A stretch of 64,000 bases of DNA from Acidimicrobiia bacterium (GTDB lineage Bacteria > Actinomycetota > Acidimicrobiia > Acidimicrobiales > AC-14), in the NCBI GenBank assembly GCA_023264995.1, contig JAHFUR010000006.1:1-64000 (forward strand), written 5' to 3'. The position numbers and the translations under genes were made by a program. The notes beneath the pieces are model-generated. The model worked only from the letters and a program-made list of their open reading frames with translations. It searched no databases and was not told the DNA's origin. Of this stretch, positions 1-64,000 are shown piece after piece. The number at the start of each line of letters is the position of its first letter. The first letter of the stretch is position 1.

Positions 1-759
1 CCGACGACCACCACGACATCCTCGACCACCACCTCGACCACACTGCCGCCGACCACGCTTCCTCCGACCACCCTGCCGCCGACGACGACCACCTCGTCCA
101 CGACGACCACCGTGCCGCCGACCACGACCACCACCGCGCCGACGACCACGACCTCCACGTCCACCACCTCGACCTCGGCACCCACGACGACGACGTCACC
201 CACCACGACCACCTCGACCACGGCACCGCCGACCACGACGACGGCCCCGACAACGACGACGACGACCACGACGGTCCCGCCCACAACGACAACGTCCACG
301 GTCCCGCCCACGACCACGACGTCCACGTCGACCTCGACCTCGACCTCGACCTCCAGCACGGTCCCGCCGACGACCACCACCACGTTCCCTCCCGACGACA
401 CCGAGCCGCCGCCCACGGTCGAGCCACCGCCGGTGACCACCACCTCGACCTCGACCTCCACGACGGCACCGTCCACCACCGTCCCGCCGGCGACGACCAC
501 GGCCGTCCCGCCGCCCACCACGGTCCCGCCGACCACCGCGCCGGCGCCGACCACGACGACCATCCCGGTCACCCCACCGGTGGGCACGACCGTGCCGGGC
601 CCGACCACGGCCACCACCACCGCACCCGCCGACACTTCGGCGCCGGCTACCTCGGTCGCCGGCCCGCCGCCGACGACGGCCGCACCGGCCACCTCGGCGC
701 CTCCGACCTCGGCCCCGACCACGGTCCCGTCGACAACGGTGCCCGCCCCGCCGGCCACG
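1..759 (+). repeat. Low-complexity Thr/Pro-coding tract
   Basis: Imperfect tandem ACC/ACG/CCG codons encode blocks such as PPTTTT and STSTST, with interspersed VPP and APP. The units are irregular in length and stay in one reading frame, so this is a coding repeat and not a CRISPR array or a structural satellite. Such tracts typically form rigid, glycosylated surface stalks, and they are prone to length variation and assembly collapse. Confidence 0.85.
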
Positions 760-2019
760 GTCGACGCCCGCAACCCCAAGGGAGACCGGTCCGGGCCACC
801 GGGCGTCGGCCTCGACGTGTCGGGCACGGGGTACCTCGGGTGCCGCAACGTCTACGTGTTCTTCGACGGCACGCGGGTCGGTACCCTCCAGCCCGATGCC
901 AGCGGTGCCATCACCGGCGGCGGCCTGTCAGTCCCGGGCGACAGTGCACCGGGCCAGCACGTCGTCACCACGTCGTGCGCGCCGTCGGGCGACGCCGTAC
1001 GGGCCACGGCAAGCTTCCTCGTGACCGACGCGGCCGTGCACCGGAGCGCGTTCGTGACCGCCCTCCCCGAGCCCGACCAGATCTCCTTCAACGCCCGGGC
1101 TCTGGCCACCAGCGCCATCGCTGCCGTCGCGTTCATCCTGCTGTTCGCCTTCCCCTACGAGCTGTTCAACTCGACGGTGGAGGAGAACTACGACGAGATC
1201 CGCCACTGGTTCCGGCTCCCGGCCCGCGCCGTGGCGGCGACTGCCCATGGCCGGCGCCGCACGGTCGGCTTCTTCGTGCTCAACCTCCTCGCGGCCATCG
1301 CATGCGGGTTCCTGAGCCCCGACTTCGGGTGGAACCGCAACAGCGGTGTCCTCCTCGTCGGCATGTTCGCCGCGCTGCTCGTGATGTCGGTGGTGTTCAG
1401 CCTGCCGGCCAGCATCGCCATCTACCGGCGTTTCGGAGAGCGGGGCACGCTCAACTTCCTGCCCGGGAGCCTGCTGGTGTCGATCGTCATGGTCGTCATC
1501 TCCCGGGCGCTCGATTTCCGGCCCGGGTACTTCTACGGGGCGATGGCCGGCCTGGCCTTCACCAGCGCGCTCTCGGAGGACTCGGTCGGCCGGGTGACCG
1601 CGGCCAACTGGGCGTTCAGCCTGATCGTCAGCATCGGGGCCTTCCTGGCCCGGGCGCCAGTGGCCGACGCTGCGGCCCAGCCCGGGGCGAGCGTCTGGTG
1701 GATCGGCCTCGAGGCCTGTCTCGTGCTGATCTTCCTCTGGGGCATCGAGAGCCTGGCCGTCGCCATGCTGCCCATGCGGTTCCTCGACGGCAAGAAGGTC
1801 ATCACGTGGAACCGGGTGGCGTGGTCGGTGCTCTTCTTCCTTGGCGTCTTCGCCACCGTCCACGTGCTGTTCTCGCCGAACAGCGGGTACGTCGGCCAGA
1901 CGGCCGCCGGCGTGCGCATCGCCGTCGCCGTCCTGTTCCTGGTCTTCGGGGCCATCTCGGTCGGCCTGTGGGCGTACTTCCGGTACCGTCCGCAACGATG
2001 GGCGCCGCCGCCGGCCTGA
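1..2019 (+). CDS. Thr/Pro-rich stalk plus polytopic membrane protein (5' end outside window)
   Basis: The reading frame is open from base 1, so the N-terminus lies upstream; the GTG at 112 is only an internal Val. Codons 1-250 are low-complexity Thr/Pro/Ser. Codons about 257-343 form a small beta-rich, IPT-like module with two Cys. From about codon 365 there are around eight hydrophobic segments, the first followed by FPYELFNSTVEENYDEI, and the protein ends in a short basic tail. I infer an extracytoplasmic O-glycosylatable stalk and sensor-like domain anchored by a multispan region. The FNxTxEENYDEI segment resembles actinobacterial proteins annotated as FGLLP-motif membrane proteins, from memory, but I do not see an FGLLP motif. 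Function unknown. Confidence 0.8.
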   Translation, partial: PTTTTTSSTTTSTTLPPTTLPPTTLPPTTTTSSTTTTVPPTTTTTAPTTTTSTSTTSTSAPTTTTSPTTTTSTTAPPTTTTAPTTTTTTTTVPPTTTTSTVPPTTTTSTSTSTSTSTSSTVPPTTTTTFPPDDTEPPPTVEPPPVTTTSTSTSTTAPSTTVPPATTTAVPPPTTVPPTTAPAPTTTTIPVTPPVGTTVPGPTTATTTAPADTSAPATSVAGPPPTTAAPATSAPPTSAPTTVPSTTVPAPPATVDARNPKGDRSGPPGVGLDVSGTGYLGCRNVYVFFDGTRVGTLQPDASGAITGGGLSVPGDSAPGQHVVTTSCAPSGDAVRATASFLVTDAAVHRSAFVTALPEPDQISFNARALATSAIAAVAFILLFAFPYELFNSTVEENYDEIRHWFRLPARAVAATAHGRRRTVGFFVLNLLAAIACGFLSPDFGWNRNSGVLLVGMFAALLVMSVVFSLPASIAIYRRFGERGTLNFLPGSLLVSIVMVVISRALDFRPGYFYGAMAGLAFTSALSEDSVGRVTAANWAFSLIVSIGAFLARAPVADAAAQPGASVWWIGLEACLVLIFLWGIESLAVAMLPMRFLDGKKVITWNRVAWSVLFFLGVFATVHVLFSPNSGYVGQTAAGVRIAVAVLFLVFGAISVGLWAYFRYRPQRWAPPPA

Positions 2020-2247
2020 CAGCCGCTGCGGTGGTGAAAACCCCACTTCCAGAAGAGGCCGGCCAGCACCCTTTCGACGCGGTGCCCCGCCGGTGTCAAC
2101 TATCCCTGGTTGCGGCGGCGACCACGACGTTGCAGGGCGACGGGAGGTGGGGCGGCGGCCTCCTTACCGGCGGACCCGGCGCCCTGCAACGTCGATCACC
2201 GTCGCCGGCCCCGGCGCTCGGGGGATGGACCTAACCTCGCGCCCATC

Positions 2248-2655
2248 GTGGCCCCCGTCCAGCAGCCGCCGAGCCGGGCCCGCATGCTCGGGCGGAGCCT
2301 GCTGAAGCGGTGCCCGCGCTGCGGGCACGGCGGCCTGTTCACCCGCTGGTTCCAGATGGCCGAGAGGTGCCCGGGGTGCGGGCACGTCTTCGAGCGGGAG
2401 GAGGGGTTTTTCCTCGGCGCCTACGTGATCAACCTGGCCATCGCCCAAGGGCTGGTGATCCTCCTGGCCATCGTGCCGCTCATCGTGCGACTGGCCAGCA
2501 ACCCCGACGCCGCCATCTACCCGTTCGTGGTCGGCGGGTTGGTGGGGGCGGTGGTCGGGCCGGTGCTCCTGTACCCGTGGTCAAAGACCATCTGGACCGC
2601 GTTCGACCTGATGCTGCGGCCGGCGTCGGCCCCGGAGCCCACCGACCGGACCTGA
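2248..2655 (+). CDS. DUF983 family zinc-ribbon membrane protein
   Basis: This 135-aa protein begins at a GTG that lies 10 nt after a TAACCT box (2232-2237). The ATG at 2284 is an alternative start, and the open frame further upstream has non-coding character. Cys22/Cys25 (CPRCG) and Cys41/Cys44 (CPGCG) form a zinc ribbon, followed by the acidic REEGFF stretch and two hydrophobic helices, which is the DUF983 layout. The family is membrane-bound and of unknown biochemical role. It is followed by an inverted repeat at its stop codon and faces a convergent small gene. Confidence 0.82.
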   Translation: MAPVQQPPSRARMLGRSLLKRCPRCGHGGLFTRWFQMAERCPGCGHVFEREEGFFLGAYVINLAIAQGLVILLAIVPLIVRLASNPDAAIYPFVVGGLVGAVVGPVLLYPWSKTIWTAFDLMLRPASAPEPTDRT

Positions 2656-2732
2656 CCGGGAGGGCCGAGATTTTGCCCTTCAGTCCCGGCATGAATGGCC
2701 GACAGTATGGGTGTGGGCGCCGCCCTCCCGGT
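2655..2732. terminator. Long-loop inverted repeat between convergent genes
   Basis: Arms ACCGGGAGGGC (2655-2665) and GCCCTCCCGGT (2722-2732) are perfectly complementary over 11 bp and enclose 56 nt. The left arm touches the DUF983 stop codon. It could end transcription from either side, although the loop is long for a terminator. The enclosed DNA is less GC-rich than its surroundings. Confidence 0.4.
2679..2705 (+). promoter_or_regulatory. Possible sigma-28 (FliA/WhiG)-like promoter
   Basis: TTCAGTCC (2679-2686), an 11-nt spacer and GCCGACAG (2698-2705) fit the FliA/WhiG layout of TAAAGTTT-N11-GCCGATAA, with six of eight matches in the -10 element and a weaker -35. No + strand gene starts directly downstream. 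A transcript would run antisense through the 67-aa gene and then into lon, about 320 nt away. Motif resemblance only. Confidence 0.35.
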
Positions 2733-2770
2733 TCCGCCGGCTGGGAGTGGTGGCGCCCCGTCGTGGCTCG

Positions 2771-2974
2771 CTACCGCCGGTGCTTCTTGCCGTTGGCCTT
2801 GAGGTAATGGCCGTCGACCATGTTCAGCTCGACCCCGTTGTCGAAGCGGACCCGGTAGCGGATCCACGTCAGGCCGGCGACCATCACGATCACACCCCCG
2901 GTGCCTTCGGGCACCCCCGGCCGGTCCTCGGCCGCCACCACCCTGTCCTTGCGCGCGAACTCGGTGTCGGCCAT
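2771..2974 (-). CDS. Small KOW/SH3-like protein, 67 aa
   Basis: ATG at 2974 follows a TACGGT box by 7 nt on the minus strand, implying a leaderless mRNA; the longer frame upstream would run into lon. The protein has a basic N-terminus, then a GTGG-V-V segment and WIRYRVRFDNGVEL, followed by a Lys/Arg-rich C-terminus. This is reminiscent of a small beta-barrel (KOW/SH3-like) fold. It is divergent from lon with only 55 bp between starts, so the two probably share a regulatory region. I do not recognise a named family. Confidence 0.65.
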   Translation of the reverse strand: MADTEFARKDRVVAAEDRPGVPEGTGGVIVMVAGLTWIRYRVRFDNGVELNMVDGHYLKANGKKHRR

Positions 2975-3029
2975 GACGCTGACCGTAGCTGGGAACAGGC
3001 GGCGGGTGCCCGCTGTTCTAGGTCTCACT

Positions 3030-5387
<2,358 letters not shown>

Positions 5388-5397
5388 CCACGCATTT

Positions 5398-5435
5398 GGC
5401 TGCAGCTACGGGTCTCTAGGCACGTAGCTGCAGCC
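5398..5435. terminator. 13-bp perfect hairpin after lon (repeat family A, copy 1)
   Basis: GGCTGCAGCTACG (5398-5410) is perfectly complementary to CGTAGCTGCAGCC (5423-5435) around a 12-nt loop. It lies between the convergent lon and HxlR genes, so it can serve as a bidirectional terminator; there is no T-tract. Its sequence, loop included, is clearly related to the hairpin at 37089-37140. Confidence 0.7.
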
Positions 5436-5448
5436 TGATCGATCGGGG

Positions 5449-5880
5449 CTACAGGAACCGCACGTCGTCCTCGGCGGTGGTGGTGTCGCCCTCGACCTGG
5501 TTGCAGGTCGGGCAGTACCAGCGCGCTTCCAGCGGGGTGCCGCAAGGGGTGTGGCGGAGGGGCTCGACCGAGTCGGGCGACTGGCCGGCGCCCCACTGGG
5601 CCAGGAGGCGGAGGGCGCCGGCCAACTCGGCGCCGGCGGCGGTGAGGTCGTAGACGAAGCGGGGCGGGCGCTCCGAGTAGGGGGAGGCGACGACCACACC
5701 GTGCTGTTCGAGGGTGCGCAGGCGCTGGCTGAGGACGTTGGGAGCGATACCGGCCACGTCGGCCTGCAGGTCGTTGAACCGGCGGGGCCCGTCGAGCAGG
5801 GCAGAGACGATGAGCAGGGCCCACCGGTCGCCGACGCGGGCCACCGCTTCCTCGAGCGGGGATCCCTCGGTGCCGGCCAT
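5449..5880 (-). CDS. HxlR-family winged-helix regulator with C-terminal zinc ribbon
   Basis: The 143-aa protein carries the HxlR winged helix: DRWALLIVSALLDG (about 18-31), the recognition region NVLSQRLRTLEQHGVV and a beta wing to about residue 75. Residues 110-130 contain HTPCG...YCPTCN, a probable zinc ribbon found in some HxlR members. Start ATG 5880 is chosen because the domain begins just after it and a GGAG lies upstream. It is divergent from a two-protease operon across 84 bp that contains a palindrome, so it probably controls itself and the proteases. The ligand is unknown. Confidence 0.87.
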   Translation of the reverse strand: MAGTEGSPLEEAVARVGDRWALLIVSALLDGPRRFNDLQADVAGIAPNVLSQRLRTLEQHGVVVASPYSERPPRFVYDLTAAGAELAGALRLLAQWGAGQSPDSVEPLRHTPCGTPLEARWYCPTCNQVEGDTTTAEDDVRFL

Positions 5881-5926
5881 GGCGGGAATTCTCCCACTCG
5901 GTTGGCATAGTGGGTTGCAGCTAGTA

Positions 5927-5943
5927 ACTTGCAATTTACAAGT
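5927..5943. promoter_or_regulatory. Probable HxlR operator
   Basis: ACTTG (5927-5931) and CAAGT (5939-5943) form an inverted repeat with a 7-nt AT-rich centre, in a locally AT-rich patch of very GC-rich DNA between the divergent HxlR and protease genes. A related TTGCA lies just upstream. HxlR regulators commonly bind such palindromes in the shared intergenic region. The site overlaps the likely -10/-35 region of the protease gene. Confidence 0.5.
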
Positions 5944-5964
5944 CACTGTTCGAGGAGGACGCAA

Positions 5965-6879
5965 ATGGGTGTGCTGGAAGAGCTGGAGAGCGCCACGGTG
6001 GCCATCGCCGAGCGGGTCGGCCCCGCCGTCGTCGGCCTCGGGGCCGGATGGGGGCTGGGGTCAGGCGTGGTCGTGGCCGACGGCGTCGTGCTGACCAACG
6101 CCCACAACGTGTCCGACCCCGGGGTCACGCTGATCTTCGCCGACGGGCGCACGGTCGAGGGCCAGGTCTCGGGCCACGACATCGACGGTGACCTGGCCAC
6201 CATCGCCGTCGACACCGCCGGCGTGACGCCGGTGGAGTGGGCCGACGGGCCGACCCGCCTGGGCGCCGCCGTGTTCGCCGTCGCCAACCCCGGCGGGCGG
6301 GGCCTGCGGGTCACCCTCGGCTCGGTGGCTGCCGTGGGCCGCACCTTCCGCGGCCCCCGGGGCCGGCGGGTCACGGGCACCATCGAGCACACCGCCCCCA
6401 TGGTCAAGGGCTCCTCGGGCGGCCCGCTGCTCGACTCGGCCGGCAAGCTGGTCGGCCTCAACACCAACCGCCTGGGCGAGGGCTTCTACGCCGCCCTCCC
6501 GGCCGACGAGGACCTGCGCCGGCGGGTCGACGCCCTGAGCCGGGGCGAGTCGCCCGTACGCCCGCACCTGGGCGTGGGCCTGGTGCCGGGCCGGGCCGCC
6601 CGCCACATCCGCCGGGCCGCCGGCCTGCCCGACCGCGACGGCATCCTGATCCAGGAGGTCGAGGACGCCAGCCCGGCCGCCAACGCCGGCCTGCGCCGGG
6701 GCGACCTCATCGTCGCCGCCGGCGGTGCCCCCGTCACGTCCATCGACGACCTCTACCAGGCGGTCGACGGCCTGGGCGCCGGCGCGGCGCTGGCCCTCAC
6801 CGTGGTCCGGGGCGCCGACGAGCTGGCCGTCAGCGTCACCTTCGCCGGCGGCGGGGCACGCGAGGAAGGTTCGGCCTGA
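5965..6879 (+). CDS. HtrA-like trypsin-fold protease with PDZ domain (1)
   Basis: This 304-aa serine protease has His47 (TNAHNV), Asp76 (DGDLA) and Ser151 (GSSGGPLL), followed by a PDZ domain from about residue 200 to 295. ATG 5965 has a strong GAGGAGG 6 nt upstream. There is no signal peptide or membrane anchor, unlike DegP/HtrA, so it appears cytosolic or is exported by an unseen route. It is followed 7 nt later by a second protease of the same architecture and is divergent from the HxlR gene. PDZ-mediated substrate recognition is a family property; the substrate is not visible. Confidence 0.9.
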   Translation: MGVLEELESATVAIAERVGPAVVGLGAGWGLGSGVVVADGVVLTNAHNVSDPGVTLIFADGRTVEGQVSGHDIDGDLATIAVDTAGVTPVEWADGPTRLGAAVFAVANPGGRGLRVTLGSVAAVGRTFRGPRGRRVTGTIEHTAPMVKGSSGGPLLDSAGKLVGLNTNRLGEGFYAALPADEDLRRRVDALSRGESPVRPHLGVGLVPGRAARHIRRAAGLPDRDGILIQEVEDASPAANAGLRRGDLIVAAGGAPVTSIDDLYQAVDGLGAGAALALTVVRGADELAVSVTFAGGGAREEGSA

Positions 6880-6886
6880 CCCCGTG

Positions 6887-7852
6887 ATGGTCGACGACGA
6901 GGTCGACGTCCTCGACGCCTATTCGAGGGTGGTCATGGCGGTGGCCGACCGGCTCATCCCGTCGGTCGCCAGCCTGCGGGTAATGGTGAAGGTGATGGGT
7001 GGCCGCCAGCCCCAGGGGTCGGGGTCGGCGGTGGCCATCACCGCCGACGGGTTCCTGCTCACGTCGGCCCACGTCGTCGAGCGCTCCGCCGGCGGGGTGG
7101 CCACCTTCGCCGACGGCGCCGAGGCCGAGTTCGACGTGGTGGGTGCCGACCCCCTGTCGGACCTGGCCGTCATCCGCACCACCGCCGGCGCCCAGCTCAC
7201 CACCGCCACCCTGGGCGACGCCGACCGGCTGCGGGTCGGCCAGCTCGTGGTCGCCATCGGCAACCCGCTGGGCTTCGCCGGCTCGGTGAGCGCCGGCGTG
7301 GTCAGTGCCCTGGGCCGGTCGTTCGCGGCCGCGGCCAGCCGCCACGGGCGCATGGTGGAGAACGTCATCCAGACCGACGCCGCCCTGCACCCCGGCAACT
7401 CGGGCGGGGCGCTGGCCAACGGCGCCGGCGAGGTGGTGGGGATCAACACCGCCGTGGTCGGCCCCGGCGTCGGCCAGGGGCTTGGCCTGGCCGTGCCCAT
7501 CAACGCCACCACCCGGGGCATCATCTCGGCCCTCATGACCGAGGGCCGGGTCCACCGGGCCTACCTGGGCATCGCCGGCGGCTCGCGCCCCCTGCCGCCC
7601 AAGGCGGCCGCCGCCACCGGCCGCGAGCGGGGCATCGAGATCCTCACCGTCGTCGCCGGCAGCCCGGCGGCCGTCGCCGGCCTGCGGCCCGAGGATCTGC
7701 TGCTCGGTGTCGACGGGCAGCCCGTCGCCAACGTCGGCGACCTCCAGCGCCTCATGACCGGCGACCGCATCGGCCGCACCGTCGGCGTCGACGTCTTCCG
7801 CCGGGGCAAGGTCCAGTCGGTGCCGGTCGTACCGACCGAGCTGCCGGACTAA
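6887..7852 (+). CDS. HtrA-like trypsin-fold protease with PDZ domain (2)
   Basis: A 321-aa paralogue of the preceding gene, 7 nt downstream and surely cotranscribed. Triad: His62 (TSAHVVE), Asp92 (DPLSDLAVI) and Ser172 (PGNSGGAL); PDZ domain about 220-315. This one matches classical DegP/HtrA motifs more closely (IGNPLG, IQTDAALHPGNSGG) than the first copy. It also lacks a signal peptide or N-terminal helix. ATG 6887 is chosen; the GTG at 6884 directly precedes it in frame. A strong hairpin ends the operon. Confidence 0.9.
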   Translation: MVDDEVDVLDAYSRVVMAVADRLIPSVASLRVMVKVMGGRQPQGSGSAVAITADGFLLTSAHVVERSAGGVATFADGAEAEFDVVGADPLSDLAVIRTTAGAQLTTATLGDADRLRVGQLVVAIGNPLGFAGSVSAGVVSALGRSFAAAASRHGRMVENVIQTDAALHPGNSGGALANGAGEVVGINTAVVGPGVGQGLGLAVPINATTRGIISALMTEGRVHRAYLGIAGGSRPLPPKAAAATGRERGIEILTVVAGSPAAVAGLRPEDLLLGVDGQPVANVGDLQRLMTGDRIGRTVGVDVFRRGKVQSVPVVPTELPD

Positions 7853-7859
7853 CCCGTCA

Positions 7860-7905
7860 CGTTTGGTCAATCGGTGGCGGCATAGCACCACCGATTGACC
7901 AAACG
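7860..7905. terminator. 18-bp perfect hairpin between convergent genes
   Basis: CGTTTGGTCAATCGGTGG (7860-7877) pairs perfectly with 7888-7905 around a 10-nt loop. It sits between the protease operon and the convergent Asp-box gene, whose stop is at 7907. The stem is less GC-rich than its surroundings, and no T-tract is present. Probably a bidirectional terminator. Confidence 0.75.
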
Positions 7906-7906
7906 G

Positions 7907-8767
7907 TCAGGTGAAGGCCATGCAGACCACCGGTGGGCCGGCGGCGACGGTGGCCCACGACCCGCCGGCGTCGGCTGACAGGTAGACCCGGCCCGCGAAG
8001 GTACCGAGGGCGGCCAGGTCGCCGTCGGCGACGAGGCAGAACGTGTCGACATTGCCGGGGAACGTGCCCGGGAGGCCGATGGCCGTGCGGCGGAACGGGC
8101 CGCCGCCGTGGAGGGGCCGGCGGTAGACGGCCGCCCGGTGGCCCTCGGGGCCGGTGGACACCGAGAGGAGCACGGTGTCGCCGGCGACGGCAACGGCCCG
8201 GGCGTAGGTGGCGGCCAGGCCGTCGGCCACGACCGACCAGGTGTCGCCGGCGTCGGTGCTGACGGCCAACCCGCGGGCGCAGGCGGCCACGACGGTGCCG
8301 TCGGGGGCGACGACCACCTGGTGGACGTCGAGCTCGAGGTCGAGCGTGGGCGCCCAGGTCGCGCCACCGTCGAGTGAGCGCAGGACGCCGCCGACGTGGA
8401 CGTTGGCGTAGAGGGTGCCGTCGGGCGCCGCGGCCAGCGAGCGGACATCGGCCGGGGCGCCCCACGGCGTGTACCAGGCGTCGCGGCCGGGCGCGGCGTC
8501 GAAGGAGGCGACACGGTTGCCGGCGGGTACGTGCACCAGGTGGCCCTCGACGGTACCGACCAGGGCGCCGCCGTCGACGGGCAGCACGCAGGTGCCGGCG
8601 TGCGGGCCGATGGCCTCGGCGACGAACCGCCCGTCGTGCCACACGCTGCGGCCTTCGACCACCGCCCACCCGCCGGCCACGGCGGTAACCCCCCGTCCGG
8701 CCAGCTCGGTGTGGCCGTCGTCGACGCGGTGCAGGCCGGCGGCGGTGCCGACGAGCAGGCTGCTCAC
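7907..8767 (-). CDS. Asp-box (BNR/sortilin-like) beta-propeller protein
   Basis: 286 aa with no signal peptide. At least three Asp-box motifs are visible (RSLDGGATW, STDAGDTW, SADAGGSW), spaced as in beta-propellers of the sialidase/sortilin/YCF48 type. The GTG start overlaps the TGA of the upstream pirin gene (GTGA), so it is translationally coupled. Many propellers of this kind are binding rather than enzymatic modules, and no sialidase catalytic residues are evident. The role is inferred only as a partner of the pirin protein. Confidence 0.75.
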   Translation of the reverse strand: MSSLLVGTAAGLHRVDDGHTELAGRGVTAVAGGWAVVEGRSVWHDGRFVAEAIGPHAGTCVLPVDGGALVGTVEGHLVHVPAGNRVASFDAAPGRDAWYTPWGAPADVRSLAAAPDGTLYANVHVGGVLRSLDGGATWAPTLDLELDVHQVVVAPDGTVVAACARGLAVSTDAGDTWSVVADGLAATYARAVAVAGDTVLLSVSTGPEGHRAAVYRRPLHGGGPFRRTAIGLPGTFPGNVDTFCLVADGDLAALGTFAGRVYLSADAGGSWATVAAGPPVVCMAFT

Positions 8768-9486
8768 CGACCGAGCTCCCAGATCAGGACCTCGGCGCCC
8801 GTGGTGGCGTCGGCCACCAGCGCCGGCGCCCCGGCCCCGGTGAGGCGGACGGCGTCGCCGGCCTCCAGCCGGCCGGCGCCGGCGAGGGTGAGCGCGCCCC
8901 GGGCCACGAACAGGTGGGCCATGCGGGCGTCGGGCACGGCCACCGTCTCGCCCGGCAGCAGGCGGCCGCCCCAGAGGACGGCGTCGCGCTGGCGGATCGA
9001 GATGGCCGCATCATGGCCTCGGCCGGAGGCGATGGGCACCAGCCCGCCGGCCCCCAGCTCACCGTTGATGTCGAGCTGCTCGTAGCCCGGGTCGACCCGC
9101 TCGGTGTCGGGGATGACCCACATCTGCACGAAGTGCACGTCGGCGTCGCCCCGGGGGTTCATCTCGGAGTGCCAGATGCCCCGGCCCGCGCTCATCCGTT
9201 GGGCCAGGCCGGGGTACAGCAGGCCCTTGTGGCCGGTCGAGTCCTTGTGCTCGAGCTCGCCGGCGAGGACCCAGGTGACGATCTCCATGTCCTGGTGGGG
9301 GTGGGTGGAGAAGCCGGTGCCGGCCCGCACGGTGTCGTCGTTGTTGACCAGGAGCAGGCCGTGGCCGGTGTTGGCCGGGTCGTAGTGGCGGGAGAAGCTG
9401 AACGAGTGGTGCGACTCCAGCCACGGCAACTGAGTGTGGAAGCGGTCTGCGGCCCGCCGGATGTCGAGCGTCGGTGAACTGGCCAT
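8764..9486 (-). CDS. Pirin family protein
   Basis: At 240 aa this is a bicupin of the pirin/YhhW type. Metal ligands are visible as HPHQDMEIVTWVL (about 62-74) and GIWHSEMN (about 103-110), where two His, one further His and one Glu bind Fe. Pirins act as redox sensors, transcriptional cofactors or quercetinases, and sequence alone does not say which. The N-terminal FHTQLPWLESHHSFSF is the conserved family opening. It overlaps the downstream Asp-box gene by 4 nt and is divergent from the ABC operon with 25 bp between starts. Confidence 0.93.
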   Translation of the reverse strand: MASSPTLDIRRAADRFHTQLPWLESHHSFSFSRHYDPANTGHGLLLVNNDDTVRAGTGFSTHPHQDMEIVTWVLAGELEHKDSTGHKGLLYPGLAQRMSAGRGIWHSEMNPRGDADVHFVQMWVIPDTERVDPGYEQLDINGELGAGGLVPIASGRGHDAAISIRQRDAVLWGGRLLPGETVAVPDARMAHLFVARGALTLAGAGRLEAGDAVRLTGAGAPALVADATTGAEVLIWELGR

Positions 9487-9511
9487 TTCCCCCGGTAGGT
9501 TCGTGCGGGCT

Positions 9512-10453
9512 GTGATCGAGGTGGAAGCCCTCCGGAAATCCTACGGGAAGGTGCGCGCCCTCGAAGGCGTGGACCTCACCGTGCCCGAAGGGACCGTGCT
9601 GGGCCTGCTGGGGCCGAACGGGGCGGGCAAGACCACCATCGTGCGCATCCTGACCACCCTCCTCGAGCCCGACAGCGGCCGGGCCACGGTGGCCGGCCTC
9701 GACGTCGTGGATGACGCCCGCGCCCTGCGGGGCGTCATCGGGCTGGCCGGCCAGTTCGCCGCCGTCGACGAGACCCTGACCGGCCGCGAGAACCTGGTCC
9801 TGGTCGGGCGGCTCTACCACCTCGACCGGGCCGAGTCCCGGCGGCGGGCCGAGGAGGTGCTGGCCCGTTTCGACCTGCTCGACGCGGCCGACCGGCGGGT
9901 GGCCGGCTACTCGGGCGGCATGCGCCGGCGCCTCGACCTGGGCGCCAGCCTGGTGGGCCGGCCCCGGGTGCTGTTCCTCGACGAGCCGACCTCGGGCCTC
10001 GACCCCCGCAGCCGCATCGGGCTGTGGGAGCTCATCGGCCAGCTGGTCAAGGACGGCACGACCCTGCTGCTCACCACCCAGTACCTGGAGGAGGCCGACC
10101 GCCTGGCCGACTCGATCGCCGTCATCGACAACGGGCGGGTCATCGCCCAGGGGACGGCCGGCGAGCTCAAGGCCCGGGTGGGCGGCGAGCGCCTCGACGT
10201 GATGGTGGCGCCGGCGTCGGACGTGATGGCCGGGGCCGCCGCCCTGGCGCCGATGGCCGGCGGCGACCTGCACGTCGACCCGGCGGAGGGCCGCATCTCG
10301 CTGGCCCTGCCCGGCGGACCGCCGACCGTGGCCGAGGCCGTCCGCCGCCTCGACGCCGCCGGCGTGGCCATCGCCGACCTGTCGGTGCACCGACCGACCC
10401 TCGACGACGTGTTCCTGGCCCTCACCGGGCGGGTCTCCGAGGACGTGGGGTGA
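9512..10453 (+). CDS. DrrA-like ABC exporter ATP-binding protein
   Basis: The 313-aa ATPase has Walker A GPNGAGKTT (about 39-47), signature YSGGMRRRL (about 134-142), Walker B VLFLDEP and a C-terminal DUF4162-type extension, as in daunorubicin-resistance (DrrA) ATPases. Start GTG 9512 lies 10 nt after a TAGGTT box. The stop codon overlaps the permease GTG (GTGA). Together they form an ABC-2 exporter for an unknown small molecule, probably a lipid or drug. Confidence 0.93.
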   Translation: MIEVEALRKSYGKVRALEGVDLTVPEGTVLGLLGPNGAGKTTIVRILTTLLEPDSGRATVAGLDVVDDARALRGVIGLAGQFAAVDETLTGRENLVLVGRLYHLDRAESRRRAEEVLARFDLLDAADRRVAGYSGGMRRRLDLGASLVGRPRVLFLDEPTSGLDPRSRIGLWELIGQLVKDGTTLLLTTQYLEEADRLADSIAVIDNGRVIAQGTAGELKARVGGERLDVMVAPASDVMAGAAALAPMAGGDLHVDPAEGRISLALPGGPPTVAEAVRRLDAAGVAIADLSVHRPTLDDVFLALTGRVSEDVG

Positions 10454-11241
10454 CCGGCCCGGGAGGCCGGTCCAGCAGGACAGTCTGGTCACACACGTTC
10501 TCCGACGCCATGGTGATGACCCGGCGCAACCTGCTCCACTACGTGCGGGTGCCCAGCCTGGTCATCTTCTCCACCATCACGCCGGTGATGTTCGTCGTCC
10601 TGTTCGGGTTCGTGTTCGGGGGCGCCATCCCCATCCCCGGCATCAAGTACCTCGACTACCTGATGCCCGGCATCTTCGTGCAGACGGTGGCCTTCGGGTC
10701 GATCCAGACGGGGATCGGCCTGGCCGAGGACCAGCAGCGGGGGATCATCGACCGCCTCCGCTCACTGCCCATGGCCCGCTCCGCCGTGCTGGCTGGTCGC
10801 ACGCTGTCGGACTGCTTGCGCAACCTGCTCGTGGTCGTGCTCATGACCGTCGTCGGCCTGCTGATCGGGTTCCGGTTCCACGCCCGCCCGTCGGCCATCC
10901 TCGGCGGGCTGGCCCTGGTGGTGCTCTTCGCCTTCGCCTTCTCGTTCATCTCCGCCGCCATCGGGCTGTCGCTCGACACCGTCGAGGCGGCCCAGTCGGC
11001 CGGGTTCGTCTGGGTCTTCCCGTTGACGTTCGCCAGCTCGGCGTTCGTGCCCGTGCTCACCATGCCCGGCTGGCTCCAGGCCTTCGCCAAGGTCAACCCG
11101 GTGACGATCACCGTCGACGCCGTCCGCCTGCTCTTCCAGGGCCAGGCCGCCGGTACCCAGGTGGTGCGGAGCGTGGCCTGGATGGCCCTCATCCTCGTGG
11201 TCTTCGTGCCTCTCTCCGTCTGGCGCTACCGGAGGGCCTGA
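10450..11241 (+). CDS. DrrB-like ABC-2 exporter permease
   Basis: The 263-aa membrane protein has about six hydrophobic segments and the ABC-2 signature region (GIIDRLRSLPMARSAVLAGR), typical of DrrB permeases. The N-terminal VWSHTFSDAMVMTRRNLL is conserved in DrrB-like proteins, so translation must begin before ATG 10511. GTG 10450, overlapping the ATPase stop, is the only suitable codon I see. The first eight codons are formed by a hairpin repeat that recurs at 57383-57414. Confidence 0.9.
   Translation: MTGPGGRSSRTVWSHTFSDAMVMTRRNLLHYVRVPSLVIFSTITPVMFVVLFGFVFGGAIPIPGIKYLDYLMPGIFVQTVAFGSIQTGIGLAEDQQRGIIDRLRSLPMARSAVLAGRTLSDCLRNLLVVVLMTVVGLLIGFRFHARPSAILGGLALVVLFAFAFSFISAAIGLSLDTVEAAQSAGFVWVFPLTFASSAFVPVLTMPGWLQAFAKVNPVTITVDAVRLLFQGQAAGTQVVRSVAWMALILVVFVPLSVWRYRRA
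10452..10472 (+). repeat. Short hairpin repeat (family B, copy 1)
   Basis: GACCGGCC (10452-10459), loop CGGGA and GGCCGGTC (10465-10472). The surrounding 32 nt (10448-10479) match 57383-57414 with one substitution. Here it covers the overlap of the ATPase stop and permease start, so it may act on translation or partial termination between exporter subunits. Confidence 0.65.
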
Positions 11242-11244
11242 CCG

Positions 11245-11916
11245 GTGTCGGTGCTCGGCAGCGTCGTCCGTGCCCTCCACCCGGGGGTGCGCGCCGTCCA
11301 CGCCCAGGGCGCCCGCTACGCCCGGGCCTGGGTGGCGGCCAACGCCGAGGCCCTGGCCGGCGCCGGCCCCTTGTGGGTGGTGCTCGGCGACTCGACGGCC
11401 CAGGGGATCGGCGCCCCGTCGTGGGACCAGGGCTACGTCGGCCAGCTCCTCGACCGCCTGAACGAGGGCGCCGGCCGACCCTGGCGGGTGGTCAACCTGT
11501 CCAGGTCGGGCGCCCGGGCCGCCGACGTGCTGGACCGCCAGCTCCCGGCCCTCGAGGCCCTCGGCGTGCGACCCGACCTGGTGACCTGCGCCATCGGGGC
11601 CAACGACATCACCCGGCGCACGCCGGCGGCCCGGCTGGAGCAGCAGGTGCGCGCCATCATGGCCCGCCTGCCGGCGGGGGCGGTCGTGGCCACGCTGCCC
11701 CAGGGCCTGGGCGTGGCCCGGACCGAGGCGGTGAACCGGGTGGTCCGGGCCGAGGCGCCGGCGGCCGGGCTGGTCGTGGCCGACGTGTGGGCCCGCACCG
11801 GCCCGCCATGGCGCGGGAAGTTCGCCGCCGACGGCTTCCACCCGGGCGCGGTCGGGTACGCGGACTGGGCCGCCGCCTTCGCCGAGGCGCTCGACCGGGG
11901 CGGTCGGAGTGCGTAA
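11245..11916 (+). CDS. SGNH/GDSL hydrolase
   Basis: At 223 aa it shows the SGNH blocks: VLGDSTAQGIG (block I, Ser nucleophile, about 46-56), the block III motif IGANDI and block V DGFHPGAVGY with Asp/His. The family comprises esterases, lipases and acylhydrolases. No signal peptide is visible, so it is probably cytoplasmic. GTG 11245 is 3 nt after the permease stop, suggesting cotranscription with the ABC exporter. Its stop codon is embedded in a perfect palindrome that belongs to the next promoter. Confidence 0.88.
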   Translation: MSVLGSVVRALHPGVRAVHAQGARYARAWVAANAEALAGAGPLWVVLGDSTAQGIGAPSWDQGYVGQLLDRLNEGAGRPWRVVNLSRSGARAADVLDRQLPALEALGVRPDLVTCAIGANDITRRTPAARLEQQVRAIMARLPAGAVVATLPQGLGVARTEAVNRVVRAEAPAAGLVVADVWARTGPPWRGKFAADGFHPGAVGYADWAAAFAEALDRGGRSA

Positions 11917-11931
11917 CCAACCGGTTGGTTA
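11914..11931. promoter_or_regulatory. Perfect palindromic operator upstream of TetR gene
   Basis: TAACCAACCGGTTGGTTA is an 18-bp perfect palindrome. It begins with the TAA stop codon of the SGNH gene and ends inside the TAGAGT -10 box (11930-11935) of the following TetR gene, whose ATG is 8 nt further on. Position and symmetry argue for autoregulation by that TetR protein. The AACCAACCGGTTGGTT core resembles known TetR-family sites. Confidence 0.75.
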
Positions 11932-11943
11932 GAGTCCCTAGGG

Positions 11944-12615
11944 ATGCCAGTGCGTGATCGGGCGGATGTGGATCGCTTCACCGCGACCCCCCAGGCCGCC
12001 TCGGACCGCATCCTCGACGCCGCCATCGAGGAGTTCGTCGAGTACGGCCTGGCCGGGGCGCGGGTCGACCGGATCGCGGCCCGGGCCGGGGCCAACAAGC
12101 AGCTCCTCTACCGGCACTACGGCAGCAAGGAGGGCCTGTTCGACGCGGCCATGCGGGGCATGATCAGCCGCTTCAACCAGATCCGCAGCGAGCTGCCGCC
12201 CACGCTCGAGGAGCGTCTCCCGTTCTACTTCGAGCGGGCCACCGACGACGTGCCGTGGGTCCGGCTCCTGCAGTGGGAGGCGCTGCAGACCGGCGACGGG
12301 CCGGCGGTCAACGAGGACGAGCGCCGGGCCCACATGGAGCGGGCGGTGGCGAGCGTCCGGGCCGACCAGGCCGCCGGCCTCCTGCCCGCCGACCTCGATG
12401 CCGGCCAGCTGTTCCTGTCCTTCCAGGCCCTGGCCGCCCACCCGACGGCGTTCCCCCAGATGACGCGCTTCATCACGGGGATGAACCCGACCGACCCGGA
12501 GTTCCGGGCCCAGCGGGCCGAGTTCCTACGCCGGCTGGGCCGGTACCTGACGCCGGCCGATGAGCCCGGCGCCCCGCCGGCGTCTCCATCTACGAGCGAC
12601 CCGGCTCCCCACTGA
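11944..12615 (+). CDS. TetR/AcrR-family regulator (1)
   Basis: 223 aa with an N-terminal HTH: DRILDAAIEEFVEYGLAGARV, then IAARAGANKQLLYRHYGSKEGLF (about 21-66). The C-terminal ligand domain is of the type that ends in a Pro-rich tail. ATG 11944 is 8 nt after a TAGAGT box that is overlapped by an 18-bp palindrome, so autoregulation is likely. It is followed 13 nt later by a VOC protein gene, its probable target. The ligand is unknown. Confidence 0.92.
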   Translation: MPVRDRADVDRFTATPQAASDRILDAAIEEFVEYGLAGARVDRIAARAGANKQLLYRHYGSKEGLFDAAMRGMISRFNQIRSELPPTLEERLPFYFERATDDVPWVRLLQWEALQTGDGPAVNEDERRAHMERAVASVRADQAAGLLPADLDAGQLFLSFQALAAHPTAFPQMTRFITGMNPTDPEFRAQRAEFLRRLGRYLTPADEPGAPPASPSTSDPAPH

Positions 12616-12628
12616 GAGGACGACCCCC

Positions 12629-13111
12629 ATGGCCACCGTGCACAAGATCACCCCGTGCCTATGGTTCGACACCCAGAGCGAGGACGCGGCCAGCTTCTAC
12701 TGCAGCGTCTTCCCGAACTCGCGCATCCTGCAGGTCAGCCACTACGGCTCGGCCGGGCCCCGGCCGGCGGGCATGGTGCTGATGGTGAGCTTCGAGCTCG
12801 ATGGCCAGGAGCTCATGGCCCTCAACGGCGGCCCCGAGTTCACCTTCGACGAGGCCATCTCCCTCCAGGTCGACTGCGAGACCCAGGAGGAGATCGACTA
12901 CTTCTGGTCGGCGCTCTCCGCCGGCGGCGAGGAGGGCCCGTGCGGGTGGCTCAAGGACCGCTTCGGGTTGTCCTGGCAGATCGTCCCGGTGCGCCTCATG
13001 AAGGAGTCGATGGCCGACCCTGACGTCGAGCGCGGCCAGCGGGTCATGGCCGCCGTCCTGCGCATGGGCAAGCTCGACCTGGCCGAGCTGCGGCGGGCCG
13101 CCGACGGGTAG
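12629..13111 (+). CDS. VOC (PhnB/glyoxalase-like) protein
   Basis: 160 aa with the PhnB-type opening (ITPCLWFDTQSEDAASFY), a FELDGQELMALNGGPEF strand pair and the C-terminal WLKDRFGLSWQIVP typical of the family once named 3-demethylubiquinone methyltransferase-like. The enzymatic role is not known for most members. ATG 12629 has GAGAGGA 8 nt upstream; the longer frame from 12560 overlaps the TetR gene. Probably cotranscribed with and controlled by that TetR. Confidence 0.9.
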   Translation: MATVHKITPCLWFDTQSEDAASFYCSVFPNSRILQVSHYGSAGPRPAGMVLMVSFELDGQELMALNGGPEFTFDEAISLQVDCETQEEIDYFWSALSAGGEEGPCGWLKDRFGLSWQIVPVRLMKESMADPDVERGQRVMAAVLRMGKLDLAELRRAADG

Positions 13112-13114
13112 CCG

Positions 13115-14338
13115 CTACGTCGCGCCGCGCAGCCGGGCGGCCTGGGTGGTGAGGTAGTCGCGTTCGCGGACGTTGGTGGCGCCGGCGGCCGCCGCTCGGT
13201 ACCCGGCGGCGGCGCCGGCGGGGTCCCCGGCCAGTTCCAGGAGATGGGCCCGCACGGCGTGGAGGCGGTGGTGGCCGCCGAGGCGGGCGTCGAGGCCATC
13301 GAGGAGGGCGAGGCCGGCGGCCGGGCCGTGGGCCATGGCGGTGGCCACCGCCCGGTTCAGGGTGACCATGGGGTTGGCGATCATGGCTTCGAGGCGGGCG
13401 TACAGGGCCTCGATCTCCCGCCAGCCGGTGCTGGCGTGGTCGGCAGCCTGGTCGTGGAGGGCGGCGATGGCGGCCTGGGCCTGGTACTCGCCCATCCGCC
13501 CCTGGCCGAGGGCGCCGGTGATGAGCGCCACCCCTTCGGCGATAAGGGCCCGGTCCCACCGGGTGCGGTCCTGCTCGGCGAGGGGGACCAGCTCGCCGCC
13601 CGGACCGGTGCGGGCCGGGCGACGGGCGTCGGTCAGGAGCATCAGGGCCAGCAGGCCGGCGACCTCCGGGTCGTCGTCGGCCAGGGCGGCGTGGACGGCC
13701 CGGGCCAGGCGGATGGCCTCGCCCGAGAGGTCGGGGCGAGCCAGGTCGGGCCCGCTGCTGGTGGCGTAGCCCTCGTTGAAGAGCAGGTAGAGCACGTGCA
13801 GCACCGAGCGCAGCCGTGGGCCCCGCTCGGCCGGCGCCGGCAGCCGGAAGGGCTCCGCCGCCGTCTTGAGCGTGGCCTTGGCCCGGCTGACCCGCTGGGC
13901 CATGGTGGCCTCGGGCACGAGGAACGCGGCGGCGATCTCCCGGGTGGTCAGACCGCCGACGGCCCGCAGGGTGAGGGGGATGGCCGACGCCGGCGTGAGC
14001 GACGGGTGGCAGCACAGGAACATCAGGACCAGGGTGTCGTCGCCGGCGGCGACGGGTGCCGGCGGGGAGACGGACCACGAGGCGGCCAGGTCCTCCCGGC
14101 GCCGGCGGGCCTCGTCGGTCCGGTACTGGTCGGCCATCCGGCGCGACGCCACCTTGACCAGCCAGGCCAGCGGCCGCTCGGGCTGGCCGTCGGCGGGCCA
14201 GGAGGTGGCGGCGGCGACGAGCGCCTCCTGCACGGCGTCCTCGGCGTCGGCGAAGTGGCCGTAGCGGCGGACCACGGCCCCGAGGGCCTGCGGCGCCAGC
14301 TCCCGCAGCAGGCCCTCGGTGGCCGCCGCCGTGTTCAC
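13115..14338 (-). CDS. ECF sigma factor, DUF6596/ECF42-like
   Basis: 407 aa. The sigma-2 region (RRYGHFADAEDAVQEALVAA, PLAWLVKVASRRMADQYR) and sigma-4 region (LTTREIAAAFLVPEATMAQRVSRAKATL) occupy the first 190 residues. The rest is a helical, TPR-like C-terminal extension with LFNEGY. This is the ECF42 architecture, which is usually coupled to DGPF/YCII proteins rather than an anti-sigma factor. The GTG start overlaps the stop of the upstream DGPF gene (GTGA), consistent with that pairing. The signal is unknown; the C-terminal extension is thought to be regulatory. Confidence 0.93.
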   Translation of the reverse strand: MNTAAATEGLLRELAPQALGAVVRRYGHFADAEDAVQEALVAAATSWPADGQPERPLAWLVKVASRRMADQYRTDEARRRREDLAASWSVSPPAPVAAGDDTLVLMFLCCHPSLTPASAIPLTLRAVGGLTTREIAAAFLVPEATMAQRVSRAKATLKTAAEPFRLPAPAERGPRLRSVLHVLYLLFNEGYATSSGPDLARPDLSGEAIRLARAVHAALADDDPEVAGLLALMLLTDARRPARTGPGGELVPLAEQDRTRWDRALIAEGVALITGALGQGRMGEYQAQAAIAALHDQAADHASTGWREIEALYARLEAMIANPMVTLNRAVATAMAHGPAAGLALLDGLDARLGGHHRLHAVRAHLLELAGDPAGAAAGYRAAAAGATNVRERDYLTTQAARLRGAT

Positions 14339-14736
14339 ACCTCGGGGTCGGGGGCGCTCAGGACCTGGCGGACCTCGATGCGGTCGAGGATGGGTGCCCC
14401 GCCGGGCCCGGGGGCGGCCGACGCCCGCGCCGCGATCTCGATGGCCCGCTCCGCCGACTCGACATCGATCAGCCGGTACCCGGCCAGCAGCTCCTTGGAC
14501 TCCGGGAAGGGGCCGTCGGTGACCACGGCGGCGCCGGCGCCCCCGGATACCACGAACTTGGCCTGTTCCGGCCGGGCCAGGCCCTGCGCGTCGACCAGCT
14601 CGCCCCGCTCGGCCAGCTCGGCGTTCAGGGCGATCTGGAAGTCGATGTGGGCCTTGACATCGGCCGGCGCCCACTCCGTCATCGGCGTGCAGCGCGACTC
14701 GACCTCTCCGTAGTTCTGCAGCAGCATGAACCTCAT
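14335..14736 (-). CDS. YCII-related (DGPF) protein
   Basis: 133 aa with the family signature TDGPFPESKELLAGYRLIDV (about 73-92), a ferredoxin-like YCII fold and a short N-terminal MRFMLLQNYG. These proteins accompany ECF42-type sigma factors and are presumed effectors or signal modulators. ATG 14736 has GGGAGG upstream. It is the first gene of the pair and is divergent from a TetR gene at 14839. Confidence 0.9.
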   Translation of the reverse strand: MRFMLLQNYGEVESRCTPMTEWAPADVKAHIDFQIALNAELAERGELVDAQGLARPEQAKFVVSGGAGAAVVTDGPFPESKELLAGYRLIDVESAERAIEIAARASAAPGPGGAPILDRIEVRQVLSAPDPEV

Positions 14737-14838
14737 GGCTCCATCCTCCCTGTTCGGGTGGCGCCCGGTGGCGCCTCACACCCTGACGTCGGAGCTGGCC
14801 CCGCGTTCTCGACATGATGGGGCGGAAAACCGGCGAGA

Positions 14839-15456
14839 ATGGTGGCGGAGATGACCGTCGCCACCCAGAAGGCCCGCCAAGCTGCCGCCACCCGCTCCGA
14901 GCTGGTGGCCGTCGGGCGCCGGCTCTTCGCCGAGCGAGGTTTCGCCGGCACCTCCACCGAGGAGATCGTCGTCCAGGCGGGCGTTACCCGGGGCGCCCTC
15001 TACTACCACTTCCGCAACAAGGAAGACCTGTTCCGGGCGGTCCTGGCCGAGATCGAGGAGGCCGTCGCCGAGGCCATGACCGCGGCGTCGATGGCGGAGC
15101 CCGAGCTGTTCGACGGGCTGGTCCAGGGGTGCGGGGCCTTCCTCGACGCGTGTCTCGACCCCGCCGTGCAGCGCATCGCCCTCCGTGAGGCGCCCGCCGT
15201 CCTGGGGTGGGAGGCGTGGCGGGCCATCGGCGCCGAGCACCGTTTCGGGCTCATGGCCACCGGCTTGCAGTGGACGATGATCGCCGGCGAGATCTCCGAC
15301 CAGCCGGCGGCGCCCCTGGCCCACATGCTCCTGGGCGCCCTCCACGAGGGGGCGTTGTACATCGCCGCGGCCGACGACCCGGCGGTGGCTCGGGCCGAGG
15401 TGGGCGGGATCGTGCGCCGGCTGCTCGATGGCCTTCGGCCGCCAGCCGGCCCTTGA
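14839..15456 (+). CDS. TetR/AcrR-family regulator (2)
   Basis: 205 aa. The HTH spans about residues 16-62 (RSELVAVGRRLFAERGF, IVVQAGVTRGALYYHF, NKEDLF), with a TetR C-terminal ligand domain. ATG 14839 is the first in frame; ATG 14851 is also possible. The gene lies 33 bp upstream of a membrane-protein gene whose promoter contains an AcrR-like palindrome, its most likely target. Confidence 0.92.
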   Translation: MVAEMTVATQKARQAAATRSELVAVGRRLFAERGFAGTSTEEIVVQAGVTRGALYYHFRNKEDLFRAVLAEIEEAVAEAMTAASMAEPELFDGLVQGCGAFLDACLDPAVQRIALREAPAVLGWEAWRAIGAEHRFGLMATGLQWTMIAGEISDQPAAPLAHMLLGALHEGALYIAAADDPAVARAEVGGIVRRLLDGLRPPAGP

Positions 15457-15493
15457 CATTGGTCGCCATCCCACATACATACTGTCTGTATGT
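15453..15493 (+). promoter_or_regulatory. Promoter with AcrR-like operator
   Basis: TTGACA (15453-15458) is followed after 17 nt by TACATA (15476-15481). The inverted repeat ACATAC (15477-15482), TGTCT, GTATGT (15488-15493) overlaps the -10 and the ATG at 15490. The core resembles the TACATACA...TGTATGTA operator known for AcrR-type TetR repressors. The start site would coincide with the start codon, so the mRNA is probably leaderless. The TetR gene immediately upstream is the obvious candidate repressor. Confidence 0.7.
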
Positions 15494-15936
15494 TGCTTGA
15501 TCGCACCCATGCCTCGTCCGACTTTCACCTGAGCGGGCCGGCCGGCGCCGCTGTCGGCCTCGGGCTGGCGGTGGTGATGGGGGCACCCCTCCTGTTCCTC
15601 TCGAAACTCGCCGGGTTCCAGTTCGCGGCCGTCATGCTGGGGTTCGTCGGTGCCATCTACTTCGGCTTCGGCATCGCCGACGGTCGAGTCAGCGTGCTGC
15701 TCATCGAGTTCCTGACCTCCGGCGTGTTCCTCTTCGTCGGGGTGGTCGCCCTGTGGGCCGACGCGCCGGTGGTGCTGGCCGCCGGCTACGCCGCCCATGC
15801 CGTCTGGGACCTTGTGCACCACCCCCGGGCGGTGCCGACGCCCGTGCGCAGCTGGTACCCGCCGTTCTGCGTGGTCTTCGACCTGGTCTTCGCCGCCTTC
15901 ATCCTCCTGTGGTTCCCGCTGGGCGGCGTGGCCTGA
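15490..15936 (+). CDS. Four-helix membrane protein, DUF6010-like
   Basis: 148 aa with four strongly hydrophobic segments (about 18-42, 45-62, 68-88 and 120-145) and a conserved-looking GAIYFGFG and GYAAHAVWDLVHH between helices 3 and 4, which could bind a metal or haem. The His-rich WDLVHH and length resemble DUF6010 proteins; this is from memory and unconfirmed. Apparently controlled by the adjacent TetR repressor, which suggests a role in response to a small hydrophobic compound. Confidence 0.75.
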   Translation: MLLDRTHASSDFHLSGPAGAAVGLGLAVVMGAPLLFLSKLAGFQFAAVMLGFVGAIYFGFGIADGRVSVLLIEFLTSGVFLFVGVVALWADAPVVLAAGYAAHAVWDLVHHPRAVPTPVRSWYPPFCVVFDLVFAAFILLWFPLGGVA

Positions 15937-15942
15937 CGCCAG

Positions 15943-16860
15943 CTAATGGCCGGCGATCGTCCGCAGGGGCATCCGGGGCCCGAACCGGGGGGCGGCGCCG
16001 GCGCCGGCGCCGATGAGGCGCAGGACGCGGCCCCGGTGGCCCCGCCACGGTTCGAGCAGTTCCAGCATGCGGGCGTCGTCGGCCCGGGCCTCGCCGGCCA
16101 GGGCCCACGCCACCTGGTTGGGCAGGTGGTAGTCGCCCACGCTGACCGCGTCTGAGTCGCCGAGGGCGACGAGGGCCACCTCGGCCGCGGTCCACGGGCC
16201 GATGCCGGGGAGGGCGGTGAGGCGCCGCCGGGCATCGTCGGGGCTCATGTTCGCCGTCTCCTCCAGCCGGGCCGCGTACGAGCAGGCCCGGCAGACCGTG
16301 TCGGCCCGCTTGCGTTCGACGCCGGCCCGGTGGAACGTCCACGATGGGGTGGCGGCCCACACCGCCGGCGGTGGTGGTACGACGAGCGTGCCGGCGCCCG
16401 GCCCGGGTGCGGGCTCGCCCAAGCTGCGCACCAGCCGGGCGTAGGAGCGCCGGGCCTCGGTGCCCACCACCTTCTGCTCCAGGATCGTCGGCACGAGGGC
16501 CTCGACGACGGCCAGCGACCGGGTGATGCGCAGGCCCGCCAGCCGCCGGTGGAGCTGGCCGACGACGCCGGCGCCGGGGACGAAGTCGGCCTCGGTGTCC
16601 TCGGCCCCGACGAGCTGCGGGAAGGCGTCGAGGGCCCACTCCGTGCCCGGCCCCCACGCCGCCATCGTCACCGTGCCGTCGGCCGGGGAGACCCGAATGT
16701 GAGTGGTGACGGGCCCGGCCGGCGTGCGGGTGGCCCGCCACACGCCGGTGGTGTCGAACCGCATCGCCGGGTCGGACCGGCCCCGGCGCAGCGGGGAGAG
16801 GCTCAGCCGTAGGTCGACCGGAAGTGCCGGCGTCACCGTGCGCTGGGCCCCACCGCTCAC
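15943..16860 (-). CDS. HhH-GPD DNA glycosylase, AlkA-like
   Basis: 305 aa. The helix-hairpin-helix LTALPGIGPWTAAEVAL (about 222-238) is followed by SDAVSVGDYHLPN, whose Asp is the catalytic residue of the HhH-GPD superfamily. ILEQKVVGTEARRSYARLV is the typical preceding helix pair. The N-terminal 100 residues resemble the AlkA accessory domain. It is expected to excise alkylated bases, mainly 3-methyladenine. It lacks the Cys cluster of EndoIII/MutY. GTG 16860 lies 6 nt after TAGCAA. Confidence 0.88.
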   Translation of the reverse strand: MSGGAQRTVTPALPVDLRLSLSPLRRGRSDPAMRFDTTGVWRATRTPAGPVTTHIRVSPADGTVTMAAWGPGTEWALDAFPQLVGAEDTEADFVPGAGVVGQLHRRLAGLRITRSLAVVEALVPTILEQKVVGTEARRSYARLVRSLGEPAPGPGAGTLVVPPPPAVWAATPSWTFHRAGVERKRADTVCRACSYAARLEETANMSPDDARRRLTALPGIGPWTAAEVALVALGDSDAVSVGDYHLPNQVAWALAGEARADDARMLELLEPWRGHRGRVLRLIGAGAGAAPRFGPRMPLRTIAGH

Positions 16861-16905
16861 CGGGCCTTGCTACCCGAACATCGGCACTGACGACAAACTG
16901 GTCTG

Positions 16906-17037
16906 GTGACGACTGTCGAGCGCGCTCGGGCCGGCGCGGCGATCGGCGACTCCTACCGGCGGGAGCCCCAGTCGGCTCAGGACGACGCCTTGGCCATGGC
17001 GCGTGCGATCGCTCTCACCGAGGCCGAGCCCTGGTAG
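16906..17037 (+). CDS. Possible small protein, 43 aa
   Basis: A GTG-initiated frame with about 88% GC at third positions, close to that of neighbouring genes. It encodes a soluble, Ala-rich, probably helical peptide ending in ALTEAEPW. No clear promoter box or Shine-Dalgarno is visible. It lies in the otherwise empty 276 bp between the AlkA-like gene and the aldehyde dehydrogenase. It could be an antitoxin-like or remnant peptide; I recognise no family. Confidence 0.35.
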   Translation: MTTVERARAGAAIGDSYRREPQSAQDDALAMARAIALTEAEPW

Positions 17038-17081
17038 CCCAGGGCGAGCAGCGCTCGGTGCGTCGGGCCGGCGGGCGATGT

Positions 17082-17103
17082 GCGAGGCACTTCGTGCCCT
17101 CGC
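17082..17103. terminator. Bulged hairpin
   Basis: GCGAG-GCAC pairs with GTGC-CTCGC around TTC, with one bulged C. It lies 34 bp beyond the stop of the aldehyde dehydrogenase on its strand and 45 bp beyond the 43-aa ORF on the other, so it may terminate either. Confidence 0.5.
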
Positions 17104-17136
17104 CGGCTGCTGACCGGGCGTGACCGCCGGCACCCC

Positions 17137-18558
<1,422 letters not shown>

Positions 18559-18578
18559 GGCGCCGAGCGTAGGCGCCG

Positions 18579-19634
18579 TCAGACGGGGTAGAGGTCGATC
18601 TCGGTGGCCTTCACCGACACCCAGACCGGCCCGCCGGCGGCCAGGTGGAGGTCGGCGGCCGCGGCCGGCGTGACCTCGGCCACGATCGACGGTGCGCCGG
18701 CGACCTGGACGCGCACCCGGCCCCCTTCAAGGTGGACGCCGGCGGCCTCCCCGGCCCACGCGTTGCGGGCGCTGCCCTCGGGCCGGGCCCGGTGCAGGGT
18801 GACGGCCCGGGGGTGGACGAGGGCGAAGGCCGGGCCGCGGAGGTCGCCGGCCACGGTGAGCGCCGAGCCGTCGGAGAGCACGAGGCGGCCGGCCTCGGCC
18901 CGGCCCCGGAACAGGTTGAGGCCGACGAGCTGGGCCACCCACGCCGAGCGGGGTTGGGTGGTGACCTCGGCGATCGTGCCCCGTTGCGTGACCCGCCCCG
19001 CCTCGATGACGACGAGCCGGTCGGCGAGGGCCATGGCGTCGACGGGGTCGTGGGTGACGACGAGCCGCACGGCCCGGGTACCCGCCAGCTGCTCGCGCAG
19101 GAGCCGGCGGAGCTGGGCCTTGGCCCCGATGTCGACGGCCGAGAGCGGTTCGTCGAGCAGGAGCATCGCCGGCTCGGTGGCCAGGGCCCGGGCCAGGGCC
19201 ACCCGCTGGGCCAGGCCGCCCGAGAGCTGCGCCGGCCGGCGGGCCGCATGGCCGGCGTCGACGCCTACCCGCTCCAGCCACGCCCCGGCTCGCCGGCGGG
19301 ACTCGGCCCGGCCCCCGCTCCGGGCCCGCAGGCCGTAGGCGACGTTGTCGAGGGCGCTGAGGTGGGGGAAGAGCAGGCCGTCCTGGAACACGACGGCCAC
19401 CGGGCGACGGTCGGGCGGGAGCCAGGCGCCGGCGGCGACGTCGTCGAGGACGGCGCCGCCGAGGACGGTGCGGCCCCGGTCGAGCCGGACCAGACCGGCC
19501 AGCGCCCGCAGCAGGGTGGACTTGCCGGCGCCGTTGGGGCCGACCACGGCCACCACCTCGTCGGGCGAGGCGTGCAGGGCCACGTCGAGGTTGAATGGCC
19601 CGAGCCGCACGCCGATGTCGGCCGAGAGGCTCAC
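18579..19634 (-). CDS. modC: Molybdate ABC transporter ATP-binding protein ModC
   Basis: 351 aa. ATPase domain with GPNGAGKST (Walker A, about 32-40), [15 protein letters not shown] (signature) and LLLDEPLS (Walker B). A C-terminal region of about 100 residues has the TOBE fold, as in ModC ([11 protein letters not shown]). The GTG start overlaps the modB stop (GTGA). It powers high-affinity molybdate or tungstate uptake. The long frame extending upstream through modB is a shadow. Confidence 0.93.
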
Positions 19635-20398
19635 CGGGCGCCCAGCCACCGTCCGCGGAGGGCGACCAGTACGGCCAGCGACATCCCGAGCAGGACCACC
19701 GACAGGGCGACGGCGGCGTCGGGCCGGGTCTGCAGGTCGGCGTAGATGGCCGTGGGCAGGGTGCGGGTGCGGCCGGGCAGGCTGCCGGCGAAGGTGATCG
19801 TCGCCCCGAACTCGCCCAGGGCACGGGCCCAGCACAGGGCGGCGCCGGCGGCCAGCGACGGGGCGACGAGGGGCAGGGTCACGGTGCGGAAGCGCCGCCA
19901 CGGGCCGGCGCCCAGGGTGGCCGCCGCGTCCTCGTACCGGGCGTCGAGCTGGCGCAGCCCGGCCTCGGCGGCCACGACGAGGAACGGCATGGCGACGAAC
20001 GCCTGGGCCAGGACCACGCCGCGGGTGGTGAACGGCAGGGGGAAGCCCGGCCACGACCCGAAGTGGCGGCCGAGGAACCCCCGGCGGCCGAACACCCCCA
20101 GCAGCCCGACCCCGCCGACCACGGGGGGCAGGACCATGGGGAGGGTCACCAGCGCCCGCACGAGCGCCCGCCCGGGGAAGGGGACGCGGGCCAGCACCCA
20201 GGCCAACGGCACACCCAGGACGAGGGCCACGCCCAGGGCGCCCAGGGAGCAGACCAGCGAGAGCCGCAGGGCGGCCAGGCCCTGGTCCGACGCCAGCTCC
20301 GTCCAGAGGTTCGACCACGGGGCGTGCTGGAGCAGGCCGGCGAGGGGGAGCACCATGAGCGCCACTCCGAGGGCGGCCGGCACCGCCACCCGTTTCAC
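19631..20398 (-). CDS. modB: Molybdate ABC transporter permease ModB
   Basis: 255 aa with about five membrane segments and the binding-protein-dependent permease EAA loop (EDAAATLGAGPWRRFRTVTLP). LPPVVGGVGLLGVFG and RALGEFGATITFAG are strongly ModB-like. Its GTG overlaps the modA stop and its own stop overlaps the modC start, so all subunits are translationally coupled. Confidence 0.93.
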   Translation of the reverse strand: MKRVAVPAALGVALMVLPLAGLLQHAPWSNLWTELASDQGLAALRLSLVCSLGALGVALVLGVPLAWVLARVPFPGRALVRALVTLPMVLPPVVGGVGLLGVFGRRGFLGRHFGSWPGFPLPFTTRGVVLAQAFVAMPFLVVAAEAGLRQLDARYEDAAATLGAGPWRRFRTVTLPLVAPSLAAGAALCWARALGEFGATITFAGSLPGRTRTLPTAIYADLQTRPDAAVALSVVLLGMSLAVLVALRGRWLGAR

Positions 20399-21111
20399 GG
20401 GGCGAGGAACCCCCGGGCCGCCAATACGGCGCGGCCTGCCGGCCCGAGGAGCCGGTCGACGAACGCCTGGGCCTCGGCCCGGTGGGTGGTGGCCTTCACG
20501 ACGGCCACGGGGTAGGTGGCGACGACGTTGGCGTCGTCGGGGATGGCCACGCTGCCGGCCCGGCCGACATCGGTGGCGTAGACGATGGCGGCGTCGGCCT
20601 CGCCGGCGGCAACCTTGGCCGCCACCGCCTTCACGTCGAGCTCCAACGAGATCGGGCGGACGGTGACCCCGGCCCGGTCGAGGATCTGGCGGGCGTACCG
20701 GCCGGCGGGCACCGACGGGTCGGCCAGCACGACCTTGAGGTCGGGCCGGGCCAGGTCGGCCAGGCCCTGGACCCGCCGGGGGTTGCCGGGCTCCACGGCA
20801 ATGGCCAGCCGGTTCCGGGCGAAGTCCCGGGGCGGGTCGACCAGGCCGGCCTGGACCAGCTGGGCCATGGAGCCGGCGTCGGCGGTGGCCACCACGTCGG
20901 CCGGGGCGCCGGCGGTCACCTGGGCCACGAGCTGCTGGGAGCCGGCGAAGCTGTACCTGGCGTGGGCGGCCGGCACCAGGTCGTCGAAGGCTTCGGTGAG
21001 CGACGCCGCAGCCAGGACGGTGATCGTGGCCGTCCGCGGTGCCGGCGGCGAGCCGCCACACCCTGTTGCCGCGGCCGCGCCGGCCAGGAGGACGGCAGCG
21101 GCCCGTCTCAC
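20395..21111 (-). CDS. modA: Molybdate-binding lipoprotein ModA
   Basis: 238 aa. The N-terminal MRRAAAVLLAGAAAATGC is a lipoprotein signal with the lipidated Cys18. The mature part has the ModA hallmarks AASLTEAFDDL, FAGSQQLVAQV, GAPADVVATAD and DAAIVYATDV. It binds molybdate or tungstate outside the membrane and delivers it to ModB. The GTG start overlaps the stop of the upstream HTH-TOBE gene. Confidence 0.94.
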   Translation of the reverse strand: MRRAAAVLLAGAAAATGCGGSPPAPRTATITVLAAASLTEAFDDLVPAAHARYSFAGSQQLVAQVTAGAPADVVATADAGSMAQLVQAGLVDPPRDFARNRLAIAVEPGNPRRVQGLADLARPDLKVVLADPSVPAGRYARQILDRAGVTVRPISLELDVKAVAAKVAAGEADAAIVYATDVGRAGSVAIPDDANVVATYPVAVVKATTHRAEAQAFVDRLLGPAGRAVLAARGFLAP

Positions 21112-21509
21112 GGCTGGGCCGGGAGCTCCACCACCACGTTGGTGGCCTTGATGGCGGCGACGGCCAGCACGCCGGGCGCCAGCCCCAGCTCGTCGGCCGC
21201 CTCCCGGCTGAGGAGGGCGACCACCCGGTGGGGGCCGGCCTGCAGCTCCACCTGGGCCATCACTGTGTCCTTCACCACCCGGGTGACGATGCCGGTGAAG
21301 CGGTTGCGGGCCGACGCGGCGACGATGTCGCCGGCCTGCGGCTCGGTGGCCAGCGTGCGGGCCAGCTCGGCCAGGGCCACGCCGTCGACCTCACGCCGGC
21401 CGCCGGCGGTGCGGGTGGTCGGCAGCCGGCCGGCGTCGGCCCACCGCCGCACCGTGTCGGTGCTCACCCCCAGGAGCTGGGCGGCCTGGCCCATCCGGAA
21501 CGTCGCCAT
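21108..21509 (-). CDS. HTH-TOBE molybdate-responsive regulator
   Basis: 133 aa. Residues 5-50 form a MerR/excisionase-type helix-turn-helix (MGQAAQLLGVSTDTVRRWAD, GGRREVDG), and residues 65-130 form one TOBE (molybdopterin-binding-like) domain (ARNRFTGIVTRVVKDTVMAQ). It is a compact alternative to ModE, which has a LysR-like HTH and two TOBE units. As first gene of the modABC operon it likely senses molybdate and autoregulates. ATG 21509 follows TACGCT by 9 nt. Confidence 0.88.
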   Translation of the reverse strand: MATFRMGQAAQLLGVSTDTVRRWADAGRLPTTRTAGGRREVDGVALAELARTLATEPQAGDIVAASARNRFTGIVTRVVKDTVMAQVELQAGPHRVVALLSREAADELGLAPGVLAVAAIKATNVVVELPAQP

Positions 21510-21632
21510 TGCCGGGGCAGCGTACCCGCATCTGCAAGGTAGGAACGAGCGATCACACGCATTTGCGGTCTTCGCCGCCCCGAACGACGTGCTTCCCCCC
21601 TGCCGACGGTCGACTTCGTAGGATGACCGGCG

Positions 21633-23051
21633 ATGAGCTTCCTTCGCCGCCCAGTCGTCCTCATGGTGCTCGGGATCGTGGTCCTCGGGCTGGGCGGGCT
21701 TGCCTTCGCCAGCCGGGACACCACCAAGACCGATCCGGCCGCCGCCACCCGCTGCATCTTCCCGCCGTGCCGGGCGTCGGCCGACCCGGTCCCGGCCCGG
21801 GGGTACGAGGGCGGGTACGTCGTCGCCGACCCGGCCGACCCCGACCACGTGGTCATCACCGACACCAACGTGCTCGACACCAAGTGCGGGTTCCACACCA
21901 CCTTCAACCGGGGCAAGGACTGGATCGACGGGTACTACGACCTCCCCAACGGGTTCACCGGCTGCCGGATCAACGCCCCGTCGGGCGGTCACGTGGCCAG
22001 CGGCAGCATCGCCCGGGGCAGCGGCGCCCGCATCTACGCCGTCTTCGGCTCGGCCAGCGCCGACGACAACCGCCGGGAGAGCGTCCTGGTGGCCACGTCG
22101 AACGACGGGGGGAAGACCTTCGGCCCGGCCAAGGTGGCCATGAAGCCGACCGGGCCCGACATCGGCCTGGCCCGGCCCCTCATGTCCGTGGTGCCCGGCA
22201 CCAACGGCCCCGACATCGTCCTGCTCTCGGCGTGGACGTGCCACCCGGGGGTGCCGGCGGGGACCCAGTGCGACGGAGCCCTGTTCGCCCGCTCCGACGA
22301 CGGTGGGGGCACGTACTCCACACCGGTCGTCGTCAACGGCCCGCCGGCCGGGCAGAACACCTCGCAGCCGGCCATGGACCGCGACGGCACGATCTTCCAG
22401 ACCTACCAGGTCCGGTTCAACGACGGGCCGGTCGAGCTGTACCTGGCCAAGTCCACCGACGGCGGCAAGACGTTCACCCAGAGCCTGCTCGACCGCCAGA
22501 TCCAGATCGGGGTCCAGTACGACGCGGCCAAGCTGGTTGCCGACCCGCTCACCGGCAACCTCTACACCGTGTGGGCCGACCAGCGCACCGGCCGCTTCCA
22601 GATCTTCTTCCGCAAGTCGGCCGACAAGGGGGTGAGCTGGGGCGAGCGGTCGGTACTGCTGGCTCCCGACCGTGACGCCACCGGCGCCAGCCGGTCGCCG
22701 TCGATCTCGGTGGCCCCCAACGGCCGGATCGACGTCGTCTACTACCACACGTCCCCGTCGCCCGATGCCCAGAACTTCGACGACGTGTACTGGGAGTACT
22801 CCACCGACGCCGGCGACAACTTCATCGCCCGCCAGGTGAACGAGACGCCGATCGACCGGACCAAGGGGTACTCGGGCCCGGCCGGCTCCCTGCGCCAGCT
22901 CGGGAACCACTACCCGCCGGGGGTCTCCTCCACCGACCAGGCCGCCTACATCGTCTGGAGCGACACCCGCGAGGCCACCGACATCACCAACACCGAGGAT
23001 GTGGTCCTCCGCAAGATGGAGGTGCTCGGCGCGGCCCAGCCGCCGCCGTAG
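21633..23051 (+). CDS. Secreted or anchored Asp-box (sialidase-like) protein
   Basis: 472 aa. An N-terminal hydrophobic segment (residues 7-27) serves as signal or anchor. Five Asp-box motifs are visible (SNDGGKTFG, SDDGGGTYS, STDGGKTFT, SADKGVSWG, STDAGDNF), indicating a six-bladed propeller like exo-alpha-sialidases. I cannot confirm the Arg triad and Tyr/Glu nucleophile pair of true sialidases. ATG 21633 follows TAGGAT by 8 nt. It is divergent from the mod operon across 123 bp. Confidence 0.82.
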   Translation: MSFLRRPVVLMVLGIVVLGLGGLAFASRDTTKTDPAAATRCIFPPCRASADPVPARGYEGGYVVADPADPDHVVITDTNVLDTKCGFHTTFNRGKDWIDGYYDLPNGFTGCRINAPSGGHVASGSIARGSGARIYAVFGSASADDNRRESVLVATSNDGGKTFGPAKVAMKPTGPDIGLARPLMSVVPGTNGPDIVLLSAWTCHPGVPAGTQCDGALFARSDDGGGTYSTPVVVNGPPAGQNTSQPAMDRDGTIFQTYQVRFNDGPVELYLAKSTDGGKTFTQSLLDRQIQIGVQYDAAKLVADPLTGNLYTVWADQRTGRFQIFFRKSADKGVSWGERSVLLAPDRDATGASRSPSISVAPNGRIDVVYYHTSPSPDAQNFDDVYWEYSTDAGDNFIARQVNETPIDRTKGYSGPAGSLRQLGNHYPPGVSSTDQAAYIVWSDTREATDITNTEDVVLRKMEVLGAAQPPP

Positions 23052-23052
23052 G

Positions 23053-23838
23053 TCAGCGCTGGTGGCGGGGGCAGCTGTAAGTCGTGCGCCCGCCGACGGT
23101 GCGGCGGACCAGGGGAGCGCCATCCTGGGGGCAGGTGCCCCCCGGCCGGCGCTCGGACTGGAGGTCGCCCATGTGGGAGCCGCCCTGGGCGATCAGGTCG
23201 GCCAGGGTGCCCACCAGGTGCTCGTGCAGGCGGGCCACCTCGGCCGGTGAGAGGGTGCCCGCCGGGCGCCCCGGGTCGAGCCCGGCCCGCCACAGGATCT
23301 CGTCGGCGGCCAGGTTGCCGACGCCGGCCATCCGTGACTGGTCGAGCATGCGGGCCTTCAGCGGGGCCTGGCTGTGGCCCAGGGCGGCGATCAGGTGCTC
23401 GGCGGTGATCGTCAGCGCGTCGGGGCCGAGGCGGTCCTCCGCCGGCGCCAGCTCCACCCCACCGAGGCGGCGGGGGTCGCGGACACGCAGGTCGCCGCCG
23501 TCGGCGAAGCGCACGCCGAAGCGGTCCCAGCTCTCCAGGTCGGCGTCACTGCTGTAGAGCAGCGTGCCCACGCCGGCGGTGCCGTCGACCAGGAGCCGGC
23601 CGGTCATCCCGAAGCGCAGCCCGAGCACCGGCCCGTCCTTGTCGGTGTCCAGCAGCAGGAGTTTCCCGACCCGCCGGGCGTCGACGAAACGCCGGCCCAC
23701 CAGGGCGTCGGCCAGGGTGCCGGCGTCGAGCCCGCCCCGCAGGTACCAGGCGTCGGGCGCCACGACCTCGGCCACCCGCCGCCCCAAGGCCTGCGCCGCC
23801 AGCCGGCGGTAGGCGTCGACCTCAGCCAGTTCGGGCAC
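23053..23838 (-). CDS. Fpg/Nei-family DNA glycosylase with atypical zinc finger
   Basis: 261 aa. PELAEV at the mature N-terminus supplies the catalytic Pro and Glu of the Fpg/Nei family, and MAGVGNLAADEILWRAGLDP is the H2TH element. The C-terminal finger retains Cys at the first and third ligand positions (TCPQD..., YSCPRH), but Asp and His replace the second and fourth Cys of the usual C4 finger. It should remove oxidised bases by beta/delta elimination. GTG 23838 follows TACGGT by 6 nt. It converges on the Asp-box gene with a 1-bp gap. Confidence 0.9.
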   Translation of the reverse strand: MPELAEVDAYRRLAAQALGRRVAEVVAPDAWYLRGGLDAGTLADALVGRRFVDARRVGKLLLLDTDKDGPVLGLRFGMTGRLLVDGTAGVGTLLYSSDADLESWDRFGVRFADGGDLRVRDPRRLGGVELAPAEDRLGPDALTITAEHLIAALGHSQAPLKARMLDQSRMAGVGNLAADEILWRAGLDPGRPAGTLSPAEVARLHEHLVGTLADLIAQGGSHMGDLQSERRPGGTCPQDGAPLVRRTVGGRTTYSCPRHQR

Positions 23839-23911
23839 CCGGCGACCGTACCCGGCCCGCGGAGGTGGTCAGGCGGTTTCTCGCCTCCTGAGGCCTCGTA
23901 GAGTGGTCGGG

Positions 23912-25042
23912 ATGGCCCGCGACATCCTGCAGTGGAAGCACCTGTACTCCGAGGTGGTCACCTCCGGGCTGTGCACCGGGTGCGCCGGCTGCGTGGTGGC
24001 CTGCCCCCACGACGTCCTGGGCTACAACGACGACGAAGGCGTCTACAAGCCCTTCCACCTCGAAGAGGAGCTGGGCCCGGACAACTGCACCCACGGCGAG
24101 AAGGGCTGCACGTCGTGCACCCGGGCCTGCCCCCGGTTCCGGGGCTGGGAGACCGAGATCGACACCCACCTCTTCGGCCGCACCCGGCTGCCCGAGGAGG
24201 TCGACGGGATCTCCAAGGACATCATCCTCGCCCGCGCCGCCGACCCCAAGGTCCACGAGCTGGGCCAGGACGGCGGGCTGGTCTCGGCCATCCTGATCTG
24301 GGCCCTGGAGCACGGCTACATCGACGCCGCCCTCGTCTCCTACCTGGAGGGCGACGGCACGTCGTGGAAGGCCATCCCGGGTGTGGCCCGCAACCGGGAG
24401 GAGATCCTGGCCGCCGCCGGCAGCCGGTACACCTACTCGGCCAACACCATGGCCTACGCCGAGGCGGTCGAGGGGGGGGCCGAGAAGCTGGCCCTGGTCG
24501 GGATGAGCTGCCAGTCGTCGGTGCCGCCGGTCATGACCGTGCGCAAGGCCGGGAAGCCGGCCCGGCGCTTTGTGCTCAACATCGGCCTGCTGTGCTCGAA
24601 GACGTTCGACGACGCCATCTTCGAGGAGCTCTTCGAGGCCAAGTACGGCCTCCACAAGCGCGACATGGTCAAGATGAACATCAAGGGCGTGTTCCAGATC
24701 TGGATGCGCGATGGCAGCTACCACGAGGTGCCGCTCAAGGAGTGCCACGCCTGGACGCGCGAGGGCTGCAAGCTCTGCCCCGACTTCGCCGCCGAGCACG
24801 CCGACATCTCCACCGGCGGCATCGGCGCCTTCAACGACTGGACGCTCACCATCATCCGCACCGACCTCGGGAGGGAGATCATGGTCAAGATGCTCCAGGA
24901 CGGCACCATCGAAGGCCGCCCCGGCGACGACGACCCGGGCGCCATCGCCCTGCTGCGCAAGCTGTCGGCCCGGTCCCGCAAGCGGTGGCCGGCGACGGCC
25001 GTCCCCGCCCCTGGCCTCATGCCGGCGCCGGCCGCGAAATGA
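23912..25042 (+). CDS. Coenzyme F420 hydrogenase/dehydrogenase beta-subunit-like Fe-S flavoprotein
   Basis: 376 aa. Two N-terminal ferredoxin-like cysteine clusters (CTGCAGCVVACP at about 21-32; CTSCTRACPRF at about 67-77) are followed by the FrhB/FpoF-type domain (QDGGLVSAIL, GMSCQSSVPP, LLCSKTF, CHAWTREGCKLCPDF). Homologues transfer electrons between Fe-S/FAD and coenzyme F420. ATG 23912 lies 7 nt after TAGAGT. It overlaps the next gene by ATGA, suggesting a shared redox function. Confidence 0.88.
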   Translation: MARDILQWKHLYSEVVTSGLCTGCAGCVVACPHDVLGYNDDEGVYKPFHLEEELGPDNCTHGEKGCTSCTRACPRFRGWETEIDTHLFGRTRLPEEVDGISKDIILARAADPKVHELGQDGGLVSAILIWALEHGYIDAALVSYLEGDGTSWKAIPGVARNREEILAAAGSRYTYSANTMAYAEAVEGGAEKLALVGMSCQSSVPPVMTVRKAGKPARRFVLNIGLLCSKTFDDAIFEELFEAKYGLHKRDMVKMNIKGVFQIWMRDGSYHEVPLKECHAWTREGCKLCPDFAAEHADISTGGIGAFNDWTLTIIRTDLGREIMVKMLQDGTIEGRPGDDDPGAIALLRKLSARSRKRWPATAVPAPGLMPAPAAK

Positions 25043-25647
25043 CGGCGCGCGAGTTCGCCGTCACCTGGGACTACCGCTGCCCGTTCGCCCGGAACTTCGC
25101 CGAGCACGTCCTGCTCGGCCAGACCGAGGCCGACGACGACTGGCGCGTGCGGTGGGTGCCGTTCTCGCTGAACCAGACCAAGGTCGCCGAGGGCGGGACC
25201 GACGTGTGGGACGACCCGGAGATGGCGGCCACCCGCATGGCCGTCGAGGTCGGCATCGCCGTGCGTGACGGCTGGCCCGACGCCTTCCCGGCCGTGCACC
25301 GGGCCCTCTTCGCCGCCCGCCACGACCACGGCCTCGACATCCGTGACCACGACGTGGTGGCCGGCGTCCTGGCCACCCATGGGCTCGATGCCGACAAGGT
25401 GTTCAACGAGGTCCTCGACGGCGGTCCCCGTGACGCCTTCCGGGCCGAGCACCAGGCCGCCGTCGCCGAGCACCGGGTCTTCGGCGTGCCGACCGTCATC
25501 GCCGGCGGCCAGGCCGTGTTCATCCGCCTTGTCCACCGCCCCGCCGGCGACGCGGCCGAGGCCCGGGCCACCGTCGAGCGCTGCCTCGACCTGGTCACCG
25601 GCTGGCCCAACCTCAACGAGTTCAAGCACACGACGATCCCCCACTAG
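25039..25647 (+). CDS. DsbA-like thioredoxin-fold protein with a single active-site Cys
   Basis: 202 aa with the DsbA/FrnE-like layout: WDYRCPFARN (about 9-18), an alpha insertion, and the cis-Pro region VFGVPTVI. The usual CxxC is reduced to C-P-F-A, so only one active-site Cys remains, as in mycothiol- or glutathione-linked isomerase members. No signal peptide, so cytoplasmic. Its start overlaps the stop of the F420-dehydrogenase-like gene (ATGA). Confidence 0.82.
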   Translation: MTAREFAVTWDYRCPFARNFAEHVLLGQTEADDDWRVRWVPFSLNQTKVAEGGTDVWDDPEMAATRMAVEVGIAVRDGWPDAFPAVHRALFAARHDHGLDIRDHDVVAGVLATHGLDADKVFNEVLDGGPRDAFRAEHQAAVAEHRVFGVPTVIAGGQAVFIRLVHRPAGDAAEARATVERCLDLVTGWPNLNEFKHTTIPH

Positions 25648-25660
25648 CCTCTCCGGTCTC

Positions 25661-26068
25661 ATGGACCGAACACTTGTCATCTGCAAACCCGACGCGGTCG
25701 AGCGAGGGCTCGCCGGCCAGATCGTCGCCCGCCTCGAGGCCAAGGGCCTGAAGCTGGTCGCCGCCGAGCTGCGCACCATCGACGCCGACACCGCCGGCGC
25801 CCACTACGGCGAGCACAAGGGCAAGCCGTTCTACGACAGCCTGGTGAGCTTCATCACCCGCAGCCCCGCCCTCCTGCTCGTCGTCGAGGGCCCGGGGGAC
25901 ACCTACAAGGTGGTACGCACGCTCATGGGCGCCACCAACCCGAAGGAAGCGGCGCCCGGCACCATCCGTGGCGACCTGGCCATCGAGATGACCGAGAACC
26001 TGGTCCACGGCTCGGATTCCCAGGAGTCGGCCGCCCGGGAGATCGCCCTTTTCTTCCCGCGCTTGTGA
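25661..26068 (+). CDS. ndk: Nucleoside diphosphate kinase
   Basis: 135 aa, the standard size. MDRTLVICKPDAVERGL opens the protein, and the phosphohistidine sits in NLVHGSDSQESA (His near 117). It transfers the gamma-phosphate between NTPs and NDPs. ATG 25661 lies 10 nt after TAGCCT, a box that includes the stop codon of the preceding gene. It precedes mreB, as in many actinobacteria. Confidence 0.97.
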   Translation: MDRTLVICKPDAVERGLAGQIVARLEAKGLKLVAAELRTIDADTAGAHYGEHKGKPFYDSLVSFITRSPALLLVVEGPGDTYKVVRTLMGATNPKEAAPGTIRGDLAIEMTENLVHGSDSQESAAREIALFFPRL

Positions 26069-26121
26069 CCCCCACCCTCAACGCGTAGCCTCAGTCCTGA
26101 CCCCTGGCGCGGAGCCTGCCC

Positions 26122-27159
26122 ATGTCCGACAACTTCTTTTCAGCATTCCTGGGTCGCGACATGGCGGTCGACCTCGGCACAGCCAACACGCTGGTGTACG
26201 TGCGCGGGCGCGGCATCGTGCTGAACGAGCCGTCGGTGGTGGCGGTCAACGTCAAGGACGGGCGGCCCCTGGCCGTCGGCCTCGAAGCCAAGCGGATGAT
26301 CGGGCGCACGCCCGGCCACATCCAGGCCGTCCGCCCCCTGCGCGACGGTGTGATCAACAACTTCGAGATCACCGAGAAGATGCTCCGGTACTTCATCACC
26401 CGGGTGCACCAGCGCCGGTGGGCCAAGCCCCGCATGGTGATCTGCGTGCCCTCGGGCGTGACCGGGGTGGAGAAGCGGGCCGTGCAGGAGGCGGCCGAGT
26501 ACGCCGGCGCCCGCAAGACCCCGTTCATCATCGAGGAGCCCATGGCCGCGGCCATCGGCGCCGGCCTGCCCGTGCACGAGCCCACCGGCAACATGGTGGT
26601 CGACATCGGCGGCGGCACCACTGAGGTGGCGGTCATCTCCCTGGGCGGCATCGTCACCAGCCAGTCGGTCCGCATCGGCGGCGACGAGCTCGACGAAGCC
26701 ATCATCCAGTACATCAAGAAGGAGTACAGCCTCGCCCTCGGCGAGCGCACCGCCGAGGAGATCAAGATCGCCCTCGGCTCCGCCTACCCCCTCGAGCAGG
26801 AGCTGCGGGCCGAGATCCGGGGCCGCGACCTGGTGACGGGCCTGCCCAAGACCATCGTCACCACCACCGAGGAGGTCCGCCGGGCCATCGACGAGCCGGT
26901 CACGGCCATCGTCGACTCGGTCAAGGTCACCCTCGACAAGACGCCGCCCGAGCTGGCCGCCGACATCATGGAAGCGGGCATCGTGCTCACCGGCGGCGGC
27001 GCCCTGCTCCACGGCCTCGACGTGCGGCTCCGGGCCGAGACGGGCATGCCGATCGTGATCGCCAACAACCCCCTCTTCTCGGTGGCCCTCGGCGCGGGCC
27101 AGTGCCTCGAGGAGTTCAACGTCCTACGGCAGGTGCTTTCCGGCAATAACGACCGGTAG
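26122..27159 (+). CDS. mreB: Rod-shape determining actin homologue MreB
   Basis: 345 aa. The actin-fold phosphate loops are AVDLGTANTLVYV (about 14-26) and DIGGGTTEVAVIS (about 161-173), with the adenosine motif LTGGGALL near 292. It polymerises beneath the membrane and steers the elongasome. A TAGCCT box lies about 26 nt upstream of ATG 26122. First gene of mreB-mreC-mreD-mrdA-rodA. Confidence 0.98.
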   Translation: MSDNFFSAFLGRDMAVDLGTANTLVYVRGRGIVLNEPSVVAVNVKDGRPLAVGLEAKRMIGRTPGHIQAVRPLRDGVINNFEITEKMLRYFITRVHQRRWAKPRMVICVPSGVTGVEKRAVQEAAEYAGARKTPFIIEEPMAAAIGAGLPVHEPTGNMVVDIGGGTTEVAVISLGGIVTSQSVRIGGDELDEAIIQYIKKEYSLALGERTAEEIKIALGSAYPLEQELRAEIRGRDLVTGLPKTIVTTTEEVRRAIDEPVTAIVDSVKVTLDKTPPELAADIMEAGIVLTGGGALLHGLDVRLRAETGMPIVIANNPLFSVALGAGQCLEEFNVLRQVLSGNNDR

Positions 27160-27161
27160 CG

Positions 27162-27998
27162 GTGGCGGTCTACCGGCGTTCCCGGCGAAGCCGCTTTTTC
27201 CTGGTCCTGCTCGCCCTCACGTCGGTCACGGTGCTGACCCTGGACTACCGCGGCGGCGGCGACGGCGCCCTGGAGTCGGTGCGCCGTACGGCCAGGGACG
27301 CCTTCGCCCCGGTGCAGTCGGCCGCGGACTGGGTGGTGTCGCCCGTGGCCGGCTTCTTCAGCAACATGGGCGACTTCGGCGACCTGCGCAAGGAGAACGC
27401 CAGCCTCCGCCGCCAGCTCGACGAGGCGCGGGCCGAGGCCATCCGCGGCGCCGACGCCGACCGGGAACGCCAGGGCCTCCTGCAGTTGCAGGGCCTGGAC
27501 TATGCCGGGGGGCTCGATTCGGTACCGGCGCGGGTGGTCTCGAGCGCGCCCACGAACTTCCAGCTCACCATTACCCTCGACCGGGGCACCGACGCCCGCC
27601 TCGACGTCGGGATGCCGGTCGTGACCTCCGCCGGCCTGGTCGGGCGCATCACCGAGGTCTCGAAGATCCGCTCGACGGTCCTGCTCATCACCGACCGCCA
27701 GTCCAACGTCGGGGTCCGGCTGGCCAACTCCGGGGAGCCGGGCGTGGCCCGGGGCGACGGCAGCCGCAACCCGCTCCCGGTCGACCTGATCACCACGGAG
27801 GTGCCTGTCGCCGTGGGTGAACCGGTCGTGACGAGCGGCCTGGAGCGGGGGCTCTTCCCGGCCCAGATCCCCGTCGGGCGGGTGCGCAGCGTGACCGAGC
27901 CCCCGGGCGCGCTGCAGAAGGACATCCTCGTCGACCCGGTGGTCGACCTCGTCCGGCTCGAGTTCGTCCGCGTGCTCCTCTGGAAGCCCACCGGATGA
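27162..27998 (+). CDS. mreC: Rod-shape determining protein MreC
   Basis: 278 aa. One N-terminal membrane helix (about 9-26), a coiled coil (DLRKENASLRRQLDEARAEA, about 79-98) and the double beta-barrel periplasmic domain (VVSSAPTNFQLTITLDRG, ITDRQSNVGVR). It scaffolds the elongasome by connecting MreB to PBP2/RodA. GTG 27162 is 2 nt after the mreB stop; its stop overlaps mreD (ATGA). Confidence 0.95.
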   Translation: MAVYRRSRRSRFFLVLLALTSVTVLTLDYRGGGDGALESVRRTARDAFAPVQSAADWVVSPVAGFFSNMGDFGDLRKENASLRRQLDEARAEAIRGADADRERQGLLQLQGLDYAGGLDSVPARVVSSAPTNFQLTITLDRGTDARLDVGMPVVTSAGLVGRITEVSKIRSTVLLITDRQSNVGVRLANSGEPGVARGDGSRNPLPVDLITTEVPVAVGEPVVTSGLERGLFPAQIPVGRVRSVTEPPGALQKDILVDPVVDLVRLEFVRVLLWKPTG

Positions 27999-28513
27999 GG
28001 TCGGATCCCCGGCTGCGGTTGCCGATCATGCTGATCGTCGCCCTCCTCGTGCAGACGACGGTGCTGGCCCGGATGCGGGTCTGGGGGGTGATGCCCGACT
28101 TCATGCTCCTCGTGGCCGTGGCCGGCGGCATCACCGCGGGGCCGACGCGGGGGGCGGCCCTCGGGTTCGCCTCCGGCATGCTCATCGACCTGTTCCTGCC
28201 GACACCGCTGGGCCTGTCGGCTCTCGTGTTCACCCTCGTGGGCTATGGCGTGGGCGTGGCCAACACCGGCGTGTTGCGCTCGGCCTGGTACATCTCGGTG
28301 CTCACCGCTGCCGCCGGCAGCACCGCCGGCGTCGTCCTCTATGCCGTGGTGGGCTCGGTGCTGGGTGAACGGATGATCGACGGCCACCTGGCTACGATCG
28401 CCCTCGTGGTGGGGGTGTCCAACGCCGTGCTGGCGCCGGTGGCGGTCAGGTTCGTCGCCTGGTCACTGGGCTCGGAGCGCCGCCGCCGCCCCCTCAAGGC
28501 CGGCGCGACGTGA
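27995..28513 (+). CDS. mreD: Rod-shape determining protein MreD
   Basis: 172 aa with about five membrane helices, the MreD topology (LLVAVAGGITAGPTRGAALGF, LIDLFLPTPLGLSALVF). Overlaps the mreC stop by 4 nt, so translationally coupled. It works with MreC in the elongasome; its biochemical role is undefined. Confidence 0.92.
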   Translation: MRSDPRLRLPIMLIVALLVQTTVLARMRVWGVMPDFMLLVAVAGGITAGPTRGAALGFASGMLIDLFLPTPLGLSALVFTLVGYGVGVANTGVLRSAWYISVLTAAAGSTAGVVLYAVVGSVLGERMIDGHLATIALVVGVSNAVLAPVAVRFVAWSLGSERRRRPLKAGAT

Positions 28514-28531
28514 TCCCGTGACGGGCGGCGC

Positions 28532-30463
28532 ATGACCCAGGACTCCTCACGCCTGCGCCTCGGCGTCCTGGGCATGGTGGTCCTGTCACTGTTCTGCGCG
28601 CTGCTGGCCCGGTTGTGGTACCTCCAGGTCCTGGCCGCGCCGACGTTCAAGGTGGAGGCCCAGCACAACAGCGTCGCGGTCGTCTACACCGAGGCGCCCC
28701 GAGGGCGCATCCTCGACCGGAACGGCAAGGTGCTGGCCGACAACCGGGTGGTCCTCGCCCTGGTCGCCCACCGGGACGAGGTGGCCAAGAAGCCCGAGGT
28801 GCTCGACCGCCTGTCGGGCCTCCTCGGTGTCCCGGTCGACGAGATCAACCGGCGCATCGCCGACGAGCGCTACACGCTGTTCAAGCCCGTGCCGGTGGCC
28901 GTCGACGTGCCCAAGGACACGCTGATCTACGTCCGGGAGCACCAGGTCGACTTCCCCGGGATCGAGGGGCTCCAGCTCACCGAGCGGGTGTACCCGAACG
29001 GCACGCTGGCCGCCCAGGTCCTGGGCACGGTCGGGGAGATCAACGACGACGAGCTGGCGCCCCGGAAGGCCCAGGGCTACAAGGCCGGCGACACCATCGG
29101 GAAGTCCGGGATCGAGCTGACCTACGAGAGCGAGCTGCGGGGCCAGCCGGAGATCGCCAAGCTCGAGGTCGACTCGGTGGGGCGGGTCCAACGGTCCCTC
29201 GGCCTCCAGCCCGCCGTCCAGGGCAACGACATCCGCCTCAGTATCGACATCGACATCCAGCGGGTGGCCGAGGAGTCCCTGGAGCAAGGGCTCACGCTGG
29301 CCCGCAAGTCCACCGACTTCCTGACCGGCAAGGTCTTCACCGCGCCGGGGGGCACGGTCGTCGTCACCGACCCCCGCGATGGGTCGGTCCTGGCCATGGC
29401 GTCGAACCCCACGTTCGACCCCAACGAGTTCACCAACGGGATCTCGGTCAAGCGCTTCGCCCAGCTCAACGACCCCGCCGGCCACTACCCGCTGAACAAC
29501 CGGGCCATCCAGGGCCTCTACGCACCCGGGTCCACGTTCAAGCTGGCCACGTCGGTCGCTGCCCTGAAGGCGGGCATGATCGCCCCCCGTGACACTTACA
29601 ACGACCTGGGCAGCTACACCGTCACCGGCGACGAGCGCTCGTCGACCTTCACCAACGCCCGAGGCGCCCGCAACGGCCTGGTGAACGTGACCAAGGCCCT
29701 CACCGTCTCGAGCGACGTCTTCTTCTACTGGCTGGGCGAGCGCTTCTGGGACGGCCGGGCCAAGTACGGCACGGCGGCCATCCAGGACGTGGCCCGTTCG
29801 CTCGGGATGGGCGACTACACCGACATCGACCTGCCGTTCGAGTCCAACGGCCGCGTCGCCGACCCGGCGGGGCGGGAGAAGCTCCACAAGGACTACCCCG
29901 AGGCGTTCCCGTACCCCGAGTGGTACACGGGTGACAACCTCAACATCGCCGTCGGCCAGGGCGACACCGCCATCACCCCCCTGCAGCTGGCCAATTCCTA
30001 CGCCACCTTCATCAACGGCGGCACGGTGTACGCGCCCAGGGTGGCCAGCGCGGTGCTGAACCATCAGGGCCAGGAGATCCGCAAGATCGACCCCAAGGTG
30101 GTGCGCCGCACCGATCTCCCGGCCGGCGTCCGCGACCCGATCCTCGCCGGCTTCCGCGGCGTGGTCTCCGATCCGCTGGGGACGGGCTTCAACGCCTTCG
30201 CCGGCTTCCCTCTGGGGGCCTTCCCCGTGGCCGGCAAGACGGGCACGGCCGAGGTCGCCGGCAAGCAGGACACGTCGCTGTTCACCGCCTACGCCCCCGC
30301 CGACGCCCCCCGCTACGTCGTCACCGCGGTCCTCGAGGAGTCGGGCCTGGGCGCGTCGGCCGCCGCTCCCGTCGTCCGGCGGGTGTTGGAGGCAATCGCC
30401 GTCAAGGAGGGCATCGCCACCGCCCCTCCGGGGGCCGTTGTCCGGGTCGACGGCCACGACTGA
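28532..30463 (+). CDS. mrdA: Penicillin-binding protein 2 (elongasome transpeptidase)
   Basis: 643 aa, a class B PBP. An N-terminal membrane anchor (about 9-30), a pedestal domain with RGRILDRNGKVLADN, and the transpeptidase domain with SxxK in APGSTFKLA (Ser near 334), SxN/D in VSSDVFF and KTGTAE (near 569). It cross-links lateral-wall peptidoglycan with RodA. ATG 28532, 18 nt after mreD. Confidence 0.96.
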   Translation: MTQDSSRLRLGVLGMVVLSLFCALLARLWYLQVLAAPTFKVEAQHNSVAVVYTEAPRGRILDRNGKVLADNRVVLALVAHRDEVAKKPEVLDRLSGLLGVPVDEINRRIADERYTLFKPVPVAVDVPKDTLIYVREHQVDFPGIEGLQLTERVYPNGTLAAQVLGTVGEINDDELAPRKAQGYKAGDTIGKSGIELTYESELRGQPEIAKLEVDSVGRVQRSLGLQPAVQGNDIRLSIDIDIQRVAEESLEQGLTLARKSTDFLTGKVFTAPGGTVVVTDPRDGSVLAMASNPTFDPNEFTNGISVKRFAQLNDPAGHYPLNNRAIQGLYAPGSTFKLATSVAALKAGMIAPRDTYNDLGSYTVTGDERSSTFTNARGARNGLVNVTKALTVSSDVFFYWLGERFWDGRAKYGTAAIQDVARSLGMGDYTDIDLPFESNGRVADPAGREKLHKDYPEAFPYPEWYTGDNLNIAVGQGDTAITPLQLANSYATFINGGTVYAPRVASAVLNHQGQEIRKIDPKVVRRTDLPAGVRDPILAGFRGVVSDPLGTGFNAFAGFPLGAFPVAGKTGTAEVAGKQDTSLFTAYAPADAPRYVVTAVLEESGLGASAAAPVVRRVLEAIAVKEGIATAPPGAVVRVDGHD

Positions 30464-30496
30464 CGTGACGGCCCGGTCGCCGGGGGGCAGGCGCTG

Positions 30497-31618
30497 ATGC
30501 AGGCGGCCCGTAACCCCGCCGCGCCCCTGCGGCACCTCGACCTGACCCTGGTGCTGTCGACCGTCGGCATCGCCGCGATCGGGGTCCTGATGGTCTACTC
30601 GTCGACCCGCCAGAAGCAGGGGACGGCGGGGCTGGACCCGGCGTTCTACCTCAAGCGCCAGGCCTTGTACGTGGTCCTGGGGGTGCTGGCCATGACGGTG
30701 GTCGCCGTGGTCGACTACCGGCACATCCGCGACTTCGTCCCCATCCTCTACACCGGCGCGGCGTTGACCCTGCTGCTCGTGATCTCTCCTATCGGCACGT
30801 CGAGCCGGGGCACGCAGGCGTGGTTCCAGATCGGCTCGTTCCAGTTCCAGCCGTCGGAAGTCTCCAAGGTGGCGCTCGTCCTGGCCCTGGCCGCGGTGTG
30901 CGCCGGCGCCCGGGGGTCGCTCGACACCCCCGGCCTGCTCGTGGCCCTGGGCGTGGCCTTCGTGCCCATGGCCCTGATCCTCGTGCAGCCCGACCTGGGC
31001 ACGAGCATGGTGTTCGCCGCAGTGGTGATCGCCGTCCTACTGGTGGCCGGCGCCCGCCCCCGCCACATCGCCGTGCTGTCCCTGCTCGGCGTCACCGCCA
31101 TCGTCCTGGTCGTGCAGCTCGGCATGCTCAAGGACTTCCAACGCGACCGCCTGACCGCGTTCCTCGACCCCCAGTCCGACACCCAGCGCTCCTCCTACAA
31201 CCTGCGCCAGTCCCAGATCGCCATCGCCGCCGGCGGCGTCGCCGGCCGGGGCCTGTTCCAGGGCACCCAGACCAACCTGTCGTTCGTGCCCGAGCAGCAC
31301 ACCGACTTCATCTTCACCGCGGTGGGCGAGGAGCTGGGCTTCGTCGGTGGGGTGTCCCTGCTCGGCTTCTTCGGCCTGATGGTGTGGCGGATCTGGCGGG
31401 CCGCGGTGCTGGCCCGCGACCAGTTCGGCCGGCTGGTGTGCGTGGGCGTCCTGGCCATGCTGGTGTTCCAGATCTTCGAGAACGTCGGCATGACGATGGG
31501 TATCACCCCGATCACGGGTATCCCACTACCTTTCATGTCGTATGGCGGTTCGGCGATGATCACCAGCTTCATGGGCATGGGCCTGGTCCTCAACGTCCAC
31601 ATGCGCCGCTTCTCATAG
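30497..31618 (+). CDS. rodA: Peptidoglycan glycosyltransferase RodA (SEDS)
   Basis: 373 aa with about ten membrane segments. SEDS motifs: QPSEVSKVALVLALA (about 113-127), PDLGTSMVF, the extracellular FVPEQHTDFIFTAVGEELGF, and PLPFMSYGGSAM near the C-terminus. It polymerises lipid II and partners with PBP2 from the preceding gene. A two-step hairpin follows the stop. Confidence 0.96.
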   Translation: MQAARNPAAPLRHLDLTLVLSTVGIAAIGVLMVYSSTRQKQGTAGLDPAFYLKRQALYVVLGVLAMTVVAVVDYRHIRDFVPILYTGAALTLLLVISPIGTSSRGTQAWFQIGSFQFQPSEVSKVALVLALAAVCAGARGSLDTPGLLVALGVAFVPMALILVQPDLGTSMVFAAVVIAVLLVAGARPRHIAVLSLLGVTAIVLVVQLGMLKDFQRDRLTAFLDPQSDTQRSSYNLRQSQIAIAAGGVAGRGLFQGTQTNLSFVPEQHTDFIFTAVGEELGFVGGVSLLGFFGLMVWRIWRAAVLARDQFGRLVCVGVLAMLVFQIFENVGMTMGITPITGIPLPFMSYGGSAMITSFMGMGLVLNVHMRRFS

Positions 31619-32065
31619 TTCCTGGCGGCGGGCACCCGGGTGCTTCGCACCACGCCCGCCGCGTGCCGGCGGGGGCCCCTGCCCCGCCGGCGAGCCGGGC
31701 CCCGACCGGGACGTCCCGGGGTTTCCTGACGCGAATCTGGGGATGCCGGCTAGTATGCGATCACCTGATGCCCTTCCTGAACCCCCGGATCCGGCCGTTC
31801 CTCGCCCTGATGCAGGGCCTGCTGCGCGTGGTCTGCGGTGGTGTCCGTGACCTGCACGTTGCTGGTCGCCGGGGGGCCCAGCCTGTCGACATCTCTCGCC
31901 CACGGGGGCCGGCCGGTGGCCGCAGCCCTCGCCTCTGTCTCGTCCCGCCCTCCGGCGGGACGCCCACGATCGAGCGCCTCGGCGCGCGCTGGGGGACACC
32001 CCCCATCGCCCGCGACGGGCGCGTCGCACGCCGCCGAGCGTGCGCCTCCAGAAGGGACCTCCCTG
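31619..32065 (+). promoter_or_regulatory. 447-bp intergenic region with long structured rne leader
   Basis: After the rodA hairpin, GGCTAGTATGCG at 31748-31759 holds a TAGTAT-type -10, placing the start about 300 nt before the rne ATG. The leader contains several local hairpins (TCCCGCC...GGCGGGA; GCGACG-GGCG-CGTCGC; GGGGG-ACA-CCCCC) and ends in a GAAGGGA Shine-Dalgarno. A frame is open through it, but its sequence lacks protein character. RNase E mRNAs in other bacteria have long leaders that feed back on RNase level; the same is plausible here but unproven. Confidence 0.5.
31627..31660 (+). terminator. Hairpin after rodA
   Basis: GGCGGGC (31627-31633) pairs with GCCCGCC (31654-31660), and an inner GGTGC-TTC-GCACC (31639-31651) extends the fold. 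It begins 8 nt after the rodA stop and probably ends the mre operon. No T-tract. Confidence 0.6.
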
Positions 32066-34024
32066 ATGTCCGACGCCATTCCGAGCCCGTCGGCCGAGCC
32101 TGCCGACCGGCTTCCGGCCGTCCCCCCGCCGACACCTCGAGGTCCTCGCAGCACTCCTGAACCGGCTGCTGACGCGGGCACCCCCGCGGCCGGCCCCGAA
32201 GCTCGGACCGCCAGCGCCCGCCGGCGCCGGGGCTCCCGTGGCGGTCGCGGCAGTCGCCGCCCGGGCGATGTCGAGGACGGCACCGACAGCCCGGCAGGGG
32301 CGGCCGACCGCCCGGAGCGGGCCCGCCCACCGCGGGTCGTGGCCCTGGGCTCGGACGCGCCCGACCTTCCCGACCCTCCGGGCGAAGGCACGGCCAGTCC
32401 CGAGGCGTCGACGCGGGCCCTCGTCCGTCGGCCCCGGGCCGACGGGCCCAAGATCGGCGACACCCGCCCGGCCCCCTCGGCAACCGCACCCCCCGCCGAC
32501 GCCACGCCGGCGAAGGCGCCGGCGCGCCGGGGCCCCGTCGAGCGGGTGGGCGCCGCCGGCGCCGAGGACGACGATGGCCCCGGCGAGGACGGCCAGGCTC
32601 GCAAGCGCCGGCGCCGGGGTGGCCGCGGTCGAGGGGCCGGCCCCGGCGGGAAGGCGCTCGGGGGCACGCCGGAGCCCGAGGCGCCCGTCGAGCTCGACGA
32701 GGAGACGCTGGAGCGCCGGCGGGGGAAGGAGCGCAAGGGCAAGCCCGTCGGGCGCTACCAGATGTGCGTGCACGTCCGCCCCGAGGCCACCCAGATCGCC
32801 GTGCTCGAAGGCCGGTCGCTGATCGAGCACTACGTGTCCCGCCCATCGGACGACGCCGCCCAGATCCACGGGAACATCTACATCGGCCGGGTCCAGAACG
32901 TGCTGCCGGGCATGGAGGCGGCGTTCGTCGACATCGGCACCCCCAAGAACGCCGTGCTGTACCGAGGCGACGTCCAGTACGACTCCGACGACGTCGACGA
33001 CAAGGGGAAGGGCGGCGGCGCCAAGGACAACGTGCGCATCGAGCAGCTCCTACGGGCCGGCCAGACCGTGCTCTGCCAGGTCACCAAGAACCCCATCGGC
33101 ACCAAGGGCGCCCGCTTGACGCAGGAGGTGTCTCTGGCCGGGCGCTTCGTGGTCCTCATCCCCAACTCCAGCACCTACGGCATCTCCAAGCGCCTCTCCG
33201 ACGAGGAGCGCAAGCGCCTGCGCCGCATCCTCGACGAGGTCCGGCCCCCCGGCCAGGGCCTCATCGTGCGCACCGCCGCCGAGGGGGCTACCCCCGAGGA
33301 GCTGCGGCGCGACGTCGAGCGCCTCCTCCGCCAGTGGGCCCAGATCGAGGCCCTCGCCGCCCGCTCCAACGCCCCCACCCTGCTGTACCGGGAACCTCCC
33401 CTGGCCGTCCGGGTCATCCGGGAGGAGTTCAACAAGGACTACCGCGGCGTGCTGATCGACGATGTCGAGCTGCACCGCGAGGTCCACGAGTATGTCGCCG
33501 CCCTCATCCCGGAGCTGGCCGACCGCATCGAGCTCTACGACGACCCCGAGCTGCCCATCTTCGAGCGCCAGCACGTGCACGAGCAGCTCCACAAGGCCCT
33601 CGACCGCAAGGTGTGGCTGCCGTCGGGTGGTTCCCTCATCATCGAGCGGACCGAGGCGCTGACGGTCATCGACGTGAACACCGGCAAGAACGTCGGCACC
33701 AAGAACCTCGAGGAGACGGTCTACCGCAACAACCTGGAAGCGGCCGAGGAGATCGCCCGCCAGCTCCGGCTCCGCGACATCGGCGGGATCATCGTCATCG
33801 ACTTCATCGACATGGAGATCCGCAAGAACCGCGAGGCGGTCCTCAAGCTGTTCAAGGACTGCCTGGCCCGCGACAAGACCCGCACCCAGGTGTTCGATAT
33901 CTCCGAGCTGGGCCTGGTGGAGATGACCCGCAAGCGGGTCTCCGAGGGCCTGGTGGAGTCCTTCTCGGCCATCTGCCCCAACTGCAACGGCCGGGGCATC
34001 ATCCTCGACGAGAGCCTGCTCTGA
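32066..34024 (+). CDS. rne: Ribonuclease E/G family endoribonuclease
   Basis: 652 aa. Residues 1-215 are disordered, Pro/Arg/Gly-rich with basic blocks (RRRRGSRGGRGSRR), a likely RNA or protein interaction tail placed N-terminally. The catalytic core follows: S1 domain (NIYIGRVQNVLPGMEAAFV), DNase I-like domain with Mg ligands in TVIDVNTGKN and IVIDFIDME, and the Zn-link CPNCNGRG. It cleaves single-stranded RNA in rRNA and mRNA processing. ATG 32066 has GAAGGGA upstream; frames starting earlier lack family similarity. Confidence 0.95.
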   Translation: MSDAIPSPSAEPADRLPAVPPPTPRGPRSTPEPAADAGTPAAGPEARTASARRRRGSRGGRGSRRPGDVEDGTDSPAGAADRPERARPPRVVALGSDAPDLPDPPGEGTASPEASTRALVRRPRADGPKIGDTRPAPSATAPPADATPAKAPARRGPVERVGAAGAEDDDGPGEDGQARKRRRRGGRGRGAGPGGKALGGTPEPEAPVELDEETLERRRGKERKGKPVGRYQMCVHVRPEATQIAVLEGRSLIEHYVSRPSDDAAQIHGNIYIGRVQNVLPGMEAAFVDIGTPKNAVLYRGDVQYDSDDVDDKGKGGGAKDNVRIEQLLRAGQTVLCQVTKNPIGTKGARLTQEVSLAGRFVVLIPNSSTYGISKRLSDEERKRLRRILDEVRPPGQGLIVRTAAEGATPEELRRDVERLLRQWAQIEALAARSNAPTLLYREPPLAVRVIREEFNKDYRGVLIDDVELHREVHEYVAALIPELADRIELYDDPELPIFERQHVHEQLHKALDRKVWLPSGGSLIIERTEALTVIDVNTGKNVGTKNLEETVYRNNLEAAEEIARQLRLRDIGGIIVIDFIDMEIRKNREAVLKLFKDCLARDKTRTQVFDISELGLVEMTRKRVSEGLVESFSAICPNCNGRGIILDESLL

Positions 34025-34070
34025 TCAGAGCCGGCTTGGGGGTTGTGACGACCAGCTAGGATGTTCAGCC

Positions 34071-34391
34071 ATGTACGCCGTTATCAAGACCGGGGGCAAG
34101 CAGTACCGGGTTGCCCAGGGCCAGAAGCTCGACGTCGAGCGGGTCACCGCCGAGGGCGGCGAGCTCAGCTTCGAGCCCCTCATGCTGGTCGACGGCGCCG
34201 CCATCACCGCCGGCACCGGCGCCCTGACCGGCGCCAAGGTGACGGCCCGGGTGGTCGGCGAGACGCTCGGCCCCAAGGTGGTCGGCTTCCGCTATAAGAA
34301 CAAAAGCAACCAGCGCCGGCACTGGGGCCACCGCCAGCAGTACACCACCATCGAGATCACCGGCATCTCCGCCGGCGCCCAGGAGGCCTGA
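34071..34391 (+). CDS. rplU: 50S ribosomal protein L21
   Basis: 106 aa, standard size: [18 protein letters not shown], then [20 protein letters not shown] with the C-terminal TTIEITGI strand. It binds 23S rRNA. ATG 34071 lies 8 nt after TAGGAT, implying leaderless transcription. Cotranscribed with rpmA 4 nt downstream. Confidence 0.98.
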
Positions 34392-34395
34392 AGCC

Positions 34396-34647
34396 ATGTC
34401 GAAGACCAAGGGTGGCGGTTCCACCCGCAACGGGCGTGATTCGGCCGCCCAGCGTCTCGGCGTGAAGGTCTACGACGGCCAGGTCGTCAGCCCGGGCACG
34501 ATCATCGTCCGCCAGCGCGGCACCCACTTCCACCCCGGCGAGCAGGTCGGCCGCGGCGGCGACGACACGCTGTTCGCCCTGGCCGACGGCAAGGTGAAGT
34601 TCGGCTCCCGCAAGGGCCGTCGCCTGGTCGACGTCCTTCCCGCCTAG
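34396..34647 (+). CDS. rpmA: 50S ribosomal protein L27
   Basis: 83 aa: [20 protein letters not shown] is the conserved N-terminus reaching the peptidyl-transferase centre, followed by [18 protein letters not shown]. There is no Firmicutes-type cleavable extension. Coupled to rplU; a hairpin separates it from obgE. Confidence 0.98.
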
Positions 34648-34653
34648 AACGCC

Positions 34654-34675
34654 GCCGGCCCTCCCATGGGCCGGC
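34654..34675 (+). terminator. 8-bp hairpin between rpmA and obgE
   Basis: GCCGGCCC (34654-34661), loop TCCCAT, GGGCCGGC (34668-34675). Located 6 nt after the rpmA stop and 19 nt before obgE. No T-tract; it may attenuate rather than stop transcription, lowering obgE relative to the ribosomal proteins. Confidence 0.55.
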
Positions 34676-34694
34676 GCAACGAGGATCAACAAAC

Positions 34695-35963
34695 GTGTCC
34701 GGGTTCGTCGACGAGGCCAACCTCAACGTGCGGGGGGGTGACGGAGGCGCCGGCTCGGTGTCGTTCCGCCGCGAAGCGCATGTGCCCCGCGGCGGCCCCG
34801 ACGGCGGCGACGGCGGCAAGGGCGGCGACCTGTGGCTCTACGCGGACCGGGAGTCGGCGTCACTGCTGGCCTTCCGCGACCGGCCCCACCGCCGGGCCTC
34901 CAGCGGCACCCACGGCACCGGCGGCGCCCGTCACGGCGCGTCGGGCACCGACCTGCGGGTGGCCGTGCCCGAGGGGACGATCATCAAGGACGCCGAGGGC
35001 AACGTGCTCGCCGACCTGGTCAAGGAGGGCGACAGCTGGCTGGCCGCCGAGGGCGGCCGGGGCGGGCGGGGCAACGCCCGGTTCCTGTCCAACCGCCGGC
35101 GGGCCCCTTCCTTCGCCGAGCAGGGTGAGGAGGGCGAGGAGCGGTGGCTGCACCTCGAGCTCAAGCTCATGGCCGACGTGGCCTTGGTCGGCTTCCCGAA
35201 CGCCGGCAAGAGCACGCTGATCTCCCGGGTGTCGGCGGCCAAGCCCAAGATCGCCGACTACCCGTTCACCACCCTGGAGCCCCACCTCGGCGTGGTCGTC
35301 GTCGACGGCTTCGAGATGATCATGGCCGACATCCCCGGGCTGATCGAGGGGGCCAGCGAGGGCAAGGGCCTCGGCCACCAGTTCCTGCGCCACATCGAGC
35401 GGGCCCGCGCCCTTCTCGTCCTCGTCGACCTGGCCCCGTCCTCCCACGACACCTCGCCCGCCGACCAGGAGGAGGTCCTGCTCCGCGAGCTGGTGCGCTA
35501 CCGCCCCGAGCTGCTCGAGCGGCCCCGGCTGGTCGTCGGCACCAAGGCCGACGCCGCCGATGGCGTCGAGTGGGAAGGCGTGCGGATCTCGGCGGTCACC
35601 GGCGCCGGCGTGGCCGACCTCCTCCACCGCACGGCCACGCTCGTGGCCGAGGCCCGGGCTGAGCAGCCCGCACCCGAGACCTACATCGTGCACCGGCCCG
35701 AGCCCGAGGGCGTCCAGATCGAGCGGGGCGACGACGGCGCCTACGTGGTCATGGGTCGCCCGGCCACCCGGGCCGTCGCGGTCAACGACCTGACCAACCC
35801 CCAGGCCCTCGAGTACGTCCGCCACAAGCTGTCGCGCCTCGGCGTCGACAAGGCCCTGGCCCGGGCCGGCGCCCGGCCCGGTGACATGGTGCGCGTCGGC
35901 GGGTTCACCTTCGAGTACGTCGACCAGGAGATCGAGGTCCAGGGCCGCCGGCGGTCCCGCTGA
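34695..35963 (+). CDS. obgE: GTPase Obg/CgtA
   Basis: 422 aa in three domains: glycine-rich Obg fold (about 1-158, GGDGGAGSVSFRRE), G domain with GFPNAGKST (about 166-174), DIPGLIEGASEGKGLG and GTKAD, and the actinobacterial/Firmicutes C-terminal OCT domain (about 345-415, VVMGRPATRAVAVND). It works in 50S assembly and stress control. GTG 34695. Confidence 0.97.
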   Translation: MSGFVDEANLNVRGGDGGAGSVSFRREAHVPRGGPDGGDGGKGGDLWLYADRESASLLAFRDRPHRRASSGTHGTGGARHGASGTDLRVAVPEGTIIKDAEGNVLADLVKEGDSWLAAEGGRGGRGNARFLSNRRRAPSFAEQGEEGEERWLHLELKLMADVALVGFPNAGKSTLISRVSAAKPKIADYPFTTLEPHLGVVVVDGFEMIMADIPGLIEGASEGKGLGHQFLRHIERARALLVLVDLAPSSHDTSPADQEEVLLRELVRYRPELLERPRLVVGTKADAADGVEWEGVRISAVTGAGVADLLHRTATLVAEARAEQPAPETYIVHRPEPEGVQIERGDDGAYVVMGRPATRAVAVNDLTNPQALEYVRHKLSRLGVDKALARAGARPGDMVRVGGFTFEYVDQEIEVQGRRRSR

Positions 35964-35981
35964 GATGAACGGGCGGCCGTC

Positions 35982-37076
35982 ATGAATGTGGTGGCCAAGA
36001 TCGGTACGTCGTCGATCACCGACGAGCGGGGCGAGATCTCCCAGGCCGCCATCGACAAGCTGACCTCAGAGGTCGCTGTCCTGCGCAGCCAGGGCCACCG
36101 GGTGGTCGTGGTGACCTCGGGCGCCATCGCCGCCGGCCTGCCCGCCCTGGGCCTGTCCGGGGCCCGCCCGACCGACATCGCCACCCTCCAGGCCATCTCC
36201 GCCGTCGGCCAGAGCCGGCTCATGGGCGTCTACGACGCGTCGTTCGGCCGCCACGGCCTGGTCGCCGGGCAGGTGCTGCTGGCCCCGCTCGACTTCATGG
36301 ACCGCTCGCAGTACCTGCACGCCCGCGACACGTTCGGGCGCCTGCTCGACCTGGGCGTGGTGCCGGTCGTCAACGAGAACGACGCCGTGGCCGACGACGA
36401 GATCCGTTACGGCGACAACGACCACTTGGCCGCCCTGGTCGCCCACCTCATCTACGCCGACCTGCTGGTGCTCCTCACCGACACCGCCGGCCTGCACAGC
36501 ACCGACCCCCGCCTCGACGCCGGCGCCTCGCTCATCGAGGAGATCGTGGAGTTCGACCACGAGCTGGAGAAGATGGCCGGCGGGCGGGGGACGGCCCGCG
36601 GCAGTGGGGGCATGGCGTCGAAGCTGCGGGCGGCCAAGATGGCATCGTGGTCGGGGATCCGGACGGTGATCGCCGCCGCCGACCGGCCGGGTGTCCTGGC
36701 CGCCGCGGTGGCCGGCGAGGCCGGCGTCGGCACCGTCGTGCGTCCCCGTGACCGCCGGCTGGGTGCCCGGAAGCTCTGGATCGCGTTCGCCAAGCCCTAC
36801 GAAGGGGTCCTGGAGGTCGATGAGGGTGCCCGCCGAGCCCTCCTGGAACGGGGGACGTCGCTGCTCCCGGTGGGCGTGGTCCGGGTCTCAGGGGCGTTCC
36901 GGGCCGGCGACGCGGTCGAGATCGCCGACGCAGCCGGCACCATCTTCGCCAAGGGCCTGGTGCGCATGGCCGCGTCGGAGCTCGTGGCCGCCGCCGGCCG
37001 GCGGACGACCGACCTGCCCGAGAGCGCGGCCCGGGAGGTCGTCCACCGCGACGACCTGGTCCTCACCAGCTCGTGA
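35982..37076 (+). CDS. proB: Glutamate 5-kinase with PUA domain
   Basis: 364 aa. Amino-acid kinase domain with AKIGTSSITDE (about 4-14), VVVTSGAIAAG, NENDAVADDEIRYGDND and the C-terminal PUA domain (about 275-355). It catalyses the first step of proline synthesis. Its partner proA lies 17 kb away at 53961, whereas the two are often adjacent. It starts 18 nt after obgE and is probably cotranscribed. Confidence 0.96.
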   Translation: MNVVAKIGTSSITDERGEISQAAIDKLTSEVAVLRSQGHRVVVVTSGAIAAGLPALGLSGARPTDIATLQAISAVGQSRLMGVYDASFGRHGLVAGQVLLAPLDFMDRSQYLHARDTFGRLLDLGVVPVVNENDAVADDEIRYGDNDHLAALVAHLIYADLLVLLTDTAGLHSTDPRLDAGASLIEEIVEFDHELEKMAGGRGTARGSGGMASKLRAAKMASWSGIRTVIAAADRPGVLAAAVAGEAGVGTVVRPRDRRLGARKLWIAFAKPYEGVLEVDEGARRALLERGTSLLPVGVVRVSGAFRAGDAVEIADAAGTIFAKGLVRMAASELVAAAGRRTTDLPESAAREVVHRDDLVLTSS

Positions 37077-37088
37077 CCCGCCCCCCGA

Positions 37089-37140
37089 CCGATCTGGCTG
37101 CAGTTGCGGGCCAGTAGGCACGTCAGTGCCGCCAGATCGG
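37089..37140. repeat. Intergenic hairpin after proB (repeat family A, copy 2)
   Basis: CCGATCTGGC (37089-37098) is complementary to GCCAGATCGG (37131-37140), with C-rich and G-rich flanks that may extend the stem. The loop contains CAG-TTGCGGG and AGTAGGCACGT, which align with the lon hairpin at 5398-5435 at about three-quarters identity. It likely terminates proB transcription. The TTG start of the next ORF lies inside it. Confidence 0.55.
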
Positions 37141-37700
37141 GGTGGGGGGCGGCGGCCGTCCTCCTCGCCGTCGTCGTCGCCCTGGTCGCCGGCGGGTGCG
37201 GCCGGGCCCGGGGTGTCGCCGGCACCCGCCGGGCCTTGGAGCAGGCCGGGTACCACGACGTCGCCATCGACCTGCGGGCCGGCGGCGGCATCGGCATCGC
37301 CCGGGTGGCGACGGCGGCGGGCGGCCCGCCGGCCGAGCGGACGGCCGAGGTGGTGTGGGCCACCCTGCCGGTGCGCTTCGACCAGCTCGTCGTGGCCATC
37401 GGCGACCAGACCACGTCGTTCGGCTATGAGGACCTGCGCGCCCGCCTCGGCTCCCGTGACCCGTCGCTGGACGGGCGCCAGGTCGACGAGGAAGTGGTGT
37501 CGAGCGGCCTGAAGCTGATGCTCCTGCTCTCGGTGGCCGCCCTGCTGTCGGTCGGCGCGGTGGTGGCCGTCGGGCTGGTGGCCCTGCGGGCGGCCCGGCG
37601 CCGGCGTCAGGACGCGGGGCCGACCTCGGGGCTCGGCGCCGGCTCGCTGACTGCGGCGGGGGCCTCGGCCTCCGACGAGGCCGACGCGATCCCGAGCTGA
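37104..37700 (+). CDS. Hypothetical exported membrane protein
   Basis: 198 aa from TTG 37104; no ATG or GTG is available nearby in frame. Residues 13-32 form a signal-like hydrophobic segment ending in VAGGC, a possible lipobox, and about 136-162 is a strong membrane helix followed by RRRR. The ectodomain (about 33-130) has no recognisable motif. The last 94 nt overlap the 3' end of the convergent pspA gene, which is unusual, so the C-terminal tail may be spurious. The start inside a hairpin is also odd. Confidence 0.55.
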   Translation: MRASRHVSAARSGWGAAAVLLAVVVALVAGGCGRARGVAGTRRALEQAGYHDVAIDLRAGGGIGIARVATAAGGPPAERTAEVVWATLPVRFDQLVVAIGDQTTSFGYEDLRARLGSRDPSLDGRQVDEEVVSSGLKLMLLLSVAALLSVGAVVAVGLVALRAARRRRQDAGPTSGLGAGSLTAAGASASDEADAIPS

Positions 37701-38404
37701 GCCCGGATGGCGTCGAGGCGGGCGGTGGCTTCGGTGTTCATGGCCGCCTGCTCGACTTCGAGCATCCGCACCTCCACCGACTGGCCGGCGATCTCCGAGG
37801 TGCCCAGGGCCTTGGCATAGCGCGACTCGATCTTGTCGCGCACCTCGTCGAAGGTGGGGACGTCCTGGCCGACGGTCTCGCTCAGGGAGGCCATGGCCCG
37901 GTTCATCTGCTCCTGCATCTTGGCCTGGTCGAGCTGGCCCATCAGCTTCTGCTTCTCGGCCAGCTTCTGCTGCATGACCATGGAGTTCTGCTGGACGGCG
38001 GCCTTGGCCTGGTTGGCCGCCTGCGTCGACTGGAGCAGGAGCTGCTTGAGCGTCTCCACCTCCTTCTCGGTGGCGATGAGACGGTTGGCGTAGGCCTCGG
38101 CCGCCGAGGTGTAGTCGAGGGCCTTGGTGGTGTCGCCCCGCTTGCTGGCCTCGTCGGCCATGGTGACGGCCTGGCGGGCCGAGCCGTTGAGCTTGGCCAG
38201 CTCCTCCATCGACCGGTTGAGGCGCATCTCGGTCTGCTTCTGGTTGGCGACGACGTTGGCCGCCTGCTCGATGAGCCGGCGGTGCTGGTCCTGGGCCTCG
38301 GTGATGGCCTGCTCCAGCTGCACCTTCGGGTCGGCCATCTCGTTGAAGCGGCCGGTGAGCGCTGCGGTCACGTACCGCCATGCACGGCTGAACAGTTTGA
38401 ACAT
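37607..38404 (-). CDS. pspA: PspA/IM30 family envelope-stress protein
   Basis: 265 aa, almost wholly helical coiled coil: MFKLFSRAWRYVTAALTGRF (amphipathic membrane-binding helix) and DPKVQLEQAITEAQDQHRRL, then long Gln/Glu/Ala heptads to about 235 and an Ala/Pro/Ser tail. It forms ESCRT-III-like rings that protect damaged membrane. ATG 38404 lies 6 nt after TATCCT on the minus strand. Divergent from the YbdK-like ligase. Confidence 0.92.
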   Translation of the reverse strand: MFKLFSRAWRYVTAALTGRFNEMADPKVQLEQAITEAQDQHRRLIEQAANVVANQKQTEMRLNRSMEELAKLNGSARQAVTMADEASKRGDTTKALDYTSAAEAYANRLIATEKEVETLKQLLLQSTQAANQAKAAVQQNSMVMQQKLAEKQKLMGQLDQAKMQEQMNRAMASLSETVGQDVPTFDEVRDKIESRYAKALGTSEIAGQSVEVRMLEVEQAAMNTEATARLDAIRAQLGIASASSEAEAPAAVSEPAPSPEVGPAS

Positions 38405-38458
38405 GTCGCGAGGATAGTGACGGGGCCGCCGTCTGGGTACGATCGGGCGGACGACACC

Positions 38459-39595
38459 GTGCACATCCCGTTCAACGCCTCCGAGCACTCGAGCCTCGGC
38501 GTGGAAGTCGAGCTCGAGATCGTCGACCGGCTGACCCGCGACCTGTCCAGCTCGGCCACCCCCATGCTCGCCGAACTGGGCGCCGGCCACCCCGGGGGTG
38601 AGCACCCCAAGGCCAAGCACGAGCTCTTCGAGTGCACCATCGAGATGATCACCGGGATCTGCACCACGGTGGCCGAGGCCAAGGCCGACCTGGCCGCGAC
38701 GTTGCAGGAGGTCGCCGCCGCCGCCGACCGGCGGGGGTTGGCCCTGTTGTGCTCGGGGACCCACCCCTTCTCGGACTGGCACGACCAGCGGGTCAGCCCC
38801 GACCCTCGCTACAGCAAGCTGGTCGAGGAGATGCAGTGGCTGGCCCGGCGCATGCAGATCTTCGGCGTCCACTTCCACGTCGGCGTGCGGTCGGCCGAGA
38901 AGTCCATTGCCATCGCCAACGCCCTGACGGCGTACATCCCCCATTTCCTGGCTCTGTCGGCGTCGAGCCCCTACTGGCACGGGCGCGACACCGGCCTGGC
39001 GTCGTGCCGGAGCAAGGTCTTCGAGAACCTGCCCACCGCCGGCCTCCCGTACCGGCTCGACGACTGGGCCGAGTTCGAGGAGTTCATGGAGACCCTGGTC
39101 AACGCCCAGGCCATCACCAGCATCCGCGAGGTGTGGTGGGACATCCGGCCCCACCCGGACTTCGGCACGGTGGAGCTGCGTATCTGCGACGGCATCCCGA
39201 CCCTGCGCGAGGTTGCCGGCCTGGCCGCCCTGGCCCAGTGCCTGGTGGAGTGGCTCGACACGCTCGTCGACGCGGGCGGCACGCTACCCGTCCCCCGGGA
39301 ATGGGTGCTCCGGGTCAACAAGTGGCGGGCCGCCCGCTTCGGGGTCGACGCGGAGATCATCGGTGACGACCACGGCACTCGGGTCCCTGTCAACCAGTCC
39401 ATCCGGGACCTGGTCGAGGCCCTGTCGCCGGTGGCGGCCCGGATCGGCTGCCTGGACGAGCTTCGGTCCAACCTCGACGTGCTCGACCACGGGCCGAGCT
39501 ATCTGCGCCAGCGCCGGGTGGTCGACGCCGGCGGCACCACCGTCGACGTGGTCGATGCCCTGGTCGGCGAGCTGGCCACCGACACCCCGGCCTGA
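38459..39595 (+). CDS. Carboxylate-amine ligase, GCS2/YbdK family
   Basis: 378 aa. The glutamate-cysteine ligase type 2 fold is shown by SLGVEVELEIVD (about 11-22), HELFECTIEMIT, FGVHFHVGVRS (near 140) and DIRPHPDFGTVELRICDG (about 226-243). E. coli YbdK has weak gamma-glutamylcysteine ligase activity; actinobacteria make mycothiol, so the substrate may be another amine. The GTG start lies 15 nt after TACGAT. A perfect hairpin follows. Confidence 0.92.
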   Translation: MHIPFNASEHSSLGVEVELEIVDRLTRDLSSSATPMLAELGAGHPGGEHPKAKHELFECTIEMITGICTTVAEAKADLAATLQEVAAAADRRGLALLCSGTHPFSDWHDQRVSPDPRYSKLVEEMQWLARRMQIFGVHFHVGVRSAEKSIAIANALTAYIPHFLALSASSPYWHGRDTGLASCRSKVFENLPTAGLPYRLDDWAEFEEFMETLVNAQAITSIREVWWDIRPHPDFGTVELRICDGIPTLREVAGLAALAQCLVEWLDTLVDAGGTLPVPREWVLRVNKWRAARFGVDAEIIGDDHGTRVPVNQSIRDLVEALSPVAARIGCLDELRSNLDVLDHGPSYLRQRRVVDAGGTTVDVVDALVGELATDTPA

Positions 39596-39608
39596 GGGCG
39601 GACGCGCC

Positions 39609-39637
39609 GGAAGCGCCTCACCAGGTGAGGCGCTTCC
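39609..39637. terminator. 14-bp near-continuous palindrome
   Basis: GGAAGCGCCTCACC (39609-39622) and GGTGAGGCGCTTCC (39624-39637) flank a single A. It lies 13 nt after the ligase stop, between convergent genes. A terminator is the simplest reading. The rest of 39638-39791 holds nothing I can identify. Confidence 0.7.
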
Positions 39638-39791
39638 AGTCGCCCGGGAGTGGCGGGCTATTGAGACCGAACCGAGAGGACCACCGAGCGGCGGTCCGCA
39701 CCTGGGCCGGTCGCTCGATCACAGCGTGCCCGCCGGACCTCAACGCCAGCCCGCCGGCAACCCAACAGCAACCCAAATCGGCCCGCCCCGG

Positions 39792-42161
39792 CTACGCCGG
39801 CACGGCTCGCGCCACCCACCGGGTGAGGACGCCCCGTAGCTCCTCGACCCGGACCGGCTTGCTCACGTAGTCGTCCATGCCCGCCTCGATGCAGCGGTCA
39901 CGGTCGTCCTGGGTGGCGCTCGCGGTAATGGCGATCACGGGCGTCCGGGTGGCCCCGTCCTGGAGCCGCCGGATCTCCCGGGTGGCCTCGAAGCCGTCGA
40001 GGTCGGGCATCTGGCAGTCCATGAGCACGGCGGCGTACGAGGCCCGCTGGACGGCCCGGATGGCCTCGGCGCCGGTCGCGGCGACGTCGGCGGTGTAGCC
40101 GAGGCTGGCGAGCATGCGCACCGCCACGAGCTGGTTGACCGGGTTGTCCTCGGCGACGAGCAGCCGGGCCCGGTCGCCGTAGGGGCCGGCGGGCACGTCT
40201 CGCGCCGGATCGGCCGGTCTGGCCGCCGGCGCCGGCCCGGGCGGGAGCGGCACCTCGAACCAGAACGTGCTCCCCCGCCCCGCCTCGCTGGAGTAGCCCA
40301 TACGCCCGCCCATCAGGTCGACGAGCTGGCGGCAGATGGCCAGGCCGAGGCCGGTGCCGCCGAAGCGGCGGGTGGTGGAGGTATCGGCCTGCGAGAACGG
40401 TTCGAGGAGCCGGACGGCGGACTGGTCGATCCCGATCCCCGTGTCGGTCACCTCGAAGCGGACCCTGGCGGCCGGCGCGCCGCGCACCGTGACGGCCACG
40501 CGGCCGCCATCGGTGAACTTGATGGCGTTCGTCGTGAAGTTGGTGAGGATCTGGTGCAGGCGACCGGGGTCGCCGGTCAACCATCGGGGCACGTCGGGGG
40601 CGATGTCGAGGTCCAGCGCGAGGCCCTTGCGTTGCGCGGCAACAGCGTGAAGGGCGACGACGCCCGCCACCGTCGTCCGCACGTCGAAGGTGATGCGCTC
40701 GAGCTCGAGCTTGCCGGCCTCGACCTTGGAGAAGTCGAGGATGTCGTTCACGATGCGCAGGAGGTTCTCGCCGGACTCCTTGAGCACGCCCAGGTACCGC
40801 TGCTGGGTCTCGTCGAGGTCGGTGTCGAGGAGGAGCTGGGCCATGCCCAGGACCCCGTTCATCGGCGTGCGGACCTCGTGGCTCATGTTGGCGAGGAACT
40901 GGGACTTCAAGCGGGATGCCTCGAGCGCCTGGTCGCGCGCCGCGGCGATCGCCGCCTCCGCCTCGACCATGAGGGTGATGTCGGTGGCGGTCCCCACGAA
41001 ACCGGTGACCTGGTCCGTGGCGTCCCGGAGGGGGACAGACCGCACGTCGACCCAGCGCTCGCCGCCGGGCTCGGCGTGGACGCGGAACCGGCCGGCGTAC
41101 TCCTGCAGGCCGGCGACGGCTTCCCGCCAGGCGGCCACGACGGTGGCCCGCTCGTCGTCGTGGATGGTTGCCGACCAGCCGTCGCCGGCCGCCGCGTCGG
41201 GGCCGACGCCGGTCACGTCCTCCCAGCGGGCGTTGACGTAGGTGTACCGCCCGGCCGCATCGGCCTGGAAGACGCCGACCGGGGCGGACGCGGCGAGGGA
41301 CCGGAACCGGGCCTCGGAACGGCGCAGCGCATCGATGGCCTCGGCCGCGTCCCTCGCCGCCTCCCGGGCATGGTCCTCGGCCCGCCGCCGGGCGGCGATG
41401 TCCTGGGCCTGGACAATGAGCTGCGGCGGCGCGCCTTCCGTCCGGTCGAGCGCGGCGATGGACACGCGGCTCCAATGCAGCTGACCGTCGCCCCGCAGGA
41501 GGCGGAGCTCGGCATCGAACCCGGTCGGCCGCTCCCAGACGTCGCGTAGGAATGCCTGGAGCTGCGGATGGTCGTCGGGGTTGGTCACCGACAGGAACGT
41601 CCGGCCGAGCAGCTCGCTGCGGGAGAGGCCGAGCAGGGCGCAGAGGGAGTCGTTCACCTCGGCCAGCCGGCCGCTGCTCGTGGTGATCGCCATCCCGATG
41701 GGGGCGTTGTCGAATGCGCCCCGGAACCGGCCCTCGCTCATGCGGACCGCGGCCTCGGCCTGGTCCTGCTGGCTTCGCAGCCGGTACCGCTCCAGCGCCC
41801 GGGCCACGGCCTGGGGCAGCCGGGCCAGGCGGTCCTTGACCAGGTAGTCGGTGGCGCCGCGCGTCAGGCAGTCGACGGCGACCTCCTCACTGATGGTGCC
41901 GCTGACCACGATGAGCGGGATGGAGCGCCCGCTCCCCGCCAGCCGGTCGAGCGCCCGCGACACGCTGAAGGAGGGCACGGAGTAGTCGGCCAGGATGATG
42001 TCCGGTGACCACCCGAGCGCGGCCACGAAGTCGGGTTCGGTGTCGACCCGGGACCAGGTGATGCGGAAGCCGGCGTCCTCGAGGCCGAGGATCATCAGCT
42101 CGGCGTCGTCGGCGCAGTCCTCGACGACGAGGATCCGGACCTCTGCGTCGGTCCCGGTCAC
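39792..42161 (-). CDS. Hybrid sensor histidine kinase/response regulator (REC-PAS-PAS-HisKA-HATPase-REC)
   Basis: 789 aa, cytoplasmic. N-terminal receiver (about 8-130, phospho-Asp in LADYSVP), two PAS domains (about 145-265 and 280-405), HisKA with NMSHEVRTPMNGVLG (near 430), HATPase with DTGIGI and GGTGLGLAI, and C-terminal receiver with phospho-Asp in LMDCQMPDLDG (near 720). Last gene of a three-gene phosphorelay; the GTG start overlaps the upstream receiver gene (GTGA). The N-terminal receiver may be the relay target of that unit. Output unknown. Confidence 0.92.
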   Translation of the reverse strand: MTGTDAEVRILVVEDCADDAELMILGLEDAGFRITWSRVDTEPDFVAALGWSPDIILADYSVPSFSVSRALDRLAGSGRSIPLIVVSGTISEEVAVDCLTRGATDYLVKDRLARLPQAVARALERYRLRSQQDQAEAAVRMSEGRFRGAFDNAPIGMAITTSSGRLAEVNDSLCALLGLSRSELLGRTFLSVTNPDDHPQLQAFLRDVWERPTGFDAELRLLRGDGQLHWSRVSIAALDRTEGAPPQLIVQAQDIAARRRAEDHAREAARDAAEAIDALRRSEARFRSLAASAPVGVFQADAAGRYTYVNARWEDVTGVGPDAAAGDGWSATIHDDERATVVAAWREAVAGLQEYAGRFRVHAEPGGERWVDVRSVPLRDATDQVTGFVGTATDITLMVEAEAAIAAARDQALEASRLKSQFLANMSHEVRTPMNGVLGMAQLLLDTDLDETQQRYLGVLKESGENLLRIVNDILDFSKVEAGKLELERITFDVRTTVAGVVALHAVAAQRKGLALDLDIAPDVPRWLTGDPGRLHQILTNFTTNAIKFTDGGRVAVTVRGAPAARVRFEVTDTGIGIDQSAVRLLEPFSQADTSTTRRFGGTGLGLAICRQLVDLMGGRMGYSSEAGRGSTFWFEVPLPPGPAPAARPADPARDVPAGPYGDRARLLVAEDNPVNQLVAVRMLASLGYTADVAATGAEAIRAVQRASYAAVLMDCQMPDLDGFEATREIRRLQDGATRTPVIAITASATQDDRDRCIEAGMDDYVSKPVRVEELRGVLTRWVARAVPA

Positions 42162-42598
42162 CGCGGCACTCGCTCGTTGAGGATCATCCAGTACATCCCG
42201 ATGCGGCTGATGGCGGCGACGAACTGTTCGACATCCACGGGCTTGACGATGTAGCTGTTGGCGCCGAGGTCGTAGGTGGCCACGAGGTCGCTTTCCTCCC
42301 GTGAGGACGTCAAGACCACCACGGGCACGGCACGGGTCCGTTCGTCGGCCTTGAGCCGGCCGAGGACCTCGATGCCGTCGATGAGCGGGAGCTTGAGGTC
42401 GAGGAGGACGAGGCGCACGTTCGGCTGCCCGGCGCGGCCTTCGTACCGCCCCTCGGCGAAGAGGAACTCCAAGGCCTCGGCGCCGTCGCGCGCCACGTGG
42501 AGCGGGTTGTCGAACCCGCTCTCCTCGAGCGCCCCGACGGTCAGCTCGAGCTCGTCGGCGTTGTCCTCCACGAGCAGGATCTCAATGGGCCGGGCCAT
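42158..42598 (-). CDS. Rcp1-like single-domain response regulator
   Basis: 146 aa, one receiver domain only: ILLVEDNADELELT (acidic pocket), phospho-Asp in LLDLKLPLIDG (near 66), VLTSSREESD and Lys in YIVKPVDVEQF. The insertion after the second strand is typical of Rcp1 regulators that serve phytochrome-like kinases. It overlaps the kinase stop upstream by 17 nt and the hybrid kinase start downstream by 4 nt, so it is a phosphorelay shuttle between them. Confidence 0.93.
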   Translation of the reverse strand: MARPIEILLVEDNADELELTVGALEESGFDNPLHVARDGAEALEFLFAEGRYEGRAGQPNVRLVLLDLKLPLIDGIEVLGRLKADERTRAVPVVVLTSSREESDLVATYDLGANSYIVKPVDVEQFVAAISRIGMYWMILNERVPR

Positions 42599-44300
42599 GC
42601 GCCGCTCCTCCCAGGGTGAAGAAGACCGTGGCGCCGGCGTCGACGGCCCCCTCGGCCCAGACCGTCCCGCCGTGGCGGCTGACGATGCGCTGGACGATGG
42701 CCAGCCCGACGCCGCTGCCCTCGTAGTCCTCCTGGCGGTGCAGCCGCTGGAAGACGCCGAAGAGCTTGTCGGCATAGCTCATGTCGAAGCCGACGCCGTT
42801 GTCCCTGACGAACATCGTCGGCGGTTGCCCCGCAACTGTCTCGGATCCGATCTCGATCCGGGCGGGGGTGCGGGCCCGGGTGAACTTCAAGGCATTGGCC
42901 AGCAGGTTGACGTAGACCTGGGACAGCAGCGCCCGGTCGATATCGCAGGTCGGGAGGTCCCCGATCACGATCTCGACCGGCCGGTCGGCCCGCTCGGAGG
43001 ACAGGGTGACGAGGGCGTCGTCGACCACATCACGCAGGTCCACCGGCTCGGTCCGCAGCTCCTGGCGCTGCAGCCGGGAGAAGGCGAGGAGCTCGTCGAT
43101 GAGGGTGCCCATGGCCTTGGCGTTGCGACGAATGACGCCCAGGTACCGCTCGCTCTCCGGGTCGAGAGCACCGGCGGACCGCTTCATCAGGTTGCGGGAG
43201 AACCCGTCGATATTACGGAGAGGGGCTCGAAGGTCGTGGGAGACGGTGTAGGTGAACGCCTCGAGCTCGCGGTTGGCGTCCTGTAGGTCGACGACCCGCT
43301 GCTGGAGCTGACGGGACAAAGAGCGGGCTTCGTGGGTGGCCAGGTCGCGTTCGCTGACCACCGCGGCGAGGACCATGCCGGTCACCGAGACGACGGCCAG
43401 GAAGGTGGCCAGGATCCAGAGGTCGTGCGTCGGGGAGGCCGAAGCGAACGGGCCCCGGCCCGCCGCCGTGCTCACGACCGCGATCGCCGCCATCACCAGC
43501 GTCGCCATGGTCGCCCCCCGCTGGCGGACCCGCAGCGCGGCCCAGATCAGCACCGGGAAGATGAGGTAGGCGTAGTCGTAGCGGCTCAGGAAGACGATGG
43601 TCGTCACCGCCGCCGCCGCGACCATGACCACGACGCCTTCGATGCGTTCCGGCCGGCTGGTCCTGGTGCCGGGCACCAGCCAGGCCAGGAGCATCGGGGC
43701 GACGACCAGGGCCCCGAGGGCGTCGCCCACCCACCAGGTCCGCCAAGTCTCCCAGATGGCCGCGGCCGGGAGGACGCCGCCCAGGGCCAGGCTCGTCACC
43801 CCGACCGACGCGCTCACCGTCGTGCTGAGCAGGGCGGCCCCGAGGACCATGGCCACCACGTCGCGTACCCTCGACATCGCCGGCTGCGACCCGGCGATGC
43901 GGCGCACGAGGTAGGCGCCGGCGAGCGCTTCCAGGGTGTTGCCCGCGGCCATGCCGCAGGCGGCCGCCAGAGGCACCGAGCTCAGCCCGTTCACGGCCAG
44001 GGCCCCGAGCGCCACCCCGGGCCAGAGCCGCCGGCCGAAGATGATGAGGGCGGCGATGGCCAGGCCGGTCGGTGGCCACACCGGGGTCACGTTGCCCTTC
44101 AATGCACCGGCCGACAGGCCGAGCTTGGCCGCGCCGTAGTAGGCGGCGGCCAGGAGCCCGACGGCGAGGACGCGGCCCCAGAAGGGTCGGGGCCTGGCGG
44201 GCGTGGTCGTCGGGTGGGGGGCGAGGAGCTGGCCCGGAGCCCCTGGTTGGCGCGGAGGATCCGGCCGGCGGTCCGTCAGCGACGCGATCCGGCCGGGCAC
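42582..44300 (-). CDS. MASE1-domain sensor histidine kinase
   Basis: 572 aa. The N-terminal half has about eight membrane helices of the MASE1 type (GNVTPVWPPTGLAIAALI, NTLEALAGAYLVRR), then a coiled coil, HisKA with FTYTVSHDLRAPLRNIDGFS (near 345) and HATPase with NLLANALKFTR, DNGVGFDM and GSGVGLAIV. The kinase core is of the phytochrome-like class that pairs with Rcp1 regulators, matching the next gene. The signal is probably membrane-associated and unknown. GTG 44300. Confidence 0.92.
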   Translation of the reverse strand: MPGRIASLTDRRPDPPRQPGAPGQLLAPHPTTTPARPRPFWGRVLAVGLLAAAYYGAAKLGLSAGALKGNVTPVWPPTGLAIAALIIFGRRLWPGVALGALAVNGLSSVPLAAACGMAAGNTLEALAGAYLVRRIAGSQPAMSRVRDVVAMVLGAALLSTTVSASVGVTSLALGGVLPAAAIWETWRTWWVGDALGALVVAPMLLAWLVPGTRTSRPERIEGVVVMVAAAAVTTIVFLSRYDYAYLIFPVLIWAALRVRQRGATMATLVMAAIAVVSTAAGRGPFASASPTHDLWILATFLAVVSVTGMVLAAVVSERDLATHEARSLSRQLQQRVVDLQDANRELEAFTYTVSHDLRAPLRNIDGFSRNLMKRSAGALDPESERYLGVIRRNAKAMGTLIDELLAFSRLQRQELRTEPVDLRDVVDDALVTLSSERADRPVEIVIGDLPTCDIDRALLSQVYVNLLANALKFTRARTPARIEIGSETVAGQPPTMFVRDNGVGFDMSYADKLFGVFQRLHRQEDYEGSGVGLAIVQRIVSRHGGTVWAEGAVDAGATVFFTLGGAAHGPAH

Positions 44301-44323
44301 CGTTGGTGTATCGGTGCGCCTCC

Positions 44324-44339
44324 GGCCTCACTTGAGGCC
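44324..44339 (-). terminator. Hairpin after L,D-transpeptidase gene
   Basis: GGCCTCA-CT-TGAGGCC, a 7-bp stem with a 2-nt centre, 5 nt past the transpeptidase stop on the minus strand and 24 bp before the kinase start. It separates two same-strand units. Confidence 0.5.
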
Positions 44340-44344
44340 AGCGG

Positions 44345-45214
44345 CTAGGCGATCTGGACGGGCGTGCCGATCTCGACGGTGTTGGCCAGGCGGGTGATGT
44401 CGGCGTTCTTCATGCGCAGGCAGCCGTTGCTGACCGCGTCGCCGATCAGGCTGGGCGCGTTGGTGCCGTGCATGGCGATCTGGCCGACGCCGGTGCCGAA
44501 GCTCATCAGCACTTCGGAGAAGGCGGCCACCGAGAGCTGGAACGGGCCGTAGACGCCGCTCGGGTCCGGCGTGCGCACCGCCCCGTCGATGTAGTAGTTC
44601 CCCCTGGGGGTGGGGGTGGAGGACGTGCCGATGGCCACCGGGGCCTCCATCACCGGCGTTTGGCCGTCGTAGACGGTCATGGACCGGGCGGCCAGGCTGA
44701 CCACGATGCGGTGGGTCACCTGGCGGAGGTTGACGTCGGCGGCCCGGACCCAGGCGGTGGTCTGGTTCGGCCGGGTGTTGAGCTGGACTTCGAGCCAGTC
44801 GCCCTGGCGCTGCTGGACCAGGAACACCAGGGGGAGCCCTTCCCAGGTGGGGTTGGTGAACGAGTCGTCGGCCTCGGGCTGGCCGGGGGTGCTGTAGAGG
44901 CCGATCGTGGCGCCCTTCACGTCGGCCACGGTGGCCGGCGCGGCGACGGGGCGGGCCACGCCCCGGCGCAGCTTGCTGCCCGGGACGTTGAGCAGCTCCG
45001 GCGCCGGCGGGTCACTGACCGTGGGCGGGGGGACGGTGGTGACTGCCGGCGCGGCCACGGTACGGACCACGTCGGGGTCGAACCGGCCGGCGGCGGCGGT
45101 GGGCTCGGTCCGGACCAGCCGGAGGAGGCCCACCACGGTCAGCGAGCTGGCGAGGACCACCAAGGCGACCACGGCGACGAGGAACCGCCGCGAGCCGGCT
45201 CGACGATCGGGCAT
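44345..45214 (-). CDS. L,D-transpeptidase (YkuD)
   Basis: 289 aa. An N-terminal membrane anchor (about 10-32), a Pro/Thr linker, an SH3-like region (about 95-160) and the YkuD domain with MHGTNAP and catalytic Cys in SNGCLRM (near 267). It makes 3-3 peptidoglycan cross-links or attaches proteins to the wall. ATG 45214 is 6 nt after TAGCCT; the TTG at 45220 lies in the spacer and is less likely. Confidence 0.94.
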   Translation of the reverse strand: MPDRRAGSRRFLVAVVALVVLASSLTVVGLLRLVRTEPTAAAGRFDPDVVRTVAAPAVTTVPPPTVSDPPAPELLNVPGSKLRRGVARPVAAPATVADVKGATIGLYSTPGQPEADDSFTNPTWEGLPLVFLVQQRQGDWLEVQLNTRPNQTTAWVRAADVNLRQVTHRIVVSLAARSMTVYDGQTPVMEAPVAIGTSSTPTPRGNYYIDGAVRTPDPSGVYGPFQLSVAAFSEVLMSFGTGVGQIAMHGTNAPSLIGDAVSNGCLRMKNADITRLANTVEIGTPVQIA

Positions 45215-45227
45215 GGGCAAAGGCTAG

Positions 45228-45530
45228 CTACTCCGGCGTGGCCAGCGGCAACAGCACCTCGGTCAACGCCCTTAGCCCGGGGTCGGCCAGCGGTTCGTGG
45301 GCGGTGAGGCTGCGGAGCCGGCGGCCGGTGACGACGAGGTCGTACTGGTAGGTGTCGGCCGCGCCCGGCATCGGCGCCGGCCGCCTCGCCGGCGGGTCGA
45401 AGTCCACCTGGGCGAGGGCGGCGCGGACGGCCGAGGCCGTGGCCGGCGGCAGTTCGTCGAGGTCGACGGCCGCCACGAGGGACAGCCCGGCGAAGCCGCC
45501 GCTCCGGGTCAGCTTCACCTGGGTGCCCAC
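45228..45530 (-). CDS. Emfourin-type inhibitor of M4 protease
   Basis: 100 aa: VKLTRSGGFAGLSLVAAVDLD opens the protein in a pattern shared with protealysin inhibitor emfourin, followed by a YDLVVTG strand. Emfourin genes sit next to protealysin-like M4 peptidases and block them in the cytoplasm. Here the gene starts 2 nt after the M4 stop, on the same strand. GTG 45530 is chosen; the frame extends upstream but overlaps the protease. Confidence 0.85.
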   Translation of the reverse strand: MGTQVKLTRSGGFAGLSLVAAVDLDELPPATASAVRAALAQVDFDPPARRPAPMPGAADTYQYDLVVTGRRLRSLTAHEPLADPGLRALTEVLLPLATPE

Positions 45531-45532
45531 GG

Positions 45533-46597
45533 CTAGAGCATCACCTTGGTCTGGTCCCACGCGCCGCGCACGGCGTCCACCTCGGGCGAGGTGTCGCCGA
45601 AGCGCATCTGGGCCTGGCGCACGGTGGCCCGCCCGAAGGCCTTGAATCCGCTGGTGGGCTTGACCTTGTTGTCACGCAGGGCGTCGTACCAGATGCGGCC
45701 GGCCTTCTCCCAGGCGTTGCCACCGATGGCGGTGGCCGCCAGGTAGAACGCGTGGTTGGGGATGCCGGAGTTGACGTGGACGCCGCCGTTGTCGGCTGCG
45801 GTGTTGACGTACTTGTCCATCGTGGCCGGCTGCTTGTCGTACTGGTTGGCCGTGCCCGGCGCCTTCATCGACCGCAGCGCCGGCTGCAGCGCCGGCCCGA
45901 CGACGTCGTTGCCGATCAGCCAATCGGCCGTCGCGGCGGTCTGCTTCTTGGCGTACTGCTTCACGAGGGAGCCGAACACGTCGGACATGGACTCGTTCAG
46001 CGCGCCCGACTGGCCCTGGTAGACGAGGTTGGCCTCGTACTGGGTGACACCGTGGGTCAGCTCATGGCCGATCACGTCGAGGGACGCCGTCAGCCGGGTG
46101 AAGAGCTGGCCGTCGCCGTCGCCGAAGAACATGTGGCCCTGGCCGTCCCAGAAGGCGTTGGCGTAGTTGACCGCGTAGTGGACCAGGCCGAGGATCGGCA
46201 TGCCGGCGTTGTCGATGGAGTTGCGCCCGTAGACGTCCCAGTAGAGCTTGTAGGTGGCGCCGAAGCCGTCGTAGGCCTCGTTGACCGCGGGGTCCTTGGT
46301 GGCCTTGGAACCCTCGTTGCGGGCGACGGTGCCCAGGGCCATGGCCGTGCTGTGCTTCTGGTCGTAGATGGTGCGGTGGGGTTGCCCGCCGGCGCCGCCC
46401 ATGGCCCGCATGGCGACGGGGCTGGCGGCCACTGTGGCCGCGAACGCGGCCCGCAGGGTGCGGAACGACGAGTCGATGGCGATGGTGTCAGCCGCTGCCT
46501 CCCGCTCGGCGCGGTTGCCGCCCCGGATGATGTCGCGGAGGAGATCCGGCGGGACGATGCAGGCGAACGGGGACCGATGGTGCTGGCTCGGGTGCAT
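45533..46597 (-). CDS. Protealysin-like M4 metallopeptidase
   Basis: 354 aa, short for thermolysin relatives. There is no signal peptide and only a brief propeptide with HHRSPFACIVPPDLL (6-20), as in protealysin-type precursors. Zinc site H178-E-x-x-H182 (VIGHELTHGV) and E202 (ALNESMSDVFG); the substrate/proton donor region is NSGIPNHAFYL. It is expected to be a cytosolic or unconventionally released neutral protease held in check by the downstream inhibitor. Start ATG 46597 has AAAGGAG upstream. Confidence 0.95.
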   Translation of the reverse strand: MHPSQHHRSPFACIVPPDLLRDIIRGGNRAEREAAADTIAIDSSFRTLRAAFAATVAASPVAMRAMGGAGGQPHRTIYDQKHSTAMALGTVARNEGSKATKDPAVNEAYDGFGATYKLYWDVYGRNSIDNAGMPILGLVHYAVNYANAFWDGQGHMFFGDGDGQLFTRLTASLDVIGHELTHGVTQYEANLVYQGQSGALNESMSDVFGSLVKQYAKKQTAATADWLIGNDVVGPALQPALRSMKAPGTANQYDKQPATMDKYVNTAADNGGVHVNSGIPNHAFYLAATAIGGNAWEKAGRIWYDALRDNKVKPTSGFKAFGRATVRQAQMRFGDTSPEVDAVRGAWDQTKVML

Positions 46598-46641
46598 GGC
46601 TGCTCCTTTGTCTGGGTGGTGCGGGGTGAGGGTGCGGCTGG

Positions 46642-47886
46642 TTAGGGAGGTGGTTGCAGCTTGGGGAGGTCGATGGGTTGGCAGGCGAAGGCCATGGGGT
46701 CGCCGCCGGCCAGGGCGATCATCCGGCCCGCGGCCTCGTTGAGCCGGGCCTCGCTCAGCTCACCCTTCTGCACGGCGACGACGAGCCCGTGGACCATGTC
46801 GCGGGCGAACTTGCCGTCGGTGGTGAGCACGCCGTCGGCGCCCGACTGGATGGCCTTCACCGAGGCCTCGGCCCAGTCCCAGCGCTGGTTCACCGCGCCC
46901 ATGCCGATGGAGTCGGTGATGGCCACGCCCTTGAAGCCCATCTGGCGCAGCAGGGTGTAGGACCGGGCCGACATGCTGGCCGGCGTGGCGGGGTCGAGGG
47001 CGGCATAGTCGACGTTGCTGACCATGACGACGGGGATGCCCTGGCCGATCAGGTCGCTGAACGGCTTGAGGTCGTCGGCGCGCAGGTCGTCGAGCGTCTC
47101 CGTGGAGATGATGCGGCCGACGTGGTCGTCGCCCTGGGCCTTGGCCCGGCCGGGGAAGTGCTTGGCCACCGCGCCCACGCCCTTGTCGGCCAGCCCGAGG
47201 GCGTAGGCGTAGGCGTAGCGGGCTGCGACCGCCGGGTCGGCGCTGAAGGACCGGTCGCCGATGGTGCCGGTGGACGGGCCACCGTCGAGGTCGGCCACCG
47301 GCGCCAGGTCGAGGGTGATGCCGATGGCCGACAGGGCGGTGGCCTGGTCGCGGGCCAGCGCCCGGACGGCGTCGGTGGTGCCGGTGGCCGCCAGCCGGCG
47401 GGCCGACGACGTGTACCCGATGATGTGGCCGAAGCTGGTGACCCGGCCCGGCTCCTCGTCGGTCGAGACGATCAGCGGGTGGGGTGACTGGCGCTTCAGG
47501 TCGGCGATCAGGCGGGTGGCCTGGGCCCGGGTCTGCACATTGGGCCCGGTGATGAGGACGCCGCCGACGCCAAGCTTCGTGACCTCGGCGGCGAGCGCCT
47601 GGGAGCCGTCGGTGACGTTGGGCAGCCCGACGATGAGCACCTCGGCGGCCCGCTCCCGCAGCGTTGCCTCCGGCTGGCACGGCGCCGCGGTGGTGGTCGG
47701 CGCGGCGAGGGCGACCGCCGGCTGCGCCTCACCGAAGCTGGGGAAGAAGAAGTGCACCGGGCCGCTCACCACGTCGACGGGGGTCGAACCGGTCGCCGCG
47801 CCGGCGGCGGCCAGCACGGTGAAGACCGCCAGCGCGATCGTCAGGCGGATGCGCCCGGGCCCGAACGTGCCCCGCCCTCCTTGCAC
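46642..47886 (-). CDS. Exported glycoside hydrolase family 3 (NagZ-like)
   Basis: 414 aa. Signal peptide (about 12-34), then the GH3 (alpha/beta)8 barrel: GVGGVLITGPNV, STDEEPGRV, LDLAPVADLDG, AKHFPGRAKAQGDDH and ITDSIGMGAV with the catalytic Asp. Relatives are beta-N-acetylhexosaminidases acting on peptidoglycan fragments. In NagZ the conserved His lies in KHFPGHG...DSH; here KHFPGR and DDH are variants. GTG 47886 is 7 nt after TAGCTT. Confidence 0.88.
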   Translation of the reverse strand: MQGGRGTFGPGRIRLTIALAVFTVLAAAGAATGSTPVDVVSGPVHFFFPSFGEAQPAVALAAPTTTAAPCQPEATLRERAAEVLIVGLPNVTDGSQALAAEVTKLGVGGVLITGPNVQTRAQATRLIADLKRQSPHPLIVSTDEEPGRVTSFGHIIGYTSSARRLAATGTTDAVRALARDQATALSAIGITLDLAPVADLDGGPSTGTIGDRSFSADPAVAARYAYAYALGLADKGVGAVAKHFPGRAKAQGDDHVGRIISTETLDDLRADDLKPFSDLIGQGIPVVMVSNVDYAALDPATPASMSARSYTLLRQMGFKGVAITDSIGMGAVNQRWDWAEASVKAIQSGADGVLTTDGKFARDMVHGLVVAVQKGELSEARLNEAAGRMIALAGGDPMAFACQPIDLPKLQPPP

Positions 47887-47928
47887 GGACCTGAAGCTAT
47901 ACCGGGCCGCGGCAGATTGCTGCCCGGC

Positions 47929-48666
47929 TCAGCGACCGGTCTCCTCCAGGGCGACCCGCAGGGACTCGAGCTCGCCGACCAGGCTGTCGACATCGGTGCC
48001 CAGCGGCTGGAGGGTGCCCAGGTCGGGGCTCTGGAGCGAGAGCTCCACGGCGCGGGCCACCGCCTCGTTGAGCTGGGCGGCCAGCCGGCGCAGCCGGTCC
48101 TCCGCGTCCTGGGCCACGCCGGCCAGGCGCTCGGCCGACGCCAGCTGCTCGCCGACGGCCTCGGCGGTGGCGGCCAGCTCGGCCCGCTCGGGCGACCGGG
48201 CGGCATCGGCCTTGGCCTGGGCGAGCTGGCGCTGCAGGCCGTCGACCCCGAGGTCGGCGACGGCGGCCGACAGCTCGTTGCCCCGCTGGGCGATGCGCCA
48301 GCACTCGTCGACACCGACGGCAACCCGGGTGTCGACCTCGACCAGGCGAGCCTTGAGCGGCCCCGGCGCGGTGGTGGCCAGCACCTGGTCGAAGCGCGAC
48401 TCGGCCCGCTGGGCCTGCCGGACGAGCGACCGCCACGGCTCCTGGACGAGCGCCGGGTTGATGGCGACCCGCGTGGGCTTGCGGGGCACGGCCATGGCCA
48501 CCCGCCCGGCCCAGACCAGCCCACCGACGATCGCGGCGGCGGCCAGGGGCACGCCGGCCAGGATGGCGGCCGAGGCGCCGGCGCCGGCCAGCAGGATGGC
48601 GCCCGGCGACGTGATGGCCCGGGCCATGGCGGGGGTCCGCGCCCGTTCGGGCAGGCGTTCGAGCAC
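47929..48666 (-). CDS. Coiled-coil membrane protein of unknown function
   Basis: 245 aa. Two adjacent hydrophobic segments (about 23-58) are followed by a basic stretch and about 160 residues of helical, heptad-like sequence rich in Ala, Glu, Leu and Arg. GTG 48666 is chosen because the ATG further upstream would run through the asnS terminator hairpin. It resembles PspA-associated or toxic-anion-resistance coiled-coil proteins only in general shape; no family recognised. Confidence 0.65.
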   Translation of the reverse strand: MLERLPERARTPAMARAITSPGAILLAGAGASAAILAGVPLAAAAIVGGLVWAGRVAMAVPRKPTRVAINPALVQEPWRSLVRQAQRAESRFDQVLATTAPGPLKARLVEVDTRVAVGVDECWRIAQRGNELSAAVADLGVDGLQRQLAQAKADAARSPERAELAATAEAVGEQLASAERLAGVAQDAEDRLRRLAAQLNEAVARAVELSLQSPDLGTLQPLGTDVDSLVGELESLRVALEETGR

Positions 48667-48688
48667 GTCCCATTCTGGACCGCCTCGC

Positions 48689-48741
48689 CCGTTCGTTGTG
48701 AGCTGCGCGACCGCCACGGTTGTCGAGCTCACAAAGAACGG
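48689..48741 (-). terminator. 16-bp hairpin after asnS
   Basis: CCGTTCGTTGTGAGCT (48689-48704) and AGCTCACAAAGAACGG (48726-48741) pair with one mismatch around a 21-nt loop. It starts 1 nt past the asnS stop on the minus strand. Confidence 0.7.
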
Positions 48742-48742
48742 C

Positions 48743-50179
<1,437 letters not shown>

Positions 50180-50231
50180 GGGCATCTCCTTGGGTCGGCG
50201 GGGGCAGACGCCCGCCAGTCTGGCCTACCGG

Positions 50232-50603
50232 TCAGCCCTGGAGCACCGAGAGGACGTTCCCGGCCGGGTCGGTGAACCAGGCGATCCGTGGGCCGCCGCC
50301 CGGCGCTCCGATCCCTCGGGCGTCCTGGTCGAACCCGTCGTAGCGCGCCATGGCCACGCCCCGCGCCGCCAGGGCGTCGACCGTGGCCTCGATGTCGCCG
50401 ACGCGGAAGTTGAGCACGGTGAAGCCGGCCGGCTCGTGGTCCGGCTTCGGGTACAGGAACACCCGGCCGCCCGATGCCAGGGTGATGGCCACGCCGGCGG
50501 GGTTGTCCTCGAGGCGCAGGCCGAGGATCTCCCCGTAGAAGTGGCGTGCCGCGTCGAGGTCGTCGACTGAGTAGCCACTGAACGCGTCGCAGTCCTTGAG
50601 CAT
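50232..50603 (-). CDS. VOC/glyoxalase-like protein
   Basis: 123 aa, one pair of beta-alpha-beta-beta-beta modules: FSGYSVDDLDAARHFYGEIL at the start, FLYPKPDH in the middle, and TDPAGNVLSVLQ at the end. Metal-ligand-like His and Glu are present, but the substrate is unknown. Starts with ATG 50603. Confidence 0.85.
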   Translation of the reverse strand: MLKDCDAFSGYSVDDLDAARHFYGEILGLRLEDNPAGVAITLASGGRVFLYPKPDHEPAGFTVLNFRVGDIEATVDALAARGVAMARYDGFDQDARGIGAPGGGPRIAWFTDPAGNVLSVLQG

Positions 50604-50618
50604 CGGTCCTCCGAACGG

Positions 50619-52412
50619 CTAGAAGTTGCTCACCACGTTGGTGAAGACCTTGTTGATCGTCGTGGGGTTGCTGGCGTCGTAGGCCGCGGCGTTGGTGGCC
50701 TCGGCAATGCGGCGGAGCACGTTGAGGTCGGCGTCCTTGCCGTACGCGATGGGGAAGATGCGCACCGGCTGGGACGCCTGGCCCTCGCTGCCGGCCCGGA
50801 GGGTGTTCAGCAACGCGTCGAGGTCGTTGTTGCGGGGATCCTCGTTGCGACCGTCGGTGAGGAGCACGACGGCGTTGATCCGCTTGTCGTCATAGGTGTC
50901 GCGGAGGTTGGTGTAGGAGGCGCCGGCGACGGTGTAGAGCGGCGTGCCCTGGGTGGGGACCAGGCTGCGGATCCTGTTGGCGATGTTCTCCCGTTGGGCC
51001 GAGATGGGCCCGATCGGCACCAGGTCGGCGTACTCGGTGGGGGGCTTCCCGCTGATCCCGGTGGAGAAGATGCGCAGGCCCACCAGGTCGTCGCCCTTGA
51101 ACTGGCCCAGGGCGTCGATGGCGGCCTGCTTGGCCAGGTCGAGCTTGGTGTCCCCGCTGTCGCTGGCCTTCTCGCCCATGGAGCCCGACACGTCGATCAC
51201 CAGCAGGACGCGGGCGCCCTTGCGCTGCACGGCCCACAGGTCGAGCACCTTGGCCAGCACTGCCGGCGCCGGCACGCCCAGCACGTTCTGGGGCTGGTCC
51301 GGGTCGACGCCGTTGGCCTTCTCGATGGGAGCGCCGACGGCCACGGCCGCGTTGCCCGGCCGGAAGCCGTAGGTCAGCACGCGGGCCTGGTTGGCGGGCT
51401 CCTGGAGGTACTTCTCGAAGACCCGGGCCGCCGCCTTCTGCTTCTCGGTGACCCAGGGCGAGTCCAGGACGATGATCGGGTTGTCGGAGAAGAGCGTGCC
51501 TTCTTTGGGGTAAATGGCCACCAAGGGCACCCGGGGCTTGCGGGGCACCTCGCCGGGGTCGGTGATCCCGTCGGGGTTGCCGGCGTTGTAGTCGATGACC
51601 GACTTCTCCTCGACGGCCACCGCCGAGGCATAGGTGAGGCCGGCGCCCCGCTGGTCGTTCTTGTAGAGGTTGTTCATGAACGTCAGGGTGATGTCGCCGT
51701 AGTGGACCACCGACGCCTCGACAGCCCGGGCAAAGGCGTCGACCTCGGGGCGGGCCAGGTCCTCCACCGACAGGTCACGGGTCTTGTTGGTGGCCGCGTA
51801 GTACTCGGCGATCGTCGACGAGAGCGCGCTGGTGGAGAAGTTGGGGTTGGTCTTGCCGAGCCGGAACGGGCCCCACTCGGGGTGGCCCTTGCCGCCCCAC
51901 CCGGCGGGGTCCTGGGCCAGCTTGAGGATGTCGGCGTAGCCGATCGGGGTGTTCGGCCAGCCCAGCGCCTCGGCCATGGGCCGGGGCATGGCGATCACCA
52001 GCGGGGTGCGCATGAAGGGCCGCGAGGTCGGCGCCTGGGCGGGGCGGCCGGTCGTCGAGAGCCGCTGGTTGAGGATGGCCCCCCAGGCGCTCGACGCCGG
52101 CGACCAGATCACCGGCTTCGGCCCGTTGGTGGCCTCGTCGGGCCAACCGTCGGCGAGGAGCTGCATGGCCTCGCCGGAGGACTTCTTCGTCACCCGTACG
52201 AACGTGCAGCCGCCCTCCTTGGCCGCCGCCGACCCGTTGAAGCGCTTGACCAGGTCGGCGAACAGCTCGACCTTCTCGGGCGACGACGCCACGTCGACCG
52301 TCGTGCAGTTCTTGGGCGCGTTCTGGGTACCGCCGGCGCCCGAGCCGGATGAGGTCGTGCACGCGGACGCGGCGAGGCTGAGCGCGACCACGAGGAGCGT
52401 CGCCCGCCTCAC
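50619..52412 (-). CDS. Lipoprotein with substrate-binding and VWA domains
   Basis: 597 aa. A lipoprotein signal ends at Cys18 (LAASAC). Residues about 35-365 resemble a periplasmic solute-binding protein (VIWSPASSAWGAILNQ, LGWPNTPIGYADIL). Residues 398-590 form a VWA domain with an intact MIDAS (VIDVSGSMG; VVLLTDGRNED). The two modules in one chain suggest metal-dependent protein adhesion coupled to ligand binding. The GTG start overlaps the upstream binding-protein gene (GTGA), so the two are a functional pair. Confidence 0.88.
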   Translation of the reverse strand: MRRATLLVVALSLAASACTTSSGSGAGGTQNAPKNCTTVDVASSPEKVELFADLVKRFNGSAAAKEGGCTFVRVTKKSSGEAMQLLADGWPDEATNGPKPVIWSPASSAWGAILNQRLSTTGRPAQAPTSRPFMRTPLVIAMPRPMAEALGWPNTPIGYADILKLAQDPAGWGGKGHPEWGPFRLGKTNPNFSTSALSSTIAEYYAATNKTRDLSVEDLARPEVDAFARAVEASVVHYGDITLTFMNNLYKNDQRGAGLTYASAVAVEEKSVIDYNAGNPDGITDPGEVPRKPRVPLVAIYPKEGTLFSDNPIIVLDSPWVTEKQKAAARVFEKYLQEPANQARVLTYGFRPGNAAVAVGAPIEKANGVDPDQPQNVLGVPAPAVLAKVLDLWAVQRKGARVLLVIDVSGSMGEKASDSGDTKLDLAKQAAIDALGQFKGDDLVGLRIFSTGISGKPPTEYADLVPIGPISAQRENIANRIRSLVPTQGTPLYTVAGASYTNLRDTYDDKRINAVVLLTDGRNEDPRNNDLDALLNTLRAGSEGQASQPVRIFPIAYGKDADLNVLRRIAEATNAAAYDASNPTTINKVFTNVVSNF

Positions 52413-53380
52413 CGGCGCACCTCCACGGCCCGGGACCGCAGCGCGTCGAGGAACCCGGGGGAGGGGAGGCCGCTGGTCGGCGGGAGGGGCGGGGCGCCGG
52501 CCCGGGTGCCGTCGCCCACCCGCCAGCCGGCGCCGGCCAGGGCGTCGCGGACGGCGCTCCCGCCGGCCACCTCGCGCAGGCGCCGGGCGGTGCCGCGCCC
52601 GGCACTGGCCAGGACCACATCAGCGGTTGCCATGGGAGAAGGGTAGAGGAGCACGACGCGGTCGCGAACGGCGGGCGCGGTCACGATCGACGCCTCGGCT
52701 TCGGTCGTCCCGACCGCGTTCGACGCCGAGAAGTTCGTGCCCAGCATGTCGTTGAGGGGCGATGCGCCCGACGCCGGCGCCGGCGCGGCCCGCTCCAGGC
52801 CCTCCAGCCAACGGGCGAAGCCGGGATCGGTGAGGTCGAGCGTGGACAGGTCGTCGCTGCGGCCGAAGAACGCCGCCGTGGCCTGGCCGACGACGAGCGT
52901 GCCGATGGCGTCGGCGGCCGGGTCGTCGTGGCTGGGCTTGGCCGACCCGGAGATGGCGGCGTCGCCCAGGCATTTCCACCCGACGGCGCCGCCGCAGCGG
53001 GGGCCGAGGGCGTCGGCGACGGCCCGGCTCACGACGAGCACCAAAGGCGACCGGGCCAGGGGTGCCCCGATGTCAACGAAGAGCGGCGCCGACCCCCGGC
53101 GCCGGCCGTCGACGATCTGGGGCCACGGCGCCGGCGCCAGCCAGCCGTCGATCCCCGGGTCGTCGGCGCTGGCCAGACGGTCGGCCGTCACCGGCGCCGG
53201 CTCGACGGTCACCGTCGCCGTGGTCCGGCGGAGCGCGTCGCACACCGGGCCGAGCTCGGCCGCGCACACCACCCGCAAGGTGTCGGTCGAGCCGCCAGCC
53301 CGCCGGTCGAGCCGGTCTCGCACGGCGACAGACGTGGCGATCATGGCCGCCGCAGCCAGCAGGGCGAGGACGCGGCGCAT
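52409..53380 (-). CDS. Substrate-binding-like exported protein
   Basis: 323 aa. MRRVLALLAAAAMIATSVAV is a signal peptide or anchor without a lipobox. The mature part resembles the solute-binding half of the downstream VWA lipoprotein (APLARSPLVLVVSRAVADAL, TTEAEASIVTAPAV) but lacks a VWA. ATG 53380 follows TACGCT by 7 nt; earlier in-frame starts lie upstream of the promoter. Divergent from the rhodanese gene across 46 bp. Confidence 0.72.
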   Translation of the reverse strand: MRRVLALLAAAAMIATSVAVRDRLDRRAGGSTDTLRVVCAAELGPVCDALRRTTATVTVEPAPVTADRLASADDPGIDGWLAPAPWPQIVDGRRRGSAPLFVDIGAPLARSPLVLVVSRAVADALGPRCGGAVGWKCLGDAAISGSAKPSHDDPAADAIGTLVVGQATAAFFGRSDDLSTLDLTDPGFARWLEGLERAAPAPASGASPLNDMLGTNFSASNAVGTTEAEASIVTAPAVRDRVVLLYPSPMATADVVLASAGRGTARRLREVAGGSAVRDALAGAGWRVGDGTRAGAPPLPPTSGLPSPGFLDALRSRAVEVRR

Positions 53381-53426
53381 GCCGGCGAGCGTAGGCCGGG
53401 AGGCGCTCGGCGTACGCTCGATGGCC

Positions 53427-53933
53427 ATGGACGCCCAGACCGTCGCCGGCCGCCTCGACGAGCTGCAGGTGGTCGACGTCCGCTACGCGGACGACTGGCG
53501 GGCCGGGCACATCGACGGCTCGGCCAACATCCCCGAGGAAGACCTGCCCGAGCGGGTGGAGGAGCTCGACCGCAGCCGGGCGGTCGTCACGGTCTGCCGG
53601 GCCGGCACCCGGAGCGCTGATGCCGCCGAGTGGCTGCGGGGCCAGGGTTTCGACGCCCAGAGCCTCGATGGCGGGATGCTGGCGTGGAAGTGGGCCGGCT
53701 TCCCGATCACCGCCCCGGTCGACGACGTCGAGGTCGACGAGGTCGTCGTGGCCGAGATGCAGGCGTTGCACGACGAGTTCGTCGCGGTCGCCATGGCGAT
53801 CGAGGCCCGTTTCGGTGTGGGGGTGGAGCCGACCGAGGCACAGATCCGGGAGTTCCTGCGCGAGCGCATGATCGACGAGGGCCGGACCCCGGAGGAGGCC
53901 GACGCCTACCTGGCCGAAATGGGCGGGGAGTGA
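53427..53933 (+). CDS. Rhodanese-domain protein
   Basis: 168 aa. Residues 1-95 form a rhodanese domain with the active Cys57 in TVCRAGTRS, preceded by VVDVRYADDWRAGHIDGSAN. The C-terminal 70 residues are acidic and helical (EVDEVVVAEMQALHDEF), not part of the domain. It may transfer sulfane sulfur. ATG 53427 follows TACGCT by 8 nt; ATG 53421 lies inside the spacer. Confidence 0.88.
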   Translation: MDAQTVAGRLDELQVVDVRYADDWRAGHIDGSANIPEEDLPERVEELDRSRAVVTVCRAGTRSADAAEWLRGQGFDAQSLDGGMLAWKWAGFPITAPVDDVEVDEVVVAEMQALHDEFVAVAMAIEARFGVGVEPTEAQIREFLRERMIDEGRTPEEADAYLAEMGGE

Positions 53934-53960
53934 ATTCGTGCGTCCGGTAGCGTCGACGGC

Positions 53961-55208
53961 GTGACCCCGTCGCCGGTTGCCGAGCTCGGTCGTCGGGCCA
54001 AGGTCGCGTCCCGGGCCCTCGCCACGGCGCCCACGCCGGCCAAGGACGCTGCCCTCGAAGCCGCAGCCGACCTGCTCGGCCGCGGCACCGCCGAGATCCT
54101 CGAGGCCAACGCGGCCGATGTGGCCCGGGCCGAGGCCGCCGGTACCGCGCCGACGGTCGTCGACCGGCTGCGATTGTCGCCGGCGCGGGTGGAGTCGATG
54201 GCCGGCGGCCTGCGCCAGGTGGCCGCCCTGCCCGACCCGGTGGGCGAGATGGTGCGGGGCTGGACGCGCCCGAACGGCCTGGTCATCGAGCAGGTGCGCG
54301 TGCCGCTCGGCGTCGTTGCCATCATCTACGAGAACCGGCCCAATGTGACCAGCGACGCCTTCGGCCTGTGCCTGAAGTCGGGCAACGCCGCCTTTCTCCG
54401 GGGCTCGGGTGCGGCGCTGGCTTCCAACCAGGCCATCGCCGGCCTGCTGCGGGAGGGCCTCGACAAGGCTGGCCTCCCTGCCGATGCCCTGGTCCTGGTC
54501 GACGACGTGCGCCACGAGGCCGCGGTGGAGTTCATGCGCCTGCGGGAGTCGATCGACTGCCTGATCCCGCGGGGCGGGCCGTCGCTCATCACGGCGATCC
54601 TCGAGAACGCCACCGTGCCCTACGTCATCGACGGTGACGGCAACTGCCACGTCTACGTGGATGCCAGCGCCGACCTCGACCAAGCGCTCGACATCGTGGT
54701 GAACGCCAAGATGCAGCGGCCGTCGGTGTGCAACGCGGCCGAGTCGCTGGTGGTCCACACGTCGGTGGCGGCCGAGTTCCTGCCCCGGGCCGCGGCGGCG
54801 CTGGCCGGCGTCGAGCTCGTTGGCGACGAGCGGGCCCGGTCGATCGTGGCGTCGATCGGGCCGGCCACCGAGGAGGACTTCGGCCGGGAGTTCCTCGACC
54901 TGCGCATGTCGGTGGCGGTGGTCGGCTCGTTGGACGAGGCCATCGCCCACGTCAACCGGTACGGCACCGGCCATACCGAGGCCATCTGCACGACCGACCT
55001 GGCCGCGTCGCGGCGCTTCACCCGCGAGGTCGACGCCGCCGCGGTCGTGGTCAACGCCTCCACCCGCTTTACCGACGGCGAGCAGTTCGGCTTCGGCGCC
55101 GAGATCGGCATCAGCACCCAGAAGCTCCACGCCCGCGGCCCCATGGGCCTGCGGGAGCTGACCACGCTCAAGTACGTCGTGCACGGCGACGGCCAGATCC
55201 GCACCTAG
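53961..55208 (+). CDS. proA: Gamma-glutamyl phosphate reductase
   Basis: 415 aa. The ALDH-like enzyme reduces gamma-glutamyl phosphate in proline synthesis. Seen: [20 protein letters not shown], active-site Cys in [11 protein letters not shown] (near 258) and [23 protein letters not shown] 53961 lies 7 nt after TAGCGT, so it has its own leaderless promoter, in keeping with its separation from proB. Confidence 0.96.
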
Positions 55209-55209
55209 G

Positions 55210-56079
55210 GTGGCCGACCGGTTCGAGTCGATCGGCTCGGTGCGTGACGGGCTGGCCGGCGTCGACTACCTGGCCGACGAGGCCATCGCCGGCGTGGTCT
55301 TCCTGGCCGACCGGCTCGACAAGCCGGTGCTGGTCGAGGGGCCGGCGGGCACGGGCAAGACCGAGCTGGCCAAGGCCGTGGCCCGGTGGTCGGGCAGCCG
55401 CCTGATCCGCCTCCAGTGCTACGAGGGCCTCGACGAGTCCAAGGCCCTCTACGAGTGGAACTACCGCAAGCAGCTCCTGCGCATCCAGGCCGGCGAGGGC
55501 GCGGGTACCAGCTGGTCGGACCTCGAGGACGACATCTTCACCGAGGAGTTCCTGCTCTCCCGCCCGTTGCTCGAGGCCATCCGGGCCGACGAGCCTGTGG
55601 TGCTGCTCATCGACGAGGTCGACCGGGTGGAGGTGGAGACCGAAGCCCTGCTGCTCGAGGTGCTCTCCGACTGGCAGGTGTCCGTGCCCGAGATGGGGAC
55701 GGTGTCGGCTCGGCGGGTACCGCTGGTGTTCCTCACCTCCAACGGCACCCGCGACCTGTCGGAGGCGCTGAAGCGCCGGTGCCTGTACCTGTACCTCGAC
55801 TACCCGTCGGTGGAGCGCGAGCGGGAGATCATCCTGGCGCGCGTGCCCGAGCTGCCGGGCCACCTCGCCGCCGAGGTGGCCCGGATCGTCCGCAGCCTCC
55901 GGCTGCTCGACCTGCGCAAGGCGCCGTCGGTGTCCGAGACCCTCGACTGGGCCCGCACGCTGGTGGTCCTCGGTGTCGAGACGCTCGACGCGAGCGTGAC
56001 CGAGTCGACCCTGCACGTGCTGCTCAAGCACCGGGCCGACATCGCCGCCGCCGCCCGCACGCTCAGGACGGCCGGCTGA
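55210..56079 (+). CDS. MoxR-like AAA+ ATPase
   Basis: 289 aa. Walker A EGPAGTGKTELAK (about 43-55), Walker B VVLLIDEVDR (near 134), sensor LTSNGTRDLSEALKRRC. The class acts with VWA proteins as chaperone pairs that insert cofactors (CoxD/CoxE, NorQ/NorD). GTG 55210 is 1 nt after proA, and the VWA partner follows 6 nt downstream. Confidence 0.93.
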   Translation: MADRFESIGSVRDGLAGVDYLADEAIAGVVFLADRLDKPVLVEGPAGTGKTELAKAVARWSGSRLIRLQCYEGLDESKALYEWNYRKQLLRIQAGEGAGTSWSDLEDDIFTEEFLLSRPLLEAIRADEPVVLLIDEVDRVEVETEALLLEVLSDWQVSVPEMGTVSARRVPLVFLTSNGTRDLSEALKRRCLYLYLDYPSVEREREIILARVPELPGHLAAEVARIVRSLRLLDLRKAPSVSETLDWARTLVVLGVETLDASVTESTLHVLLKHRADIAAAARTLRTAG

Positions 56080-56085
56080 CGTCCC

Positions 56086-57387
56086 GTGCTTGACCTGCTG
56101 GCCGGGTTCGTCGGCGAGCTGCGGGCGGCCGGGCTCCCGGTGTCGCTGACCGAGAACATCGACGCCATGGACGCCGTCCGCTTCGTGCCGCTGGACGACC
56201 GGACTGTGTTCCGTGCCGCCATGGCGGCCACCCTGGTGAAGCGGCCGGAGCACCGGCCGGCGTTCGACGCTGTCTTCGACGCCTACTTCGCGGTGGCGCC
56301 CTTCGCCGGCGGGGACGAGCTCGATGTCGACCTCGGCGCCCTGCTCGACGATGCGCTGCGTTCCGGCGACGCCGAGGCCATCAGCCGCGTGGCCCGGCTG
56401 GCCGTCGCCCGGTTGGCCGGCATGGAGGAGGGCCGGGGCGTGCGGGGCAGCGCCTACGTCTTCAAGACCATGCGCATGCTCGATGTCGACGGGGCGCTGG
56501 CCCGGCTCCTCGCCGGCGCTGAGTGGCTGGAGCGCGATGACCTCACCGGCGCCGGCCTGCGGCTCCGGGCCGAGATCGAGGCCGAGGTCCGCCGGCGGCT
56601 GGTGGCCGAGCGGGGCCCCCAGGCCGTGGCCCGGTCGGTGCGCCGGCCTCTACCGGAGGACGTCGACTTCCTGCACGCGTCCCGTGAGGACCTGACCGCG
56701 TTGCAGCGGTCATTGCGCCCCCTGGCCCGGCGCATGGCGTCGCGCCTGGCCCGCCGGCGCCGGGTGGGGAGGCAGGGCCGGCTCGACTTCCGCCGCACGC
56801 TGCGCCGGTCGCTGTCCACCGGCGGTGTGCCGGCCGACCCCCGCTTCCGGCGGCCGCACCCGCACAAGCCCGAGATCGTGGTGCTGGCCGACGTATCGGG
56901 GTCGGTCGCCACGTTCGCCCGGTTCACGCTCCAGCTCGTCCACGCCCTGGCCGGCGAGTTCTCGGCCGTGCGCACGTTCGTCTTCATCGACGGGATCGAC
57001 GAGGTCACCCGGCTGTTCGCCGGCACCGACGACCTCGCGGCCGCCCTCACCCGGGTCCACGAGGAGGCCGACGTCGTCGCCGCTGACGGCCACTCGGACT
57101 ACGGCCGCGCCCTCGGCACGTTCTGGGCCCGGTGGGGCCGGGAGATCACGCCCCGCACGTCGGTCATCGTGCTGGGCGACGCCCGGAACAACTACCACGC
57201 CGCTCACGCCGACGTGCTGGCTGACCTGCGGCGGCGGTGCCGGCGGCTCTGGTGGCTCAACCCCGAGCCCCGCTCGTACTGGGACACCGGGGACTCGATC
57301 GTCTCCGAGTACGCGGTCCATTGCGACGGGGTCTTCGAGTGTCGCAACCTGCGCCAGCTCGAAGCGTTCGTGTCGCAGATCGGGTGA
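56086..57387 (+). CDS. VWA domain protein, CoxE-like
   Basis: 433 aa. A helical N-terminal half (about 1-240) with Arg-rich stretches, then a VWA domain with MIDAS VLADVSGSVATF (near 265) and TSVIVLGDARNNY. In CO dehydrogenase and other systems CoxE acts with the MoxR ATPase to mature a metalloenzyme. No obvious target enzyme is in this window. GTG 56086. Its stop codon is the beginning of hairpin repeat B copy 2. Confidence 0.92.
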   Translation: MLDLLAGFVGELRAAGLPVSLTENIDAMDAVRFVPLDDRTVFRAAMAATLVKRPEHRPAFDAVFDAYFAVAPFAGGDELDVDLGALLDDALRSGDAEAISRVARLAVARLAGMEEGRGVRGSAYVFKTMRMLDVDGALARLLAGAEWLERDDLTGAGLRLRAEIEAEVRRRLVAERGPQAVARSVRRPLPEDVDFLHASREDLTALQRSLRPLARRMASRLARRRRVGRQGRLDFRRTLRRSLSTGGVPADPRFRRPHPHKPEIVVLADVSGSVATFARFTLQLVHALAGEFSAVRTFVFIDGIDEVTRLFAGTDDLAAALTRVHEEADVVAADGHSDYGRALGTFWARWGREITPRTSVIVLGDARNNYHAAHADVLADLRRRCRRLWWLNPEPRSYWDTGDSIVSEYAVHCDGVFECRNLRQLEAFVSQIG

Positions 57388-57406
57388 CCGGCCCGGGAGG
57401 CCGGTC
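57386..57406 (+). repeat. Short hairpin repeat (family B, copy 2)
   Basis: GACCGGCC (57386-57393), loop CGGGA, GGCCGGTC (57399-57406), beginning within the TGA of the VWA gene. The wider 57383-57414 matches 10448-10479 with one substitution in 32 nt. Both copies start at a GGGTGA stop codon, suggesting a mobile or selected stop-plus-hairpin element. Confidence 0.65.
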
Positions 57407-57416
57407 CAACAGGCAT

Positions 57417-57455
57417 TCACAGGTCCGCACTCCCAGCGGGAGTGCGGACCTGTGA
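57417..57455 (+). promoter_or_regulatory. 18-bp perfect hairpin ending at a start codon
   Basis: TCACAGGTCCGCACTCCC (57417-57434) and its exact complement (57438-57455) enclose AGC. The last base is the A of the ATG of the next gene. It can terminate the MoxR/VWA operon, but it would also occlude initiation in any transcript that reads through. Confidence 0.7.
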
Positions 57456-58906
57456 TGCGCCGGCCGCTGGTGGCGGTGCCGGCGGTGGCCGGCCTGGTTG
57501 CCGTGGTGCTGGCGACCGGAAAGGGCCTCTACGTCAGTCCCGACGCGGTGTTCTACGTCGGGACTGCCCGCAACTGGCTGGCCGGCCGAGGCTTCTCACC
57601 GCCGCCCGGGCTGCCGCCAGTGGGGCACTTCCCTCCGCTGTTCACCGCGCTCCTCGCCGCTGTCGGCCAGCTGGGGCTGGGCCCGTTGACCGCGGCCCGG
57701 GCCGTGAACGCACTGTCGTACGCCGGTGTGGTCCTGCTCGTCGGCCTGGTCGTCCGGGCCCGCACCTCGTCGGTGCCTGCCGCGCTGGTGGCGTCGGTGC
57801 TGACCGCGGCGGCGGTCGACCTGCTCACCTACTCGGCCTCGGCCCTGAGCGAGCCGCTGTTCATCCTCCTGGCGGTAGCCGGTCTGGTGCTGCTGGCCAC
57901 CTACCTCGACCGACCGTCGCCGGCCCGTCTCGCCGCCGCCGTCCTGGTCGTGGCGGCCGCCTTCCTGACCCGCTACGTCGGCGTGGCCCTGGTCGTCGCC
58001 GGCGTGGGGGTGCTGGCGTGGCGCCGGCGGTGGGCCGCCGCCGGCGTCTTCGGCGCCCTGACCGTCGCCCCGGTCGGGGTATGGCTGGCGTGGGCCGGCC
58101 GGCAGGGCCCGAACGACCGCTCGGTGGCCTGGCACCTCTTCGGTGCCGAGTACCTGGGCCAAGCGGCTCGGCCGGTGTCGCGCTGGCTGGTCCCGTGGCC
58201 GGTGCCACCCGTCGGGCTGGTGCTGGCGGTGGTACTGGCCGCCGGCCTGGTCGTCCTCGTCCGGCGCCGGCCGGCGGCCCGGTCGGAGCTCTCAGTGCTC
58301 CTCTGGGTGTTCACGGGCGCCTACCTCGCCGTCCTGCTGGCCAACCGGGCGCTCACCGACGCCACTGGCCGCCTCGACGCCCGCTTCCTCGCCCCCCTGC
58401 ACGTCGTCGCCGTCCTCCTGGCTGTGCCCGCGCTGCACCGCCGCCGGTTGCCGACACCGGCGCTGGTGCTCGCCGGCGTGCTCGTCATGGGCCAGCTTGC
58501 CGACGCGGTGGCCTGGACCGCCGGCGGCCTCACCGATGCCGGCATCGGCCGGCGGGGCTACTCGGCGGCGGCCCTGCGCCGCTCGGCGGCGGTGGCCGAG
58601 GTCCAATCCGATGTCCTCCGCCCGCTGTACACGAACGCCGTCGATGGCCTGTTCTTTCTCACCGGTCGGGCCGTCACGGCCATCCCCGCCAAGAAGGACT
58701 ACCTGACCGGCAAGCCCAACCCCCACTACGACGAGGAGCTGGCGGCCATGCGGTTGGCGCTGGCCGGCGCCACCCAGGCTCGCCTCCTCTACGTGGCCGT
58801 CCCCTTCCGTCGCTCGTTCCAGCCGACGCAGGCCGAGCTGGAGGCCGCTTTGCCCCTCGAGGTCGTCGCCCGCGACGCCGTGGCGACGGTCTACCGCCTG
58901 CGGTAG
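57455..58906 (+). CDS. Polytopic GT-C-like glycosyltransferase
   Basis: 483 aa with about ten membrane segments. An Asp follows the first helix in YVSPDAVFYVGTARNWLAGR, a loop typical of GT-C (ArnT/PMT/mannosyltransferase) enzymes, which use polyprenyl-phosphate sugars; the C-terminal 130 residues are an extracytoplasmic soluble domain. The acceptor is unknown. ATG 57455 overlaps a large hairpin; the GTG immediately before is in frame. Confidence 0.8.
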   Translation: MRRPLVAVPAVAGLVAVVLATGKGLYVSPDAVFYVGTARNWLAGRGFSPPPGLPPVGHFPPLFTALLAAVGQLGLGPLTAARAVNALSYAGVVLLVGLVVRARTSSVPAALVASVLTAAAVDLLTYSASALSEPLFILLAVAGLVLLATYLDRPSPARLAAAVLVVAAAFLTRYVGVALVVAGVGVLAWRRRWAAAGVFGALTVAPVGVWLAWAGRQGPNDRSVAWHLFGAEYLGQAARPVSRWLVPWPVPPVGLVLAVVLAAGLVVLVRRRPAARSELSVLLWVFTGAYLAVLLANRALTDATGRLDARFLAPLHVVAVLLAVPALHRRRLPTPALVLAGVLVMGQLADAVAWTAGGLTDAGIGRRGYSAAALRRSAAVAEVQSDVLRPLYTNAVDGLFFLTGRAVTAIPAKKDYLTGKPNPHYDEELAAMRLALAGATQARLLYVAVPFRRSFQPTQAELEAALPLEVVARDAVATVYRLR

Positions 58907-58937
58907 CCTTTCACCACTCTTCCTCCCTTCCCGTTCT

Positions 58938-58994
58938 GTGCAGTTTCCGTCGTGATTTCGGCCGAAATCGGCAATTTCACGACGGAAAGTGCAC
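58938..58994. repeat. Nested inverted repeats upstream of pseudogene
   Basis: Outer arms GTGCAGTTTCCGTCGTGA (58938-58955) and 58977-58994 match over 18 bp with one mismatch. Inside lies the 16-bp perfect palindrome GATTTCGGCCGAAATC (58954-58969). This AT-richer block lies between the GT-C gene and the frameshifted gene and may be a terminator, an operator or a remnant of a small mobile element. Confidence 0.6.
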
Positions 58995-59013
58995 GCAGAT
59001 TGCGAGGGGCGAG

Positions 59014-59881
59014 ATGCGGAGACTGTTTCCCGCCGACGGGTACACGGAGGCGGCGTTGCGGTGGGGCGAGCGCACCGGGCAGTGGCGCCGAGCCGTCCGG
59101 GGCGTCTGGGCGGAAGGGCCGGAGGAGGTCAGCGACCTTGACCGGGCTCGGGCGGTCGTCATGGCCAGCGGGGGCGTGGCCAGCCACCACCTCGCCGGCG
59201 TGCTCCTCGGCCTCGACGCCGTGGAGCTCGCCGGCACCTGGGCGACGGTCGCACCGACGGCCAGCGGGCGGCGGGAGGGCGTGTGCCGAAGACTGCTGGC
59301 GCCGGAACGCATCGTCACCGCCGGCGGGTTGGCGTGCACGGACGGGCTGCAGACGATGCTGGACCTGGCCGGCTCTTTACCCGGCGCGGTGTGGGAGCAG
59401 GCCCTGGAATCGGCGCTGCGGAAGGACCTGACCACCGTCGGGGTCTTGGGCGAGGTACTGACCGGCCGGAGCCGAGCGGTGGGTGCTGGCCAGGGCCGTA
59501 CTCGAGCGGCGGGGAGCCGTCGTGCCGACGGACAGCTTGCTGGAGACGCTCATGGTGCAGCTGGCCCGGACCGTCGCCGGGCTGCCCGACCCCGTCCGCC
59601 AGCTGTGGGTCGAGGCGGCCCGCGGCCGGCTCGACCTGGCGTGGCTCGACCTCGGCCTGTTCGTCGAGCTCGACGGCCAGCAGCACGCCGGCCAGCCGGT
59701 CTACGACGCTCGGCGGGAGACGGCCGTCGTGGCCGCCACAGGGTGGCTGTGCGGGCGCTTCACCTGGCACGAGGTGGTGTACCTCCCGACCTCGACGGCC
59801 CGTCGGCTGGCCGCGCTGGCCGACCAGGCCCGCCGGCGCCCCGTGGGTCAGCCGGCGCGCAGCAGCTCGGCGACCCGGTAG
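59014..59881 (+). pseudogene. Frameshifted AbiEi/DUF559-type protein
   Basis: The first 150 codons (from ATG 59014) read MRRLFPADGYTEAALRW... with an AbiEi-like HTH and helical middle (SHHLAGVLLGLD). Near 59459-59470 the coding frame shifts by one nucleotide, and the remainder (RWVLARAVLERRGAVVPTD) continues to 59881 with a DUF559 endonuclease-like fold: VELDGQQHAGQ and GRFTWHEVVYL. Intact homologues are about 290 aa in one frame. No slippery run is seen, so a mutation or sequencing error is more likely than recoding. The 3' 34 nt overlap aroG. Confidence 0.75.
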
Positions 59882-61200
59882 GCTAGGTCGAGGGACTGGC
59901 GGCCGTTGAGGCGGGGGTCGCACGCGGTGAGGTAGCGAAGGTCGAGCTGGCTGTCGAGGACCTCCTCGGCGCCGCCGAGGCACTCGGTGACGTCGTCGCC
60001 GGTCAGCTCCACGTGCACGCCCCCGGGCCAGGTGCCAAGTGCCCGGTGGGCTCGAAAAAAGCTGCCGATCTCGGCCAGGACGTGGTCGAGGTGGCGGGTC
60101 TTGCGGCCGCCGGCGCTGACGAAGGTGTTGCCGTGCATCGGGTCGCAGACCCACACGACGGGGTGGCCCGAGTCGCGGACGGCGCGGATCATGGGAGGCA
60201 GCAGCTCGTCGGCCCGGTCGGCGCCGAGGCGGGTGATGAGGCTGAGCCGGCCGGGGATGCGGCTCGGGTTGAGGTGGTCACAGAGCTCGACGGCCTCTTC
60301 CGGCGACACCGACGGGCCCAGTTTCACGCCGACCGGGTTGTTGATCCCCCGGAAGAACTCCAGGTGGGCCCCGTCGAGCTGGCGGGTGCGGTCGCCGATC
60401 CAGACCAGGTGGGCCGAGCAGTCGTACCAGCCGCCGGTGAGGGAGTCGCGGCGGGTCAGGGCCTCCTCGTAGCCGAGGATGAGGGCCTCGTGGCTGGTCC
60501 AGAAGTCCACCTGGTGCAGCGTGGCCTCCTTGGCCAGGTCGATCCCGCAGGCCGACATGAACCGCAGGGCCCGCTCGATGCCGGCGGCGATGCGCTCGTA
60601 GCGCTCACCCTCGGCGCTGGTCCGCACGAACTCCTGGTTCCAGGTGTGGACCTGGTTGAGGTCGGCGAAGCCCCCTTTGGTGAAGGCGCGGAGCAGGTTC
60701 ATGGTGGATGCCGACTGGTCGTAGGCTCGCTGCAGGCGACCGGGGTCGGGGATGCGGGCGTCCGGCTCGGCGGTCATGTCGTTGACCATGTCGCCGCGAT
60801 AGGCGGGCAGGACGACGCCGTGGACCACCTCCGTGGGCGAGGAGCGGGGCTTGGCGAACTGGCCGGCGATCCGGCCCATCTTCACCACCGGCACGCCGGC
60901 GCCGTAGGTCAGGACCACCGCCATCTGGAGGATGACCTTGAGCTTGTCCCGGATGGCATCGGCGGTGAAGGCGTCGAAGGACTCGGCGCAGTCGCCGGCC
61001 TGGAGCAGGAACGCCCGGCCGGCGGCCACCTGGGCCAGGGCCGAGGTGAGCTGGCGCACCTCGCCGGCGAAGACCAGCGGGGGGCGGGTGCCAAGCCGCT
61101 TGAGGGTGTCGTCGAGCGCGCCCTCGTCGGGCCATTCCGGCTGCTGGGCGGCAGGCCGGGCCCGCCAACTGCTCGGCGTCCAGGAGGTGGGATCAGTCAT
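59848..61200 (-). CDS. aroG: Class II 3-deoxy-7-phosphoheptulonate synthase
   Basis: 450 aa, the plant/actinobacterial class II DAHP synthase that condenses PEP and erythrose-4-phosphate. Motifs: PLVFAGEVRQL, LLQAGDCAESFDAF (about 64-77), KMGRIAGQFAKPRSSP, WTSHEALILGYEEALTR and CDPMHGNTF with metal-site residues. ATG 61200; TACCCT lies 13 nt upstream. Divergent from nadD. Confidence 0.95.
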   Translation of the reverse strand: MTDPTSWTPSSWRARPAAQQPEWPDEGALDDTLKRLGTRPPLVFAGEVRQLTSALAQVAAGRAFLLQAGDCAESFDAFTADAIRDKLKVILQMAVVLTYGAGVPVVKMGRIAGQFAKPRSSPTEVVHGVVLPAYRGDMVNDMTAEPDARIPDPGRLQRAYDQSASTMNLLRAFTKGGFADLNQVHTWNQEFVRTSAEGERYERIAAGIERALRFMSACGIDLAKEATLHQVDFWTSHEALILGYEEALTRRDSLTGGWYDCSAHLVWIGDRTRQLDGAHLEFFRGINNPVGVKLGPSVSPEEAVELCDHLNPSRIPGRLSLITRLGADRADELLPPMIRAVRDSGHPVVWVCDPMHGNTFVSAGGRKTRHLDHVLAEIGSFFRAHRALGTWPGGVHVELTGDDVTECLGGAEEVLDSQLDLRYLTACDPRLNGRQSLDLAYRVAELLRAG

Positions 61201-61251
61201 GTCGGTCCACACAAGGGTAGAGGCCAGGCCGCTCGTCCGTAATACTTCTGC

Positions 61252-61839
61252 ATCGCCGGCAGACTGGGAGTCCTGGGGGGCACGTTCGACCCCGTCCACA
61301 TCGGCCATCTCGTTGCCGCTGTCAACGTGCGGCACGCCCTGGCGCTCGACCGGGTGCTGCTCGTCGTGGCCAACGCACCGTGGCAGAAGAGCGGGCGGGC
61401 GATCACGCCGGCGGCCGACCGCCTGGCCATGGTGCGAGCCGCGGTCGCCGGCACGGAGGGGGTGGAGGCGAGCAGCATCGAGATCGACCGCGGGGGCGAG
61501 TCCTACACGGCCGACACACTGGAGGCCCTGACCGCCGAGGAGCCGGGCCGGGAGCTGTTCCTGGTAGTGGGCGCAGACGTGGCTGCCGACCTGCACACGT
61601 GGCGCCGGCCCGATGTCGTCGCCCGGCTGGCCACGCTCGTGGTTGTCAACCGGGGGGCAGCCGCCGACGTCGCCGTCGGGCCACCGTGGCGGGCCCAGCA
61701 CGTCCGGATCCCGGCGCTCGACATCTCGAGCTCCGACCTCCGGGCCCGGGCCGCGGACGGTCGCCCGCTCGACCACCTCGTGCCCGCCGGCGCCATTGGC
61801 TGCATCCGCGAACGTGGCCTGTACGCTTCGGGCACATGA
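61252..61839 (+). CDS. nadD: Nicotinate-nucleotide adenylyltransferase with ATC start
   Basis: NadD makes nicotinic acid adenine dinucleotide in NAD synthesis. The indispensable GGTFDPVHIGHL starts only 9 codons after ATC 61252, and no ATG, GTG or TTG lies in frame between the upstream TAA (61240) and residue 26. ATC 61252 would yield MAGRLGVLGG..., a typical NadD N-terminus, and lies 6 nt after TAATAC (61240-61245). CTG 61264 is the alternative. The C-terminal ISSSDLRARAADG completes the signature. 195 aa; the stop overlaps rsfS (ATGA). Confidence 0.88.
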   Translation: MAGRLGVLGGTFDPVHIGHLVAAVNVRHALALDRVLLVVANAPWQKSGRAITPAADRLAMVRAAVAGTEGVEASSIEIDRGGESYTADTLEALTAEEPGRELFLVVGADVAADLHTWRRPDVVARLATLVVVNRGAAADVAVGPPWRAQHVRIPALDISSSDLRARAADGRPLDHLVPAGAIGCIRERGLYASGT

Positions 61840-62213
61840 GAACGACAGCCGACCAGGTCCGCGAGTGGGCACGGACCGCGGCCCGGGCGGCGTCGGCCAA
61901 GGGCGGCGAGGCCACGGTGATCATCGAAGTGGGCCTGGTGCTGGCCATCACAGACGCGTTCGTGATCACCTCCGGTCGCAACACCCGCCAGGTGAAGAGC
62001 ATCGCCGAGGAGGTCGAGGTCCAGCTCAAGGCGGAGGGTGACATCAAGCCGCTGCGGGTCGAAGGCCTCGGTGACAGCCAGTGGATCCTGCTCGACTACG
62101 GCGATCTCGTCATCCATGTCTTCCTCGACGAGACCCGTGAGTACTACGACCTCGAACGGCTTTGGTCCGACGCTCCCCGGGTGGAGTGGGAGGACGAGGC
62201 GGCCCGCAGCTAA
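61836..62213 (+). CDS. rsfS: Ribosome silencing factor RsfS
   Basis: 125 aa. DAFVITSGRNTRQVKSIAEE and WILLDYGDLVIHVFLDETRE are characteristic of RsfS/Iojap, which binds L14 and blocks subunit joining in starvation. ATG 61836 overlaps the nadD stop and lies 8 nt after a TACGCT box, so it may also have its own promoter. Its TAA overlaps the convergent gene's stop. Confidence 0.95.
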   Translation: MRTTADQVREWARTAARAASAKGGEATVIIEVGLVLAITDAFVITSGRNTRQVKSIAEEVEVQLKAEGDIKPLRVEGLGDSQWILLDYGDLVIHVFLDETREYYDLERLWSDAPRVEWEDEAARS

Positions 62214-63052
62214 CCGCCGAGGGCGTCCTTGACGGCGGCGCGCGCCTCGTCGACGCTCATGGCCACCAGTTCGGGCAGAGTCCGGCCCAGCCCGGCCACC
62301 ACCTGGTCGGCCAGGTAGTAGCCGACCCGCCATTTCCCGTCGACCAGGCCGCCGCCGAAGAAGGTCTCCAGCGCCTCGGGGATGTCGAGCGCGGCCCGGA
62401 CGTGCTTGCGCAGCTCGTCGACGTGTTGCTGGCACCACGGCAACCAGTCCTGGGCCTCAGGGTGCCCGTACCAGAAGTAGTCGATCTCGCCGGCGTCGGG
62501 CACCGCGGCCCGCGACACCTGGGTGGCCAGGCCCTCGGAGAAGACCATCCACGCCATGTCGTCCTCGGGGATGGTCTGCCCGGCCCGTTCGAGGGCGATC
62601 TCATGCCAGCCGTGGCTGCCCTCGTGGGCGACGAGGACCCGGGTCCCTTCAGGCGACTGGAACCACTCGAGGCAGTGGAAGACGGCCACGTCGTCGTGCA
62701 GGCGGCCCACCGCCGAGTTGGTGGTGAACGTGCCCACCATGAGGACGTGGACGGGGGACGGTTCGGGCTCTAGGCCCATGAGCGAGGCCAGGTTGGGGTC
62801 GATCTCCTCGATCATCCCGGTCATGACCGGCGCCGCTTCACGGGCCCGCTTTCGAATTTCCGACAATTCCCGCACCATGGCCGCCATGCCGCCACCGGGA
62901 CCACCGGTGGCCTCTTCGAAAGCGGCGAACACGTCGGTGTTGGCCGCCTGGTAATGGTCCTTCCAGAGCAGTTCGCGCCGGAGCGGGCTCTCTAAACCGG
63001 CCTTGCGGGCATAGGCCTCGAAGGCCGGGATGGTGTCTCGGATCTTGGTGAT
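62210..63052 (-). CDS. Putative HExxH zinc protease with ATC start
   Basis: 280 aa as read from ATC 63052. VAHEGSHGWHE supplies H143-E144-x-x-H147, a gluzincin-type zinc motif, with helices before and after. I do not recognise a named family; DUF2268 is a loose resemblance. The first in-frame GTG is at 62932, but the 40 codons before it have high GC3 and protein character (ITKIRDTIPAFEAYARKAGL), and TAGGAT lies 5 nt upstream of ATC. If translation begins at 62932 the protein is 240 aa. Confidence 0.72.
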   Translation of the reverse strand: MTKIRDTIPAFEAYARKAGLESPLRRELLWKDHYQAANTDVFAAFEEATGGPGGGMAAMVRELSEIRKRAREAAPVMTGMIEEIDPNLASLMGLEPEPSPVHVLMVGTFTTNSAVGRLHDDVAVFHCLEWFQSPEGTRVLVAHEGSHGWHEIALERAGQTIPEDDMAWMVFSEGLATQVSRAAVPDAGEIDYFWYGHPEAQDWLPWCQQHVDELRKHVRAALDIPEALETFFGGGLVDGKWRVGYYLADQVVAGLGRTLPELVAMSVDEARAAVKDALGG

Positions 63053-63134
63053 GCGGCATCCTAACGGCCCGCCGGGGGGTGCCGGTTCGCCTAGGGTAGG
63101 GATGTTCTGCGTTCCCGCCCGAAAAGGAAACCCA

Positions 63135-63536
63135 TTGGCAAAGACCCTTATCGTTCAGTTGACCTGCGACCGGTGCAAGGCGGAGAAGGGGGAGAACGTC
63201 GACGGCGCCGAGACGGTCGGCTTTGGGTTCGATGGCTACGACTACAGCGTCGACCTGTGCGCGGAGCACGCCGCCGACTTCCACAACACCCTGCAGGGCC
63301 TGATCAGCTGGTCATCCGATCGCGTCCGCTCGGGTGGCGCCCGGAAGGCTCGCCGGGCCAGCGCGTCCGACGACTCCGCGGCGGCGGCCGGCTCGGCCAC
63401 GCCGGCTCGCTCGTCGGCCGACCGTGAGCGCCTCAAGGCCATCCGGGAATGGGCCCGGGCCAACGGCACGCCCGACCTCGGCGACCGCGGCCGGATCCCC
63501 CAGGCCATCGTCGCCGCCTACGACGCCGCTCACTGA
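63135..63536 (+). CDS. lsr2: Lsr2-type nucleoid-associated protein
   Basis: 133 aa. The N-terminal domain begins KTLIVQLTCDRC and continues with a GFDGYDYSVDL dimerisation-like strand pair; a Ser/Ala-rich linker precedes the C-terminal AT-hook-like DNA-binding domain IREWARANG...RGRIPQAIVAAY. It is the actinobacterial H-NS analogue. The N-terminal CDRC is unusual. TTG 63135 with AAGGAAA upstream is chosen; ATG 63102 would add 11 residues but sits too close to the -10. A hairpin follows. Confidence 0.92.
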   Translation: MAKTLIVQLTCDRCKAEKGENVDGAETVGFGFDGYDYSVDLCAEHAADFHNTLQGLISWSSDRVRSGGARKARRASASDDSAAAAGSATPARSSADRERLKAIREWARANGTPDLGDRGRIPQAIVAAYDAAH

Positions 63537-63545
63537 TGCCTGCGC

Positions 63546-63573
63546 CCGCCGGGCCCGATCTCGGGCCCGGCGG
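63546..63573 (+). terminator. 13-bp hairpin after lsr2
   Basis: CCGCCGGGCCCGA (63546-63558) and TCGGGCCCGGCGG (63561-63573) flank TC. Nine nt past the lsr2 stop. Confidence 0.75.
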
Positions 63574-63617
63574 ACGAAGCCATCAACTGCTGGGGCCGAC
63601 CTGCCGATAGCGCGGGC

Positions 63618-63797
63618 ATGCCATACCCGTACCACCCCCAGTCCGATGGTGAGCTCTATGACGCGCTCGACGCCATGTTCCCGAGCGTGGTCGAACCGGC
63701 TCCGCGTGCCGGCGTGCTCGGACATGCCCCGCAACTGCTGTCGCTTGCCATCGCTGGGCTGATGGCCGCCGAGATCGCCACCGTCCTGTCCCGGTAG
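63618..63797 (+). CDS. Possible small protein, 59 aa
   Basis: ATG-initiated frame MPYPYHPQSDGELYDALD... with a hydrophobic, Ala/Leu-rich C-terminal helix (LLSLAIAGLMAAEIATVL). A TAGCGC box is only 4 nt upstream. It lies between lsr2 and the tmRNA gene. Possibly a small membrane peptide; no family known. Confidence 0.4.
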   Translation: MPYPYHPQSDGELYDALDAMFPSVVEPAPRAGVLGHAPQLLSLAIAGLMAAEIATVLSR

Positions 63798-63822
63798 AGC
63801 CCGGGCGGCGACCCGGTAGTGG

Positions 63823-64000
63823 TGGTGGAGCTGGAGGGATTCGAACCCTCGTCCGCTCGGTGCCGACTCCCCGTGCTACGACCGTTCCCGAGAGATGGAC
63901 CTGACGCTGTCCTCGTGCCGGGTCACGAACTGCTCGTCACGTCTGTTCCGTGAGGTCAGTCGGTCTTTGCCTACATGTCATCCGGTCTTTCCCGGCTGCC
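63823..64000 (-). ncRNA. ssrA: tmRNA, 3' part (5' end outside window)
   Basis: On the minus strand the RNA ends at 63823 with AGCTCCACCA, preceded by the T-arm GAGGG-TTCGAAT-CCCTC. The tRNA-like 3' end is joined to pseudoknot-type pairing regions instead of a D/anticodon arm, so this is tmRNA rather than a tRNA. It rescues stalled ribosomes. The tag-coding region and 5' acceptor strand lie beyond the window. Confidence 0.85.

Follow-up and report, generated by a model that had tools for sequence, protein, structure and literature searches.

An ATC codon as the probable start of a putatively leaderless nadD in the Acidimicrobiales

The nadD gene of an Acidimicrobiia bacterium appears to be translated from an ATC codon. 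Its mRNA is predicted to be leaderless, with translation beginning at the 5'-terminal AUC and an ordinary initiator tRNA likely serving in initiation, a reading to which a probability of about 0.83 is assigned. The gene lies within the window, which is the whole stretch of 64,000 nucleotides that was analysed (features in Table 1). Conservation of the ATC is by itself weak evidence for a start, since ATC is the usual isoleucine codon at high GC content, and for that reason the case is built on the position of the codon, its spacing from a -10-like box, the missing alternatives and the comparison with outgroups.

Table 1. Features of the nadD region and their coordinates in the window
Feature	Coordinates	Strand	Basis or remark
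aroG-type class II DAHP synthase	59848..61200	-	Pfam PF01474, E 1.4e-204; divergent from nadD
TAATAC, -10-like box of nadD	61240..61245	+	TAA doubles as the in-frame stop closing the upstream frame
nadD (nicotinate-nucleotide adenylyltransferase)	61252..61839	+	195 codons plus stop; TIGR00482, PF01467, dN/dS
ATC, putative nadD start codon and mRNA +1	61252..61254	+	shared by five genomes from two genera
CTG, rejected alternative nadD start	61264..61266	+	ortholog comparison
Downstream gene	61836..62213	+	ORF; overlaps nadD stop as ATGA
Second gene with conserved ATC start (ATC 63052-63050)	62210..63052	-	280 aa; congener and outgroup alignment
TAGGAT, -10-like box of second gene	63058..63063	-	5 nt before its ATC

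The nadD reading frame and its start region

Direct reading of the sequence bore out the frame, coordinates and codons of nadD given in the initial annotation. The in-frame stop that precedes the gene is the TAA at 61240-61242, which is followed by TAC TTC TGC and then by the ATC at 61252, from which the gene reads ATC GCC GGC AGA CTG (61264) GGA GTC CTG (61273) GGG GGC ACG TTC GAC. The earliest in-frame ATG, GTG or TTG after the TAA is the GTG at 61327, which is residue 26 counted from the ATC, and the earlier statement that this interval holds no such codon is correct. Start candidates between the TAA and this GTG are limited to the ATC and the two CTG codons at 61264 and 61273. The GGTFDP motif, which had been placed nine codons after the ATC, begins instead at 61276, where it occupies the ninth codon with the ATC counted as the first. 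Gene callers restricted to ATG, GTG and TTG would begin NadD at residue 26, and the nucleotide-binding motif would be lost.

The protein is a full-length member of TIGR00482, with a score of 135.1 bits (cut-off 112.45) that covers positions 1-194 of 194. It carries the GGTFDPxHxGH motif and also matches Pfam PF01467. The 3.8 Mb draft genome holds one copy of NadD, and the nearest named relatives are from metagenome genomes of the Acidimicrobiales and other actinobacteria. nadD is an essential gene of NAD synthesis, and the dN/dS values of 0.16-0.21 found among the congeners indicate that it is under purifying selection. The downstream gene, which we take to encode an RsfS-like ribosome silencing factor, probably shares an operon with nadD, given the overlap between the two reading frames.

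Box spacing and leaderless layout

The starts of 124 distinct NadD sequences of the order were read, 104 of which have an ATG, GTG or TTG located 6-16 codons before GGTFDP. Of the 61 TANNNT boxes seen in these 104 sequences, 53 precede the start by 6-10 nt, where about 0.5 per position is expected by chance. The clustering of boxes at this distance indicates that a leaderless nadD is common across the order, and it supports the proposal in the initial annotation that the TAATAC box, an imperfect match to TANNNT, places a leaderless 5' end near 61252. A simple scan at nadD did not find a sigma-70 promoter consensus, and an Rfam scan of the region returned no match.

ATC occurs at the same place in five genomes. 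The source genome (G000) and two others (G001 and G002) belong to one genus, while the remaining two (G167 and G191, also listed as L033 and L139) belong to genus g122 of another family. The box-to-ATC spacing is 6 nt in the source genome, 8 nt in G001, 7 nt in G002 and 6 nt in each of the g122 genomes. All five therefore have a -10 box at roughly the 6-9 nt before the start that marks a leaderless gene, in agreement with the spacing in the orthologs and with that of ATG and GTG starts across the genome. The ATC lies 8 codons before the GG of the motif in all five, which is the modal start position in the order (25 of 104), and its A is the sole purine 6-9 nt past the box in the source genome and its two congeners. 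When the in-frame codons found 6-8 nt after a TANNNT box of nadD are tallied, GTG occurs 32 times, ATG 14 times and ATC 4 times (5 with TAATAC included), and no other codon exceeds 2; if TANNNC boxes are also allowed, ACG occurs 4 times.

Several other nadD orthologs likewise have no ordinary start. A CTG stands behind GGAGGTGA in L017, L027 also has a CTG, and L016 has a GTA behind GGAGGAG, while L012 and L128 perhaps use ACG or TTG. In L208 (G269:C1, about 1636342), a single-contig genome, nadD reads DGSASSGGTFDP and looks frameshifted at its 5' end.

Conservation of the ATC in relatives

The initial annotation had called for an alignment of nadD starts in close relatives, and this alignment shows ATC at the codon corresponding to 61252 in both congeners, making three of three genomes of the genus, as well as in the g122 pair. 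The 5' end of the gene reads TAGAAT-8 nt-ATC AAC GAA CGA CTG in G001, TAGAAT-7 nt-ATC GCT GAG CGA CTG in G002, and TAGAGT-6 nt-ATC GGC GAG CGC ATC in the two g122 genomes (JAUJNQ010000005.1 for L033). In both members of g122 the in-frame stop is the TAG of the box itself, the ATC falls between the box and the motif, and there is again no ordinary start before the motif. Synonymous divergence among the three species of the first genus is 0.56-0.76. In a NadD tree whose deep branches are poorly resolved, these three species form a clade with support of 100/99, and the g122 pair groups with a sequence that starts with GTG (98/95), apart from the first genus. Because of this grouping, the ATC start of nadD probably arose at least twice.

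A second gene with an ATC start

A conserved ATC start is also found in a second gene of the window. All three congeners carry ATC as its start codon, and the aligned codon is ATG or GTG in eight of eight outgroups, five of which have the start exactly 6 nt past a box; the ortholog in genus g122 retains ATG. The distance from box to ATC is 5 nt in the source genome and 6 nt in G001 and G002, and the boxes read TAGGAT or TAGACT. With dN/dS values of 0.14-0.18, this gene is under purifying selection as well. A Pfam search with its 280-residue protein returned no match. The protein, which several but not all families of the order retain, has an HEGSH sequence that fits HExxH and possibly represents an unnamed metalloprotease family.

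Rarity of ATC starts in the genome

Start codons were surveyed with a codon HMM, which identified 876 genes across 950 kb of the 3.8 Mb genome (72% GC). About a fifth of the genes surveyed have a leaderless-like layout. In the positions 6-8 nt after TANNNT boxes, ATG was counted 98 times against 7 expected and GTG 73 times against 10 expected. ATC was not enriched in the same 950 kb (3 against 4.9 expected), nor were TTG and CTG, which excludes ATC as a general leaderless start of this genome. Among the 171 genes of the source genome that have an ortholog in a congener, nadD and the second gene are the only ones with a conserved boxed ATC and no shared canonical start; a further match, g789, proved to be an internal isoleucine codon. 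Since ATC is not enriched after boxes and only these two genes qualify, ATC starts are rare exceptions and not the rule of the genome.

Other genes drew attention in the course of this survey. A HAD-like gene (G000:C75, 139463) was unconvincing as a third conserved case because other codons serve as the start in its relatives. A nitroreductase-like gene (G000:C11, 17339, plus strand) has an apparent ATC start and no other start in the source genome, but it was rejected as a conserved case, the nearest congener matches (34-38% identical) having ATG or GTG. A VapC-like gene (G000:C75, 98736, minus strand) likewise shows an apparent ATC start and no other in the source genome. The RNase III gene rnc (G000:C1, about 60192, minus strand) has no ordinary start and has CTG, often as CTGA, in its place; this CTG is kept in most of 12 relatives (L340-L351), and in one of them (G004, L346) the aligned codon, which follows a TAG, is ATC.

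Alternative explanations and a proposed mechanism

Translation of nadD could instead start at the CTG at 61264, leaving the ATC inside an untranslated leader of 12 nt. CTG is a recognised near-cognate start, this codon is found in all three congeners, and CTG starts seem to occur in the order, for instance in rnc. Such a leader would nevertheless be too short for a Shine-Dalgarno sequence, the CTG lies 18-20 nt past the box and thus beyond the observed 6-10 nt, and the boxes of this genome show no excess of CTG behind them. The orthologs argue in the same direction, since the aligned codon in g122 is itself ATC, and the arginine that directly precedes the CTG is retained by 116 of 124 orthologs, its codon switching synonymously between AGA and CGA in the genus. 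A start at this CTG is thus improbable, and while the initial annotation was right that CTG codons are present at 61264 and 61273, they do not fit as starts, even weak ones. Entry from further upstream, on a longer mRNA from an upstream promoter with frameshifting or stop readthrough after an upstream start, is less probable still. Other frames are open across the region, but an in-frame stop lies within the box in the source genome and in both g122 genomes, and the sequence upstream of nadD is antisense to aroG and lacks a conserved upstream start.

The genomes are drafts, and several are metagenome assemblies, which raises the question of whether an assembly or base-calling error masks an ATG or GTG. 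This can be given almost no weight because the ATC of nadD is read alike in five assemblies and that of the second gene in three. It is also conceivable that the AUC is read by an initiator that does not carry methionine, such as an isoleucine tRNA, so that the protein starts with isoleucine. A tRNA-Ile(GAU) does exist, yet the only GAU tRNA found in the source genome looks like a normal elongator, and the initiator tRNAs of G001 and G002 carry the ordinary CAU anticodon with no sign of a special initiator, which makes this possibility about as slim as entry from upstream. A search of the source assembly for a full initiator tRNA gene found a truncated copy alone. The 3' fragments of this gene at G000:C42 7469-7525 and G001:C106 32544-32595 resemble remnants of integrated elements.

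Initiation at the ATC, as the initial annotation proposed, is the reading favoured by the box spacing, the homologous position, the conservation in five genomes and the second gene. Transcription of nadD would begin at A61252, 7 nt past the TAATAC box, and the ribosome would initiate at the 5'-terminal AUC of the resulting leaderless mRNA to give (f)MAGRLGVLGGTFDPVHIGHL. Initiation most likely would involve the ordinary initiator tRNA with its CAU anticodon, which leaves the third codon position mismatched, and would probably be weaker than from AUG or GUG. A weak start might have a regulatory use in keeping the levels of NadD and of the product of the coupled downstream gene low. A broader proposal, that leaderless initiation in this genus follows a less strict rule than in mycobacteria and accepts a 5'-terminal AUC as a selected, low-rate start in a small number of genes, one of them essential, is doubtful and can be advanced only tentatively.

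Comparison with known systems

The infC and pcnB genes of E. coli start with AUU and are leadered. nadD resembles them in that it has no usable ATG, GTG or TTG and in that its near-cognate AUN codon, which is expected to be weak, is conserved between species; it differs in having AUC and a predicted leaderless mRNA. In Deinococcus deserti, N-terminal proteomics reportedly found non-canonical ATC and CTG starts. That case is similar in being a natural ATC start in a bacterium with many leaderless mRNAs, although it involves another phylum and other genes. AUC was among the seven strongest initiating codons in E. coli reporters, at more than 100-fold above control cells (Hecht 2017, as cited in PMC12350097). 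According to that account AUC is able to initiate, but it did so in an artificial construct, whereas the nadD codon is a natural, conserved and putatively leaderless start.

The closest parallel is with the leaderless genes of mycobacteria, in which the -10 box similarly abuts the coding sequence, leaves no room for a Shine-Dalgarno sequence and places the start at +1. Leaderless initiation in mycobacteria required ATG or GTG, and ATC served as the negative control (PMC4633059), and IF3 discriminates in vitro against weak pairing at the third position (PMC10158994). In light of these results, leaderless initiation at AUC is surprising. The mycobacterial rule of ATG or GTG at +1 does not describe the five nadD genes considered here, all of which have ATC at the predicted +1. 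The rule becomes directly testable with a conserved ATC that occupies this place in an essential gene and that seems to have evolved there twice.
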